From Mesostigma viride (lineage: Eukaryota; Streptophyta; Mesostigmatophyceae; Mesostigmatales; Mesostigmataceae), in assembly GCA_009746045.1 (NCBI GenBank), contig RPFO01000542.1, positions 126,501-190,500 on the forward strand: 64,000 nt of DNA, read 5' to 3'. Under the pieces are notes generated by a model that saw only the letters and a program-made list of their open reading frames with translations, was not told where the DNA came from and ran no database searches. Position 1 is the first letter of the stretch. Each line of letters begins with the position of its first letter. Shown one piece after another: positions 1 to 64,000 of this stretch. Both the position numbers and the translations under genes were made by a program.

Positions 1-134
1 GGCCAAAAGGCGTGGCAAAGGCTGTTTTATGGCATTGAATCTTCGGGGGCAATCCGAAGTTGCCAAAAACCGTCTGCACAATCGAGCACCGTAAAGTACT
101 TTGCGCCCTCCACCTTATTAAATATATCATCGAT
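1..134 (-). pseudogene. Ty3/gypsy RT fragment (palm, downstream piece)
   Basis: Read on the minus strand, this piece encodes the part of a Ty3/gypsy reverse transcriptase just after the first conserved RT block. It contains DDIF, then GAKYFTVLD and GFWQL, the usual catalytic-aspartate segment of gypsy RTs. It runs off the left edge of the window. It continues directly from the piece at 939-1112. The two are separated only by a 789-bp insertion flanked by a 15-bp duplication, and removing the insertion and one copy restores an open frame. The coding sense matches the protease/RT at 4987-5876 and the gag at 27590-29464, so all four pieces look like one retrotransposon. It is broken and certainly not functional here. 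Confidence 0.85.
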
Positions 135-923
135 TTGCCCCGCAGCCTCTTGTTCCGGCCGGGCGGCCTTGTGGTAGCTGTGGGCAGCCGCTGGATCCCA
201 CGGGGACTCACTACCTTGCCTGCATGGGGGGCCAACAGAATCAGAATTGGTATTTGTATTTGCACACTGTCCTCCTGACGGTGGTGCTCGCCATGATTCG
301 GTCGGTTTTCCCCCACGCGAACATCCGGTCCGAGGATGCGGATGGCGCTGCCTTCTATTCCCCCAACCACCGGCCTGACATCGTGGTGCTGGACTTTGAG
401 GGGGGTGGCCGGCATCTGCTTATTGACGTTTCGGTGGCGCGGCCCTTGGCTCTTAGCCACGTGGCTGGGGCCTCCCTCACGGCAGGTTACACGGCGGACC
501 GGGCGGAGCGGGCCAAGCTCCTGGCCTACGGCGACGTCGGGCACCATCGTGTGGTGCCCTTTGTCCTGGAGGAGTTTGGGGCCATGGGGCCCCTGACCTC
601 CGCCTTCTTCAAGGAGTGTTGCCGGCTCCGGGAGGACCGGCTGGACCTGGAGGGCCAGCGGGCCCCATGGTCGGCGCGGACCTGGACGTCATATTGGCGT
701 CAGCGCTTGTCGGTGGCGCTGACTCGGGCCATGGCGGACATCATGCTCCGCCGTACGCGGGCTGATTTTGCGGTGCAGCAGGGCTATTAGGTTCCTCCCG
801 TTAGGCGTTTCCATTGGTCTTATCGTAGTATAGAGCTTTGACATGGCTCTGTATATAGGTTTATAGCTGGGCGTTTGCTTTGGTTTGAGTGATTTCACTC
901 TGCTGTAAGTAATTATATTTTTA
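135..923 (+). mobile_element. 5'-truncated non-LTR retrotransposon (LINE 3' end)
   Basis: The segment is flanked by a perfect 15-bp direct repeat AAATATATCATCGAT at 120-134 and 924-938. Long duplications of this kind are typical of target-primed LINE insertions. It interrupts a gypsy RT frame that closes up exactly when one repeat copy is removed. Inside is the last coding part of a LINE (224-790) followed by about 130 bp of 3' UTR. No reverse transcriptase is present, so the copy is heavily 5' truncated. Confidence 0.8.
224..790 (+). pseudogene. LINE C-terminal domain, restriction-like endonuclease-type
   Basis: The open frame of 188 codons, ending at a stop at 788-790, covers the C-terminus of a LINE polyprotein. 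The visible pattern is RPDIVVLDF, a glycine-rich turn, then LLIDVSV. This fits the P-D-x(n)-(D/E)-x-V core of PDDEXK (restriction-like) nucleases found at the C-terminus of some non-LTR retrotransposons. The rest is arginine-rich and alpha-helical in character. The first ATG is not a native start, because the coding sequence would continue upstream in a full-length element. The nuclease assignment rests on the motif only. The position at the end of a LINE-type insertion with a long TSD supports it. Confidence 0.55.
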
Positions 924-938
924 AAATATATCATCGAT

Positions 939-1112
939 GCGGGGGAGGGGATACTTGGACTTCACGGTGATCGCATCGAGTTTGCGATAATCCGTAACCA
1001 GACGCCACTTCCCATTGGGTTTGGGCACCAGCAACACGCCCGCGCTGTAAGGGCTATTGCTGGGCTCGATCAAGCCGGCCTCCAACAAGCCGACCAAGAT
1101 CTTCTTGAGCTC
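939..1112 (-). pseudogene. Ty3/gypsy RT fragment (fingers/palm start)
   Basis: Minus-strand coding holds the N-terminal RT blocks of a Ty3/gypsy pol: a helix ending GLIEPSNSPY, then KWRLVTDYRKLD and PLPRIDD. These are among the most conserved gypsy RT motifs. On its 5' side (higher coordinates) it joins the RT linker at 4987 once the CACTA-like insertion is removed. On its 3' side it joins the piece at 1-134. The piece is in frame with both neighbours at the reconstructed joints, so the host element was still readable when these insertions occurred. Confidence 0.88.
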
Positions 1113-4100
1113 ACAACGGTACGAGCCGCGCCAAAGTCCGACCTCGTAAGCGGTACCCGAAAAGTGGCGCCAAATGCAAATTTTGGTGTGCGGGTGCACG
1201 ACGGTGACCGAATTCCGGGCGACAGGCATGGCGGTCTGGCAGGCGATGTTGAGCGCGTAAAAAGGCATTATCAAGGCTGAAATTTTACGATCATCCTCCT
1301 AAGGAGTTATTCGGTCCACCATTATTTTTTTTTCGGCAGAAACTCTGCGGAATCGAACAGCATATTGCGTCATTCACAGGTGGGTGCCTGTTTGGTCGCA
1401 GATTTTCTCTCGACCCCGCCACCTGACTGCAGCCAAAAAAATTCCCGATGAAGTGCGCCCTAAGATCGAGTTTATGATCATAAACGACGCATTTTTTAAT
1501 TCTAAAGACTTTGACCGAACGACTTTTTTCAATACCGGTGCAATTTTTTTTTCCCGAGCTACCGCATAATTCCGACCAATTTCAAGGCTGCGTCAGGCTT
1601 GGCAAACCGATAATCCATATATATTCGCGTTTGCCCCAAACGTCATGTTTAATGCAAGCTTTCTTGGCACTAACGACGCCCACGGCGTCGGGGTTGTTAT
1701 TAACCTCCCGACATGCACAACCTGCATGCCAGCAGGTGCATGCCGCAACGAATTTCTGCTGCGGGGTGTGCGAAACAGACCTCAATTGCAAGAGAGTCAT
1801 GGTTATCGACTAGCGGTACGTTCTCATATTCATATCTAGGTGCCAATTCACTCCTTGACGAAGCCCTGGCCTTTCGCGGACGAATGTTGTACCAGTTCCC
1901 CGTCTTCCGAGTCCCTTTGTGTCATCGTACTCCTATTTTACGGGAAGTGCGCCATTCAGCGAGCGACGGTTTGATGGCGAGCTGTTTCCTCACACGAGCG
2001 ATGTGCAGCCTAGTTTAGAGACTAGGAATATCAAGAAGCAATTCTTCACACGGATGTTAGGGAGAGGCCGTGCTGGGTTGCGTGCAAGCTATTGCCGGCT
2101 GGCTGGCCATTGCCGCCGATGACAACATTGATGTCGACGCAGTCAAGGCTATGGATAACAAAGCTGCTGCTTTGTTATATATGGTTGTGCGTGGTACAAA
2201 ATATGGGCAGTTTTCTTGCATGGCATGGCTGACCCTTAATTGGCAAAGAAATGAAAGAATGTTGATGGCAACCCCAGAGTTATGGGTGGCCTCCTTTAAC
2301 GGTTGATGGCAGCGCGTGCTTTGATGAGTCCATCCAACCCATTGCATACATGCACGCCATTCCTCTTACGCATCAACAAAGCATCTACCCTGACGCATGT
2401 ATAGGACATGCCTGTACATGAAAACTATTCATCATGGTTTGTGGAGCGGGTGTGATGCCATGAGAGCAGGGAGAGAGTCAATTGCTGGGCTATGTCTGCT
2501 ACCTGTGCTGCGGCCACATGGCGGCCTAGTGCACATGATGCCTTCCATGCCAGCACCCAAGCTGCCTTCATCACCCACGGTGACACCATGACTGATGAGC
2601 CGAGGGCGTCATCATGGACGCCAACGTTCATGCAGTTCAGGCTGTGCGTGCTGGCGAAGGGCACGGGTAAATGAGCCAATTACTACGCACGCTGCCACCA
2701 GCGCCAATGAAGAAACCCAAAACCTGCCCTTCAGATAGGTATGTGCAACTTCTTTTCTCATTTCTTGTGGCCTACCAGCAACTCCTGATTTTCCTATGAT
2801 GCATGTTGGCAGAATTTTGGCGACATTACGGCAGTGTGCATGGCCATACATCCACAATGCCAGGGGTGCAAGGGTTCAATTGCCAAGAGAACCACACACA
2901 CATGCACATGCGCAACGCCTCTTACTCCAAGGCCACTGCCACTCACCCAGAAAGACAGGCGCACATACGAACCATTGCTGAGATGCAAGCCAGACTTCGG
3001 GTCCTTACGGCGATGAGAGATGGGATGAGGCACGATCTAGTTTGACAGTTTAGCTGAGGAAGTGCAGTAGTTGGGAGACAGTCAAGGATGGCTGGGAGAA
3101 GCATGGCACAAGGTACAAGGATGACTGACAGTTGGCAAGCGCAAGGGCAAGAGCAAGAGCAAGACCACAATGAGAAAGGGCTATGGAGAGTTGGCCTCAT
3201 GCAGCATGCGTTAATGTGGACTGTGGTACGCCCGTGGCCAGGCAGCTGACTGATATTGTGCAGTGGTCACTTCATGCTAGGTATGATAGTGGCCAAGCAA
3301 GTTTATTTAGTTGCTTAGGGCAAACCTTGAGGCAGCAACAGGGGGCGGGGCTTGATTTGTCAGTGGCTACTTAATGCCACCATGCTGGCTGAGAAGTTGG
3401 ACGTCCAACATGGAAGCTTCGTGGCCAGCAAGGCAGGCCCAGGCTGAGAGTCTAGGCAGGAGCATGAGGTATGCAAGTTGAGGAATGGGGGATGAGGTGT
3501 GACAAGGTCAGGCAGGCAGGCCTTGTCAAGGGATATACCACTACTTACACTTAACGACGCCACAACAAAGGTGCGCAAACGCATCGTCGCCATGCCGCCT
3601 GCCGAGCGACTTTCAACCCTCACGGCTGGTACGTGATGATTGCTGCATATCCAGGTTGGGTTTAGGTCTACTTTGCATGCTGCGGGTGTAGAATAGACCT
3701 TCTAGCCCCTGTGACAGCTGCGAGTGGTATTTTCAGCAAGCCCCTCAATAGGAATCGCCTCAGCGTGGCCACTTGGGCATATAGCCAGCTGGGTCCAGCC
3801 AATGTTTAGATGAACAAAATTTTCTTTGTATGTCACAAAAGTCGTATTACATAATGGATGAAAGGATTTTATAGTTAGCAAGCCATATAAATGGGAGTTT
3901 GCCATATTTCACTTAGGAGGTTTGCTCAATCAGTGAGCATCTTAGAACCGAAACTGACATGTATTGCATGTATTACTCAACCAAATGACATCGGATTGAC
4001 CTGGAGTTTTGTGCATTGTCTCAACTAGCGATTTTAAGCCTGCCTGCGAAGTTCCAACCTCAACTGAGCACGCCTTCTATGAAAACTGCAATGAGTTGTG

Positions 4101-4986
4101 GTGAAAATGGCGAAAATCGCGCACTTTTGGTAACATTTGCTTACAAACTGCCCTCAAATGACACCTGGTTGACCTGGATTTTTGTGCATTGGCTAAACTA
4201 GCGATTTTAAGTCTACCTGCAAATTTCCAGCCTCAGTTGTTCACACCTTCTATGAAAACTGCAATGAATTGTGGCGAAAAAGGCGAAAATCGCGCACTTT
4301 TGGTAACATTTGCTGACAAACTGCCATCAAATGACATGCACCTGGTTGACCTGGATTTTTGTGCATTGGCTAAACTAGCAATTTCAAGTCTGCCTCCAAA
4401 TTTCCAGCCTCAATTGTTCACACCTTGTATGGAAACTGCAATGAATGGTGGTGAAAAAGGTGAAAAACGTGCGTTTTTGCTAGCATTTGTCAGCAAAATG
4501 TCACCAAACGAAGTGTTAAGGACCTGAATTTTTTCACAATGTCTAAAATAATGATGTTAAGCATGCATGCAGAGATCTAGCCTCAACTGGGCACATCTTG
4601 TATGGAAACTGCAACATTATGTGGTGAAAAACGTGAAAAACGCGCGTTTTTGCTAGCATTTGGTGGCAGTTTGTCACTAAATGGGGTCAGATGACCATGG
4701 GACCTGGTGCACAGTTGGTAGTCATGAGCATCAGTCTCCTTGCAAGCAGCCAGGCCAGGAGCTCTTTATTTGCATATTATACGGGATTTGTTTATTGTAA
4801 AACCTGAAATTTTGCTAAATATAGATGTGCCAAAAATAGACCAACGGAGGTCAGAAAAATCTGGAAAGTTCAATTCCTTCGATTGGTGTCCCAAACATGC
4901 TGCCTGCACATATCTAGCATGTTTGGACTTAATCTGTTCCATGTAGGGCTTATAAGGTAGGTTTTTGGCACTTTCATACCGTTGTG
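1113..4986. mobile_element. CACTA-like DNA element, non-autonomous
   Basis: The plus-strand ends read CACAACGGTA (1112-1121) and TACCGTTGTG (4977-4986), which are inverted copies of each other. CTC (or CT) is duplicated outside, at 1110-1112 and 4987-4989. Removing the segment rejoins a gypsy RT frame. A CACAA-type terminus with a 2-3 bp TSD fits the CACTA/CMC superfamily. No transposase can be recognised in its 3.9 kb. It holds a tandem repeat near the right end (about 3980-4690) and otherwise only short frames with no recognisable motifs. The short inverted repeat makes the superfamily call provisional, but the insertion itself is well supported. Confidence 0.6.
3980..4690 (+). repeat. Tandem repeat, period about 175 bp, 4 diverged copies
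   Basis: The block starting GCGATTTTAAG...CCTGC recurs near 4026, 4201, 4377 and 4550. Each copy contains ATGAAAACTGCAATGA and CGCGCACTTTTGGTAACATTTG, with increasing divergence to the right. It lies within 1 kb of the right end of the CACTA-like element, where such elements often carry subterminal repeats. Confidence 0.85.
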
Positions 4987-5876
4987 CTCTGCCAACTCCA
5001 CGGGCCCGGCATGCGAAAAATGGGTGAGGTGGTAGGTGGGTGCCCCTCCTGCAAATGAATGCGGTGGAGCACCGGTCTGGCCGGGGGAAACGTAGGTGTT
5101 TTCTCCTCAAACACGGCTGAATACTGATCGAGCACTGCGTTGAGTCGTTTCACCTCGTCTTCCGACAAGTCCATGCCAAGCGAGTTTAACGAAACTCCAG
5201 CCTGTGCATGCTGGGCGCTGGGCCCGCGCGCGTGGGCAAGGGCGTCCAGACGAATGGAGTAAACGGGAGGAGGCTGCCGGGCTCTCATCATCCGCTTGAA
5301 CTCCCTTTTGGACATGAGAATGTCCGCAAGGCGACGACGGTCACTCTTGAGGGCAGGCGTGTCATCTGTGATGGTCATGGCGTTGGCCGCATACTGCCGC
5401 TCAGGTAACCAGAATGACCCATCTGGGAAGTGGGTAACCATGGTACCAAAAGAGACGGTCACCTTGGATATGTGCAGCCAGTCAATCCCTAGGATGATAT
5501 CAGCCGCTTGTAAGGGAATGACCATGGCGCGAATGGGCACGCTGGTGCCTTGTACGATAGGGGCCAAGTCCACATAGCCCGGGGATGGCTGAGTGTAGCC
5601 ATCCGAGTATCGCACGCGCCGAGCAATGGTATGGGGAGACTGTCGGGGTTACTCCCAGGCGCTGCACTATGGCCTCACTGATGTTCAAAGGTGGTAGCCG
5701 CACCACTGTCAATGAGGACCTTGATGCCCTCCAAACAACGCCCAGAGCCCTGGGGGTCTGGTAGGCTTCCAGTGAAGAGGAGTAGTTGCCGGGGGCCTTC
5801 GCTAGGCTCCGCTTGCCATTCCTCGGTCTCTGTCACCACATTACATGGTAACAAAACTTGGGCGACTTGTGCATGG
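4987..5876 (-). pseudogene. Ty3/gypsy protease and start of RT
   Basis: Minus-strand pol coding. The aspartic protease active site LIDSGA lies at about 5710-5730, followed by the flap-region block ADIILGIDWL near 5475-5510. Then comes the linker that leads into gypsy RTs (YSAVFEE near 5110, PPARPVLHRI near 5070, PVELAE at the 4987 edge). At least two small indels occur around 5610-5700, so the protease is no longer one open frame. Upstream it meets the inverted repeat of the 21.7-kb insertion at 5877-5880. The pol frame reads on without a stop into the DNA just after gag on the far side of that insertion, in a different frame from gag, as expected for gag-pol frameshift elements. Confidence 0.85.
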
Positions 5877-5907
5877 CCGGGGCCGGGCCCACTTCGAATG
5901 TTCCGAA

Positions 5908-6035
5908 AAGTGTGACACTTTTCGTCGTTTTTTTAACTTCGTAACAAACTACTCTTTCCCGCCGGGCCGCGTGTGACACTTTTTGTCATTTTTTTAATTT
6001 CGTAACTAACTACTCTTTCCCGTCGGTCCGCGTGC
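5908..6035 (+). repeat. Subterminal direct repeat of giant element (2 copies)
   Basis: Two copies, about 70 bp apart, of GTGTGACACTTTT...TTTTTTAA.TTCGTAAC.AACTACTCTTTCCCG..GG.CCGCGTG sit just inside the left inverted repeat. An inverted partial copy (GTGTCACACAC) sits inside the right end near 27502. Such subterminal repeats are candidate transposase-binding sites. Confidence 0.7.
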
Positions 6036-7381
6036 GCTTTTGGATTGCCTGCAGGTGGCACGAAATTTTCGACCGGAGTGAACATTTCGGCATAACAAGT
6101 TTCTCGATACCCTGATGGATTGGTACATTCCTAGTCGACTAGAGGACCATGTTGAGAAGAGTTAATCGACGAAGCTAGTAGTACTTTCAACCATCAAATG
6201 GTGGGTATACCCACCCCCATAATTTTATTGAATCGATTAATAATGCAAATTTACACATTTGACCAACGCAAAATGTTGCATGGAATTAATCATCGATTAT
6301 ATTTGCCAAATGGGACCGGCATTCACTTTTCCTGGAGAAATGACCCCCATCCATCGATCTCAATGTCACGAAACTTGTACGCTCCCTTGTACAAGTCCCC
6401 CACGAAATTTGGAGGCTCGTTGGAAAATTGTTTGGGGGCCCATACGGCCCCACCTATTTCCGCCGCATTCAAGAACTCATGCTGGGCCTCAGCCCGGAGG
6501 CGCACAGCCGAGACATTGGGCGAAATTTCCGTGCCCTCCTTCTGGAGGCATTGCACCACCCTGGCCTTACCCGGAACACGGGGGGCAGGCGCCAAATCTG
6601 AATCTGGGGGCATCAGGTCGATCATCCCGTTTCCGAACGCAATGACACCTGAACCCCAACCTCCAAACGGTCCCCGCAGGGAGCGTGGGAAGTCGTGGGG
6701 GGGGAGTCGATTTCAACATACATGTTGGCCGCATGCTCCTTTTTATCGACATGCACATATGTATGCTGCGAACCAAAAACATCGGCGCGCTCCATCGTAA
6801 AAGTGAGTTTGATGGCTAAGTTGCGAGTGAGAAAATTATTTCAGCAAAGCCCGGTCCGGACTGTCGTATGGGTGGCGCTGCGGAGCGTCCCCTCTATTCC
6901 TTGTGGTTGTAGGGGACAACCTTCCAATCACAATTCGTAACTAGTCCGGTTACAAGCAAGGTACTTTGGCACTTCCGGAGCGAATTTGTGTTTTAAGACA
7001 TCTACCAAAGAGGCCTTAGTACAGTAACATTGTTGTGACATTCGAAATTAGTACGAACCAATTTGCAGACGGAAAGTCCTACACAGCAACTACATATTTG
7101 AGTGACGACATGATTTTTAGGTCAAACCAAATTATAAATTTGTAATTCGAAAAATTATTGTACAAGTTAAATAAAATACTCGCCATTTCGACACGGAAAT
7201 ATACTAAAATTTGTCACTACCGAGGCTAACAATGTTCCCAGCCACTTGTCATCTATGTAACATATGAAAAAACAGTTCTCCAAAAATATATAAACACGAA
7301 TAAACACTGTCCCAACCGTAGGCGAATAAAGCCCAGGCTTAAAGATCCGTAGGGGTGGCGCTGCGGAGCGTCCCCGAAAGT
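6035..7381. other. Non-coding stretch inside giant element
   Basis: Apart from the possible exon at 6323-6720, I see no coding signal. The interval contains two GC-rich variants of the element's palindrome (6870-6892 and 7352-7375, core GGCGCTGCGGAGCGTC) and AT-rich DNA at 7000-7330. Confidence 0.6.
6323..6720 (-). CDS. Possible coding exon, unknown
   Basis: A minus-strand frame stays open from about 6720 to 6323. It has a non-repetitive, protein-like composition, including GPFGGWGSG, LMPPDSDLAPAP and FVGDLYKGAYKF. It lies inside the giant element, downstream of and in the same direction as the transposase-like gene, from which it is separated by about 660 bp. I see no recognised domain and cannot define splice sites with confidence. 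It could be a further exon, a third element gene or chance. Confidence 0.3.
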
Positions 7382-10300
7382 TTAAGCCGGTGGCAGCCCC
7401 TCCGGGGCTTGCTGGTTGCGTACAAGAGCGGTTAGCCACGCGTCAAGCTCCTTGCTCATATCAACGTAGGCTTGCCTTTGGTTGCCAAGGACCATGCACT
7501 GGAGCGGAAGAGCAGCGGAGATGCACAGATAGCAATCGACCAGGTCGGCTGGGCGGGACTCCGGCCAATCAGCCAAATCCAGAGTAAAATGCAGGGGGTC
7601 ATGCATATCTCGCTTCCACAGCCGAACCGCCAGAACGGCGTGGCCGGGCAAGAAAATCTCCTTCTGCCGTCCGTTTTGTCCCTCAACCCACCTAACCTCC
7701 TCCTTCTCCAGCACTGAGGCCTCCCTCACCACCTGCATCACCCAAAAAGGGTGGGCGGAATTGTGGTTCACGTCCTCTCTGTCTGACGGAACTGCGATGT
7801 AATCATACATGCGCATCTGCCTGCCAATGGCATCCCTTTGATCCTTCAGCAGTTCCGCCCGCGTCAGCTGGCGAACCGGAGGTATGGGCTGCGTTGGCGG
7901 CATCAGGCGGAAAGTTTTCATCGTTTGGCCCTCATCGTTAAATTCCTCGATATGTGTCCACTCGGTCCGGCACTCCTCCCACCTGTTAGCTAGGCAGGCT
8001 GGGCAGTAGCACGAAAAACGCCTCATCATCAGGAGCCCCGGGTCAGACTTGTCCAGGCGCCACCAGTGCGCTTGCTTGATGGCCTCGACACGCGTCGGTA
8101 TCATACGGGCGCCGGAGTCGAGGTCCTGCAATGAGGGAGAATGTCAGAAACGGAAAGTTGGTATGTGTCAATAGATCAAGTACACATGAAGGGTCACTCT
8201 GCAGAGATACCCCTTTGAAAGTGCTTTGCATGCATTTTTCACTATATAAGACGCTAATTCATACCAGTTCTTTTAGCATTATCAAATAATAAAATGCAAA
8301 TGGGCAAAAGGTCACTCTGCAGAGATACCTCAATCAAGTTCAAGAAAAATTGAGTTTCGCACCTCAGGAAAATGAAAGAAATGACGGTGGACGCCCTCTG
8401 CCCGAGCGCGGGCCGACTCCCTGCTCGTGGTTTTGCCTCCTTCCCAGCTGTCCCGCATGTACTTGACGATCTGGCGCCCTGTAACGATGCCCTGGTTCTC
8501 AGGAATGCATTGCATGTTCCTCACAATGCACTTGAACTTCGCTCCCTGACCATCCACCTCCCCCTTCCCGTGCTGCTCACCCAAGTAGTGGTACTCGAAG
8601 GATTCCAAGTCGGGATCCTGCATGAGGAGGCGGAAGACGGCGTTAACCACGTACTTGGACTTGAACTGGGATGAGCAGTTGTCAGAGCACATGAACATCC
8701 TCTTCACCCCCACACCAAGTCCGCGCAGGGTTTCCATGATTGTCCTCAGCGCGTAGACGAGCGCCCGCTCTCCCCGCTTCATCTTGGCTTCCCCGAGAAA
8801 AAAGAACGTTCGCTTTGCCATCGCACCATTGTGCAAATATCGCACGATCATGGGCATGAGGACAAAGCTCGTCTTGTGAAAGTACTGCGACTGCAGTTGG
8901 ACGTAGTTGTTGTTCTCGTAATTCTCGGCCCAATCTCCATGCACGAGCACATCCCCCTCAGTCATGTTCCTCTCCCGGTCCTTGATCGTTGCCGACTGCC
9001 ACCATGACGTAAAGCAGTGGTTGGTAAAGTCCTCCCAACTCTCGATAATCGCCAGCCTCAGCTGCGCGGGCGTTGACCTCATCGTTTCCTGTACGGGCCG
9101 CTTGACCTTCTCCGGGACCCGCCGATCGGTCGCGTCCTGTTTTAACCAAGGGATGAAGTAAATTTGCAAGTAACATATTCATAAAGTATCAGAAAAGCCT
9201 TTAAATTAACATCGCGCTGCAGAATGACGCTGCGAAATAATTGCGTCACAAAATCCAAACACGCTTACCTCCCCTGCCGGTCGGGAAACCACTACCTCCT
9301 TCTTCACGTATCTGAACCAATTTAGTAGTTCTGTTGAATTCTTGTCCCGGTCACACAACACCCAGTCTTTGATGCCACACCGGGACTCGGGACACGAGTT
9401 CTCCATACATGCCCTCTTCAGAATGCGAAAGACAGACCCCTCCTCCATGGATGGGTCCCCTACCCTTGGCACCCCTTCCTCATCCTCCACGATCCTCTCA
9501 TTTATTTCAAGATCGTCAAGGTCTTGCCCCTGCCATTCATCTTCCGTCACATTATTGTCCCCCCTCCTCTTCGTTTCTCGCCGAGTTTGCCCCACCCCCA
9601 GCTCACTACCCCCATCCGCCTCCGCCACACGGCAATGGAAGTGCTTCACCCATTCGGTCGTGTGCAGGCTTTCGAACATCCCGCACGTGCCGTCAGGCAA
9701 TCTCGCCCTTAAACATCCCTCACACTCGTCGCCGCACTTGCAGTTCTTGCCGTGCTTCGCCTTGCAGTACCTAGTCCATGCCGCTACCTTCGACTGCATG
9801 ACCGTATGCGTCTCACAGGCGCACACGTTTCTCTCCTTCCACTTCCCCTTGACGGTTTTGGGGGCGTACTTGCAGAAAGTCGTATATCCGACATGGATGC
9901 CGACATCCTTCTCATACTGCGGACTTTTCTTGTCCCAGTACGTGTGCTCCGCTAAAAACTTGAGATATATGTCCTCCTTCGAGGTGAGGTAGAAGTAGGC
10001 CCCTTGGACACCAACCAAAATCGCACGATTGCCAACTCGTTCGTGCGTCTTTATGGTATCCCTCTCTTGGGGCGAAGCGCGCGAGTTCTCCTCATCAGTC
10101 CAAGCCTGCGCGATCGACTCGATTACAAATTGGGGCAACTTCCTCTTCTTTCGCGCCAGCGCACGCGTCAGGAACTCCATCTTCTGTTGCTTTCTGATCG
10201 CCCGAACTTTGAGAATGGTCTTCGCGGGGACACCCGTCATTCTCTCCAACTCTGCCGCCGAAAACTCCTTCTCGATGTCGTCCCCACAAAAAAGAGTTGA

Positions 10301-10790
10301 CACCAAAATGATCTTGACGTCTCTGTCATGGTCGGATTTCGACAGGTCGTCAAAAAGGGCGATCAGCCGAGCCACCCAAGACCTCGACAGTTGTGCAAGC
10401 CGCTGCTCATCAAAAGCTTGGCCACCGGAATGTCAAAATGCTCCGCCTTGAGCTCGTCAGCCCTCTTATTGAAGCCATCAACAATCTCCTCAAAAGAGGC
10501 CCGCTTGGTAGATTCATTCCTCATGTGATGAACTACGTTGTACGCCTCATCAGCAAGATGAGTCCCCACAACAGACTTCTTCTCGGCGTACTGGCCAGGC
10601 CTTTTCGCTGGCTTCCTGACGGCGGGCGAGGTGCTGCGGTTCTCATTCCCGAAATTTCGTTTCGAGCTGTTTTTCAGATCCGCTGCAAGGGGCGTCGGTG
10701 TCCCGATGCTCAAGTTGTGGGCATTGAGTCGATTAGCAAAGCCGCCACGCAAGGAGGAGGAGGTTGGCGAAAGAAACACCCGTTCCCGTG
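7382..10790 (-). CDS. RNase H-fold DDE-type transposase-like protein, multi-exon
   Basis: Minus-strand gene with GT-AG introns. The exons inferred are about 10790-9269, 9136-8363 and 8125-7382 (stop at 7382), with clear donors (GAG|GTAAG at 9269, GAG|GTGCG at 8363) and acceptors (AACAG at 9137, TGCAG at 8126 and 10791). Exon 1 encodes a basic N-terminus, then a Cys-rich zinc-binding stretch (CACETH...CKCGDECEGC near 9740-9830) and a second cysteine group (CPESRCG near 9370). Exon 2 carries an RNase H-like core: HGDWAEN, SDNCSSQFKSK and HGKGEVDGQG. The acidic residues in these blocks are plausible D-D-D catalytic positions. The fold family resembles transposon-derived proteins with DxCxxQFK and HGKGxxDG motifs, which I know only as uncharacterised. 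One frameshift near 10412 breaks exon 1. It is the best candidate for mobilising the giant element. Confidence 0.6.
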
Positions 10791-11129
10791 CTGCAGAAAC
10801 AAAAAGAAATTCACGGAAAATTAACATATTAGCAGGGTCACTCCGCGAAATGACCCCACCTTCTTCGCAGATACAAAAGAATCTCAATTGCGAAGCAAAT
10901 ATAGAGAAAGTCAAACTTCATGAAATTTTTGGTAGCTCTGCAGCGCGACCCTTGCGAAGTTACACACAAGTTTTAAGGCCTTTTCGTATGGAACTGAGAA
11001 GAGGTCGCGCTGCAGCGCGACCAAGATTTGCATCATTGGAAACACACCTTCCCGGCTCATTTTTCAGGCGTGTCGTGTCGTTGCCGAGGTACCTGGATGA
11101 TCACACCAAGACAGGAAAACGTGAATTAA

Positions 11130-11700
11130 TTCATGGAATTATTTAAGATTCTACTAAATGAAATTGAATATTGAACATAATTTTTTTAATTATTATTGTT
11201 TAATTATGTAGCAGAAATATGGAAAGTATTTATTGGTATTTATATAGTTTTAATTAGTATTTAGTACTATTTCTATTACAATCATTATTGTTTAGATAGA
11301 AGAAATATGAACTGGACAGACTAGCTATCTCTAATACTAAATATTTTCTACTTATTGTATGAAAAAAAGAGTGATGTCCATAAATATATGTAATATTGTC
11401 ATAAAATTTTATCTATATTTTAAATTTGTATTCATGGCATTAATCTATCTAGTACTAGAAATATATATAAAAAACTAGTACAGTAAGTTAGCAGTAAAAA
11501 GGAAAATATATTTAACAAATATTAGAAAGAACATATATCATATTCATAACAATAATCATAATAATAAGCATATGGACAGCAGAAAGTTTAAATATATTGG
11601 CTAGCATGTTAGTATATATCCCATACATTTACTATACCCGATTCATTAATATATTTATTTGTATACCCCAAAAGTTCTGCATTCGAAATTTTTGCCATAC
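11130..11700. other. AT-rich non-coding stretch
   Basis: About 570 bp of strongly A+T-rich DNA, many ATATAT/TAATTA runs, without coding frames or visible repeats. It is sharply different in composition from the flanking coding DNA of the giant element. Confidence 0.7.
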
Positions 11701-11776
11701 CACGTGGCAGTAGGCACGTCGCTTTGCAGAGTGACGACTGGTGGTAATATGACAGATGATCTCTCAGACGACGTGC

Positions 11777-11860
11777 AAAAAAGCACCGGGCTCACGCTAG
11801 AATCGAACCGCGGACGTCGTTATCCACAGCAGCATGGTGACGCCCGAATCCAAACATCCC
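11777..11860 (-). other. tRNA-like / Pol III-like fragment
   Basis: On the minus strand GGTTCGATTC (11810-11819) matches a B box, preceded by TGGATAACGACGTC, a D-arm-like stretch, and followed by a T6 run (11777-11782). The acceptor and T stems do not pair cleanly and the anticodon arm seems missing. It is more likely a degenerate tRNA-derived sequence than a gene. Confidence 0.3.
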
Positions 11861-12439
11861 GATTGCCGCGTCAAATTTTGTGCGTGTTGTTCCTTTTTAT
11901 ACCTGCGGGACCGTGAAGACCGACGCTTGGATTACGTCACATTGTGAGTCGTCCAATCCGCATGCGCGGTTTGTCAATAAGAATAATCTAGCGCCGCGTT
12001 TCGCCTCGTTGGCCGAATGGCGAGCATGCCACGTTTTCCGTCCTGAACGCCGGTTACGCTGGGCCGTTGACAGGGGTCGCTCCACGGACGATCGGTCACA
12101 ACAGCTGTTGGGTTTCGAAAACCGCACCACCACTGCTGCCGCCATAGCTGTTTTCTGTAATAATCATCGCTGCCTGAAGATGGTGAGACAAATGACGCCT
12201 CAACTCGCCGCCCTGATAAAGAAGGTGCATCAACAGCGCAGTCTTTTTCTATGTCGAGCTTGATGTTTGTTGCTATGCCTTCAAATGGTCAGGTTAGTTT
12301 ATAGCTAGCCCAATTCTAATCGTGGTCCTGTTCAATGCCGTTTTTCCCCCTTCCTGATTTATGCGTGCAGGTAAATGTGCAACGAACCCCTACTTACTCG
12401 CGCGAGCAGGGTGGCGTCTATGATGCCCTTTTGTAGTCC

Positions 12440-13010
12440 TCAGCCAGCGATATGGCTTGTTTTTTCGTGTTGGTCCTCAGCCAGCGACATGACTTCTTTT
12501 TTCTGGTTGGTTCTCGGCCAGCGATATGCCTTCTTTTTAAGGGTTGGTCCTCAGCCAGCGACATGGCTTCTGTTTTCGTGTTGGTCCTCAGCCAGCGATA
12601 TGCCTTCTTTTTTAGGGTTGGTCCTCAGCCAGCAATATATTTTCTTTTTTCGCGTTGGTCCTCAGCCAGCGACACGGCTTCTTTTTTCTGGTTGGTTCTC
12701 GGCCAGCGATATGCCTTCTTTTTAAGGGTTGGTCCTCAGCCAGCGACATGGCTTCTGTTTTCGTGTTGGTCCTCAGCCAGCGATATGCCTTCTTTTTTAG
12801 GGTTGGTCCTCAGCCAGCAATATATTTTCTTTTTTCGTGTTGGTCCTCAGCCAGCGACACGGCTTCTTTTTTCTGGTTGGTTCTCGGCGAGCGACCAGAG
12901 TATTTTTTCGTATTGGTCCTCAGCCAGCTAAATGTTTTCTTTTTTCGTGTTGGTCCTCAGCCAGCCATATGGCTTCTTTTTTCGTGTTGGTCCTCAGCCA
13001 GCGATATGTC
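12440..13010 (+). repeat. Minisatellite, about 37-bp unit with 182-bp higher order
   Basis: The unit GGTCCTCAGCCAGCGAYATG followed by GCTTCTTTTTTCGTGTT repeats about 15 times. A block at about 12480-12660 is repeated nearly exactly at 12663-12845, which shows a five-unit higher-order repeat. It is open in several frames, but I see no evidence that it is translated. Confidence 0.9.
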
Positions 13011-13733
13011 CACCATCCATGCATGCCAGCACCCCACCACCATCATCCATGCGTGCCAGCCACCCACCACCACCATCCATGCATGCCAGCACCCCACCAC
13101 CACCATCCATGCGTGCCAGCACCCCACCACCACCATCCATGCATGCCAGCACCCCACCACCATCATCCATGCGTGCCAGCCACCCACCACCACCATCCAT
13201 GCGTGCCAGCACCCCACCACCATCATCCATGCGTGCCAGCCACCCACCACCACCATCCATGCGTGCCAGCACCCCACCACCATCATCCATGCATGCCAGC
13301 ACCCCACCACCACCATCCATGCGTGCCAGCACCCCACCACCACCATCCATGCATGCCAGCACCCCACCACCACCATCCATGCATGCCAGCACCCCACCAC
13401 CATCATCCATGCGTGCCAGCCACCCACCACCACCATCCATGCATGCCAGCACCCCACCACCACCATCCATGCATGCCAGCACCCCACCACCATCATCCAT
13501 GCATGCCAGCACCCCACCACCACCATCCATGCGTGCCAGCACCCCACCACCACCATCCATGCATGCCAGCACCCCACCACCATCATCCATGCGTGCCAGC
13601 CACCCACCACCACCATCCATGCGTGCCAGCCACCCACCACCATCATCCATGCATGCCAGCACCCCACCACCACCATCCATGCATGCCAGCACCCCACCAC
13701 CATCATCCATGCATGCCAGCACCATCATGCATG
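13010..13733 (+). repeat. 30-bp minisatellite array, first block (about 24 copies)
   Basis: The unit is CACCACCACCATCCATGC + RTGCCAGCACCC (or GCCACCC). Variation is limited to three sites: CACC/CATC, ATGC/GTGC/CTGC, and GCACCCC/GCCACCC. Because 30 is a multiple of three, all frames on both strands stay open for hundreds of codons, so these frames are not evidence of genes. Confidence 0.97.
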
Positions 13734-13949
13734 CATGCTCACATGGGTCTTATTGCACCCACAGTTTGCCGGATCGTTAGCCTGTCCTTTTAGCTAGCCG
13801 CGCCCGATTGCAGCTGTGGCATGCCTTTGGCATGAAGGAGACTGGGGGTCTCTGCCCTTTCTCCTGTAGTGCACACACAGGGATTAAAAGCACTTCGGTG
13901 CTCCGTGACTCCCCAACGGGAGCACGAGTTTAATTAATTAATTAATTAA
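13734..13949 (+). mobile_element. LINE 3'-tail insertion in the minisatellite
   Basis: The 213 bp from TCACATGGG to the terminal (TTAA)n run are essentially identical to 46692-46903, the 3' end of the ORF1-only LINE in this window. It is therefore a strongly 5'-truncated copy of that family, dropped into the 30-bp array. GCATGC on both sides may be the TSD, though the array makes that ambiguous. Confidence 0.85.
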
Positions 13950-16157
13950 TGCATGCCAGCACCCCACCACCATCATCCATGCGTGCCAGCCACCCACCAC
14001 CACCATCCATGCGTGCCAGCACCCCACCACCATCATCCATGCGTGCCAGCCACCCACCACCACCATCCATGCATGCCAGCACCCCACCACCACCATCCAT
14101 GCATGCCAGCACCCCACCACCACCATCCATGCATGCCAGCACCCCACCACCACCATCCATGCATGCCAGCACCCCACCACCACCATCCATGCATGCCAGC
14201 ACCCCACCACCATCATCCATGCGTGCCAGCCACCCACCACCACCATCCATGCATGCCAGCACCCCACCACCACCATCCATGCGTGCCAGCACCCCACCAC
14301 CACCATCCATGCGTGCCAGCCACCCACCACCACCATCCATGCATGCCAGCACCCCACCACCACCATCCATGCATGCCAGCACCCCACCACCACCATCCAT
14401 GCGTGCCAGCACCCCACCACCACCATCCATGCGTGCCAGCAGTGACCCCACCACCACCATCCATGCGTGCCAGCCACCCACCACCACCATCCATGCATGC
14501 CAGCCACCCACCACCACCATCCATGCCTGCCAGCACCCCACCACCATCATCCATGCGTGCCAGCCACCCACCACCACCATCCATGCGTGCCAGCCACCCA
14601 CCACCACCATCCATGCGTGCCAGCCACCCACCACCACCATCCATGCGTGCCAGCACCCCACCACCATCATCCATGCATGCCAGCACCCCACCACCACCAT
14701 CCATGCATGCCAGCACCCCACCATGCACCACCATCCATGCATGCCAGCACCCCACCACCATCATCCATGCGTGCCAGCCACCCACCACCACCATCCATGC
14801 GTGCCAGCACCCCACCACCACCATCCATGCGTGCCAGCACCCCACCACCACCATCCATGCGTGCCAGCCACCCACCACCACCATCCATGCATGCCAGCCA
14901 CCCACCACCACCATCCATGCCTGCCAGCACCCCACCACCATCATCCATGCGTGCCAGCCACCCACCACCACCATCCATGCGTGCCAGCCACCCACCACCA
15001 CCATCCATGCGTGCCAGCCACCCACCACCACCATCCATGCGTGCCAGCCACCCACCACCACCATCCATGCGTGCCAGCACCCCACCACCACCATCCATGC
15101 ATGCCAGCACCCCACCACCACCATCCATGCATGCCAGCACCCCACCACCATCATCCATGCGTGCCAGCCACCCACCACCACCATCCATGCATGCCAGCAC
15201 CCCACCACCACCATCCATGCATGCCAGCACCCCACCACCACCATCCATGCGTGCCAGCACCCCACCACCACCATCCATGCGTGCCAGCACCCCACCACCA
15301 CCATCCATGCGTGCCAGCCACCCACCACCACCATCCATGCATGCCAGCACCCCACCATGCACCACCATCCATGCATGCCAGCCACCCACCACCACCATCC
15401 ATGCCTGCCAGCACCCCACCACCATCATCCATGCGTGCCAGCCACCCACCACCACCATCCATGCGTGCCAGCACCCCACCACCACCATCCATGCATGCCA
15501 GCACCCCACCACCACCATCCATGCGTGCCAGCACCCCACCACCATCATCCATGCGTGCCAGCCACCCACCACCACCATCCATGCGTGCCAGCACCCCACC
15601 ACCACCATCCATGCATGCCAGCACCCCACCACCACCATCCATGCATGCCAGCACCCCACCACCACCATCCATGCATGCCAGCCACCCACCACCACCATCC
15701 ATGCATGCCAGCCACCCACCACCACCATCCATGCATGCCAGCCACCCACCACCACCATCCATGCCTGCCAGCACCCCACCACCATCATCCATGCGTGCCA
15801 GCCACCCACCACCACCATCCATGCCTGCCAGCACCCCACCACCATCATCCATGCGTGCCAGCCACCCACCACCACCATCCATGCGTGCCAGCCACCCACC
15901 ACCACCATCCATGCATGCCAGCACCCCACCACCACCATCCATGCGTGCCAGCACCCCACCACCACCATCCATGCATGCCAGCACCCCACCACCACCATCC
16001 ATGCATGCCAGCCACCCACCACCACCATCCATGCCTGCCAGCACCCCACCACCATCATCCATGCGTGCCAGCCACCCACCACCACCATCCATGCGTGCCA
16101 GCACCCCACCACCACCATCCATGCATGCCAGCACCCCACCACCACCATCCATGCGTG
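13949..16157 (+). repeat. 30-bp minisatellite array, second block (about 74 copies)
   Basis: Same unit and same three variable sites as the block at 13010-13733, from which it is separated only by the LINE-tail insertion. CATC-CATGCGTGCCAGCCACCC variants recur together, which suggests a higher-order pattern. Irregular units with an extra TGA or ATGC occur near 14435, 14720 and 15355. Confidence 0.97.
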
Positions 16158-16186
16158 ATTTTTTTGGGGAGTGGTCAGTATTGTTT

Positions 16187-16800
16187 TTGGGTAGGGTCGC
16201 TCTGCAGAGTGACCCCTACCCTTGCGCAATGTCGCAGTCTTTGTTTGAAGGGTCGCGCTGCAGAGTGACCCCCTCACAATGCAAATTTCCATTCAGTGTT
16301 TGTAGGGTCGCGCTGCAGAGTCACCTTTCCAAGATGCGTTATTCAATAACATTTTGTTCGTAAGGGCCGCGCTGCAGAGTCACCTTTCCAAGATACGTTA
16401 TTCAATAACATTTTGTTTGTAGGGTCGCGCTGCAGAGTCACCTTTCCAAGATACGTTATTCAATCACATTTTGGTTGTAGGGTCGCATTGCAGAGTCACC
16501 CTTTCCAGATACGTTATTCAATAACATTTTGTTTGTAGGGTAGCGCTGCAGAGTCACCTTTCCAAGATACGTTATTCAATCACATTTTTGTTGTAAGGTC
16601 GCGCTGCCGAGTCACCCTTTCCAGATACGTTTATCAATCACATTTTGTTTGTAGGGTCGGCTGCCGAGTCACCCTTCCATGAAATATTTTTATGCTATAT
16701 TTTGTTGGTAGGGTCGCGCTGCAGAGTCACCCTTCCTTAACATGGTTCTTATGTCTTATTTTGCGGAAGGGTCTCGCTACAGAATATTCCCTTCCCTGAC
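16187..16800 (+). repeat. 60-bp satellite built on a CTGCAG palindrome
   Basis: Eleven degenerating units of GGGTCGCGCTGCAGAGTCAC + CTTTCCAAGATACGTTATTC + AATAACATTTTGTTTGTA. The palindromic core is shared with isolated copies in introns and intergenic DNA of the same giant element. Confidence 0.92.
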
Positions 16801-17048
16801 ATATGTTACATCTTCGATTTTTTTTATCCCCATACCTGAATGAGTTACGTTAAATAGTGCCGGAACCTTTTGCCGCCTGAGGCAAATCGGGCCGGAACAC
16901 TATTTTGCCCGGAATAACCACTTCCGAGCACCCAAGTTAATTCGGCCGAATTAACTTGGGTGCTCGGAAGTGGTTATTCCGGGCAAAATAGTGTTCCGGC
17001 CCGATTTGCCTCAGGCGGCAAAAGGTTCCGGCACTATTTAACGTAACT

Positions 17049-17231
17049 AAAACCTGGCCTCGTGGAGGGGGGACGAAGAGCCCGAGACATCCGCCTAGGC
17101 CGCTGAGCACGCACCACTAAATGCGCCGGAGCTGCCTCAGTGAGGATTCGAACCCCTGACCTCCAAGGTGCACAGGTTTTAGTTACGTTAAATAGTGCCG
17201 GAACCTTTTGCCGCCTGAGGCAAATGGGTCC
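17049..17231 (-). ncRNA. Predicted Pol III unit, element copy 1, leftward
   Basis: Mirror image of the rightward unit. The A box is in the left arm of the central hairpin, the B box (GGATTCGAACC on plus, 17144-17154) in spacer S, and the terminator is AAAA on plus at 17049-17052. Together with its partner it would give two divergent transcripts from one hairpin. Confidence 0.5.
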
Positions 17232-17335
17232 GTAACACTATTTTGCCCGGAATAACCACTTCCGGGCACCCAAGTTAATTCGGCCGAATTAACTTGGGTG
17301 CCCGGAAGTGGTTATTCCGGGCAAAATAGTGTTAC

Positions 17336-17518
17336 GGACCGATTTGCCTCAGGCGGCAAAAGGTTCCGGCACTATTTAACGTAACTAAAACCTGTGCACC
17401 TTGGAGGTCAGGGGTTCGAATCCTCACTGAGGCAGCTCCGGCGCATTTAGTGGTGCGTGCTCAGCGGCCTAGGCGGATGTCTCGGGCTCTTCGTCCCCCC
17501 TCCACGAGGCCAGGTTTT
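17336..17518 (+). ncRNA. Predicted Pol III unit, element copy 1, rightward
   Basis: An A-box-like TTGCCTCAGGCGG (17344-17356, one mismatch to consensus, one-base spacer tolerance) lies in the right arm of the central hairpin. A perfect B box GGTTCGAATCC follows at 17413-17423 and the first TTTT comes at 17515-17518, exactly at the end of the spacer. Spacing is normal for a type 2 Pol III promoter. The start is inferred. Transcription is not shown. Confidence 0.5.
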
Positions 17519-17843
17519 AGTTACGTTAAATAGTGCCGGAACCTTTTGCCGCCTGAGGCAAATCGGGCCGGAACACTATTTTGCCCGGAATAACCACTTC
17601 CGGGCACCCAAGTTAATTCGGCCGAATTAACTTGGGTGCCCGGAAGTGGTTATTCCGGGCAAAATAGTGTTCCGGCCCGATTTGCCTCAGGCGGCAAAAG
17701 GTTCCGGCACTATTTAACGTAACTGAATGGGATTTCATCCTTGTTTCTTCTTAGGGTAGCGCTGCAGCGCCACCCATCACGCTGATGCGAATTTACACTT
17801 TCTTCATCCGACATTGGTCTATTTGTTTTTCCTTATTTGCCGC

Positions 17844-19320
17844 AGAGGGAAGAACAACAGAAGGAGAGGGAAGTTCAGCTTCAGAAGGAAAAGGAGGAGC
17901 AGGAGAGGGCCTCCTTGCTTCAAAAGGAAAAGGAGGAGCAGGAGAGGGCCTCCTTGCTTCAGAAGGAAAAGGAGGAGCAGGAGAGGGCCTCTTCGCCAAA
18001 GAAGGGAAAAGAGGTGGAGAGGGCCACCTATGTCGACAAGCTCAAGTCGACGAGCGAGTCTCCTAAGTATAGTACGCCACCCGCCTCTCCGCCCAAGGGC
18101 GTAGAGGAGTTTCCTCCACTGTCAACAATGCTTGCTGCCGGGGCTGGGCCAAGCTCCGTGGAGGCGTCGGCCTCCAAATCTCCCCAGCGGCCCGCACCTG
18201 AGGCACAGGCTGCCGGGGCTGGGTCCAGCTCCGTTGTGTCTCCACAGTCTCCCCAGCGGCCCGCCATCAACAAGGAGTCCCCCGTCCGCGGGCGTCGACC
18301 TCGCCGAGGTCCGCCCCCGTCGAGGTGGTTACCTCGAAGCCCAGCTCGCCGCCCAAGTCTGCTCCAAGGGCCCACCACGAGGCGTCTGAGCAGGGCAGCC
18401 CGCCGCCCAAGTCACCTCTAAGGTCCCACCACGAGGCGTCGACCTCGAAGGTCAGCACGTCGCCCAGGTCTCCTCCAAGGTCCCACCCGAGGCGTCGACC
18501 TCACAGCCCAGCTCGCAGCCCGCGTCTCCCCAAAGCTCCCCTCCAAAGAAGGGAGCGACCTCCAAGTCCCGATCACCGCCCAAGTCGCCTGCAAAATCTC
18601 CAGGTCGGAAGTCTCCGCCCAAGCGCCGGTCGCCACCCAAGCGCCGGTCGTCAAACTCACCTCCGAGGAGCCGCTCCCCACAGGCAAGAAAGAAAGCAAG
18701 AGCGGAATGGGAGGAGAAGGAGGATGACCATGAGCGGTTCCTGCGTGATCTGCAGAAGAACATTGACCTCCTGATCAGCATGGAGGACAGGGACAAGGCA
18801 GACCCAAGGCCACTGGAGGATCTTCCGGAGGAGGAAAGAAAGAGAAGGAATGACCGCATGGCACTTCTGACTTCTTATCTGGATCAGGCAACGCAGCACG
18901 CCGAAGATCTGGTGAATCTGGAGAAAAAGGACAAGGAACGGAAGGCCGCCCAGGAGCTCCTGGAAAGGGAGCAGAGGGAATGGGTGAAGAAGGAAAGGGC
19001 AGAGCGAGAGGCGAAGCAGGCAGAAATGGAAGCTGCGGAGATGGAGGAGGCGGAGCGCAGGAAGAGGAGGGCGTCGTGGGAGCGGGACGAAAAGGAGAGA
19101 AAGGCGAATGAGGAAAGGAAAAAGAAGGACGAGGAGGCAAAGGCGAAGAGGAAGGTGCAGGAGGAGGGGAAGAGGATGATGGAGGCGGGTGTGGCGGCAC
19201 GCCTGAAATACCAAGCCAAACTTGAGGAGGAGCGCAGGAAGGCGCAGGCTGCAGAAAAGTCGACGGAGGTGGATGGGAAGACCGCGGGGGTCTCGGAGAA
19301 GGAGGGTACGGAGCCGTCTC
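17844..19320 (+). pseudogene. Large unknown gene, exon block 1 (K/E- and S/P-rich)
   Basis: Starts after an acceptor (TTTGCCGCAG) and ends at the donor CAG|GTGAGA. It encodes a lysine/glutamate-rich segment with three repeats of a 13-residue unit (QKEKEEQERASLL). An S/P/K/R-rich stretch (SPPKSP, RRSPPKRR) follows, then a long predicted coiled coil from about 18690 to 19290 (ERKRRNDRMALL..., REWVKKERAERE). The coding phase shifts at least twice in the low-complexity middle (near 18400 and 18500), so this copy cannot be read through. It resembles a nuclear, charged linker region. No known domain. An upstream first exon is not identified. Confidence 0.5.
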
Positions 19321-19480
19321 AGGTGAGAAACAGTTTTTACCCCCATTAGTGTGCGTGTTTTTTTTAACGGTTTCGTTATTCCTTATCTCTGCTAAGCTCG
19401 TTGACCATGAATGGGTCATTTCGCAGAGTGACCCTAACCTGAACCAACAAGTATGCTTTTCCCTGTTGTTTTAATTTCAG

Positions 19481-19784
19481 AGGAAGCGGGGGGCAGACGA
19501 AAAGAAGTCAGAGGATCCCAAGAAGAGCGGGACAACAACGGAGGTGAGCGATAAGTAATCCTGTGTTTTTCGCCTTTGTTCTTTGTTCATTTGTCCTTCA
19601 TTTCTGAGTTGCCGTTTCCTTCGCATGTGTGATTAATTTATGGAGGGTCATTTCGCAGAGTGACCCTAAACTTTTTCAACGAGTATGCTTTCCTCTGTCT
19701 TGCTGCATCCAGAGGAAGAAAGGGGGAGATGAGACAGAGTCTCAGGGGAACGCCGAGGTTGGGAGTGGGGAGGAGAAATTGCGG
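19481..19784 (+). CDS. Unknown gene, two short K/E-rich exons
   Basis: Exons 19481-19543 (21 codons) and 19713-19784 (24 codons) have clean AG/GT borders and phase 0 at both ends. They extend the charged linker (RKRGADEKK, RKKGGDETE). The introns around them (19321-19480, 19544-19712, 19785-19931) each contain one copy of the CTGCAG/CGCAG palindrome, at 19413, 19645 and 19858. Confidence 0.55.
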
Positions 19785-19931
19785 GTGAGCTAATAATTTT
19801 TTCGCCGCTTTAGTGCATGTCAGTTAGTCTTCGTTCTGTTTGAGATTTTTTTATGAAGGGTCACTTCGCAGAGTGACCCTAAACTTTTTTTCCGATTATG
19901 CTTTTTTTTCGTTTTGTGGACCTGTGTGCAG

Positions 19932-20999
19932 CCGATCCAGTTGAGGGGCTTGGAAACTTGGAAGTCATGGTTGACGACTTACGAAAAACATCTGAACGAT
20001 GACGCCAAGTCGTTCTTGAGCACCTTTGTGTCGAAGGAGATCGAAGTTGCGATCGATGACGGTGTCTGGCATGAGAGGTTCTCAGTCGGGTCTGATGAGA
20101 AGATGAACCCTTGGAGTGATCCAACACTTCGTGATCTTTTGTTCGAAGTCATGGGGCGGAGCCTTCGAGGCAAAAGGTTAAAGGGGAAAGAAATTGCATC
20201 TCTTTTCGACACCTTTGAGTTGCTTGTTACCGAGTGCGGGTCAACGATACCCGACGCAGCGGATGTTACAGCTTATGTTCCTCGAAGCCTGCTCGTCTGG
20301 ATCAAGCTGTCTTGTGCGACCAAACAGTACTGCAAGGACACGAGACAGCACCCATTGTCACACGAGTATTTTGACATCATCATATCTGTCTGCAGGTGGG
20401 AAATGTACCAGGTCCTAGAGCAGGGGAAGACAGGTGAGGATTGGGACACCTCCCCGCTGACGGAAATCGGATGTCAATCTGCTCTTGAAGAAAGGGTTCA
20501 AGGCTGCACAGTTCGACTGGGATGTCTTCGGCGACTTTCTGGTCGCCATGGACCACTCGGTATCTCCCGAGTTGTTCAGGGCTGGTTCAAAGTGATTGAA
20601 GATTTGGATGGGGTTAGATCGCACTTCCTTTCGTCGTATTCAGTGTGGATGGCGCAGTTTAGGGTGAACCCAGACCCTATTCTTCCGAGTCGAGCTGTTG
20701 AATTGTTTCTTCAGTTGTGCGAGGATGAGATCCTGCGTTTTCGTCAGAGTGGGGAGTTCGACATGGCCGGACAGTATGAGCCCCCACGAAAGGAGGTTGT
20801 CGCATGGCTTGAGTACAAGGGGATCGACGACTGCCTGTCGTTAGTGACGGCGAACATAAACGAGAAATCATGGAGTCAGGACATGCTATCTCACTTGTTT
20901 TTTCTTCGGACGTTTTTCGAAAACGAACTGAGCCACACAACTCCATCTGAGATGTGGCCGATCGGACAAGTGTTGCGGGAGTGGAGATTTGACATTGAG
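19932..20999 (+). pseudogene. Unknown gene, globular exon (356 codons)
   Basis: Single large exon between TGTGTGCAG| and GAG|GTAATT. Composition is that of a folded, mostly helical protein (LRGLETWKSWL, RDLLFEVMGR, LFLQLCEDEILRFR, LSHLFFLRTFFEN). Between about 20455 and 20600 the natural frame moves by one base and then back: the shifted frame gives a convincing GFKAAQFDWDVFGDFLVAMD while the main frame there looks unnatural. This is the signature of two compensating indels. I recognise no domain. Flanking short exons connect it to acidic linkers. Confidence 0.55.
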
Positions 21000-21116
21000 G
21001 TAATTATTGACATTTGTGTACATTTTTATTCAGTCCGTTTAGATTAGTGTTGTGTATTTCTTTTGTTGAAAATTGTTACTAACGATGAACGCATTTCTTG
21101 CTCTCCTTCCCGCCAG

Positions 21117-21601
21117 GAGGGTGACATTCCACGTTTTGAGGGACAAAGTCCTTCAGCGTGGAAACCGGAGGTAAGCAAATGCCGCTAAAGGTTCGGGGTC
21201 GATTTGTGAAGATAGGATATTCAAGAAATAGTTCCTGTTTTGACTGACTTTGTATATTTATCTGAACGCACGTTTCGTCTTGCAGGATGACGATCAACCT
21301 TTCGAAGAGGTCGAAGGGATGGGGACGGAGAACGTAGAGGTAGGAAATTTGTTTCATTTTACTGTTCAAGCTTAGGGTTGGGGTCGCTCCGCAGAGCAAC
21401 GTTAAAACAAAATTAATGCTCGTTTTTTTTATGTCATCGTCTGAATTATTTTTTTTTTTCATGCAGGAGGTGGACGAGAAGGAAGAGGAGGAGAAGGAGC
21501 AGGAGGTGGACGAGGAGGAAGAGGAGGAGGAGCACGAGGAGGAGGAGGAGGAGGAAGAAAATGAGCCCGAGCCAACTCCGAAGGGGAAGGGGAAGGCAAA
21601 G
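21117..21601 (+). CDS. Unknown gene, three short acidic exons
   Basis: Exons 21117-21170, 21286-21339 and 21467-21601 (18, 18 and 45 codons), all phase 0 with CAG acceptors and GAG|GTA or AAG|GTT donors. The third is almost pure glutamate before PTPKGKGKAK. Introns carry degenerate palindrome copies at 21381 and just after the last exon at 21637. Confidence 0.55.
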
Positions 21602-21735
21602 GTTTGTACAATGTTTTTTAAGTTTTTAACGCTGAAGGTCGCGCTGCAGAGCTAGGATGCCAGAGTTCAGATTACTCTTCTTAATACATTTCGCTTCATG
21701 TGTATGTTGTGTGTTGTTGGTATACCTTCCAGCAG

Positions 21736-22491
21736 GCTAAAAAAAGGCGACGACGACACTCAAGCAGCTTCAGGATCCAGAAGCTTATTGCAGAAAGAAT
21801 AAGGTGCAGACTATCTGTGATATTGGCGACCTCATCCTAGGCAATCCCCCTAAGGATGTTACGATGGGTGCCGGGGAGTTTCGCAAGTATCTCACCCAAC
21901 TACGCGTTGAGGCGGCGGCCGATTTCGCAATGCAATCTGACACCTTCAACGGTGACCTGGCCTATGATTTTGTCAACCAAGTCAAGTCCAAGGGCACCGA
22001 AAAGTTCAAGTGGAAACCAAAGGCGTACACGGAGGCGAAGGTGGACAAGGTCATCAAGTTCATGAAGTGGATCTCAAGAGAAGGGATCGTGAACGGGCGA
22101 AGCTGCTTGAGGGTCAGGCAAAAGCGTCCAAAAAGAAGAGGGATGCGGATAAAAAGGAGAAGGGGAAGGATAAGGGGGTGGAAATGGAGGATGACGCGGC
22201 CGGGGGGAGAAGGGCGGGAAGGGAAAGAAGGGGAAGAAGGCGGGAGAAAAGGAAGAGGTGCGTTTTTTGCGGAATTTAGATTTAGAGGGGTAGCTCTGTG
22301 GAGTGAACCTTTTTACCTTCTCCGTGCTTTGCACCCTATTCGGTATTTTTTGTCTGCACGCCGACTATTTGCAAACGTTAAACTATTTATTGTTTTCCTG
22401 TCTCATCTTCGTCAATGCTTCCTCCAGGGTGGCGAGGGGGAGAAAGGCGGAAAAGGAAAGAAGGGGAAGAAGGCGGGAGAAAAGGAAGCGG
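21736..22491 (+). pseudogene. Unknown gene, conserved-looking block plus lysine-rich tail
   Basis: After an acceptor near 21735 comes an A7 run where the frame appears one base short. Then there is an uninterrupted block to about 22075 (TICDIGDLILGNPPKDVTMG, FNGDLAYDFVNQVKSKG, KVIKFMKWIS). The phase then shifts again into a lysine-rich tail (ERAKLLEGQAKASKKKRD) to a donor near 22260. A further lysine-rich mini-exon lies at about 22430-22491. Both following introns carry the palindrome (22287, 22518). No domain recognised. Confidence 0.45.
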
Positions 22492-22659
22492 TGCGTTTTT
22501 GGTGATTTAGATTCAGAGGGGTAGCTCCGTGGAGTGACCCTTTTTACCTTCTGTGTTCTTAGCACCCTACTCTGAGATTTTCCTACGCTCGCGGACTATA
22601 TGCATACGTTAAACTATTTATTGCTTTCTTGTCTCATGTTCGTCAATGCCTTCGTTCAG

Positions 22660-23819
22660 GGTGCCGAGGGGGAAGGAGACGGTGACGGAAGGTTGGCCGG
22701 CAATGATGCCGTTTTTGCACTCGTCAAGGAGATGCTTAACTACGTCGAAGCCAGGGGCAAGGCGCCGGCGTCGGATATATTAAAGTGGCCTACCTTCTCC
22801 CCTTTTCTTGAGCTTCTGAAAGCACTTTCAAAGCTCTTCAAGGAGGGGATCCTGACGAGTAGTGGAAAGGTGGACAAGGAGCCGATCATCAAAGATTGGA
22901 AGATGGCAACGACCGTGGACTCCGAGAAGGAGATCAGGGACAAAGCCATTCGGGACGCGAATGCTGTGCGGGAATCCCGTTGGATTCGACCGAGTGACTT
23001 CATCGATACCGGTTGCAATAGCATGCGCATTCACACCGTCAACGGGCTGATTTTGCCTGACAACATGAGGCAGCGGTTGCTAAGCGATGAGGTGTTCAGG
23101 GAGAACGGGCGCATCTTGCTGAATGCAAAGACAAACAGTTTGCATTTTAAGGTGTGCATCCCTGTGTGGCAGTTCGCCTTTCAAGCGCTTGCGGAAACCA
23201 AGCCAAGCCTCTTCGCCAAACACATCACGTCCTCTGGCCCTTACCGGGATTGGCTGAAAAAATGCCATGGCGCTAGGACTGACGCGGAGTTCGTGGGCTC
23301 GCGTTACTTTCGCCCCTTGTCCGACAAGGAGATTGAGAAGTATCTTGGAACCAAGTCCACCGCTTCTTTCCTCAAGAGAGGTGTTGAGTTCCGGACCTAT
23401 GCACGAGTCGGGGAACAAGACGACGTTCTGCCCTTTGATTTTCAACCAAGGGAGGTCTTCAGCCTAATAAGCCAGGCCTCCTTAAAGGCATTCGACCCAA
23501 GATTTCACGAGAACATCCTGATGGCGAATATCTCGTTCTTCGATATGCGGTGGTCGACGGAAACCACTATTTCAAGGGTTTAAAGTCTTTCAAGCAATTG
23601 GAGGGGGAATGGACGCCCGGTGTGACACATGTTAAGAAACTAATGTGTGAAGGGGGGGCAGCGTCTGAGAACGCGAAGGACAGTGCCGCGGCGGCTAAAC
23701 TTTTCTCATCCCTCATGGAACAATTCCATACTGGGTACGGGGGAACGAACGTCATTCTGCTTCGGGGGGCCGACCTTCTTCCAAATTGGGACGAGTGTAA
23801 AAAGTTCCCGGAAATATCT
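22660..23819 (+). pseudogene. Unknown gene, globular exon with VVDGNH motif
   Basis: Exon from GTTCAG| to TCT|GTAAGT. It encodes about 385 residues of ordinary protein-like sequence (ALVKEMLNYVEARG, WIRPSDFIDTG, FKVCIPVWQFAFQAL, GPYRDWLKKCHG). Near 23518 a one-base shift changes frame, and the sequence continues LRYAVVDGNHYFKGLKSF. VVDGNH recalls the VxDGxHR box of ParB-like nuclease/CTPase domains, but the surrounding motifs are not seen, so I do not assign it. The intron downstream holds palindrome copies at 23891 and 24008. Confidence 0.5.
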
Positions 23820-24151
23820 GTAAGTGGTAGTTCTATCTATGGCAATGGTGACGCTGCAGTTCCACCACTTCGTCGTGTTATGTCGAGTAAGGGTCGCACT
23901 GTGGAGTGACCATGTCAAAAGTCTTCCTTTATCATGCATTATAAATGCGGGAAGTCGCACACAGAAACGACATTGGCAGTCAAACTCTCATCCCGACATA
24001 TTTCTGGGGTGGTTTCGCAGAGTGACCCTAACTTACCGATTTCGGCGCTGAAGACCATTTTTCGCGCTCCCGTGCGTTCATAACGTCACGCTGCAAGTCG
24101 ACCCTTGAATTGTTCTTGTGTGTCAATTTTTCGTTCCTCTGTTCGTGACAG

Positions 24152-26619
24152 GAGGTTGGGAAGAAGAAGCTGGATCGCCTATTCGAAATCTCCAAGGGCG
24201 CCAATGCCGAAGATCAGGCGGTAGCGGATCGGACGCTTGGGCAGGCGCTTCTGGATGTTTGGAATTACAACAGGCTGTACTTGCACGGCGTCGTGAAGCA
24301 GGGCAAAGGGCATTTTATTCCCGATGGCCATTACACGAACCTGCTGGCGTACATCCTGCCGGCCACCAAACAATCAGTCGGGAGGGAAGGGAGTTTGGAG
24401 GGGAGTAAGGAGGATAAGGGGGAGTTGAGGGAGGAAGAAGGCGAGCGGAAAAAAAACAAGGCCCAACCTTCCCAAATTTCAAATTACAATCGAGTTCTGG
24501 CGAACACCTTCCTGCGCCTCACAAAGGCCAGGCCGGATGATGAGAATTCAGTCACACCAGCTTCTGAGGAGACTATGACTCTCAGATGCCGGTTCGCTAA
24601 CGCCGAGGGCACCAAGAAGGGGCAAAAGGTGTCCTGGACGTCTGTAAGGAACCTGGCGTCGTTTCCGATGATGGACGCTGTGTGTGAATGCATCATGAGT
24701 GGGGAGGTTGGGCCCGAAAAGCTGTCAAAGTTGGTGGAGTTGGCCAAGGACGTACTTGAGTGCGTTCGCCAATTCATCCTTATTAAGTTTCAGGAAAAGC
24801 CCGACTTGGATGGCGAATGTAAGGGGGGGGCTGATATGGAGTACAAGGCTTCTCGCTTATTTGAAGAGGTGTTCGGCTTACGACTACTTCCGGATGCCAA
24901 GGAACAAGGACGTCGTCGATCGATTCCTTGCATTTTGGGAGAAGGCCGTCATCATCACGCGCAATGTCGCCTACCTCTTAAAGTCCGAAGGTCTTGCCAA
25001 TCACCTAAGGATTCCGAGAAAGGATCTGATGGATAGCAATCGATCTAGTGGATCTCCTCGACAAAACCGCTCCGAACTTCATGAAGGGTTCGCACGGCCT
25101 TCTGGACAAGGACTTGTATCTCCACTATCAAAAAAAGATGGAAGGAGGGGAAGGGAAGAAGGAGGCGGTGGTTGAGGCGAAGGAGAAAGTTGCAGGGAAA
25201 GGGGGGGAGAAGGTGGAAGAGAAAAGTGCTGAGCCGATTGAGTATAACTGGCGCAGCATTTCCTGGGATCAGATGACCGTCTGGTATTCTTCTCATAGTC
25301 TCCCTAAAGGCGGCCCTGACAGGAAGAAGGCATTTGTGAGGAGGGTGGCGGCGGAGGTGGCGGTGGGCGACGGTGAGGGCTTCCCATCCACTTTCGCGAG
25401 GCAAGACGATGGCCTGACGCCATTACCGTGCTGTAGAATCCTGAATTTGGATGGTGAGTTCGGCCGCAAGTGGACGTCCTTCAAGGACTTCTGGTGGGGT
25501 GACCATGACCTCTTTATGGTTCCTCCAAAAAAGACAACTGTCGAACGCAGTTCCGGTTACCACAGGAAGCTTATCGAGCTAGCGACGCAGTTTTTCGAGG
25601 AGTTGCGTCCCATCGTGGTCGTTTTTGGCGGAAAGAAGTCATTGGATGGCTTCGAAGACTTACTGGTTCGGATGGGGAAGATGCCTGACGTCTCGTGGAC
25701 GTCATTGGCGAAGAAGAGGAAGGCTGAGGATGACGCGGAAGGAGATTCGGATGGGGACGAGGGAGGCGAGGGACAGGGTGGAAAGGAAGGAGGGTCGACT
25801 CGCAGAGCGACGTCTACGGGGGGAGAGAAGTCGTCACCGCAGAAGACGTCTAAGGGGGGAGAGAAGTCGTCCCGCAGAAGACGTCTAAGGGGGGAGAGAA
25901 GTCGTCCCCGCAGAAGACGTCTAAGGGGGGAGAGAAGTCGTCCCGCAGAAGACGTCTAAGGGGGAGAGAAGTCGTCACCGCAGAAGACGCGGGACAAAGG
26001 GAAGGGTGGGCAGCGGCCGTCTGTCCAGCCGCAGCCGGAGTCACACCCTTCCAAAAAGCTTCGAAAGGCAGTTGTTCAAATCTCGGACGACGAAGATGAA
26101 GCTGACCTGGCGCTTCTGCCCGGCCTGTCGCTCCTTCCGCGCCTACGCGCGTTTCAAAGTATCCCAAGAAAGAGCTTCGAAGGCAGCCAGTCGAGTCATC
26201 ATCATCCTCCTCCGAGGAGGAGGAGGAGGAGGGGGAGGAGGGGGAGGAGGGGGACGAGGGGGAGGAGGGGGACGAGAGTGATGATGATGATGATGATGAG
26301 GAGGAGGAGGAGGAGGAGGAGGAGGAGGAGGAGGAGGAGGAGGAGGAGGAGGAGGAGGAGGAGGAGGAGGAGGAGGAGGAGGGGAGGAGGAGGAGGAGGG
26401 GGATGACGACGAGGACGACGAGGAGGGGATGACGACGAGGAGGAGGAAGATGGAGGGAGGCGAAGGGGTGATGGAAGGGCAAGGGGTGGAGGGGCAGGAG
26501 GGTCAACTCGCAGAGCGACGTCTGAGGGGAGGAAGAAGCCTGCCGCGCCCTCCAAGGCTTCCGGCTCGTCTCGACCCAAGACAGCTGCTACTCGAGTTCA
26601 GAAAGGAATAACAAAGGGT
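24152..26619 (+). pseudogene. Unknown gene, long exon with acidic microsatellite tail
   Basis: Starts at TTCGTGACAG| and ends before a GGTGAGG donor near 26620. Three frame changes (near 24890, 25040 and after about 25960) connect blocks that each look natural: LDRLFEISKG...WNYNRLYLHGVVKQG, then VDRFLAFWEKAVIITRNVAYLL, then DLLDKTAPNFMKG...WTSFKDFWWGDHDLFM and PIVVVFGGKKSLDGFEDLLVRMG. The C-terminal part is a repeat of KTSKGGEKSS units followed by a GAG microsatellite (26205-26400). Several indels in one exon mean the copy is decayed or the assembly has errors in it. Function unknown. Confidence 0.45.
26205..26460 (+). repeat. GAG/GAC trinucleotide microsatellite
   Basis: A run of GGA/GAG with GAT and GAC interruptions of about 220 bp. 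It lies within the last acidic stretch of the long exon and would encode poly-glutamate/aspartate in one frame. Confidence 0.95.
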
Positions 26620-26732
26620 GAGGAAATCGCTGTTTTGGTCGTGGCATGTATCCTGAATTTTTTTTTTATTCGTTTGCAATCTATCTACGTTGACTTTAGC
26701 CCGTCGTTGATGTGCCGATTGGTTACGCGCAG

Positions 26733-27262
26733 GTAATGAAGTGGTGCGGGCGAACGCTGCGGTGGGCTTCGGTCCTGCAGCTAAACTTGCTGCTCAGTCT
26801 GAAGGGGTGGAAGCGAATGCGCAGAGCCAAGAGCCTTATGAGAAGCCTACGCTGTGGATGAGACTTATGGACGGGGAACAGAAACACGGAGCACCGGAGT
26901 GCTTCTGGATTGATGGGTGGGCCGAGAACACCATGAGAAGGGCCAATGCGAGTAGGGAAAAGCAAAAGTATACCAAGTTACAGGAGGTGAAGTTGTACGG
27001 GCAGGTAGGTGGATACGATCGGAAATGGAGGGACGTTTGCATGAAGTTTTTTCCAGAAGAGACAGAGGGCGGAAAGTTGCATAGGGGCAAGTTCTGGATG
27101 CCTTTGGACTATGTGAAGAGGGTGGTGACTCTGATGGACGGAAAGAGTTGGAATGATGTGGCAAAGTGGGCACCTGCGATGTCCATCGATCCAAAGAGGA
27201 AGAAGTCCAAAACAGACCAGCAGAAATTGGAAGCAGAAGCAAGGAGCAAGAATAAGAAGTGA
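26733..27262 (+). CDS. Unknown gene, last exon
   Basis: Starts after GTTACGCGCAG and ends at a TGA at 27260-27262. It encodes about 176 residues: LWMRLMDGEQKHGAPECFWI, WRDVCMKFFPEE and LHRGKFWMPLDYVKRVV, then a basic tail (KRKKSKTDQQKLEAEARSK). Three Trp-Met/Phe clusters and the basic tail suggest a small globular domain with a nuclear-localisation-like end. No relative recognised. The gene ends only about 290 bp before the right inverted repeat of the giant element, which argues that it belongs to the element. Confidence 0.55.
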
Positions 27263-27527
27263 CGTTCGAAGACTTTATTTTATGTTGGACGAGTCTTTAG
27301 TAAATTCAGTCGACTCCGTCTCAAGTGCGACGAATGTATCCATGATATTCTTCAATGAAACAATGCAATTTCACGCTAATGTAAAGTTTTTATGTCACAC
27401 GAGACTTACAATGAGATAAATACCCACAAATTGTAATATTTACGTGAAATTTATACGTTCGCAAGCCAAAATTCAAGATTTTTGCCTCAAAATTGAAGGA
27501 AAAGTGTCACACACTTGGCTTGGACCG
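27263..27527. other. Right subterminal region of giant element
   Basis: AT-rich 3' flank of the last exon leading to AAAAGTGTCACACAC near 27500, an inverted partial match to the left subterminal repeat. No coding signal. Confidence 0.6.
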
Positions 27528-27589
27528 CGGAACATTCGAAGTGGGCCCGGCCCCGGGTAAGGTGTCGCCCGGAGTGCCCTCCCGGCCTC

Positions 27590-29464
27590 TCAGTCCAACG
27601 CCTCTCCTGCAGGCCCCTCGTCCACCGGTGTGCCTCGCAGGTGGCCGGATGCGGCCGCGGAGGAGCCATCATCAGGCTCGGCCGCGTCTGCGGCATCCAG
27701 TTGGTTGAGGGCATGCCCAGCTTGCTGGTAGGCGCTTGGGGGCGCCTTGGGTTGTTGGTACAGCCGGGGCTGTTGGCGCGCTTGTTGCAAGCGTCGGGCA
27801 CGCTCACCCGCACTGGGAGCTATGCGCATATTTCGCGCCGGTGGTGGCCTCGAGGCCATTTGCGGGGAGGCCGCTTGGAAGTTGTTGCGTTGCACTGGCG
27901 GGGCCTGGTCCAGCGGAGGGAGATCAGGGCACTCGCGTTTGATGTGCCCCACGCGGTTGCAGTGGTAGCACTGAATCCGGGAAGTGTCCAAGGCATTAAT
28001 GTCCAGGACCTCGCACTGTAGCTCATCCACCCACACGGGGGCGAATCCCAGCTCATTGAGTTCCAGTGCATTCACGCGGGGTTTTGGGGTCCGCTGCACC
28101 AAGGGAGCTATCTCCGCTAGGTAGGTCTTGATGTCCTGCAGGTTCCATTGAGCCCAGGAGAGGTGGGCGAATTTCCGCTTCACCTCATCCCGGAATTCGG
28201 GTTGCAAGCCCTCATAGAACCTTGCCAAGGCTTCTGGGCCCATCAGGTCATCAATCCGCCCAGCTAGAAGCTCGAACTTGGTCATATATTCCCGATCGCT
28301 CAGGTTCCCCTGCTTGAACGCCCCAAAAGCCTCCCGGTCCAGCTTGTCTTGGTCGGGTGGCAGGTACTTGGCCCGTGCTCGCCGAAATAATTCAGCCAAG
28401 CTGCTGGGGAAGCCATTGGCCATGGCGCTTTCGCAATGGAGAGCTTGTCTCACATCGGGAGCCAGTGCCTCGCTGGACACCAGCTTGACCTTGATATCCT
28501 CGTCCAAGAGCTTGCGATTGTATGTCTCCCAGATGTCGATCTTCTGAGACACTGCAATCTCCCAAGCCTCAAACTCTTGGTACGAGCAGTCGGGTTTAAA
28601 CTTGGGAATATCCGACAGCTTGGGCAACGGTGGTAGTCGCCCTGCATTGTGAGTATCATCATCATGATGGCCCATGATACTCGCGGGTCTCCCGGGCCCG
28701 GCCACACCTTGCGAGGTGTGCCCACGCGGGTAACCTGCCGGGGGGCTGCACTCATCCTCACCCGGGTGCTCATACCCATGTGGGTAGTGGGCGCGGCTTG
28801 CATAATGATGGGCGGCGGTGGCCGCTGGGTGCTGCGCTCGTGGGTCACCCGGAGCCAGGCGGTCGTATGCTGAGTTGGGGAGGGGAATCGCCTCCCCTGC
28901 GACCCCGAAGGAAGACCGACCAGTCCGTGCGGTGCCTTGGCCCTGCCCAGCCATATTTGGCGAGGCATGGCCGAAGGGGCTGGCCCCAAGGGGTCCAGGC
29001 GCATGATAGGACGCCCGATTCGCAGCGCGGCGAGACCGCGATCGGCTATCATACAAGGGTGGCGCCGGGGCGCTGCTGGGCCAAGTGGCCAATGTAGGTT
29101 GCGGCAGCACCGTAGGCAGGGCCCCACTCCTACCGTAGTGCAGGGTAACATTATTCCCCTGCGCCCCCGCGCCGGCTCCTACACCAAGGGCCGGACCCGC
29201 CGACAATCCCACGATGGATGTTCCACTTGGTGGTCCATTAAGGGGATTCACTACAGGGCTATCAGGTGGTGCACCGGCAGCCGCCGAGGAATTCCCTCCC
29301 AAACGTGGGGTTTGTGCTGGGGATGACCCCCTAGAGCCACGCTCACTACTCGGGCGTGAGTGATTTTGGGTAGCTCTCTCTGCCGCCTCGAGTGCTGCCA
29401 CGAGGGAAGGGGCAGGAGAGAAGCGATGGGCCTCTCGTCGCCCTCGCTCAATACCGTCAGCCAT
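27590..29464 (-). CDS. gag: Ty3/gypsy gag polyprotein
   Basis: Intact 624-codon frame starting at an ATG at 29464. The order is typical of Ty3/gypsy gag. A long low-complexity Pro/Ala/Gly/Ser N-terminus (residues 1-290) comes first. The capsid-like helical region follows (about 295-460, including FEAWEIAVSQKIDIWETY and FGAFKQGNLSDREYMTKFEL). A single zinc knuckle CYHCNRVGHIKREC sits near residue 520, and a Gln/Pro-rich tail ends the protein. Gag would coat and package the element RNA. The pol frame begins in another phase just downstream, and protease is found 21.7 kb away across the giant insertion. The gag itself shows no break, so it is the best preserved part of this retrotransposon. Confidence 0.88.
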   Translation of the reverse strand: MADGIERGRREAHRFSPAPSLVAALEAAERATQNHSRPSSERGSRGSSPAQTPRLGGNSSAAAGAPPDSPVVNPLNGPPSGTSIVGLSAGPALGVGAGAGAQGNNVTLHYGRSGALPTVLPQPTLATWPSSAPAPPLYDSRSRSRRAANRASYHAPGPLGASPFGHASPNMAGQGQGTARTGRSSFGVAGEAIPLPNSAYDRLAPGDPRAQHPAATAAHHYASRAHYPHGYEHPGEDECSPPAGYPRGHTSQGVAGPGRPASIMGHHDDDTHNAGRLPPLPKLSDIPKFKPDCSYQEFEAWEIAVSQKIDIWETYNRKLLDEDIKVKLVSSEALAPDVRQALHCESAMANGFPSSLAELFRRARAKYLPPDQDKLDREAFGAFKQGNLSDREYMTKFELLAGRIDDLMGPEALARFYEGLQPEFRDEVKRKFAHLSWAQWNLQDIKTYLAEIAPLVQRTPKPRVNALELNELGFAPVWVDELQCEVLDINALDTSRIQCYHCNRVGHIKRECPDLPPLDQAPPVQRNNFQAASPQMASRPPPARNMRIAPSAGERARRLQQARQQPRLYQQPKAPPSAYQQAGHALNQLDAADAAEPDDGSSAAASGHLRGTPVDEGPAGEALD

Positions 29465-30545
29465 CGCGTGGTGGCTGGTAAAGTGTGAACAATGTGCCTC
29501 TAGTCACCTTGGCGGGATCATGACAAATTAAGCACAAAAAATACGTCAATTAAAGGACGTGAGATATTACTGCAGCTTGCCGGAGCTGACAGTATGTATC
29601 CCAGATATAGGGTGTGAGGCAATGGCCAAGACGCCAACTAATGCGTGAAATTGCAACCCACAAAGCGTTTCCGTTTAAAGCACGCAATATAAGGAGATTC
29701 GTTTCCGGACGAATCCCTTAGGTCAACCGGACAAGGCCAGGTTGGGGCATGCAAGAACCGCAATATGGGTAACGGGTATGGACAGATAGAATTGTGGGGA
29801 TCCGACCCCCACAATGAATTACTGCAAGCGGAATTAGTAAGGGTTCCGGCCCTTATATAATTCCGTTGCTGATCCGGATCAGATTACAGAAAAACGGGAC
29901 GGGATAGAGGCCACTAGGAAAGTTTCCTCCGAGTCCAGTTTAACACGTATGGCTATTTAAAATAGCGCCTTAAGGATTGAGAACGAATGCGAAAGACCTT
30001 TGATTTCCTATGCGTCACAGCGCACGATGGTGGCTTAAGAATACTCGTCACACAATACGAATAAGCTCAAACCCGGAAAACCGGTTTCGTATATTACAAT
30101 GTTACCACACAGATTAAAACACTCAATGCGGGAAGACTTACACCCAGTAGGCGAGGGATTCACACTCGAGCCCACAGGAGATTTACACTCCAGGATTAAG
30201 CGATGGTAAATAATCAGCTGTAGAGCAACGTGGTAAATTACGATACAAGGTCCGGATTGCTGACATAGCTCGTGCCTTCCTATTTTGTCCCTTCGTCCCC
30301 GTTGGTGGCTGCGCCTGGCGCTGCCAACCAGGCATGACGTGAGGTCCGCGGGGACGGGCTTCTCGAACCGTCTAGAACACATTAAAGACCAGTACGGCTA
30401 GAGGCCTCTCCTGAAAAATATCCAAATGTCCGTAGGAACCATCATAACGCATGTGCAGTGCCACTTGGCTGTCCCGTAACTCCCGTTCAGGCGCTAGGTC
30501 TGCCTACGGCGCAAAGGCCAAGTTCGTCAGCAAAACTTCTACACT
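29465..30545 (-). other. Gypsy 5' leader/LTR region (ends not defined)
   Basis: Upstream of gag, with no coding frames. By position it should contain the primer-binding site and 5' LTR of the minus-strand gypsy element. I could not identify a convincing PBS, TG...CA borders or a matching 3' LTR, which would lie left of the window. Confidence 0.4.
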
Positions 30546-31222
30546 AAGGGCTTACTCACACGGGTCGCGATCCGTAGTTCGTGAGCACTCTTGTCATGCG
30601 TGGCAGGAATCTTCTCACGGCGTCGGCAGATAGTGCCGGAAAACGGGCATGGTTCGCGACCCGACTTTGTGGTTCGCGGGAAATCGTGTCGCGACCCATG
30701 TTCGCCAGCGAAAAGTCCACGTGTCCGTGAATCGAACCTGACAAGTGCGAAAAAGACCTGAAAGTACGGGAATTAATGGTACGAATTCAGTCGGCGTAGA
30801 ACCAGTACGGCAGGGTGATGAAGAAAACTGGACAGCTTCGATCCAGCGAAGCCGGTCTCGCCAGGTAGAATTTAGTATCGTCCAGTAAAGACAAATAATC
30901 ATTGGATACACCCGAATAATCAGAATCGATATCGTAGATATCCCGCTGTATGTGTAAATCCAAGGACAGGTGGCGACAACGAGGAGATTGAGGAGGAGTG
31001 CGGAAAAGAGCGGAAAGTGCGGAAACGCCAGCAAAAATGGTGCTGTGAACCAATCTTTATCTATCTGAACAATCCGAACGCCCGCGACCCGCCGTGTGAG
31101 TGCGACCGGTTCGTCAACCAATTTCTGTTCCACGTGGCAGAAAGTTCGATGCCACTCGGCAAAGCGGTTCGCGAACCATGACCGTACGAACCACGGATCG
31201 CGACCCGTGTGAGTTGGCCCTT
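30546..31222. mobile_element. Inverted-repeat DNA element, 677 bp, non-autonomous
   Basis: Ends are imperfect inverted repeats of about 35 bp: left AAGGGCTTACTCACACGGGT, right complement AAGGGCCAACTCACACGGGT, both continuing CGCGATCCGTRGTTCG. ACT is present on both sides (30543-30545, 31223-31225). It contains several GGTTCGCGAACC-like repeats and no transposase. A 3-bp TSD would suit PIF/Harbinger, but this is weak. Confidence 0.65.
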
Positions 31223-31261
31223 ACTTCCACACGGATTGCCTCGGCTGCCAACTATCAGATA

Positions 31262-34200
31262 CAGTCATTCCCGCGTTAAGTTGCGATCGCCCCCAAAAAC
31301 TTGGCGCCGCAACTTAACGCGGGAACGCAACTTAACGGTAGAATTAGGCTAGCAGCCCACCACCTCCTCCTCTGACGGACTTCTATACGGCATTCGACAG
31401 CTCTCGTCAAGCCCGATCCAGGTGCAGCGTCAAAGCCGGCCCAAGTCCAATTTCCAGGCCAGATACTGATCACTGGTTTTGGACAAAGGCGGGCTGCAAA
31501 ACACGCCGTGGGCAGCCATGCAGTTCCTGCGTTTTTGATACCACAAATGTAGTGTGTTTTAACCCTCTGACTTTGGCTCTCCGTCTTTTTGGCAGGTTAC
31601 TTAATTGCCAGCCGGCTTCACATTTGACTGTGACAAAACATGGGAACAGCCGTGAGGGAAGCTTGAGTCATTTACTGTCAAAGGCCTGCATGCCGGCCGT
31701 GTACTGAAACAATAATAACAGCATGGAGGCCGCAGGCAGCGAGACTGCCTGTGGCCTCAACGACCATGTCTTCAGTTTGCCCTTCTGTGGTGCATTCGGC
31801 ATGATCAGTGGTAATTTCCGGCAAGATGTCTCAATTACAGACCCTGCATGGCGGTCGTGGATTCTTATGTACCGCAGCCCGCAGGCTGCAAAACTGAATT
31901 TGTAAGGTTGCATTCGCGCTGTTCACCTAAGCCAGCAGGCGGGGAAATTTGCGCGCCAGTGGGGCTTGCGTATTTTGCCGCCTAAAATCACGTAGCGGGT
32001 CCGGACTTGGCAAAAAATGGCCTCCTGCGCGGCCAAAAATGGCCTGACACCTACAAATTGAGTCATTACCGCGTTAAGTTGCGATGGCCTCCATGCTTAA
32101 GGGGAGGGGACATGCCTAAAGGGCACTTTTCTGGAAACCATACCTATGCATGTGCAAAAAATCCAATGATGATTGGGGACCATAAATATGATTAAAAAAA
32201 TTTTTCCAGCCACTTGGGGGGGCTACTAGCCCCCACCATACACCGGTAACGCGCTAAAAATAGAAAAAGACGCTATTTTAGTCACATTTTCCCTAGGACA
32301 ATGGGCAAACATATTGGGACCAAATCATATATTCCCGCATAGTTCCCCCACTTTTGAGAAATTCTACCTAATTGGGACCAAGAAATAAGAATGTTTACTC
32401 ACGTTGATGGATTTCCCGCAAAACAGGTACTTTTTTAATCCAAAAAAAAAAAATCAAATCATAAACACATCATATCATGCTCCACCATATATTCCCAAAT
32501 ATTACAGGTGGGGGACATGCAGCCCCAAATTTTCAGGTCATTCTGACGAGCGCAGCTCTAGTTGATGGATTTCCTAGGTAGCCACCTGTGACGAAGCTAA
32601 GGGAGTTTTTTTAGTGTATCTTACACCATAAACACCCCTTTATCCATCCAATCCATGCAAAAACTGGCCAAACCACATGCTGCCAACCTGTGCACATACG
32701 GTACCTCCTATGTTCAAGGTTTGACGCCATTCTGACAAGAACTGCCCAAGTTACAACCATTCCAGGACGGCCACCCATTTAGACTCTACAAGGAAATTAG
32801 AGTAACCATTCAGCCACACTAGCACCTCCTTCTTCATCAAGGACACCTGCAAACTGACCAAAGCACACATAATTAACTCTTGCACGCTGACGGCAACGCA
32901 TGCTCAACGTGGGGGGTCATTGTGACAAGAACTACTCAAGTTGATGGGTTTCCTATATGACCACCTGACAAGGCGCTAAGGACCACTCAGTAAGTTAGTA
33001 ACCCCACAGTGCCACTTCATATGCCATCCAACATGCACCAAAACCATGCTGAGTATGTTTACAATGTACAAAGGGGTGGCCACGCACCTCATACGTCTTC
33101 ATCATCCCTCCAGCATGGCCAGCCTTGTAAATATGTTCATAGCCTTGACGATGGTAGCCCTAATATGCCTAAGCAGCATTTCCTATGTTTCTCCTAGGTA
33201 AGAGTGTAAGGTTGATGCCAACCAAGCTAATCAACTCAACAACACCTCCTAAACTGTCCTCCCCGGCATGGATGACAAACTGGGACTATGGAGGGCAAGG
33301 AACCAAGTAGGAACATGGTATATATAGCTTGCATGCAGTCATGCATGTCAACCATGGTTGGCTCAGCACATTGTAGTCTTGTCACATCATCATAACAAAG
33401 GAAAGCTCAAACAACCATTGGTGCCAGCTATCTACATGCAGTCACACAAATGCAATATCTCCAACATCATCATCACTAAAACACTTCCATCCCTGCACGA
33501 TAAAATGCAAAGAAACCATTGGCGGCCCTTCAGCGCATGAGCGCTGTGATGCCGCTGCGAAGAGAGGGTGCGTCACTCTCACACAACAAGAAGCGTCCAT
33601 ACGCACAACATCCTTGCCGGAACACGTTTTATGAAATGCCTTATACATTCCTGAAGAGCTATAGGCTGCGACTGAAGCGGCCCTGATCACGACATCAACG
33701 AAAACAATCTAAAGCTGCCAGGTATTCGACAACACAACGGCAAGCGACGGCGAGATAGCTGGCGGAAACTGCCCAAAAAGAACGCAAAAAACCTCGAACG
33801 ATGAGCTCATAGAAGAAAGCACTGATAGCAGATAACATTCGCGACAAATCTGTACCTCGCCCTCGTAAATCCCTCGCCCAGGCGCGCAACAACCGCCGTT
33901 CTTCCATGAACAGGTCAGACACGCACTGCGCAGGTCTGAACAATTACTTACCGATAATGGCCGAAAATCTGGAAAAAAGCACCAGCGCGGTTTAGAATTC
34001 GATGCAAAGGGTATTAACGCCTGCTTCGCGGTCAAAACAACCCTAAAAACCGCGATTTTACTGCCGCTATCATGAATTCTATTTTATTCCGCGCGACCAA
34101 AAAATTCAGATTACCCCCCATGCCGATGGCATAAAAAAACAACAGCGATATTGTAAACCAGCTTATTTCCGCCACAACCTAACATCATAAACTCATCGTC

Positions 34201-34465
34201 TTTTAGATTCGAGTAAAATTTTTGCATTTCGCCTGCCCTAGTGTGGTAGTTTCGCCTGAACGCAGTCGCCATGGCCACTTCCGCAAGGGGTGCGCGCACC
34301 GTGCACGTGAAATTTATGACCTTCGGTTCCGGCGCGAATTTTTTGGCGCCAAAAAATTCGGGCATGTCCCGTCCCCTTAAGTTGCGGTCGCCCCCCAAAC
34401 TTCGGCGTCGCAACTTAACGCGGGTACGCAACCTTAAGAAACGCAACTTAACGCGGGAATGACTG
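31262..34465. mobile_element. Tc1/mariner-type element, 3.2 kb, non-autonomous
   Basis: A perfect 24-bp terminal inverted repeat begins CAGTCATTCCCGCGTTAA (31262-31285, 34442-34465), with TA outside at each end (31260-31261, 34466-34467). CAGT ends and a TA target are hallmarks of Tc1/mariner/pogo. The 15-bp core CCGCGTTAAGTTGCG recurs inside both ends and once more near 32070, like multiple transposase-binding sites. I find no transposase frame in the 3.2 kb. The interior (31350-34350) is non-coding as far as I can see. Confidence 0.8.
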
Positions 34466-34639
34466 TACTATGGCCTCGGCACTCGGGCGCCGGATTACGG
34501 TCGGCGCCGATCGACCGGGACGGATAATTTATTACCACAAATGGCATGTTGCATCCGTGCAACACAAACACGCACGTCGGTTACTTGATACAATCAGAGC
34601 ACGGCCAAGGCCAAGTGTTTGCTTCATGGTCAGCGGGTG

Positions 34640-34865
34640 GCTGCTTGGTCAGTATGGTAAACCCATGCTCGGTCAGTGGGTGGAACGTATGCTTGGTCAG
34701 TGGGTGGAACGTGTGCTTGGTCAGTGGGTGGAACGTGTACTTGGTCAGTGGGTGGAACGTGTACTTGGTCAGTGGGCGGCACGTGTGCGTGGTCAGTGCG
34801 TGGAACGTGTGCTTGGTCAGTGGGTGGCACGTGTGCTTGGTTAGTGGGTGGCACGTGTGCTTTTT
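34640..34865 (+). repeat. 24-bp minisatellite (about 9 copies)
   Basis: The unit CTTGGTCAGTGGGTGGAACG + TGTG repeats about nine times with small changes (GGCACG, TGCGTGG). It lies 170 bp right of the mariner-type element. The period is a multiple of three, so it is spuriously open. Confidence 0.93.
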
Positions 34866-34869
34866 TCAG

Positions 34870-35686
34870 TGATATAATTTAATTTTACCGATCAATTTGC
34901 TGAAACCGGTAACCGACCCAACCCTGCAGCTGACTGACTGACTGAGATAGCGCAATCGAAATTTATATATTAATAATCTATCGATATTATATTGCTATTA
35001 ATATCGTAATATATTTATTATGGATATTTATTATGGATTAGTTTTGGCACTGGAATCTGCAATTCTGCATGATTGTCTGAATTCTGATGTTCAGATGCCA
35101 GGGCCCAGGAATTGTCAATGTTTGAACGGCACGAACCAAAATCTGATCCTCGCAATCTGATACTTCATGATCGCACTCTGATACTCGCAAGTCGCAACAC
35201 GCAAAAAATCATTAGTCATTCGCCAAAATGTGCTATTTTTCTACAGGTCCTGTGCCTCCTGTGTCTCCCGCCAGTCGCCACTCGCCAATCACACTGTTTC
35301 ATCTGGACTCTGGAGGAGCACATTTCGAAGAATTTGCACAGCCAATTAATTTGCGTGTGAAGAGGGGACGCAATTTGAGGATTTCCATTGACGTGTACTT
35401 TTTGGACGGTGGATCGTATCGCAAAGCACTGGATTGTGCGGCTAGGATGGTACGACAAAAACAGGGTTGAGAGATTTAGTGGACACCGAACGTCAAACTA
35501 CTAAGGGGCAAGTTAGAACGCACGTTACTTGATGTATCCACAAGTGCAAGACCACAACAGACCCCACAGTTTTCATTCAACTTTCCGGTGAAATGGGTGT
35601 TAGTTTATTTCCATATAACAGTTAAGGTGACCCAGGTATGCCAAAAATAGCCTGAAATGCCTAGTGCCTGAATTGGGGTGCCCGCA
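34870..35686. other. Non-coding interval
   Basis: AT-rich DNA with TTATATATTAATAAT tracts up to about 35030, then short imperfect repeats of AATCTGA/CTCTGATACTCGCA near 35140-35200. No gene recognised. Confidence 0.5.
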
Positions 35687-37336
35687 TTAATAAGGCGCGC
35701 CCTGCGACCAAGGTAGCCATTGTACTGTAGATATATCGTCATCCGGCATAAGTGTAAAGACCTGGTTCATGCCCATGAGTGCATGGAAGACTTCCAGTGG
35801 GCTGGGGGTGTCATTGTTAGGGCCCGGGTCCCATACTTTGTGTTGTTCCGTCGCCAGGAGCCAGTAACGACGCATAGCCAGGTTCCAAGAGGAGATAAAC
35901 CGGCGGACCACGGCACCTCTCGTGTACGCGGCACGTAACGTGAATACGGTCTCGTTGCGAACTTGCCATATGGTGTGAAGCATCGTCGTGCGTAGCCATA
36001 TCCATGCCATCTGGTTGGCTGTGAGGCTCGCGTCCCGTAATCCCGTGATGCCGAAAATAACCGTAGATAGTGTGACGGTGGTGGGGGGAGCTGTAATAGC
36101 CATCCACTTGGCCCATATACCCAGCAGCCATTGCCAAACCCCTGCGAGTTGGCAGTCCAGAAATCTGTGCTCAATTGTTTCATCTGGAAAGTTGCATAAG
36201 CACGCCGCCGCGTGGGAGTACCGGTGGTGCAATTGGGAATTGACCCCGATGGCCCGATGCATAAGCAGGTGCTGGACGTCGGAGGCCCGTTTGTCAACCA
36301 ATGGGTGATCAACTGCCAAGGTGATGTTCTTGATCCAGGTGTAGCCCGGCCACTCGGGGTGCCAGCGCAGGCGACCCGGGTGCATCCTATGATTTTTATG
36401 GAGAAGTAGCCGGTATCCCCAGTCTGCCGTGTACTCGAAAAGGCACTTCGTCATGGGGGTGCCGCCAGATGTGAGGACCCACCCAAATTCTAGCGGGTCT
36501 AGAGCAAGCGTGTCCAGTCGCCCCTTGCCAACATGTAGCCATGTGGTGTCGCGTATCACTGTGGTGGGGTCCAGGGGTAACATGCACGCCTGTGACAGTG
36601 ACCACGGGACCACTCGAATGCGGTGACATTGAAATGCTGGAATGTAGGCGTACGATGTAATCAATTTGCCGAGAAGTCCTTGACCATCGGGTGTCTCCTG
36701 GAGCAATTGTATGGTAACGCCCGTCGACGCGACCGCAACGATGCAGCCCTTATGTATGGACGTGTCGCGATCCGGGTAATAGCTCACCCATTCCCCGACT
36801 TGTAGGGGTTTGCGTGGGGTTGTCATGAGGGTATGCCATCCTGCGGGAATTGCTTGTAGAAGGTTGTCCCAAGCTGGTCGGCTGGGCATGTTTGCGATCC
36901 ACGCACTGATTTCCGTGTATGTTAGGAGGCGATATCGGTCACCGTCAGCCGCGTATAAATCGATGATTCGCGTAACCGGCGGGTTGGCCGTCAAAAAGCC
37001 CTCATATGGGTTGCGGCCGCTTAAAACACCAAACACATTATGCTCACTATCGCGCAGCAAATCATTGAAATATAATGGTTGGCGTGCCACCTCTTCCCGC
37101 GTGGTAGGGTGAGCAATTCTGTCCGGTTTTAGGTTCTTATAACCTTTCCACATACGTGCCCAGTACCATGATAAGCCTTTATACGAAGTGAGCGCACATG
37201 TAAGTATTGCTGCCCCCAAGTGCCATGATGTACCATTGTTGTGGGTATAGGTTGTGGCGAAAGCTTCTTGTGCCAACATACAACCAGGGTGTGCGTTTAC
37301 GCCTATGAAAGCGGTTAGGATCTGTTTGGTGTACAC
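35687..37336 (-). pseudogene. LINE ORF2, C-terminal part with RT zinc-binding domain
   Basis: An open minus-strand frame of 549 codons ends at 35687. It covers the region downstream of the RT palm in an L1-like ORF2 and includes a Cys-His cluster (HLLMHRAIGVN...CLCNFPDETIEHRFLDC) of the zf-RVT type at about 36150-36290. It is joined to the next piece upstream by a frameshift near 37330. ORF2 proteins copy the element RNA at a nicked target. This copy is split over several frames and interrupted twice, so it is dead. Confidence 0.8.
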
Positions 37337-38040
37337 TGACCATAAGCGCCACAGTCCATATTATGTAAGCCCAAGCCTCCATGAACCCATGGCATATAGG
37401 ACATGTCCCGATCGATCCATCCCGGCACCGTGTGTGTTATGATACCCTGCTGTTCCCAAACAAAATTGCTGCCGATTCGTTGGATGATCTTGGTGGTGTA
37501 CTCGTTAGGTGGGTGACCTTGGCAGTAGTAGAGCACTTTGGAGAATAACATTTGGTTGGTGAGGAGGACCCTGCCCCGTAGGCTGAGACGGCCGGGGAAC
37601 CGCTGCCCATCTTGATGCCGCTTGGAGCATGCCTGTGAGTTTGCCACTGTGTGTTGTGTTGTCATACAAAAAGGTGGGGTGTTCAGCAAGACGTCCATCC
37701 ATAGATAGTGCAGCCGATAGGGCAGTTGTGTAATAGCTAGGTGGTGACCGTCTGGCTGGACCCATGTCACAGGCAGATTAGGGAGTGATAAGCGGGGGGA
37801 GGATCCTCTCCCGATGTGCAGCCCCGTGGACTTTTGCACGTTACACCGCTGTTGAGAGGCCATAGAGTATGTCGTGATATTCTCCATGATAGCATGCACA
37901 TCGGTAGTGGAGGTACAGACATTAGTGGTGTCATCAACATAAGCAGTTTGGAACAAACCTCGCGGTTTACCTTGGATGGGGAAGCCCCTGATCCTGTTGT
38001 CGCGATCGAGCGTGCAAAAAGAACAGCCCGGCATGCGCAA
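37315..38040 (-). pseudogene. LINE ORF2, RT palm with AYVDDT catalytic motif
   Basis: The minus-strand frame contains AYVDDT, the RT catalytic F/Y-x-DD box, about 35 residues in. It continues with the QKSTGLHIG block and RGRVLLTNQMLFSKVLYY (thumb). Frameshifts near 38010 and 37330 separate it from the neighbouring pieces. Confidence 0.82.
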
Positions 38041-38457
38041 GAAGAAACAGGAGCGGGGACATGCAATCGCCTTGTAGGAGTGACCTAGAGCTAGTGCCTG
38101 TGCGTGAGAAGTGCCCGTTTAGGAGTAGGGTCCATGAGAGCGATTTAATCATACCGATGGTGACATGCGTGAAAGTGCCCCCAAAGCCGAAACCGCGCAA
38201 TGTCTTCTCGAGGTAGTCCCAACACATGCGGTCAAAAGCTTTTTTGAAATCCCAAAATAGTATGATGCCGAGTATGTTGTGGCGCCACGCTTTTTCCACT
38301 ATGTCCATAAGCATGGTAATGCTATCGTTTATGTGTAGGTTAGCGCGGAAGCCGACTTGTTCCGGACCGATTAGGTCGTCGAGTACTGTGTAAATGCGTA
38401 GTTGTAGTATTTTACTGATGATTTTGTACGCAACCGTGAGTAGTCGTATGGGACGGT
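37967..38457 (-). pseudogene. LINE ORF2, RT fingers/palm
   Basis: Minus-strand coding with RPIRLLTVAYKIISKIL, then GFRANLHINDSITML, FWDFKKAFDRM (first catalytic aspartate) and QGDCMSPLLF. These are LINE RT blocks 1-4. The upstream edge at 38457 is the border of the composite integrase element. The next residues of the same domain are found at 42846. Confidence 0.85.
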
Positions 38458-39311
38458 TGTCACGGACGCGAGCTATGTCATCCGGGCGGCGCCCACTATG
38501 CACAAGACCGGTGACGTGCGCAAGGAATTTGTTTTCTACGCATTTTCGACAAAGGCTAGTGACCGGGGGGGGACACTAGCACTTGCAGCATAAGAGCGGA
38601 CGAAAGTGTACGTGCATGCGCGCCGGGCCAGGCACAGCTGGGCGCGCAGCACTGACTTGAGCGGACGGCAGCACAAGTGCGCAGCGTCGAGAGGATCATA
38701 CGCGTGTTAGTGGACAGCTGGAGCTGAAGCTGGACTGCTGGACTTCAACAGCGCCGAGGCTATTGACAGGCCAGGTGTCTTTGTGGTGTAGAATAGCGGG
38801 TCAACGTTATGAGGACTGGACAGAAAATGAAAAAGGACAATTTGCGGTGCGGAGCCAGATCGCTGGAATGAATGCGAAATCGCTGGCAGCCCTACAAAGG
38901 GATTTCTTCTAGAAAGGAACGATTAGACGCAATGTTTGCTGGGCCACTCACACGCAAGGTGTGAGCGTGCAGATTGTCTGAAGGATATTATGCTTCGACC
39001 TTGCTGGACGTGACTCAATGTCGGACATTCCCAGGGACAGAAATGCCGGAGCCTCTAGGAGATGAGATCGGCAACAGGGTAGCAATTTAGATTTGTCGGG
39101 ATGCCTTCCTGCTTTTGTTGGCATGTGTGGTAGAAAGCCAGGACGGCAACTGGAATGCGGTTTCTATTTGCATGGTTCAGGCAGCAAGATAGTTTTGGCA
39201 TTCCTGGCTGGACTGACAAGTGTGGCGTGTGTCATGCGTGTGGCATGCATGACGAATGGTTTGGTTCATAGTCGAAGAGGACTCTCACGCAGCGTGTAGT
39301 CTCTTCGAGTA

Positions 39312-39596
39312 ATGAAAAGAGGGCTCTCAGCCGAGGACAAGGAACTGTCCCTCGTGCCTGATGACCACCTTCTTGATCCCCTTGTGTACCGTCGCGTGCC
39401 GCGTTTGAATATCCTTGCTGGGGCGTTAGCTAGACGCTCCAACTACTCTAATTGCGACAATATGATGGTGCAAGAGGGTGCTTTTGCCTCCCCTGCTATA
39501 GAACAATGCTTTCACAACACACACTTTGCACAGTCTGATGATGAAGCCGCACATGCGGAATTTATTGAGAAAGTTAATACAATTACAACACGTTGA
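39312..39596 (+). CDS. Small frame in segment B (94 codons), unknown
   Basis: Starts ATGAAAAGAGG two bases after segment A. It encodes an acidic, ordinary-looking sequence (DKELSLVPDDHLLDPLVY, AEFIEKVNTITTR) and is present a second time, inverted and identical, at 42417-42701. It may be the N-terminal remnant of the pol region upstream of integrase. Not recognised. Confidence 0.35.
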   Translation: MKRGLSAEDKELSLVPDDHLLDPLVYRRVPRLNILAGALARRSNYSNCDNMMVQEGAFASPAIEQCFHNTHFAQSDDEAAHAEFIEKVNTITTR

Positions 39597-39656
39597 TAGT
39601 CTCAATATCGATGCACTCCATGCTCACGAGCCCGCAGTTAGGCAGCGCTCCATGAC

Positions 39657-41278
39657 ATGCTACCGGCCTTGCTCCCTCTGCAGCAGCTGATCGCTGTGCA
39701 GGCTCTCTTAGCGCGTAGCTCTCTTGCTGATTGCTACACCGCTGATATCTGGCTAGATGGTCGAGTGTTGGAGCAAGTGCAGGGTGCTGTCTTGACTCCT
39801 ACTCCAGTCGATTGGACTCCTGCTCAGAAGGCAACGGAGTTGAACAGGGTGCAGCACAGGGCTGCAACCTATGGTTGGGAAGATGGGGTTTTGTACAAGC
39901 TGTTGGGCAAGCGTAGGGTGGTCGTCCCACCGCCTGACAAGCGCGTTGCTATAGTGCAGGCGTACCACGAGCGGTATGGTCACTTGGGTGGCAATCGCAC
40001 GCTCAGCCTCGTACGGACCAGTTATTGGTGGAATAACATGCGACACACGGTGGCCCAGGTAGTGGCCAGCTGTGTCCCGTGTGCTCGAACCAAGGCTAAC
40101 TTTAGCGCAGATCATGGTGCCAAGGAGCTGATGTCGCTTCCCATCAAGGGCTTGTTTTATCGCTGGCACGTCGATCTGTGCGGGCCGTTTCAGGAGAGCC
40201 CTGACGGCAACCTCTATGTCATGGTATGCGTGGAGAGCTTTAGCAAATGGGTTGAGTTGATCCCCATTGCTGACAAGCATGCCGCTACCACAGCGAAGCA
40301 TTTTGCGGACATCATAACCAGGTTTGGGGCTCCCGCGGAGGTAGTCACGGACCAGGGTGGTGAGTTCAGGGGTGAGTTCCAGGAGTTGCTGGATGGATGT
40401 CTTATTGATCACCGTCGCACTTCTCGGGAGCATCCTCAGGCCAATGGTTTGGCTGAGAGATTGGTGCAGACCGTCAAGCAGGCGCTGCGCAAGTGGAGCC
40501 TGCAGGTGCCGGAGTCGGCCAGGTGGGATCGCGAGTTGGCATGGATTGCCATGGGTTATCGCATGTCTCCCCAGAGTCTCTCGCTACCTTCTCCCCGTAT
40601 TTCCTTCTGTTCGGGCGTAATCCTCTTTTGCCTACGGAGGCACAGGTTGCGCACCCCGAACCCATGGCCTTCGACAACGCTCAGCAATTTTTGGTTGAGG
40701 TGCTGGCCAGGGCAGAGACTTTTAAGAAGGTCATGCCCATCGCGATGAACAACTTGTTCATTGCTCAGCACAGGGACTCCCTGCGTTACGCTCAGCGCCG
40801 GGGGGGCGCATACATGGCTCGCCAGCTGCGGTTTAGGCCAGGGCAGTATGTTTTCCTGCGCACTCAGCTGAAGCACACTTTGGATGTGGAGGCGGGGCCC
40901 ACCATTTTGCGCATTGTGGCTATCAAACCATCGGGAGTGGCAATTTTGGAGGGCGCCGACGGGAGCCGTACGACTGACAACCTCAGCAATCTCAGTCCCT
41001 GCTCGCTGCCCAATTTGGTCCACGACCTCCAACCGCACACGTCTCGCCGAGTCAAGGACGCCCAGTGTCAGGTTTGTCACCGGGTCGATCAGGCGGAGTC
41101 CATGTTATTGTGTGATCAGTGTAACTGTGGTTGGCACATGCAGTGCTTGCAGCCAGTGGTCACCAGCATTCCGGAGGGGGATTGGTTTTGTCCAGTGTGC
41201 ACCGCTGCGCAGTTTACCTCCCGCAGCTTGACTGCGGTCACCGCTGCCCTTGTCTTGGTACGATCGCTGTCTTCGTGA
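39657..41278 (+). pseudogene. Gypsy-type integrase with C-terminal PHD finger
   Basis: An H2C2 zinc-binding module (HERYGHLGG...CVPCARTK, about 39965-40095) is followed by the RNase H-like DDE core. WHVDLCGPF (40165-40195) gives the first D, VVTDQGGEF (40340-40370) the second, and EHPQANGLAERL (40428-40463) the glutamate. The spacing fits D-D-35-E. A one-base shift near 40560 moves the frame to SPYFLLFGRNPLLP. The C-terminal DNA-binding barrel follows (FRPGQYVFLRT, about 40830). The gene ends in a C4HC3 PHD finger (CQVCHRV...MLLCDQCNCGWHMQC...WFCPVC, 41067-41200) and a stop at 41278. PHD fingers read histone H3 tails and could steer insertion. The frameshift makes this copy inactive unless it is a sequencing error. 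Confidence 0.85.
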
Positions 41279-41292
41279 TGGGGCCGGTCGCC

Positions 41293-41304
41293 AGCGAGGG
41301 GGGG
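41293..41304 (+). other. Polypurine tract-like sequence
   Basis: GCGAGGGGGGGA lies 15 bp after the integrase stop and immediately before segment C. In LTR elements such a tract primes plus-strand DNA and marks the start of the 3' LTR, so C would be the LTR start by this reading. Confidence 0.5.
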
Positions 41305-42416
41305 AATCATGGGACAGGTCCTCGCCCACCCCACAGGGCATGCAGTTAAGGCAGGCACGTCAGCTCAGCTCATTTGGGTTTTACCAAATTAAGCTGAGTG
41401 GCCAGCCGCCATGGTGGCGCCGGAGATTGTGGCACGCAGACGCGACAGCTGTCACGGACGCGAGCTATGTCATCCGGGCGGCGCCCACTATGCACAAGAC
41501 CGGTGACGTGCGCAAGGAATTTGTTTTCTACGCATTTTCGACAAAGGCTAGTGACCGGGGGGGACACTAGCACTTGCAGCATAAGAGCGGACGAAAGTGT
41601 ACGTGCATGCGCGCCGGGCCAGGCACAGCTGGGCGCGCAGCACTGACTTGAGCGGACGGCAGCACAAGTGCGCAGCGTCGAGAGGATCATACGCGTGTTA
41701 GTGGACAGCTGGAGCTGAAGCTGGACTGCTGGACTTCAACAGCGCCGAGGCTATTGACAGGCCAGGTGTCTTTGTGGTGTAGAATAGCGGGTCAACGTTA
41801 TGAGGACTGGACAGAAAATGAAAAGGACAATTTGCGGTGCGGAGCCAGATCGCTGGAATGAATGCGAAATCGCTGGCAGCCCTACAAAGGGATTTCTTCT
41901 AGAAAGGAACGATTAGACGCAATGTTTGCTGGGCCACTCACACGCAAGGTGTGAGCGTGCAGATTGTCTGAAGGATATTATGCTTCGACCTTGCTGGACG
42001 TGACTCAATGTCGGACATTCCCAGGGACAGAAATGCCGGAGCCTCTAGGAGATGAGATCGGCAACAGGGTAGCAATTTAGATTTGTCGGGATGCCTTCCT
42101 GCTTTTGTTGGCATGTGTGGTAGAAAGCCAGGACGGCAACTGGAATGCGGTTTCTATTTGCATGGTTCAGGCAGCAAGATAGTTTTGGCATTCCTGGCTG
42201 GACTGACAAGTGTGGCGTGTGTCATGCGTGTGGCATGCATGACGAATGGTTTGGTTCATAGTCGAAGAGGACTCTCACGCAGCGTGTAGTCTCTTCGAGT
42301 CTCTCGTTAGTGGCCTTCGTGTTTCTCCCTTTCCTTGGGAGCAAGGCCGGTAGCATGTCATGGAGCGCTGCCTAACTGCGGGCTCGTGAGCATGGAGTGC
42401 ATCGATATTGAGACTA

Positions 42417-42701
42417 TCAACGTGTTGTAATTGTATTAACTTTCTCAATAAATTCCGCATGTGCGGCTTCATCATCAGACTGTGCAAAGTGTGTGTTGTG
42501 AAAGCATTGTTCTATAGCAGGGGAGGCAAAAGCACCCTCTTGCACCATCATATTGTCGCAATTAGAGTAGTTGGAGCGTCTAGCTAACGCCCCAGCAAGG
42601 ATATTCAAACGCGGCACGCGACGGTACACAAGGGGATCAAGAAGGTGGTCATCAGGCACGAGGGACAGTTCCTTGTCCTCGGCTGAGAGCCCTCTTTTCA
42701 T
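42417..42701 (-). CDS. Inverted duplicate of the 94-codon frame
   Basis: Same 94 codons as 39312-39596, on the opposite strand, inside the inverted segment B'. Identity across the duplicate implies a recent event. Confidence 0.35.
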   Translation of the reverse strand: MKRGLSAEDKELSLVPDDHLLDPLVYRRVPRLNILAGALARRSNYSNCDNMMVQEGAFASPAIEQCFHNTHFAQSDDEAAHAEFIEKVNTITTR

Positions 42702-42845
42702 TAATCATGGGACAGGTCCTCGCCCACCCCACAGGGCATGCAGTTAAGGCAGGCACGTCAGCTCAGCTCATTTGGGTTTTACCAAATTAAGCTGAGTGGC
42801 CAGCCGCCATGGTGGCGCCGGAGATTGTGGCACGCAGACGCGACA

Positions 42846-42927
42846 CGGTAGTTTTGCCATTGAGTTTTAGACCCCTTTTTAAATATGAGGATTAGTGCGG
42901 TTTCTGCCCAGTTGCCAGGGACGATAC
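42846..42927 (-). pseudogene. LINE ORF2, RT N-terminal sliver
   Basis: Only 82 bp of the LINE RT remain between two insertions. On minus they encode VPGNWAETALILIFKKGSK, the familiar block before RT motif 1. They join 38457 on one side and 43964 on the other, in frame once the TSD copies GATAC and CGGT are removed. Confidence 0.85.
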
Positions 42928-43141
42928 AGTTATTATAAATAGTGACGGAACCTTTTTGCCACTTGGGCAATTAGGTCCGTCACTATTTATCCGGCGAAAA
43001 CCACTCGCCGGCATCTATTCCGCGTTAAGTTCACGTGAACGTGGCGCGGAATTGATGCCGGCGAGTGGTTTTCGCCGGATAAATAGTGACGGACCTAATT
43101 GCCCAAGTGGCAAAAAGGTTCCGTCACTATTTATAATAACT

Positions 43142-43389
43142 AAAACGTCGTAGTGTGGGGGCCGATATCTATCGTACCGCTAATGCCTACTGCAGTACCG
43201 AATCTCGCCTTAACGATATTCCAACCGGGCATTTTTCCCTTCTGGCACTTTCGTTTGGCCTTCTGGTATCAATTCCTTCCGGTATTCGGAAATACCCGTG
43301 TCACCACAGGGATTCGAACCCCCGACTTACGAGGTCTTAGTTATTATAAATAGTGACGGAACCTTTTTGCCACTTGGGCAATTAGGTCC
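43142..43389 (-). ncRNA. Predicted Pol III unit, element copy 2, leftward
   Basis: Mirror of the rightward unit: B box complement GGATTCGAACC at 43310-43320 and terminator AAAA (plus) at 43142-43145, with the A box in the left arm of the central hairpin. Confidence 0.5.
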
Positions 43390-43501
43390 GTCACTATTTA
43401 TCCGGCGAAAACCACTCGCCGGCATCTATTCCGCGTTAAGTTCACGTGAACGTGGCGCGGAATTGATGCCGGCGAGTGGTTTTCGCCGGATAAATAGTGA
43501 C

Positions 43502-43749
43502 GGACCTAATTGCCCAAGTGGCAAAAAGGTTCCGTCACTATTTATAATAACTAAGACCTCGTAAGTCGGGGGTTCGAATCCCTGTGGTGACACGGGTATT
43601 TCCGAATACCGGAAGGAATTGATACCAGAAGGCCAAACGAAAGTGCCAGAAGGGAAAAATGCCCGGTTGGAATATCGTTAAGGCGAGATTCGGTACTGCA
43701 GTAGGCATTAGCGGTACGATAGATATCGGCCCCCACACTACGACGTTTT
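43502..43749 (+). ncRNA. Predicted Pol III unit, element copy 2, rightward
   Basis: A-box-like TTGCCCAAGTGG (43510-43521, one mismatch) lies in the right arm of the central hairpin. The perfect B box GGTTCGAATCC is at 43571-43581 and the first TTTT at 43746-43749 closes the spacer. The same order and boundaries are seen in copy 1 despite different spacer sequences. Confidence 0.5.
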
Positions 43750-43963
43750 AGTTATTATAAATAGTGACGGAACCTTTTTGCCACTTGGGCAATTAGGTCC
43801 GTCACTATTTATCCGGCGAAAACCACTCGCCGGCATCAATTCCGCGCCACGTTCACGTGAACTTAATGCGGAATAGATGCCGGCGAGTGGTTTTCGCCGG
43901 ATAAATAGTGACGGACCTGATTGCCCAAGTGGCAAAAAGGTTCCGTCACTATTTATAATAACT

Positions 43964-44460
43964 GATACCTGTGCGCCATACTTCGAGGACGCATTTGTAA
44001 AAGCCGGCAGAAAGGTCGGGCCAAAACTTCCTCCAAAATTCTACAGGGATGCCGTCCACGCCGGGTGCACTGCCGAGTTTGATTTTGAGCATAGCAGCCT
44101 GTGTCTCAGCTTGTGCGGGTGTCTGATCTAGTTCTTGCTGCTGCGTGGTGGTGAGGCGCCGTGGTATCGCCTGAAGGACTTGGTGGATAGCTTGAGGTGC
44201 TTGAGGGTGCGGTTTACTTCGGAATAGCTTCGTAAAATATTGATGACCGCTGTTTAGTATGGAATGGGTGTCGGTGTGGATGCCCTGGTCGTCGTGAATT
44301 TCAGTTATCAGCGTGTGTGTTCGTTGCTTGGGGAGGAGTGCAAAATATTCTTTATTCATTTTTTCCCCCGTTGTGTGCCACCAAAGGTTTTCCGCATCTA
44401 TGGCGTTAGCGTGTCTTTCGTATCGCAGTTTGTCCAAGGCTAGCCATGGGCTTGTTGCAT
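43964..44460 (-). pseudogene. LINE ORF2, region upstream of RT
   Basis: Minus-strand frame of about 160 codons (DKLRYERHANAIDAENLWWH, ILNSGHQYFTKLF, LKIKLGSAPGVDGIPVEFWR). This matches the linker and first RT block of L1-like ORF2 proteins. Coding similarity stops near 44460, and no apurinic-type endonuclease is found upstream, so the copy is 5' truncated. Confidence 0.8.
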
Positions 44461-44904
44461 TTTCGCCATGTCATTCAACTTGACTTTTTCATTAAACTCG
44501 AGTCAACAAACTTCACACCAGTGTGTGACCACCTTCATTTAGGATTCGCTGATACTCATTTCCCCTCTCACCTCTTTGGTCCATAATTGGCTAATAAAAA
44601 ATATACCCATTTCCCCGAAAACTCGAGTCAACAACAGTTTTCATTTATGGCAGTGTCAGCTGGAACGTGCGACTGGGCTTGACATCCCTCATCCACCTTA
44701 AATAAAATGCGCTCTGCATAAAGCTCGTGAACCTGTAGAACGTATCGCTTACCCCACAGGCACGCAGTACATAAAGCAACTGTACGTAAGCGATACTGGC
44801 ACGCAGTGACTACAATAAGCCTGGGAGTCTGGGGCCGGGCTGATTTGATGGTTGCAGGAAAGTCTTTCCTGCAAAACTGGGATAAACCCGCCGAAAGTTC
44901 TCGT
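44461..44904. other. Non-coding interval
   Basis: Contains an imperfect repeat of CTCGAGTCAACA (44496, 44625) and a CGTAAGCGATAC-type inverted repeat near 44740-44795. No gene seen. Confidence 0.5.
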
Positions 44905-44917
44905 AATCACATTGTTG

Positions 44918-46903
44918 TGATCCCCGCGTCCACGCAAATGGCTGACGGCGGTATGGCTGACGGCGGAGTTCAGATCTTTTGCGTCTGAGCCCCAAATTCG
45001 GTCAGACCACTTGCATTCGATGCGCCTTTCTAAGACGCACTTGCCAGTATAAACGGTTACGGCTGCCACGCAGTATAGACAAAGTTACGCACGTGACCAG
45101 CTATGACGACTACCAAAGCAAAACGAGGGCTGGAAAAGGAGCTGGCACAGCTTCCCAGCGCCCAGCCCAACCCTCTCGCCCTCGCCATTGTTCCGCCGCC
45201 AGGCTTACCCGCCAACCAGCCGTCTGGGCCTGCCAACCCACCGCCAGCAGCCCCATCTCCCAGCGCCTCGCCTGAGCCCAAGAAACCCTGCCACGCTCGC
45301 AAATGGCGCCAGTTCCTCCCCGGCGACCGAGGATTCTCCCTCACCGGGTGGCAAGAATTGTCGCCGCAGGAATGCATTGAGGTTCTCCAGTTCCTCGAAC
45401 AGGAGCGGAAGCTCTTCGTGAAGGGGGCTATTGACTACGATGGAGACATGTCCTGGCTCTATGCTATGAACGAAGCACAACAACGCCTGGCTATCTTGAC
45501 CAGCCATTTCCAGCTCCGCCTCATCGACATCACCCGCACGCTCCGCACCCCAGCCCCCGCACAGCCGGCAGCCCCCTCGGCTTCCTCCCTCTGCAAGGAT
45601 GACATCCGCGCAGTGCTGGAGGAGCACGTGACCTGGCCGCTGGCCGAGCAGCTGACATCGCTGAACACCACGCTCAACACGGTCGAGGCCCGGGTCTCCA
45701 ACGTGGAAACCAAGGTCGTCCACAAGCTCCAGCCCCAGTTCACGACGCTGCACACCGCGGCACAAGCTTCGGAAACGCATGCGGCACTTGTCTCTCGCCT
45801 TAACCAGGTGGAGGGCAAGTGTGGCGTGCTCCTGAAGAAGCTTGAGGCCATCACCGCCCACACCGAGGCCCTGGCCACACAGGTCCCCAAGATAGCGGAG
45901 CAGACGGCCACCATTGCATCCCAGCCACCCCGGCAGGATGCTGGCGACCTCCCGCCGCTCTCCTACGCGGACCTGCTGCGGTCAGCGACCGCCTCCACCA
46001 CCGACGCCATCGCCACAAAGCTCCAGGAGCTGGAGGACCACCGCCAGGCCCAGCAACGGGAGGTCACCGATCGCGCTCGCCGCGAGTGCCGAGTGGTGCT
46101 ACGTCGCTTCCCCCAGAAGCCAGGTGAGACGTCAACCTCTCTTGCTGACGAGCTCAAGAACCAGCTTCTTACCCTCATGGGCCTGGTAGGTGAGGTAGAA
46201 CTGCGTGGGTGCCACCGCCTTCCCCACTCACGGGACAAGGCGGCTCCCCCACCAGTCCTACTCACCTTCTCCTCCCCTGAGGATAAGCAGCGGTTCCTCT
46301 CTCGTCGCAAGCGGTTGCACGACCTCACCTGGACGCTGGATGACGACCTCACCCCCGCTCAGCAACAGCAGCGACGCGACCTGTGGCCGGAATACCTCCG
46401 CCATAAGCAGGACCCCCAGAAGCCCAAGGTGTACTGGAGGGGCGGGGACCTGATGATCAACCACAAGATGTGGACGCCCCCAGCGGGCTAGAATAGCAAT
46501 AGCCCTAGCTTGTAACCATTGGCGTCACTGCCGCTAAGGCAGCCATGCCTAGAATGTTGCCTAGCTGTGCCAACACACCTAGTCACGTGCCGCCAACGCA
46601 CGGTACACAACCAGCCATAGCCTAGTCCTAGTACAGCCATGCTACGCCCTGGCTATGTTCAGATTACTTGCCCACGCTCCTTGCTATGATATGCTCACAT
46701 GGGTCTTATTGCACCCACAGTTTGCCGGATCGTTAGCCTGTCCTTTTAGCTAGCCGCGCCCGATTGCAGCTGTGGCATGCCTTTGGCATGAAGGAGACTG
46801 GGGGTCTCTGCCCTTTCTCCTGTAGTGCACACACAGGGATTAAAAGCACTTCGGTGCTCCGTGACTCCCCAACGGGAGCACGAGTTTAATTAATTAATTA
46901 ATT
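44918..46903 (+). mobile_element. ORF1-only LINE (HAL1-like)
   Basis: Flanked by a 13-bp direct repeat AATCACATTGTTG (44905-44917, 46904-46916). It contains a 5' UTR of about 185 bp, an intact ORF1 (45103-46491) and about 410 bp of 3' UTR ending in a (TTAA)n tail. ORF2 is absent. The last 213 bp occur again at 13734-13949. The layout parallels mammalian HAL1, an ORF1-only L1 derivative that moves using ORF2 protein supplied in trans. Confidence 0.82.
45103..46491 (+). CDS. L1-like ORF1 protein (RNA-binding chaperone)
   Basis: Intact 462-codon frame, ATG at 45103, stop at 46489-46491. The N-terminus is Pro/Ala-rich. A conserved-looking block follows (RQFLPGDRGFSLTGWQELSP, residues about 66-90), then a long heptad-type coiled coil (about 165-260, LTSLNTTLNTVEARVSNVET). 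The C-terminal half has the RRM-like plus CTD arrangement of L1 ORF1: RRECRVVLRRFPQ near 325, LTFSSPEDKQRFLSRRKRL near 385-405, and YWRGGDLMIN near the end. Such proteins trimerise, bind the element RNA and deliver it to the nucleus. It is followed not by ORF2 but directly by the 3' UTR. Absence of damage suggests the element is young or selected. Confidence 0.82.
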   Translation: MTTTKAKRGLEKELAQLPSAQPNPLALAIVPPPGLPANQPSGPANPPPAAPSPSASPEPKKPCHARKWRQFLPGDRGFSLTGWQELSPQECIEVLQFLEQERKLFVKGAIDYDGDMSWLYAMNEAQQRLAILTSHFQLRLIDITRTLRTPAPAQPAAPSASSLCKDDIRAVLEEHVTWPLAEQLTSLNTTLNTVEARVSNVETKVVHKLQPQFTTLHTAAQASETHAALVSRLNQVEGKCGVLLKKLEAITAHTEALATQVPKIAEQTATIASQPPRQDAGDLPPLSYADLLRSATASTTDAIATKLQELEDHRQAQQREVTDRARRECRVVLRRFPQKPGETSTSLADELKNQLLTLMGLVGEVELRGCHRLPHSRDKAAPPPVLLTFSSPEDKQRFLSRRKRLHDLTWTLDDDLTPAQQQQRRDLWPEYLRHKQDPQKPKVYWRGGDLMINHKMWTPPAG

Positions 46904-46916
46904 AATCACATTGTTG

Positions 46917-48341
46917 AAGTACCCTTTATCGGCAGCTTAGCATGCGCACTGCCTCAATCTCCCCGCTCTCTTTCTTTGGTTGTATCCTATTCTTGGGTTT
47001 ATGCGCCATGGAGGGGCTAATGAGTTTGCTGGCTCTGAGGGGCCGTGATATCGACATCTTCCTTCAAACTTTTCGCACGAGCAGTCGTGTTCCCCCTCGC
47101 CATCCATTGCCGGAAGGCCATGGGACGCCGAAAGCGCAGGGCAGTCCAGCATTCACAGCGGCTTCGGCCCCACTAGGGAAGGATAACAACGAAACCTACC
47201 CGCGCGCTCCGGGGACAAACTCCAGGACCCAGAGTCCACGGACCAGGACAAACCCCAGGAGTCCACGGACCAGGTACGACAATCACCTTACACATAATGC
47301 AGCAGTTTACGTTTACCTGGGTCACTTATGCCATGCCAGAATCGTGAAGTCATCAGCTCCAACTCGACGCTAGTGCTGCATGCGTAAGTAAGTCAGTAAG
47401 TGCGTGAACACACACTGTGGGCATGGCACGGAGTACTTCACCAATTCATCACAGTAATAAAGAGAGAATTACAGCAGTGTTCAGCAATGCATCAGGTTCA
47501 GCTGTATGTGCTGTATAGCTGCCTTGCTGCAACATTATCTTCAGCGCCACATCGGCTCTTGCAGATTACCGCAGCGGTCTGTTCCTGAACATTTCCTCGC
47601 AGATGTCACAAGATGATCCCCGTCGCTTGGCCATACGTCCCTGCCAGGTCAACTGTGCCACCACCCATGGAAGGAAAGAGAAAGGTCCCGCCCGGCAACG
47701 ACAGGCAGGCAGTCGTTTGCATTGGGGCCGGCAACCTCGTGAAGCAGTCGGGTTTTATATCTGTTTGTAAGAAATATTTGGTAAAGTGGTAATGTGCTAA
47801 TGGGTTCATGATTGTTTATGCTTGTCGTTAGAGGATTCCGTGGCTCGCTGGCTATCTTGCTTGTTTGCCCATTCATCGGTCGCCACATTCTTCCCCTTCT
47901 CTGGATAGCCCACACTCGTTGCCGGGCTACATAGACAGCAGCACTGATTCATAATAACAAAAAGTGAGCGCACGGAGGCACCTTTGTTCGTGACGGCAAC
48001 GGACGTTAGCATAACATCACGTGGCTATGATGGCAGCTCGCCCGCAAATGAAATGCCGAGGCTGCATCCACAGGGCTAAATCAGCTTAGAGCACAGCCTT
48101 GATACCGGTTACCAAGGATACTAGCTATAGGTTTGCACGATTGGCCCTGTAGAGGGCAAGGGAAACATTGCAGCGACGCCTACAGCCAATCCCTCGTAAG
48201 CACAACTTGTTGACCATCGATCTGATCAGTATGCTGGTGTTACTGCCAATCCTGTTGCTGACAACCTGAGCGGACGTTTTTGGCCAACGTACAGGGCATG
48301 CCCACCTCAAAGGGTAGTCCGTTCCATGGAACTTTCTCTTG
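46917..48341. other. Unassigned interval
   Basis: About 1.4 kb with only short frames. A weak direct repeat of AGGAC(A)AAC.CCAGGA..CCACGGACCAGG lies near 47215-47270. Nothing in it could be identified. Confidence 0.5.
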
Positions 48342-48346
48342 CCTAC

Positions 48347-49125
48347 TGTAACAAGCAAAAATGACTTTGTTGTTACATCCTTTGTTTTGTGAATGTTTGG
48401 CTTTTATTTGAGGACTTTTGGATCAGTATTGAGAAAGTTATGAGGTTTCTAAGACGACGGTACTTGGAGCTGATACTTTGTCAACCAACTGATAGGAACC
48501 CTCATTGGTCGTGGCCTGATCCACGTAGGGTTGTAGTTTGTTGGCTGATACTACTGATAGGAGCCCTCATTGGTCGTGGCCTGATCCACGTGGGGTTGTA
48601 GTTTGTTAGTTGGTACTATTGAGTCTTAAATGCTCCTTTGGGACTTCAGTGCTTACGACAGATTTAGGATCTCATGAAAAGATTCTGCCAGGCTGTGTGT
48701 GGTGTTGTTCTGTTCTATGTGACTAGGATGGATACGAAGATCTTGTATAGAATCCCATGGTTCTGATTGGTTCTCTTCAGGCTAAGGTTGGAGCAAGTTC
48801 GACAAGCACGTCGATATCAAGGACGTGGGGTCGCCATTGTTGCGACGTTGGTTTTGATTCACCATGGTATAATAAAGCTTGGCTTTGTTGTCCAATTCAT
48901 AAGAGCCCCTTGGCTATAGACGTCCTTCAGTTCCACAGAGGTCGTCTACACACGAGCTTGTCTTTGTGTCTACAAGGGGTGTGATTCCCTAAATCACGTG
49001 CTGTGGAATTTCCATCTCAACGTTGCTCGGATACTTGAAGTTCTGCAACTCAAGAAAGCAACCCAGGTAACAGATCTTTCATATTGGACTGTGGATGATG
49101 CTGATGATCATTTTTAGTCGTTACA
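48347..49125 (+). repeat. 5' LTR
   Basis: Starts TGTAACAAGC and ends TCGTTACA. Contains an internal tandem TGATAGGARCCCTCATTGGT repeat (48490, 48551). Confidence 0.93.
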
Positions 49126-49142
49126 TTGGTATCGGAGGTCTC
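49126..49142 (+). other. Primer-binding site, initiator-Met-like
   Basis: TTGGTATCGGAGGTCTC directly after the LTR resembles the widespread TGGTATCAGAGC site complementary to the initiator methionine tRNA 3' end, with small differences. Confidence 0.7.
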
Positions 49143-49352
49143 TACTTTGGTGTTTCTCTTGAAGTTGTAACCTTCCGGGTAGTACAACGTTGATCAGATG
49201 TCTGTCATCCGAGAAGATTCATAGAGTTGCGGAAAACTTACGGTGTTACAGACTGAGACACATCCTGATGTGACTGTCTTGCTCTGTAACACTAGAAGTC
49301 AGCCGTAACCGTTGTCTCTACTAGGCAGACGATCGCGACTTCATGTGGTAGT

Positions 49353-49610
49353 ATGAGTAGTTCGAAGACACAATCACCTTTACCCCCTATTAATCAAGGT
49401 GCAAGCGACCCGTCATCATCTCTTGAACCCATTGCTAGGGAAGGTGCTGAGACAACTACTCATACTCCACGGCGTCAACTTAATTTCAATCGTACTTCTA
49501 TGACTGAAGTGAGGCGGGTTACACAATCACCTTCATCCCTACGGAACCAGGTGTGGGCAGTGGGCGACCTTCTTCTCCTTCACCTCTCCCTAGAAAAGGG
49601 TGTTGCATAA
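49353..49610 (+). CDS. Short frame at gag position, unknown
   Basis: 85 codons starting ATGAGTAGTTCGAAG, 227 bp after the 5' LTR, where gag normally begins. Ser/Pro/Thr-rich start (SSSKTQSPLPPINQG) with no capsid or zinc knuckle. Probably the remnant N-terminus of gag. Confidence 0.35.
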   Translation: MSSSKTQSPLPPINQGASDPSSSLEPIAREGAETTTHTPRRQLNFNRTSMTEVRRVTQSPSSLRNQVWAVGDLLLLHLSLEKGVA

Positions 49611-51599
49611 GCCATTATTAACGCACCACTAAGTCACCGTCCCTTTCTTTAAATTCGTGCAATATTTCATTGACAAGCGTCCTTACTTACGGGCTTTCGG
49701 CTGGCTGGCCGCATCGTGCTGAAGTCCGACCACCGCCCTGTCTGTCGTGGCTGCTGACGCCGCAGTCTCTGCCTAGCTCCAAACATCTTTATATATCGGC
49801 ATTACGCAAGTGTTGCTACGTTTCGAGCAGGGCAATGCGGAGTGTTGGGCCAGTAGCTCAGCAGGTCCGGCTCCAGAATCCTGCTAGGAGCTGTCTTTTT
49901 TCCCTGCAGGCTCTGTTTTCGGCCAGGCTGACATGGCGCTACGGGTTATGGCTGAGCCGACGCACTGTTGCTGCCGACGGCACCTATCACCCGGTTTCCG
50001 GGTTGCGGCTGCACGCACGACCACCACCGCGACCGCCTGACGACGTCGCCGTCTAAGGTTGTTTTTTTTTCCCGGTGCTGCTTTTCTTTGACGACATTTT
50101 TACGGTGTGGCTCAGGTTACACCTCGTGTCTTTTGAGGGTGGCTCCGGATGAGCGGACAGTAGGGATTCATGGCTGCCCTTTTTACGCAAGGTTCCTTTT
50201 GCACTCACTTGACAATCTTTCAGGATCCTTTTCTTCGGTGCATGGGCAGCCTACCCTTGCTGTTTAAGGACTGTGGCACGTCCTTAATTCACGCGTCGCC
50301 AAACATTTGTTTCAGTTGTGGGGGAAACTCTTCCTTTTCTTGTTGAGCATCATGACAGTGGAGGCGTTCTAGGTTGAGCTTTGGTTCCTCCCACGTGTAT
50401 GGTGGTTTGGTTTTGGTGGGGAGGAGAACAACGGCATTTGTGTTGTTCCCACTATCATCATGGTACTATGGGTAGGGCGAGCTCCCTAGGAGTTGTCCAG
50501 ATTGGTGGCAGCTACGTCTGGTTACCCTGAGCAATTTTTTGCGGGGGAGTGGACATCCTGGATGTCTGCAATGTAATTTCCAGACGGCATCACACATGCC
50601 AGGGCAGAACAACAGCATTTACGGGGTTTCCACTATCATACTTGGACAGCTGTGTCTAGTTACCCTGAGGAAATTTCTGCGGGGGAGTGGATATCCCAGG
50701 TCTGCCAAAGGGGTGCCAGATGCTATCATGGAGGCATATGGCATGGTAGATGCCACCACATCATCCTTTAGGGGACATCGGGATACCTGCAGTGGGTTGT
50801 CCCCTAGAGGGTATCACACGTGCACCCATGAGTTACCAGGTGTCTCTTGCATGGGTTGCCCACTTGCTAGACGGTGTCCTTTGACACATGTTCCCAGAGG
50901 GGGTGGACCACTTGCTTGACAACGTCCCTTTACAAGTGGGGTGTGGGTCACTTGCCAGTTGGGGCCCTTACCTGCGCCAGACCATTGTGACCACGCATAC
51001 TTCTCCCAGGACATGATGGTTACCACTGCTTGTTGGCAGATGGTCCCTGTTGGGCCTAGGAGGTGCACTAGGACAGCAAGTATGGACACCAGGGCTGCTG
51101 TCATAGTTCTTATCTGTGAATATATCTGATATAGTTCTCAGATCAGAATTTTTGACACTGGTCAAGGCGTTTTTAGGCCCATTTTTTCGACTTTTGGGCA
51201 ATTCTGCTGGCTGTTGGACCACCTCAGGCCCTTGTGCTCCTCCGGCTTAGGAGTTCTGGCTACCTGGCACTTGGTAGTAGCCCTGTTCTGTGGTGGACTA
51301 GTGCTGTTGGTGGTGACTGCAAGCACTCATGGTGGCGACTGCAAGCATTCAATGGTGGAGACTTCATCAAACACTGCATGGTGGCCGCTGGCGACTCTGG
51401 TGACTTGGGGACGCCCAAGTGACGCGTATCTGTAATGCTGGTGCCTGCTCTGACGCTGTGTTGGGTCCTGCCTGCTGGTGGACATCAAGCCAGCCTTGTG
51501 CAGTTCTGAGATACCCTTGATCTTCCTGAGGCGACCCTGTTGGCGACGTCTTCCTGCTGGATTGCTCCTGCCTCTTGGTGACTGCACTTCCACCTGGGG

Positions 51600-51750
51600 C
51601 GCTGTTGACGTTTCCTCGTTCCAGTTTGCGTGGACTGACGGGTGTCAGCAGGCCTTGGACTTGCTGCAGCAGAAGCTCACGCCAGCCCCTGTGTTAGTAT
51701 TGAGCATTCTTGGAATCCACCCAGCCTGCTATGACCTGTTGGTGATCTGA
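51600..51750 (+). pseudogene. Gypsy pol remnant (RT-RNase H junction)
   Basis: Encodes FQFAWTDGCQQALDLLQQKL followed by PAPVLVL. This is the typical link between gypsy RT and RNase H (F.WTdecq.AF..LK..L..aPVL). Nothing else of pol survives nearby, so it marks the ancestry of the interior as Ty3/gypsy. Confidence 0.6.
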
Positions 51751-52479
51751 GGGAGGTCCCCAGTTGGGATGGATTGGGGATTTATTATGGCTCGGTTACC
51801 TGCCACTCTGTTGTGGTGATACAGCATCTGTCCCTGATCGACTACCTCTTCCCTTGAGAAGGGCTGGAATCTTTGGGTGTGCTGTGGTGACTAGCTTTGA
51901 TGAGCCTTGGACCCTGGCAGCCCAGTTAGTTATGGGGGGTTGGCTGTATAGAGGGTTAGCCTTGCTACATGACACTCTGCTTCCTGCCCTGATCAAGCAG
52001 TGAGAGTTGTCAGTATTTGGTGGCATGGATCCCTGTGGATGACCCGTTATCCCTGGGAATGTCAGGCTTGTCTTTCACCCGTGGACTCTAGCTGAGGGAG
52101 GGTGGTGTCCCAGAACATGGAGTGGCCTCGCCTTGTTTGGCTTAGGTGCCTTGATCCTGTTTACTCCTTCTTGGATTCATGTGGACTCATTGAATCCGAC
52201 GGGGATCTGAGTTGAGTGGGATGGACTCTGGTGGGAGTTTGGTTGGACTAAGCTGAGATGACATCCAGATTTTGGTGACCAGTTTCTGAGGATGGTTGAG
52301 GGGATCTGAGCTTGGATGGCACATGGAGAGTGACTTCTGTGTTGTACCCTCGACATATGGAGTGGTTCACCTAGGGCTTGATTCCTGGTATGATTAAGAC
52401 ACGTGGGTCATGTTCTGCATGCACGTCTTCGTGTACCAGACCAATAGTATATACCTGGAGGTTTCTACCTTGGTGCTGC

Positions 52480-53200
52480 TGAGTGGCCTATGTGGATCAT
52501 AGGAACTGCACGGGCCCCTGTGACCACTATGAGACTTTGGCCAAGGCGTTGGCTGCACTCAACAGAGAGGAGGGGGAGGTGAGCTCTGAAGGCTATGTGG
52601 AGGAGGTCCTATCTCAGCTGCACACAAGCCTGTATGAGAGTGGCTTCCCTTTTTGTGGCTCATCTGCTGCATAGGATGTATGCATTGTCACCAGGACCTG
52701 AGATTGACATGAGGCCTGCTGAGGGGCCGGTCATGCTGGCAGCCTTACCTGAGGCCTTGAAGGAGGCATTTACTCAGTTGCAGCCAGTGAGTATGGTAGA
52801 GGCTTCCTACATGGAGCTGTTGGAGTTTTCAGTTCAGAAGGGTGACTTTGATTTGGTTCCTTCTTCCTCCAGCTCTGCCAGAAGGTGTTTTCCTTTGGAG
52901 AATTCTAACCTCTTTTGCAATCCAGGGTTGCCCAAGTACACTGTGGAACTTAAGGTCCGTCAGACGCCACTAAGGGTGCTGGTGCCTCTGATAGGTGCTA
53001 AGTGGTCGGTGGTCAAGACCTTTCTGCAGTTCTGGTGGGCGTACAGGTCATGGGTGAGCAGGCACAAGACGTCCTCTACTTGGGTGATGGACCCTGAGAG
53101 TCAGTCTGTGGTGCTCCTCTCCTATCCAGGGGCATGCCTTCGCTATGCTGCCCAGATGGTGGCAGGAGCTGCTGAGACTTGCGTGGTGTTGCAGGTCTGA
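52480..53200 (+). other. Interior coding-like segment, unknown
   Basis: Protein-like but broken frames: HYETLAKALAALNREEGEVS, then in another frame LPEALKEAFTQLQPVSMVEA, LPKYTVELKVRQTPLRVLVP and WVMDPESQSVVLLSYPG. The composition differs from the rest of the interior and could be a captured gene fragment or degenerate gag. No match recognised. Confidence 0.3.
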
Positions 53201-53644
53201 CAGCAGGAACTGGCCAGAGTTGGCCCACATGGTGGAGCAGTTTCCCATGTGTGGACTCAAGGGCAAGGATGGCCTGAATGGGGATTGGTATAGCCTGTGA
53301 GGAACAGGGCTGAGAAGGAAAGGGGGCTTTGGATTGTGGTGTGAGGGGGGGATTCCAGGGTGGATGATGGGGGGGCTCCAGTCCAGTTCTGATGTTCCAG
53401 TCCAGAGTTCCAGGTTCCAGGATGCTGAATGGAAGACCTTGTATTATGAGATGTGTTTATCTGGATTTATAGTAGATAAGGTAGTGACTTGTCTGCTGTA
53501 GAAACCTGTGACTAGATGTTTATGAGATAGGAGGCCCTGTTTCCAGGGATGTAAAAACCCATCTGCTTTTCCCAAGAGATGGTGGATTTCTGTTCAATGT
53601 TCCTCTGCCTTCAAGAGTTGGCTATTGGACCTGGGAGGTCCAGT

Positions 53645-53659
53645 TTTGAGGGGGAGATA
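53645..53659 (+). other. Polypurine tract
   Basis: TTTTGAGGGGGAGAT ends at the base before the 3' LTR, the expected place and composition for the plus-strand primer. Confidence 0.8.
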
Positions 53660-54438
53660 TGTAACAAGCAAAAATGACTTTGTTGTTACATCCTTTGTTT
53701 TGTGAATGTTTGGCTTTTATTTGAGGACTTTTGGATCAGTATTGAGAAAGTTATGAGGTTTCTAAGACGACGGTACTTGGAGCTGATACTTTGTCAACCA
53801 ACTGATAGGAACCCTCATTGGTCGTGGCCTGATCCACGTAGGGTTGTAGTTTGTTGGCTGATACTACTGATAGGAGCCCTCATTGGTCGTGGCCTGATCC
53901 ACGTGGGGTTGTAGTTTGTTAGTTGGTACTATTGAGTCTTAAATGCTCCTTTGGGACTTCAGTGCTTACGACAGATTTAGGATCTCATGGAAAGATTCTG
54001 CCAGGCTGTGTGTGGTGTTGTTCTGTTCTGTGTGACTAGGATGGATACGAAGATCTTGTATAGAATCCCATGGTTCTGATTGGTTCTCTTCAGGCTAAGG
54101 TTGGAGCAAGTTCGACAAGCACGTCGATATCAAGGACGTGGGGTCGCCATTGTTGCGACGTTGGTTTTGATTCACCATGGTATAATAAAGCTTGGCTTTG
54201 TTGTCCAATTCATAAGAGCCCCTTGGCTATAGACGTCCTTCAGTTCCACAGAGGTCGTCTACACACGAGCTTGTCTTTGTGTCTACAAGGGGTGTGATTC
54301 CCTAAATCACGTGCTGTGGAATTTCCATCTCAACGTTGCTCGGATACTTGAAGTTCTGCAACTCAAGAAAGCAACCCAGGTAACAGATCTTTCATATTGG
54401 ACTGTGGATGATGCTGATGATCATTTTTAGTCGTTACA
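53660..54438 (+). repeat. 3' LTR
   Basis: Near-identical to 48347-49125. Visible differences are A/G near 48678/53990 and A/G near 48718/54030. Confidence 0.93.
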
Positions 54439-54443
54439 CCTAC

Positions 54444-57400
54444 CAATCCCTAATCCCTTCTGTTAATGCCAAGGATGTTGGCACTAAAGATGCCATCCTT
54501 GTCCCCTGACCTGTACGACACCAGAATGCTTAAGTGTATTCATGCTGGCATTCGGAATGCGCATACTCAAAGTTGATGACACTGTCAATCATATAGCTGA
54601 CATTGCCGAGTATCAGGACTTGACGCTCAGGACCCCTGAACCACCCAAGAAGCCCCTCGCGATGCTCGCTTCTTCCTCCAATCAGTCATACCCTTCTTGA
54701 GGCTGCCATGCACGCTGCTGTGGCATATTCTTCAGGTTTGCAAGCAATAAAATACTACTTAATAGTACAGTTCATGTCAGAGCAAAAGATACACTTGACC
54801 AAATTATATATTTTACATATTTAAAGCAGAAAACCTAATCTATCAGCTTCTATCAATACCGACGACTAAACTTGGGCGTGCTAAACAGTCACCATGTTGC
54901 ATGCACGTACACCTCCGTTTGCACATGACACATTGACAAGGGTGTCTATTGACCAGCGATATCTAGCCGTTGCATCCATCATAACGCTGGCATCTGTACA
55001 ATATTCCCGTGCCGTCGGTGCTGCCAGCCGCCCCTGTGCCACATCATGTTGGGTGTCATTGTGGCATCAACTGTCGACGTCCAGACAAAAAGTCGGCGGC
55101 GGCCGATCGTGGCCCCAGATGAACGCGTGTGTGGTCATCAAGTCAGCACGCACTGGCTCCACCGGCTCCACCGGCCTGGCTCTATGCGAGGCTGGAGCAT
55201 AACTTTCCCGAGGTCCGGTGACATACATATAGCTCTGCTTCTTCCAGGCTTCTGGCGTGCGCTGGTTACCTTATCGGTATATAGCACACCGGGGCCTTGG
55301 TTACCTTATCGATAGATAGCACACCGGGGCCTTGGTTACCTTATCAATAGATAGCACACCGGGGCCTTGGTTACCTTATCGATAGATAGCACACCGGGGC
55401 CTTGGTTACCTTATCGATAGATAGCACACCGGGGCCTTGGTTTCCCTCTAGCTCCCCCTTAACCCTCATCCCCACCATTCTGCCTACAGTTTTACTAGGC
55501 AATCACTTCCTTTTAGTACGCTATGTTTGTATGAACATACTATTACTTGACATCTACTATCAAGTGAGACAACTCAAGCCCTCATATCTACAGCCCCCAT
55601 TTGATTCAAAGTCTGGATCTCATCGGTAGCTAGGTGCCTACCTGGGCTCTTCTCCTTCTCTTGACATATTTCTCCTGCATGTGGGCTATGGGGGGGGCGG
55701 GGCCCGGTGATTGCAGGGTGGAGGAGGTGGGGTTGGGACAGAGCAATGGGACCTGTGGGGTGGGGATACAGGGCTGTGCAGGTGGATCAGGGAGTAGGCT
55801 GGCGAGCTGGTAGATGGGCGGGGAGGGGGGGGGGGGGGGGGGGAGGGAGGAAGAGGTGAAGTAATAAGGGAAGGGGGAGACTGGCCACAACTTCTACCTA
55901 ATGCACGACACAATATAGATATCATTGCACCTGGCAATCTCGTAGTCAATTTTGTCATGCTTTGTGTAAAGTCTTGCCTATTGTGACCATCTCTGTGGGT
56001 ACATGTTAGCCAACCAAACTACCTTTGATCCAACAAATGAGAATGTATGGCCCTATCCATGGCTCATCGGGTAGCCCCTGAACCACCACACGCTCTGACC
56101 AACCTGAAGAATCGATTTTAGTTGCTTTTTTTGTCCGCAAATAATGGTATAGACACGTCATGGTCTCTCTCAATGTAACTCTCTTTTGTTAGCACAGTTG
56201 GGCAGCTCCTAGCCGTCCCAGAGCCATTGAACTACTTCATCGACGATGGCCACTCCTTGGACGACCAGCTGGCGCACCTGGAGGGCATATCCAGAACGGG
56301 ACTGACAAACGCAGCATCTACCGTGGCCGTCCATACAAGGACAGGCAGCTGCCGCGCACCGTTGTGGTCACCGTGGACGTATGGCGGGAGACGCCGGTGT
56401 TTCAGAGGGATAGCGCGGTCGCCTATTTGCGCCAGTTGCTCACGACCGCCGAGGGCAAGGGCAAGCTCACGCACCTAGCTACTTGAAAAGCTTTGCGCCG
56501 GAGTTCTGCTGCGAGCTCCGGCGAGTGAACGCGGTCAAGGACGCGGTGAGCCTTTAGTGCGCGCTGGAGCTCGGGGTAGCTTGCAGTGACTGAAACATGC
56601 ATGGGCGGATCCCTGTGATGAAGGGGAACGGCGAGACACCTCCGCGTCCCACCTCAGCTCCCCTTCCCCATCCCCGGATATTCTCCACAATCGTCATAAT
56701 GATACTCTCAGGGTTCTCAAGGTGAAGGATTTGGGCAACGGCATCAGCCATGATGCAGTGTGGTACAAGAGGACAACCTGGACCGTGAGACCACTACAGC
56801 TGCAGCGAGACATCCAGCAGCTCATTGCCCGTCAGGACTTTTTGTACAAGTTGGTGGAGGACATGGGGGTGCCGGGCATCCCGGTGCGGCACACTGCATA
56901 CGAGCGTCTGCAGGTAGCAGCGAAAACATGAATGAGATCATGGACTTTTTCTTCGGGCAGAGTGCATCAGACCCTGACTGAGTGCCGTGGCTGGACCTGT
57001 GTTCAGATTATGTGTTTTATTCAGTAGTTTCAAGGATTGATGTTCCTTGTTAGGACACCCGTGGTAGCTCTTGCCAGCTAATATGTGTTCATGTGCTGGC
57101 ACAACTTGAAAAGTAGTTTGTTTCCTTTTTCTTTGCTTTAAACTGCTGTGTTTTTTTCTATTTGAAATGATTGGCAGTAATCCGGACTACCATCGTAATC
57201 TGGGCCTCGGGAAGCACCCCCAAACTTTATTTGGACTGCTGCAATCGACAGATCTCCGTAAGATGATCCTTGATCTTGCCTTGTAACTCAAAAGTCGGTT
57301 TCCGTTTTAGTGATAGTAGGGCTACAAGAAAGGTGAATTAATTTGGCTGCATGCTGTCCCCTAGCTTAGTAGCAAACTGTAATTAAATTTTTTTTAAAAA

Positions 57401-57500
57401 AAATTGCAAATGGGCCAAAGTTAAGACTGGGCAAGTAGGACACGGGGGGGTCCAACACCAACTTTGAGTAGCGCATTCGATAGATGTCGATGAGCACTCT
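54444..57500. other. Degenerate interval
   Basis: Mostly non-coding. Contains the 35-bp tandem array at 55262-55440, a G-rich stretch with a G17-like run near 55828-55845, and broken frames at 56220-56980 (NYFIDDGHSLDDQLAHLEG, LDRETTTAAARHPAAH) of unknown origin. No gene identified. Confidence 0.5.
55262..55440 (+). repeat. 35-bp tandem repeat (5 copies)
   Basis: The unit TTACCTTATCGATAGATAGC + ACACCGGGGCCTTGG is repeated five times with one or two changes in the first and third copies. Confidence 0.95.
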
Positions 57501-57559
57501 CTGAATCCGCTGTTTGCATGCCAGAAATGGTCCAAATCCGAAAGGCAGGGATCAAGAAC

Positions 57560-58110
57560 TGATATTTACACCCTGCCAAAAGACGAACGATTTGCACGAT
57601 TTGAAAGCTCGTTTAGATAGCCTCCTTACTCGTCTGTATGCACGTAGGCCTCACGGGCGCAACCACCTTCACGTGCGTGTTTCTCAGACCACGCCCACGG
57701 CAACGTGGCTCTTAGGGATTGCGGCAGGTGCTGATAGTGCGGGATGCTTATAATTATATTATCACGAAGGCTGACCTTGTTCATTGGATCTCCTATCTTG
57801 TTGATAACACCTTCATTTGTTTTTCGGGCAATGTATACCAACAAGCTATTGGCATCCCCATGGGCACTAACTGTGCCGGGCTCCTTGCAAACCCGTCTAT
57901 CGATACACTTATGAGCTTGCATTCATGGAGAATCTCATTGCCTCAAATGATGATGTTCTCATCATGCGTTTTATCCACACATGTCGATACATCGATGATG
58001 TCATTGCTTTCGACAATCCTGATTTCGCAACCCATTTGTATATCACAGCTGGTCTGCCTGGCATCTACCCGCAAAGGTCCCTCACGTTAAAGCTCACGTC
58101 GGAGGATTAA
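57560..58110 (+). pseudogene. Penelope-like element RT fragment
   Basis: Frames on plus encode VDNTFICFSGNVYQQAIGIP continuing MGTNCA, and, after a shift near 57900, MENLIASNDDVLIMRF followed by CRYIDDVIAF. The combination of GIPMGTNCA with a RYIDD catalytic box is characteristic of Penelope-like reverse transcriptases. The piece ends at a stop near 58110. No GIY-YIG endonuclease is seen, and the upstream part near 57560-57640 is only weakly readable. It is a decayed fragment with at least one frameshift. Confidence 0.7.
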
Positions 58111-58448
58111 AAATTAAATTATAACATGCCTCCGTTGGGAGATCATGTAGCACATATTCCTTGATGGATGGGTGGAGTGGAGGAAGCCGCGTAATCGAAC
58201 TAACCTAACTCTAAGCTATCAAGTCTTGAAAATCCTAACTACGCTACTCATCAAAACGCCTCCTCCTCTTGGGGGGAGGTGGCTTGCCCACAGGGGCTGG
58301 CGTGTGAGCCTTGACAATCTTCTGCCACCGCGTCTTGTAATTCTGCATGGCAGTCCAAAAAGGGAGAGGGAGTGAATGCGGTGTTCAAACTGGGCTGGGA
58401 CCACTAGGTCGGCCAGCAACATCTGGGTGTAGTTCGAGGCATGTTTTC

Positions 58449-59338
58449 CTAGGTACCCTTTAAGGAATGTCCTTGGGGCCGGCCAGGCCAGGTCAAAATA
58501 TGCCGCCCTGGTTGGCCAAGCCGATGGGGGCCGGCCAGACCGGCAAGGGCGGTGTCGACCTGGCTGGTGCGAGCAAGATGTCCTACAAATGCTATCTTAC
58601 GCTGCCTAAGCTCGTCCGAAATACGAGGCATGCCCTGATACAAAGACTCTAATGACCTACGCTTGGAAAACCCTACGTTCAGGACCTGTCGGAGCATCCT
58701 GTAAACCGTGCCATCTAGCTTAGCTGCCAGTGTTTCCGTGAGTGTCCACGCCTCGGCGCCATACGTGAGCACCGTGAGGACCAGGACCTTGAAGAGCATG
58801 CGCTTGCGGTGCTCGCCGGCCCAGGCCCTTCGAGCGCCAGTAGGTGTTGAGCGAACGGAGCCTGGCCCAGGCCAGGCCGATGCGGATGTCCACATCGCCG
58901 GCGGTGTCAGGGAGCATGCTCCCCTACAGTTTGAAGCGATCGCGGAACGGGACCTCCGTCCCGTCGAGCAGGCGCGGCAGCGGTGGGCGACTGGAGGCCC
59001 CAATCACCATTGCCTCAGCCGTTTTGACACTAATCTCCAACCCCACCGCCCTCGCCTCCAGGCCCAGGCAGTCCAGCCAGGTCTGAATGTGCTCGGGGCG
59101 CGCGATGAGGGTGGTGCGTGGGCTAGTAAATTCTGCTTGTTAGTCGGCCCCCCTTCTCCAAGCTCGTTCGTGATCGCTAGGCCAGGGGCACGGCCTGCAA
59201 TGCTAGCAAAGCGAGCACGTGCCTGGCGCATAACATAATCCACTACAATAATATACAGGTACGGCGATAGGACACAACCCTGCCAGACGCCGGTCTGCAG
59301 TGGGCATGGCGGGGTAAAGCCGTGTTGAGTCCATCTGC
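58449..59338 (-). pseudogene. LINE RT fragment (second family) with C-terminal part
   Basis: Minus-strand frames, read from 59338 down, give QTGVWQGCVLSPYLYIIVVD (RT block 4) and VDYVMRQARARF. A variable middle follows, then FKVLVLTVLTYGAEAWTLTE, YRMLRQVLNVGFSKR and RQRKIAFVGHLAR. This order is typical of the RT palm to C-terminus of RTE/Jockey-like LINEs. At least two shifts occur (near 59000 and 58900). The catalytic YADD box has been lost or altered. The family differs from the L1-like ORF2 at 35687-44460. Confidence 0.7.
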
Positions 59339-59339
59339 C

Positions 59340-60900
59340 TCCATATTACAGACAAACCAGCAGGCTGCTCGGGTGTGAGCCCGTCTCGTCTAGGGTAGCA
59401 CATGTCCATGCCTAGTCTATCACGGTGAGTCCACGGGCTAGAAGCTCGATAGCTAGATCCATCCATCCCATTTGATGTCCATCCCACTGATTGCCCAGGG
59501 CATGTGCTCACGTGACGCAGTCTACTTGCAAATTAATGAATTAATAAACAATCGCGGTTACCCAGAAATCCGAAGCCAGCTGTTGGCAGCCCGTGGGTCC
59601 CTGATCACTGGCCGGCCTGGGAGAGATGACAGACACCAGTACGAAGAAGTTCCCCCACGAACTTCTTAGGCAGCGGCTCTAGGCATCACAAGCCTCACCT
59701 CCCTAGGCCTCATCATGTCTTATTTCTATCACAAAGTCTCATAAGACTTCCATGCTCAAGAAACTGGACCAAATTGCGCCAGCCATCACCTTGGCACTTC
59801 TGCAGCCGCTAGGGTTTCCCTACCATTAATTACGTGTTTCCCTAACAGCCACAAGACCGACAGATTCGCCTTATGTAAACAATTCCAGATGTGCCACTTT
59901 ATATACAATAGGTCTCACATTCCAATATCCCGGGATGGGTTGCATGCCCTCCTGGGGTTTGCAAAGCCATCGTGGTTTACGTGGCGGGTGGTGCACACCG
60001 GCCACCCATGAGGGCCATGGTATCAGCGCGCCTTGTCTCACTGGCAATGAAGTCAAAGAGCTCGCAGACTTGGCCTTGCATCACGGACCTACTCCCCTGG
60101 ACCCTTTTGGAGGTTGTTTCGCCAAGAAATAAGGGGCCGTGGACCTCCCATTGTTGTAGACGCGGTCACTGTGGTAACCTCCCACGTGGTTACTCTAGTC
60201 TATAATCACATTATGTGATCTTACATGACCCCTCCACGCACTGGTCGATCAAGGGTAGGCCACTACACAACCCCTCCACCCACTGGTCAATAAGATAGTC
60301 CACCATCACATGTTCTTATACAAACCCTCCTCCACCCACTGGTCGATCAGATAGTCCACCATCTCGGCCAACGGTATGCTGTGCGCGTACGGCCGGTTGA
60401 GGGCCAGCGCCTCCTCATATGGCACGACCACCCTGCGGCAACCAACAGTGACAGGTAGAAAGTACAGGCATACATTGTCCACCGCAAACGTTACAAGAGG
60501 GCAAACATCCCAACATGTTGATGAGTGATCATTATGCCATTACTTGAGACGACCACGCTGCAGAATTCTTTTGAACTTTTTTCTTTTGTTTTTTTTGCAG
60601 TGACGGTGACAGGTGATGGTAGACAAGAAGAATGCATGGCAGGGCAACCAACACGTGACCAGTACGTTACAAAGTGATAGTTATGGCATTAGATGAGACG
60701 GCCACGCTGCGGCGCACGTGGGTGACAGGAGACAGGACCGGCAGACAACGTACAACAGCAGACATTGATAAAAATGAGAGGGCAATCACCCGATGACCAA
60801 GGCCTTATTTAAGTGGTATGCAATTGGATGAGAAGACCACGCCGCCCCCATGCGGGTGGTGCCAGACAAAAGACAGTAGCCAGCGTGACAGCAGGCAGCA
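59340..60900. other. Unassigned interval
   Basis: No recognisable gene. A CCACCCACTGGTCGATCA-type motif recurs near 60235, 60275 and 60335. A repeat of GACGRCCACGCTGCRG occurs near 60550 and 60698. Confidence 0.5.
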
Positions 60901-60917
60901 TCGCAGCAAGCAGCAGA

Positions 60918-61120
60918 CAGGCGGCAGGCGGCAGGCGGCAGGCGGCAGGCGGCAGGCGGCAGGCGGCAGGCGGCAGGCGGCAGGCGGCAGGCGGCAGGCG
61001 GCAGGCGGCAGGCGGCAGGCGGCAGGCGGCAGGCGGCAGGCGGCAGGCGGCAGGCGGCAGGCGGCAGGCGGCAGGCGGCAGGCGGCAGGCGGCAGGCGGC
61101 AGGCGGCAGGCGGCAGGTGG
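60918..61120 (+). repeat. Heptamer satellite (GGCAGGC)n
   Basis: About 28 near-perfect copies of GGCAGGC. The unit does not match known telomere repeats (TTTAGGG, TTTTAGGG, TTAGGG). Confidence 0.97.
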
Positions 61121-61159
61121 CGCAAAGGGCACTCAGCGGATGGCCAATATTGAACATAA

Positions 61160-61365
61160 AGAGTAAATAACATGCCATGTAGTGAGAGTAAATAACATGC
61201 CATGTAGTGAGAGTAAATAACATGCCATGTAGTGAGAGTAAATAACATGCCATGTAGTGAGAGTAAATAACATGCCATGTAGTGAGAGTAAATAACATGC
61301 CATGTAGTGAGAGTAAATAACATGCCATGTAGTGAGAGTAAATAACATGCCATGTAGTGAGATGA
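61160..61365 (+). repeat. 25-bp minisatellite (about 8 copies)
   Basis: The unit GAGAGTAAATAACATGCCAT + GTAGT is repeated without change. A partial unit (CATGTAGTGAGATGACCAGT) continues to about 61410. Confidence 0.97.
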
Positions 61366-61559
61366 CCAGTGCAAGCATGAGAGATGACCATGTAGTGAGA
61401 TGACCAGTGCAAGCAAGCTAGCAAGCGAGCGGCTGGTGAGCTCTGCCAGCGAAAAACAACGCATATGAATCCACACACCTATGTTCGTAGATCCCACATA
61501 TAGGAACACACACAAGCACTTGCATGTACGCACGCACGCGCGCGCACACACACACACAC

Positions 61560-62340
61560 AAAAGAAGAGAAGAGAAGAGAAAAGAAAAGAACAGAACAGA
61601 ACAGAACAGAACAGAACAGAACAGAACAGAACAGAACAGAACAGAACAGAACAGAACAGAACAGAACAGAACAGAACAGAACAGAACAGAACAGAACAGA
61701 ACAGAACAGGGCAGGGCAGGGCAGGGCAGGGCAGGGCAGGGCAGGGCAGGGCAGGGCAGGGCAGGGCAGGGCAGGGCAGGGCAGGGCAGGGCAGGGCAGG
61801 GCAGGGCAGGGCAGGGCAGGGCAGGGCAGGGCAGGGCAGGGCAGGGCAGGGCAGGGCAGGGCAGGGCAGGGCAGGGCAGGGCAGGGCAGGGCAGGGCAGG
61901 GCAGGGCAGGGCAGGGCAGGGCAGGGCAGGGCAGGGCAGGGCAGGGCAGGGCAGGGCAGGGCAGGGCAGGGCAGGGCAGGGCAGGGCAGGGCAGGGCAGG
62001 GCAGGGCAGGGCAGGGCAGGGCAGGGCAGGGCAGGGCAGGGCAGGGCAGGGCAGGGCAGGGCAGGGCAGGGCAGGGCAGGGCAGGGCAGGGCAGGGCAGG
62101 GCAGGGCAGGGCAGGGCAGGGCAGGGCAGGGCAGGGCAGGGCAGGGCAGGGCAGGGCAGGGCAGGGCAGGGCAGGGCAGGGCAGGGCAGGGCAGGGCAGG
62201 GCAGGGCAGGGCAGGGCAGGGCAGGGCAGGGCAGGGCAGGGCAGGACAGAACAGAAGAGAACAGAACAGAACAGAACAGAAAAGAAAAGAAAAGAAAAGA
62301 AAAGAAAAGAAAAGAAAAGAAAAGAAAAGAAAAAAGGAAA
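61560..62340 (+). repeat. Pentamer satellite in three zones: ACAGA, GGGCA, AGAAA
   Basis: About 24 ACAGA units (61585-61705) change abruptly to about 108 GGGCA units (61706-62243), then to ACAGA/AGAAA units to 62330. The period stays at five throughout. The frames open through it encode only PALPC/GQGRA-type repeats and are not genes. Confidence 0.97.
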
Positions 62341-62384
62341 GGAAAGGGAAAAAAAGAGAAAAAAGAAATGCCAACCCAAGAACG

Positions 62385-62590
62385 ATGCTACTGGGTGTGA
62401 AATTGAGGACACAAGCACACATGACAACAAAAAAACAACACGTACCCGAGAACAACCAAGCAAGCAAGAAAACAGTTGGTGACCTGTGCCAGCCAAAAAT
62501 GACACCTACCCAAGGACAGGGCTAGCAAGAAAACCATTGGTGACCTATGCCCGCCAAAAACAACACGTACCCGAGGACGGGGCTAGCGGG
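62385..62590 (+). repeat. About 60-bp tandem repeat (3 diverged copies)
   Basis: Three versions of GGTGACCTRTGCCNGCCAAAA + ...ACACSTACCCRAGGACRGGGCTAGC at 62400-62465, 62478-62530 and 62538-62588. Confidence 0.75.
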
Positions 62591-63902
62591 CGATGGCAGC
62601 CCCCGCCCCGACGCCAGCGCTGCGGCCGCCGCGTCGCGTGCGGGTTGGCACCATGCGGCGCGCTGCTGATGCCAGCGCAGTAAACCTGTGGGTGGCACGA
62701 CAGCCAAATCACAGCAACAACCACAACAACAGCAAGAACCAGAATCACAGCAACAACCACAACGGCAATAACAACCACAACAAACGGCATAAATGATGGC
62801 ATTAGTGTTGGTGCCAGCACAGCAGGACCATGCCCATGGGTGGGTGAACCATCACGACAACCACCGCAACAACAATGGTGACTTCAATCATTGGTGCCAG
62901 CGTAGCTGGCCCGCTTGGGCACACTGCCCGCTTGTGTGGGCGGATACAGGAACGCAGTATACACCTCATTGACTTAAATGTAACGATGCCGACGCAGAGA
63001 ATGAAGGTACCCAGTGGGGGGGGGGGCAAGGCAGTCCACTTGTCAAGAAATGAAACACTTCTCAATGTCAGGATGAGCTGAAACGCCGAGGCAGGTATCT
63101 GTAGTATTGTGATAAATATAGGAATCAGTACTACGACAATCTGAGTCTGTATCAATCCCGCTGCTGGCTTGATCTCACTGTTGACTGCTATCGGGGATAA
63201 AAACATTAAGTGCTCAAGGATGCAAATGTTAAAGATGCGCACGTGAGAACTGAAGCCATGAGAATGAGGACGACAACGATGACAGTCGTAACAGCAGCAC
63301 TAATGATATTGATCATAGCCGCTGTATCATGAATCATTCCTAATCAAAACATAATACTGTGTCAAAGCCAGGATGGACAACCCCTTGGGTCAGGGTCTCC
63401 ATCAACGCTTGGGATGACACGAAGCAACAATGCAAAAGGTTTACGACACGGCTGAGCTTACAACAAGCGGCACCCACACGATCCAGAAACAAAGGCAAAA
63501 AAAAAAAGGGCAAGGGTTTTGGTGCAAGGGCTCATGGTTGTCAATGCAACAAGTCTTAAACAATGCAGAAGTTCTTACAAGAAAAATGACAATGGAACAA
63601 TATTGATTGAAAAAAGCTACGACGGGATATAGTGGGTTTCGCCACAAAATCTTGAAGTGGGTGCGCCAGAAAACCTTCAGCGCAATAAAACAAAAAATCG
63701 ATATGCATATACGCAGCAAGGCACAAACGAAAAAGGGTCTTCAGGTTGCTCCTAGGTCCGCTGGGGCTTCCACTACCATGGGAAGCAATACTACTGATTG
63801 TAATGTTATGTTCCATGTTGACCTTGATTTCTATACGACATGTTAGGGCATACCCTATCCTTAGACCTGCAGCGAACTACCGAACCATGTTACGCCACTG
63901 GC
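62591..63902. other. Unassigned interval
   Basis: A CAACAACCACAACAA-rich stretch near 62705-62790 and a G10 run near 63015. No gene recognised. Confidence 0.5.
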
Positions 63903-63915
63903 ATTCCAACAAACG

Positions 63916-63951
63916 CTCACGTAACGCTGTTACGTGTTAATTAATTCATTA
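63916..63951 (+). mobile_element. 36-bp LINE-tail insertion
   Basis: A 13-bp direct repeat ATTCCAACAAACG (63903-63915, 63952-63964) brackets 36 bp ending TTAATTAATTCATTA. A TTAA-type tail plus a long TSD fits an extreme 5'-truncated LINE insertion of the family whose tails end the elements at 13949 and 46903. Confidence 0.65.
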
Positions 63952-64000
63952 ATTCCAACAAACGACTGTCGCTGTGACTGACTGCCACCAGGCCGGGAAA

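Follow-up and report, generated by a model that had tools for sequence, protein, structure and literature searches.

Two copies of a palindromic element in the window

Both of the sites examined in the window (the whole 64-kb stretch of DNA that was analysed) are complete copies of a mirror-symmetric repeated DNA element, here called E1 and E2, with the layout P-S'-P-S-P (Table 1). The palindrome P measures 206 bp in E1 and 214 bp in E2 and is bounded by AGTTA...TAACT; the spacer S has 132 bp in E1 and 197 bp in E2, and in each element S' matches the reverse complement of S exactly. The elements, spanning 16843-17724 (E1) and 42928-43963 (E2), are themselves palindromes over their entire length, with arms of 441 and 519 nt, respectively, that are 99 % complementary. 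The A-box-like, B-box and TTTT motifs that had first drawn attention to these sites are parts of larger elements, and the initial annotation had missed that the sites are copies of an inserted, high-copy element.

The motifs themselves had been placed rightly. The A-box-like motifs are TTGCCTCAGGCGG at 17344 and TTGCCCAAGTGG at 43510, and the B box, GGTTCGAATCC, lies in the spacer at 17413 and 43571, which is 69 or 61 bp further on, start to start (56 or 49 bp between the boxes). Mirror copies of both are found on the minus strand, and the TTTT at the end of S is the only one on the plus strand from the A-box-like motif to the S end, though a short spacer that has no second TTTT is weak evidence taken alone. 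Antisense partner RNAs had also been proposed; with S' and S being exact reverse complements of each other, a leftward transcript would share the spacer sequence of the rightward transcript and would not be antisense to it.

Table 1. Positions in the window of the features of the elements E1 and E2
Feature	Position	Strand
E1 left target duplication, GAATG	16838..16842	
E1 palindrome P1, 206 bp	16843..17048	
E1 spacer S', exact reverse complement of S	17049..17180	-
E1 S' terminal TTTT, predicted terminator	17049..17052	-
E1 S' B box, GGTTCGAATCC	17144..17154	-
E1 central palindrome P2	17181..17386	
E1 A-box-like motif, P2 left arm, not above chance	17211..17223	-
E1 A-box-like motif, P2 right arm, not above chance	17344..17356	+
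E1 spacer S, S1 type	17387..17518	+
E1 S B box, GGTTCGAATCC	17413..17423	+
E1 S terminal TTTT, predicted terminator	17515..17518	+
E1 palindrome P3	17519..17724	
E1 right target duplication, GAATG	17725..17729	
E2 left target duplication, GATAC	42923..42927	
E2 palindrome P1, 214 bp	42928..43141	
E2 spacer S', exact reverse complement of S	43142..43338	-
E2 S' terminal TTTT, predicted terminator	43142..43145	-
E2 S' B box, GGTTCGAATCC	43310..43320	-
E2 central palindrome P2	43339..43552	
E2 A-box-like motif, P2 left arm, not above chance	43370..43381	-
E2 A-box-like motif, P2 right arm, not above chance	43510..43521	+
E2 spacer S, S2 type	43553..43749	+
E2 S B box, GGTTCGAATCC	43571..43581	+
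E2 S terminal TTTT, predicted terminator	43746..43749	+
E2 palindrome P3	43750..43963	
E2 right target duplication, GATAC	43964..43968	

The window contains several further features. An integrase frame, matching proteins from Volvox reticuliferus (49 % over 80 %), Klebsormidium nitens (47 % over 77 %) and Calypogeia fissa (49 % over 68 %), is flanked by a 370-bp inverted repeat (39307-39676 and 42337-42706) whose halves are 100 % complementary and 2,660 bp apart. Its matches make a host of the green lineage probable. Three long open frames in a row on the minus strand (7382-10432) look transposase-like by eye only and have no Pfam match. Tandem repeats include a long array of about 104 copies of a 30-bp unit (13010-16157), units of about 55-58 bp with GGTCGCGCTGCAGAGTCACC (16191-16783), successive arrays of the pentanucleotides AGAAC, CAGGG and AGAAA (61563-62368), and two arrays of one 65-bp unit (48488-48622 and 53801-53935) that lie 5.3 kb apart, suggesting a duplicated segment.

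Copies in the genome and target duplications

The genome searched comprises 440 Mb in 2,243 contigs. The terminal pattern AGTTANNNTAAATAGTGNCGGAACC was found 1,825 times in forward and 1,847 times in reverse orientation, and a pattern combining the P end with the B box identified 1,110 units (552 and 558); the control gave 0 matches in both searches. Forty loci were fetched, 24 from the first 100 AGTTANNNTAAATAGTGNCGGAACC places listed and 16 from the best E1 matches, the latter favouring the three-palindrome E1 form. These loci, together with L007 and the two window elements, yielded 40 complete copies with both flanks.

An exact 5-bp duplication flanks 37 of the 40 complete copies and an exact 6-bp duplication none of them. 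Of the three copies lacking an exact duplication, L063 has a 13-base remnant of P followed by GGGCG, as on its left side, one of the L074 elements is cut at the edge of the fetched sequence, and L052 has a rearranged right end without a match. Copies consisting of a single P, without S and without a B box (L039, L043, L046, L054 and L055), are also flanked by 5-bp duplications, though those of L046 and L054 (CCCCC) lie within a C run and are weak. E2 itself interrupts an open frame, and when the flanks are joined with one copy of the duplication the frame reads through. We take the broken frame, by eye, to be LINE reverse transcriptase-like; a LINE at this site was not accepted, and as no Pfam family was found in either flank piece it is called here only an open frame.

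One chimera (L095, G000:C113:5801700-5803300) has an E1-type left end, one S1 spacer, a hybrid P, one S2 spacer and an E2-type right end, and is flanked by CCGGG on both sides. Mixed ends within a single duplication suggest that the E1 and E2 families probably share one putative transposase. No transposase and no autonomous partner for the element family was found in the sequence examined. Stretches resembling the P ends were found in one viral and one prokaryotic scan (6 and 11 stretches, respectively), and an origin from either source was rejected, the matches being put down to chance because none continues into the rest of P.

Modular structure and orientation of the units

The copies have the general layout P(SP)n, ranging from a solo P through P-S-P to an element with five spacers (L062). 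Among the first 100 units listed, neighbours less than 700 bp apart formed 34 divergent, one convergent and seven tandem pairs. The p of 2e-9 for the excess of divergent over convergent pairs treats the units as independent, although related copies do not satisfy this, and among the 34 divergent pairs three are spaced wider and may skip an unmatched unit. In the elements with two clean spacers, 20 of 20 are divergent; L047 was left out of this count, its second spacer being a 371-bp fusion (1528-1898) of two opposed S2 spacers that have lost the intervening palindrome and are adjoined by 70-bp remnant palindromes. The single convergent pair, in L066, looks like two elements with a common P. 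Common descent within a family could explain the divergent pattern, yet it is seen in both E1 and E2. A solo palindrome in L039 (1021-1256) has a divergent centre and perhaps represents a further P family.

The arms of 118 palindromes were compared. For E1, they differ at a mean of 0.78 positions within the same P, 1.46 between different P of one element and 2.75 between elements, and the small AGTTAGG group follows the same order (1.5, 2.62 and 3). For E2, the corresponding values are 4.48, 2.97 and 4.74; the arms have a fixed central asymmetry and the within-P value is not lower. Spacers are also most alike within an element, S1 differing by 0.58 within and 1.18 between elements and S2 by 0.5 and 4.86, and random regrouping was as tight in only 0 (S1) and 1 (S2) of 2,000 shuffles. 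Since the S copies of one element are nearly identical, the symmetry is maintained or remade. This likeness likely stems from fold-back copying or gene conversion, and amplification of already homogenised masters could contribute to it.

Predicted Pol III-type signals in the spacers

The pattern GGTTC[AG]ANNCC occurs only four times in the 64-kb window, counting both strands, at the B boxes of E1 and E2, and in 124 kb of fetched loci it always falls within a spacer. Of 87 spacer segments, 82 were counted; four were outside the length range, and the fifth excluded segment was the single S3 spacer (from L059), which carries GGTTCGAAACC as its B box. The B box is exact in all 67 S1 units and 12 of 15 S2 units (79/82 overall), TTTT is absent from the interior of every counted unit, and GTTTT closes 81 of them. 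S1 and S2 are almost beyond alignment and both retain the B box. S1 and S3 differ at two of the first 37 bases, at 22 of the middle 75 columns and at two of the last 25, a pattern of conserved ends that could reflect recombination near P. Within families, depletion of variants in the B box was not significant (0 of 17 in S1, 1.4 expected; 2 of 35 in S2, 1.9 expected). Both spacers of L051 carry a damaged B box, from which it follows that a copy without a B box may have moved or been homogenised.

It had been argued that promoter parts and terminator were conserved while the spacer sequence changed. B box, terminal TTTT and outward layout bear this out, recurring across copies and three diverged spacer types; the A box does not rise above chance. 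Compared with TRGYNNARYGG (or longer forms), five P arms each match with one mismatch at best, and 142-155 of 500 dinucleotide shuffles do equally well. For E1 and its variant, moreover, this closest match lies elsewhere than at the position first proposed. The initial annotation had also held that family members lacking the boxes and with TTTT inside the unit would speak against it. Copies without an intact B box exist, namely the solo-P copies and the three of 15 S2 units in which the B box is damaged, but none of the 82 counted units has an internal TTTT.

The idea that the transcripts are tRNA-like fared less well, as no conserved tRNA fold was found and tRNA models stayed below cut-off. 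ARAGORN predicted 0 tRNA genes at the sites, its output under loosened settings being hundreds of spurious hits that were discarded, and with the Rfam tRNA model E2 scored 17.4 bits against a cut-off of 29 and E1 had no match. In tRNA numbering, S corresponds approximately to positions 44 to 73, covering the variable loop, the T arm, a 7-base acceptor strand and an A; the T arm pairs at 3 or 4 of 5 positions and the acceptor partner is not conserved. With no cloverleaf above the cut-off and the pairing not conserved, a tRNA gene was rejected. An acceptor stem formed by a 7-base match between GCCTCAG in P and CTGAGGC in S1 was treated as coincidence, because the S3 strand does not fully fit and the exact partner of S2 is absent from its P. 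Vault RNA, mascRNA and other Rfam matches were below their cut-offs. The sense strand folds better than the antisense strand (z of -2.1 for S1, -4.5 for S3 and -3.3 for S2), and selection on a sense-strand RNA was dropped as an explanation since the strand difference was not significant against shuffles (fractions 0.09 to 0.20).

Interpretation

These copies represent a new family of non-autonomous palindromic elements, likely with outward-facing units of predicted Pol III type. Judged from the sequence, the Pol III reading of the units is plausible but unproven. In the explanation that we favour, a transposase supplied by another element would move the copies, with the P termini AGTTA...TAACT as the putative transposase ends. 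The B box of S would be recognised by TFIIIC. Transcription by Pol III would begin within the neighbouring P arm and end at the TTTT where S meets P, so that both sides would yield the same small RNA, some 180 or 250 nt long, with identical spacer sequence. Recombination at P may make the elements grow and shrink, and fold-back copying or gene conversion would keep the halves alike. We give this whole explanation, a palindromic element moved by a transposase supplied in trans and carrying predicted Pol III spacer units that fire outward from the central palindrome, a probability of roughly 0.5. The likely role of the predicted promoter would be to keep the element transcribed or open, thus aiding its spread. 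That the family is one of DNA transposons with a mirrored pair of Pol III genes for the same RNA, in which the mirror is remade during spread and the pair aids it, can be put forward only tentatively.

The alternative that survives best accepts the same mobile element and sees in the B box what remains of a captured tRNA 3' half, or just a TFIIIC site, with no Pol III transcript; the S ends would then resemble one another through common ancestry and through recombination at P. The A box that does not exceed chance, the damaged B box in three of 15 S2 units, and the reading of S as tRNA positions 44 to 73, despite its imperfect T arm and an acceptor partner that is not conserved, speak for it. 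However, the box survives in S1, S2 and S3 despite their diverged bodies, and a terminal TTTT in 81 of 82 units with none inside in all 82 also goes against a relic, which we consider rather unlikely.

An LTR-type miniature retro-element (a TRIM with a Pol III promoter), with P as the LTR, S as the internal region and solo P as solo LTRs, is improbable. The 5-bp duplications, the solo P, the tandem arrays sharing P and, in E1 only, the near-identity of P within one element would suit it, all being features known for Helenus and Cassandra (PMC10886601, PMC7215508). However, P is palindromic and ends in AGTTA...TAACT rather than TG...CA, and the spacers are mostly in opposite orientation, unlike those of LTR elements. 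Nor, in the 25 border bases inspected, do the strands of S2 show a TGG primer-binding start where P meets S, and S1 and S3 have there just one TGG, on the antisense strand and displaced by 6 bases. In a further reading, transcription that enters from a promoter nearby would produce a long hairpin RNA from which silencing RNA is made, with the boxes incidental. Whole elements that are 99 % perfect palindromes would fit this, but any palindrome folds, and both the B box and the TTTT at the spacer end would be coincidence; this is the least credible of the readings.

Comparison with known elements

MITEs and foldback elements are non-coding, high-copy and hairpin-forming, with inverted-repeat ends and a target duplication of fixed length. 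The elements described here resemble them in each of these respects, having the terminal inverted repeats AGTTA...TAACT and a fixed 5-bp duplication, and differ in their modular build, in which palindromes alternate with Pol III-type spacers and the spacers form an outward pair. SINEs are dispersed repeats with a tRNA-type B box, target duplications of variable length and a transcript that spans the element. The B box in a dispersed repeat is shared with them, whereas the elements in this study have inverted-repeat ends and fixed 5-bp duplications, and the predicted transcript would cover only part of the element, the TTTT at the S/P border lying inside it. A literature search, judged from titles and the openings of abstracts, found no prior description of such an element.

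The nearest described repeats with Pol III promoters are Helenus and Cassandra. Helenus (TRIMp3) is described as short and non-coding, with a tRNA-type B box in which GGTTC is conserved, 5-bp duplications in fungi and plants, and solo repeats; its boxes lie inside direct LTRs, and it has a primer-binding site and a polypurine tract (PMC10886601). The B box, the duplication (4 or 5 bp in TRIMs, 5 bp in Helenus) and the solo repeats thus have counterparts in the palindromic element, which differs from Helenus in its palindromic ends, the position of the B box in the spacer and its inverted spacer pairs. Cassandra is non-coding, has a 5S-type Pol III promoter in its LTRs, and forms tandem arrays of repeated LTRs with the internal domain as spacer (PMC7215508). 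A Pol III-type promoter, in the present element a predicted one, the absence of coding capacity and tandem arrays of repeat plus spacer are common to both, and the mirrored spacer pairs and tRNA-type B box set the present element apart from Cassandra.

Among mobile DNA, retro-elements such as SINEs, Cassandra and, by sequence, Helenus are known to carry Pol III promoters, and a palindromic element resembling DNA transposons with outward Pol III-type units would offer these promoters a further way to spread. The family would allow a test of whether transcription at a hairpin aids transposition, and its near-identical opposing spacers offer a natural system for the upkeep of palindrome symmetry in a eukaryotic genome. 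If the tentative reading of a mirrored Pol III pair is true, the family would be the DNA-transposon counterpart of SINEs and Pol III-driven TRIMs.
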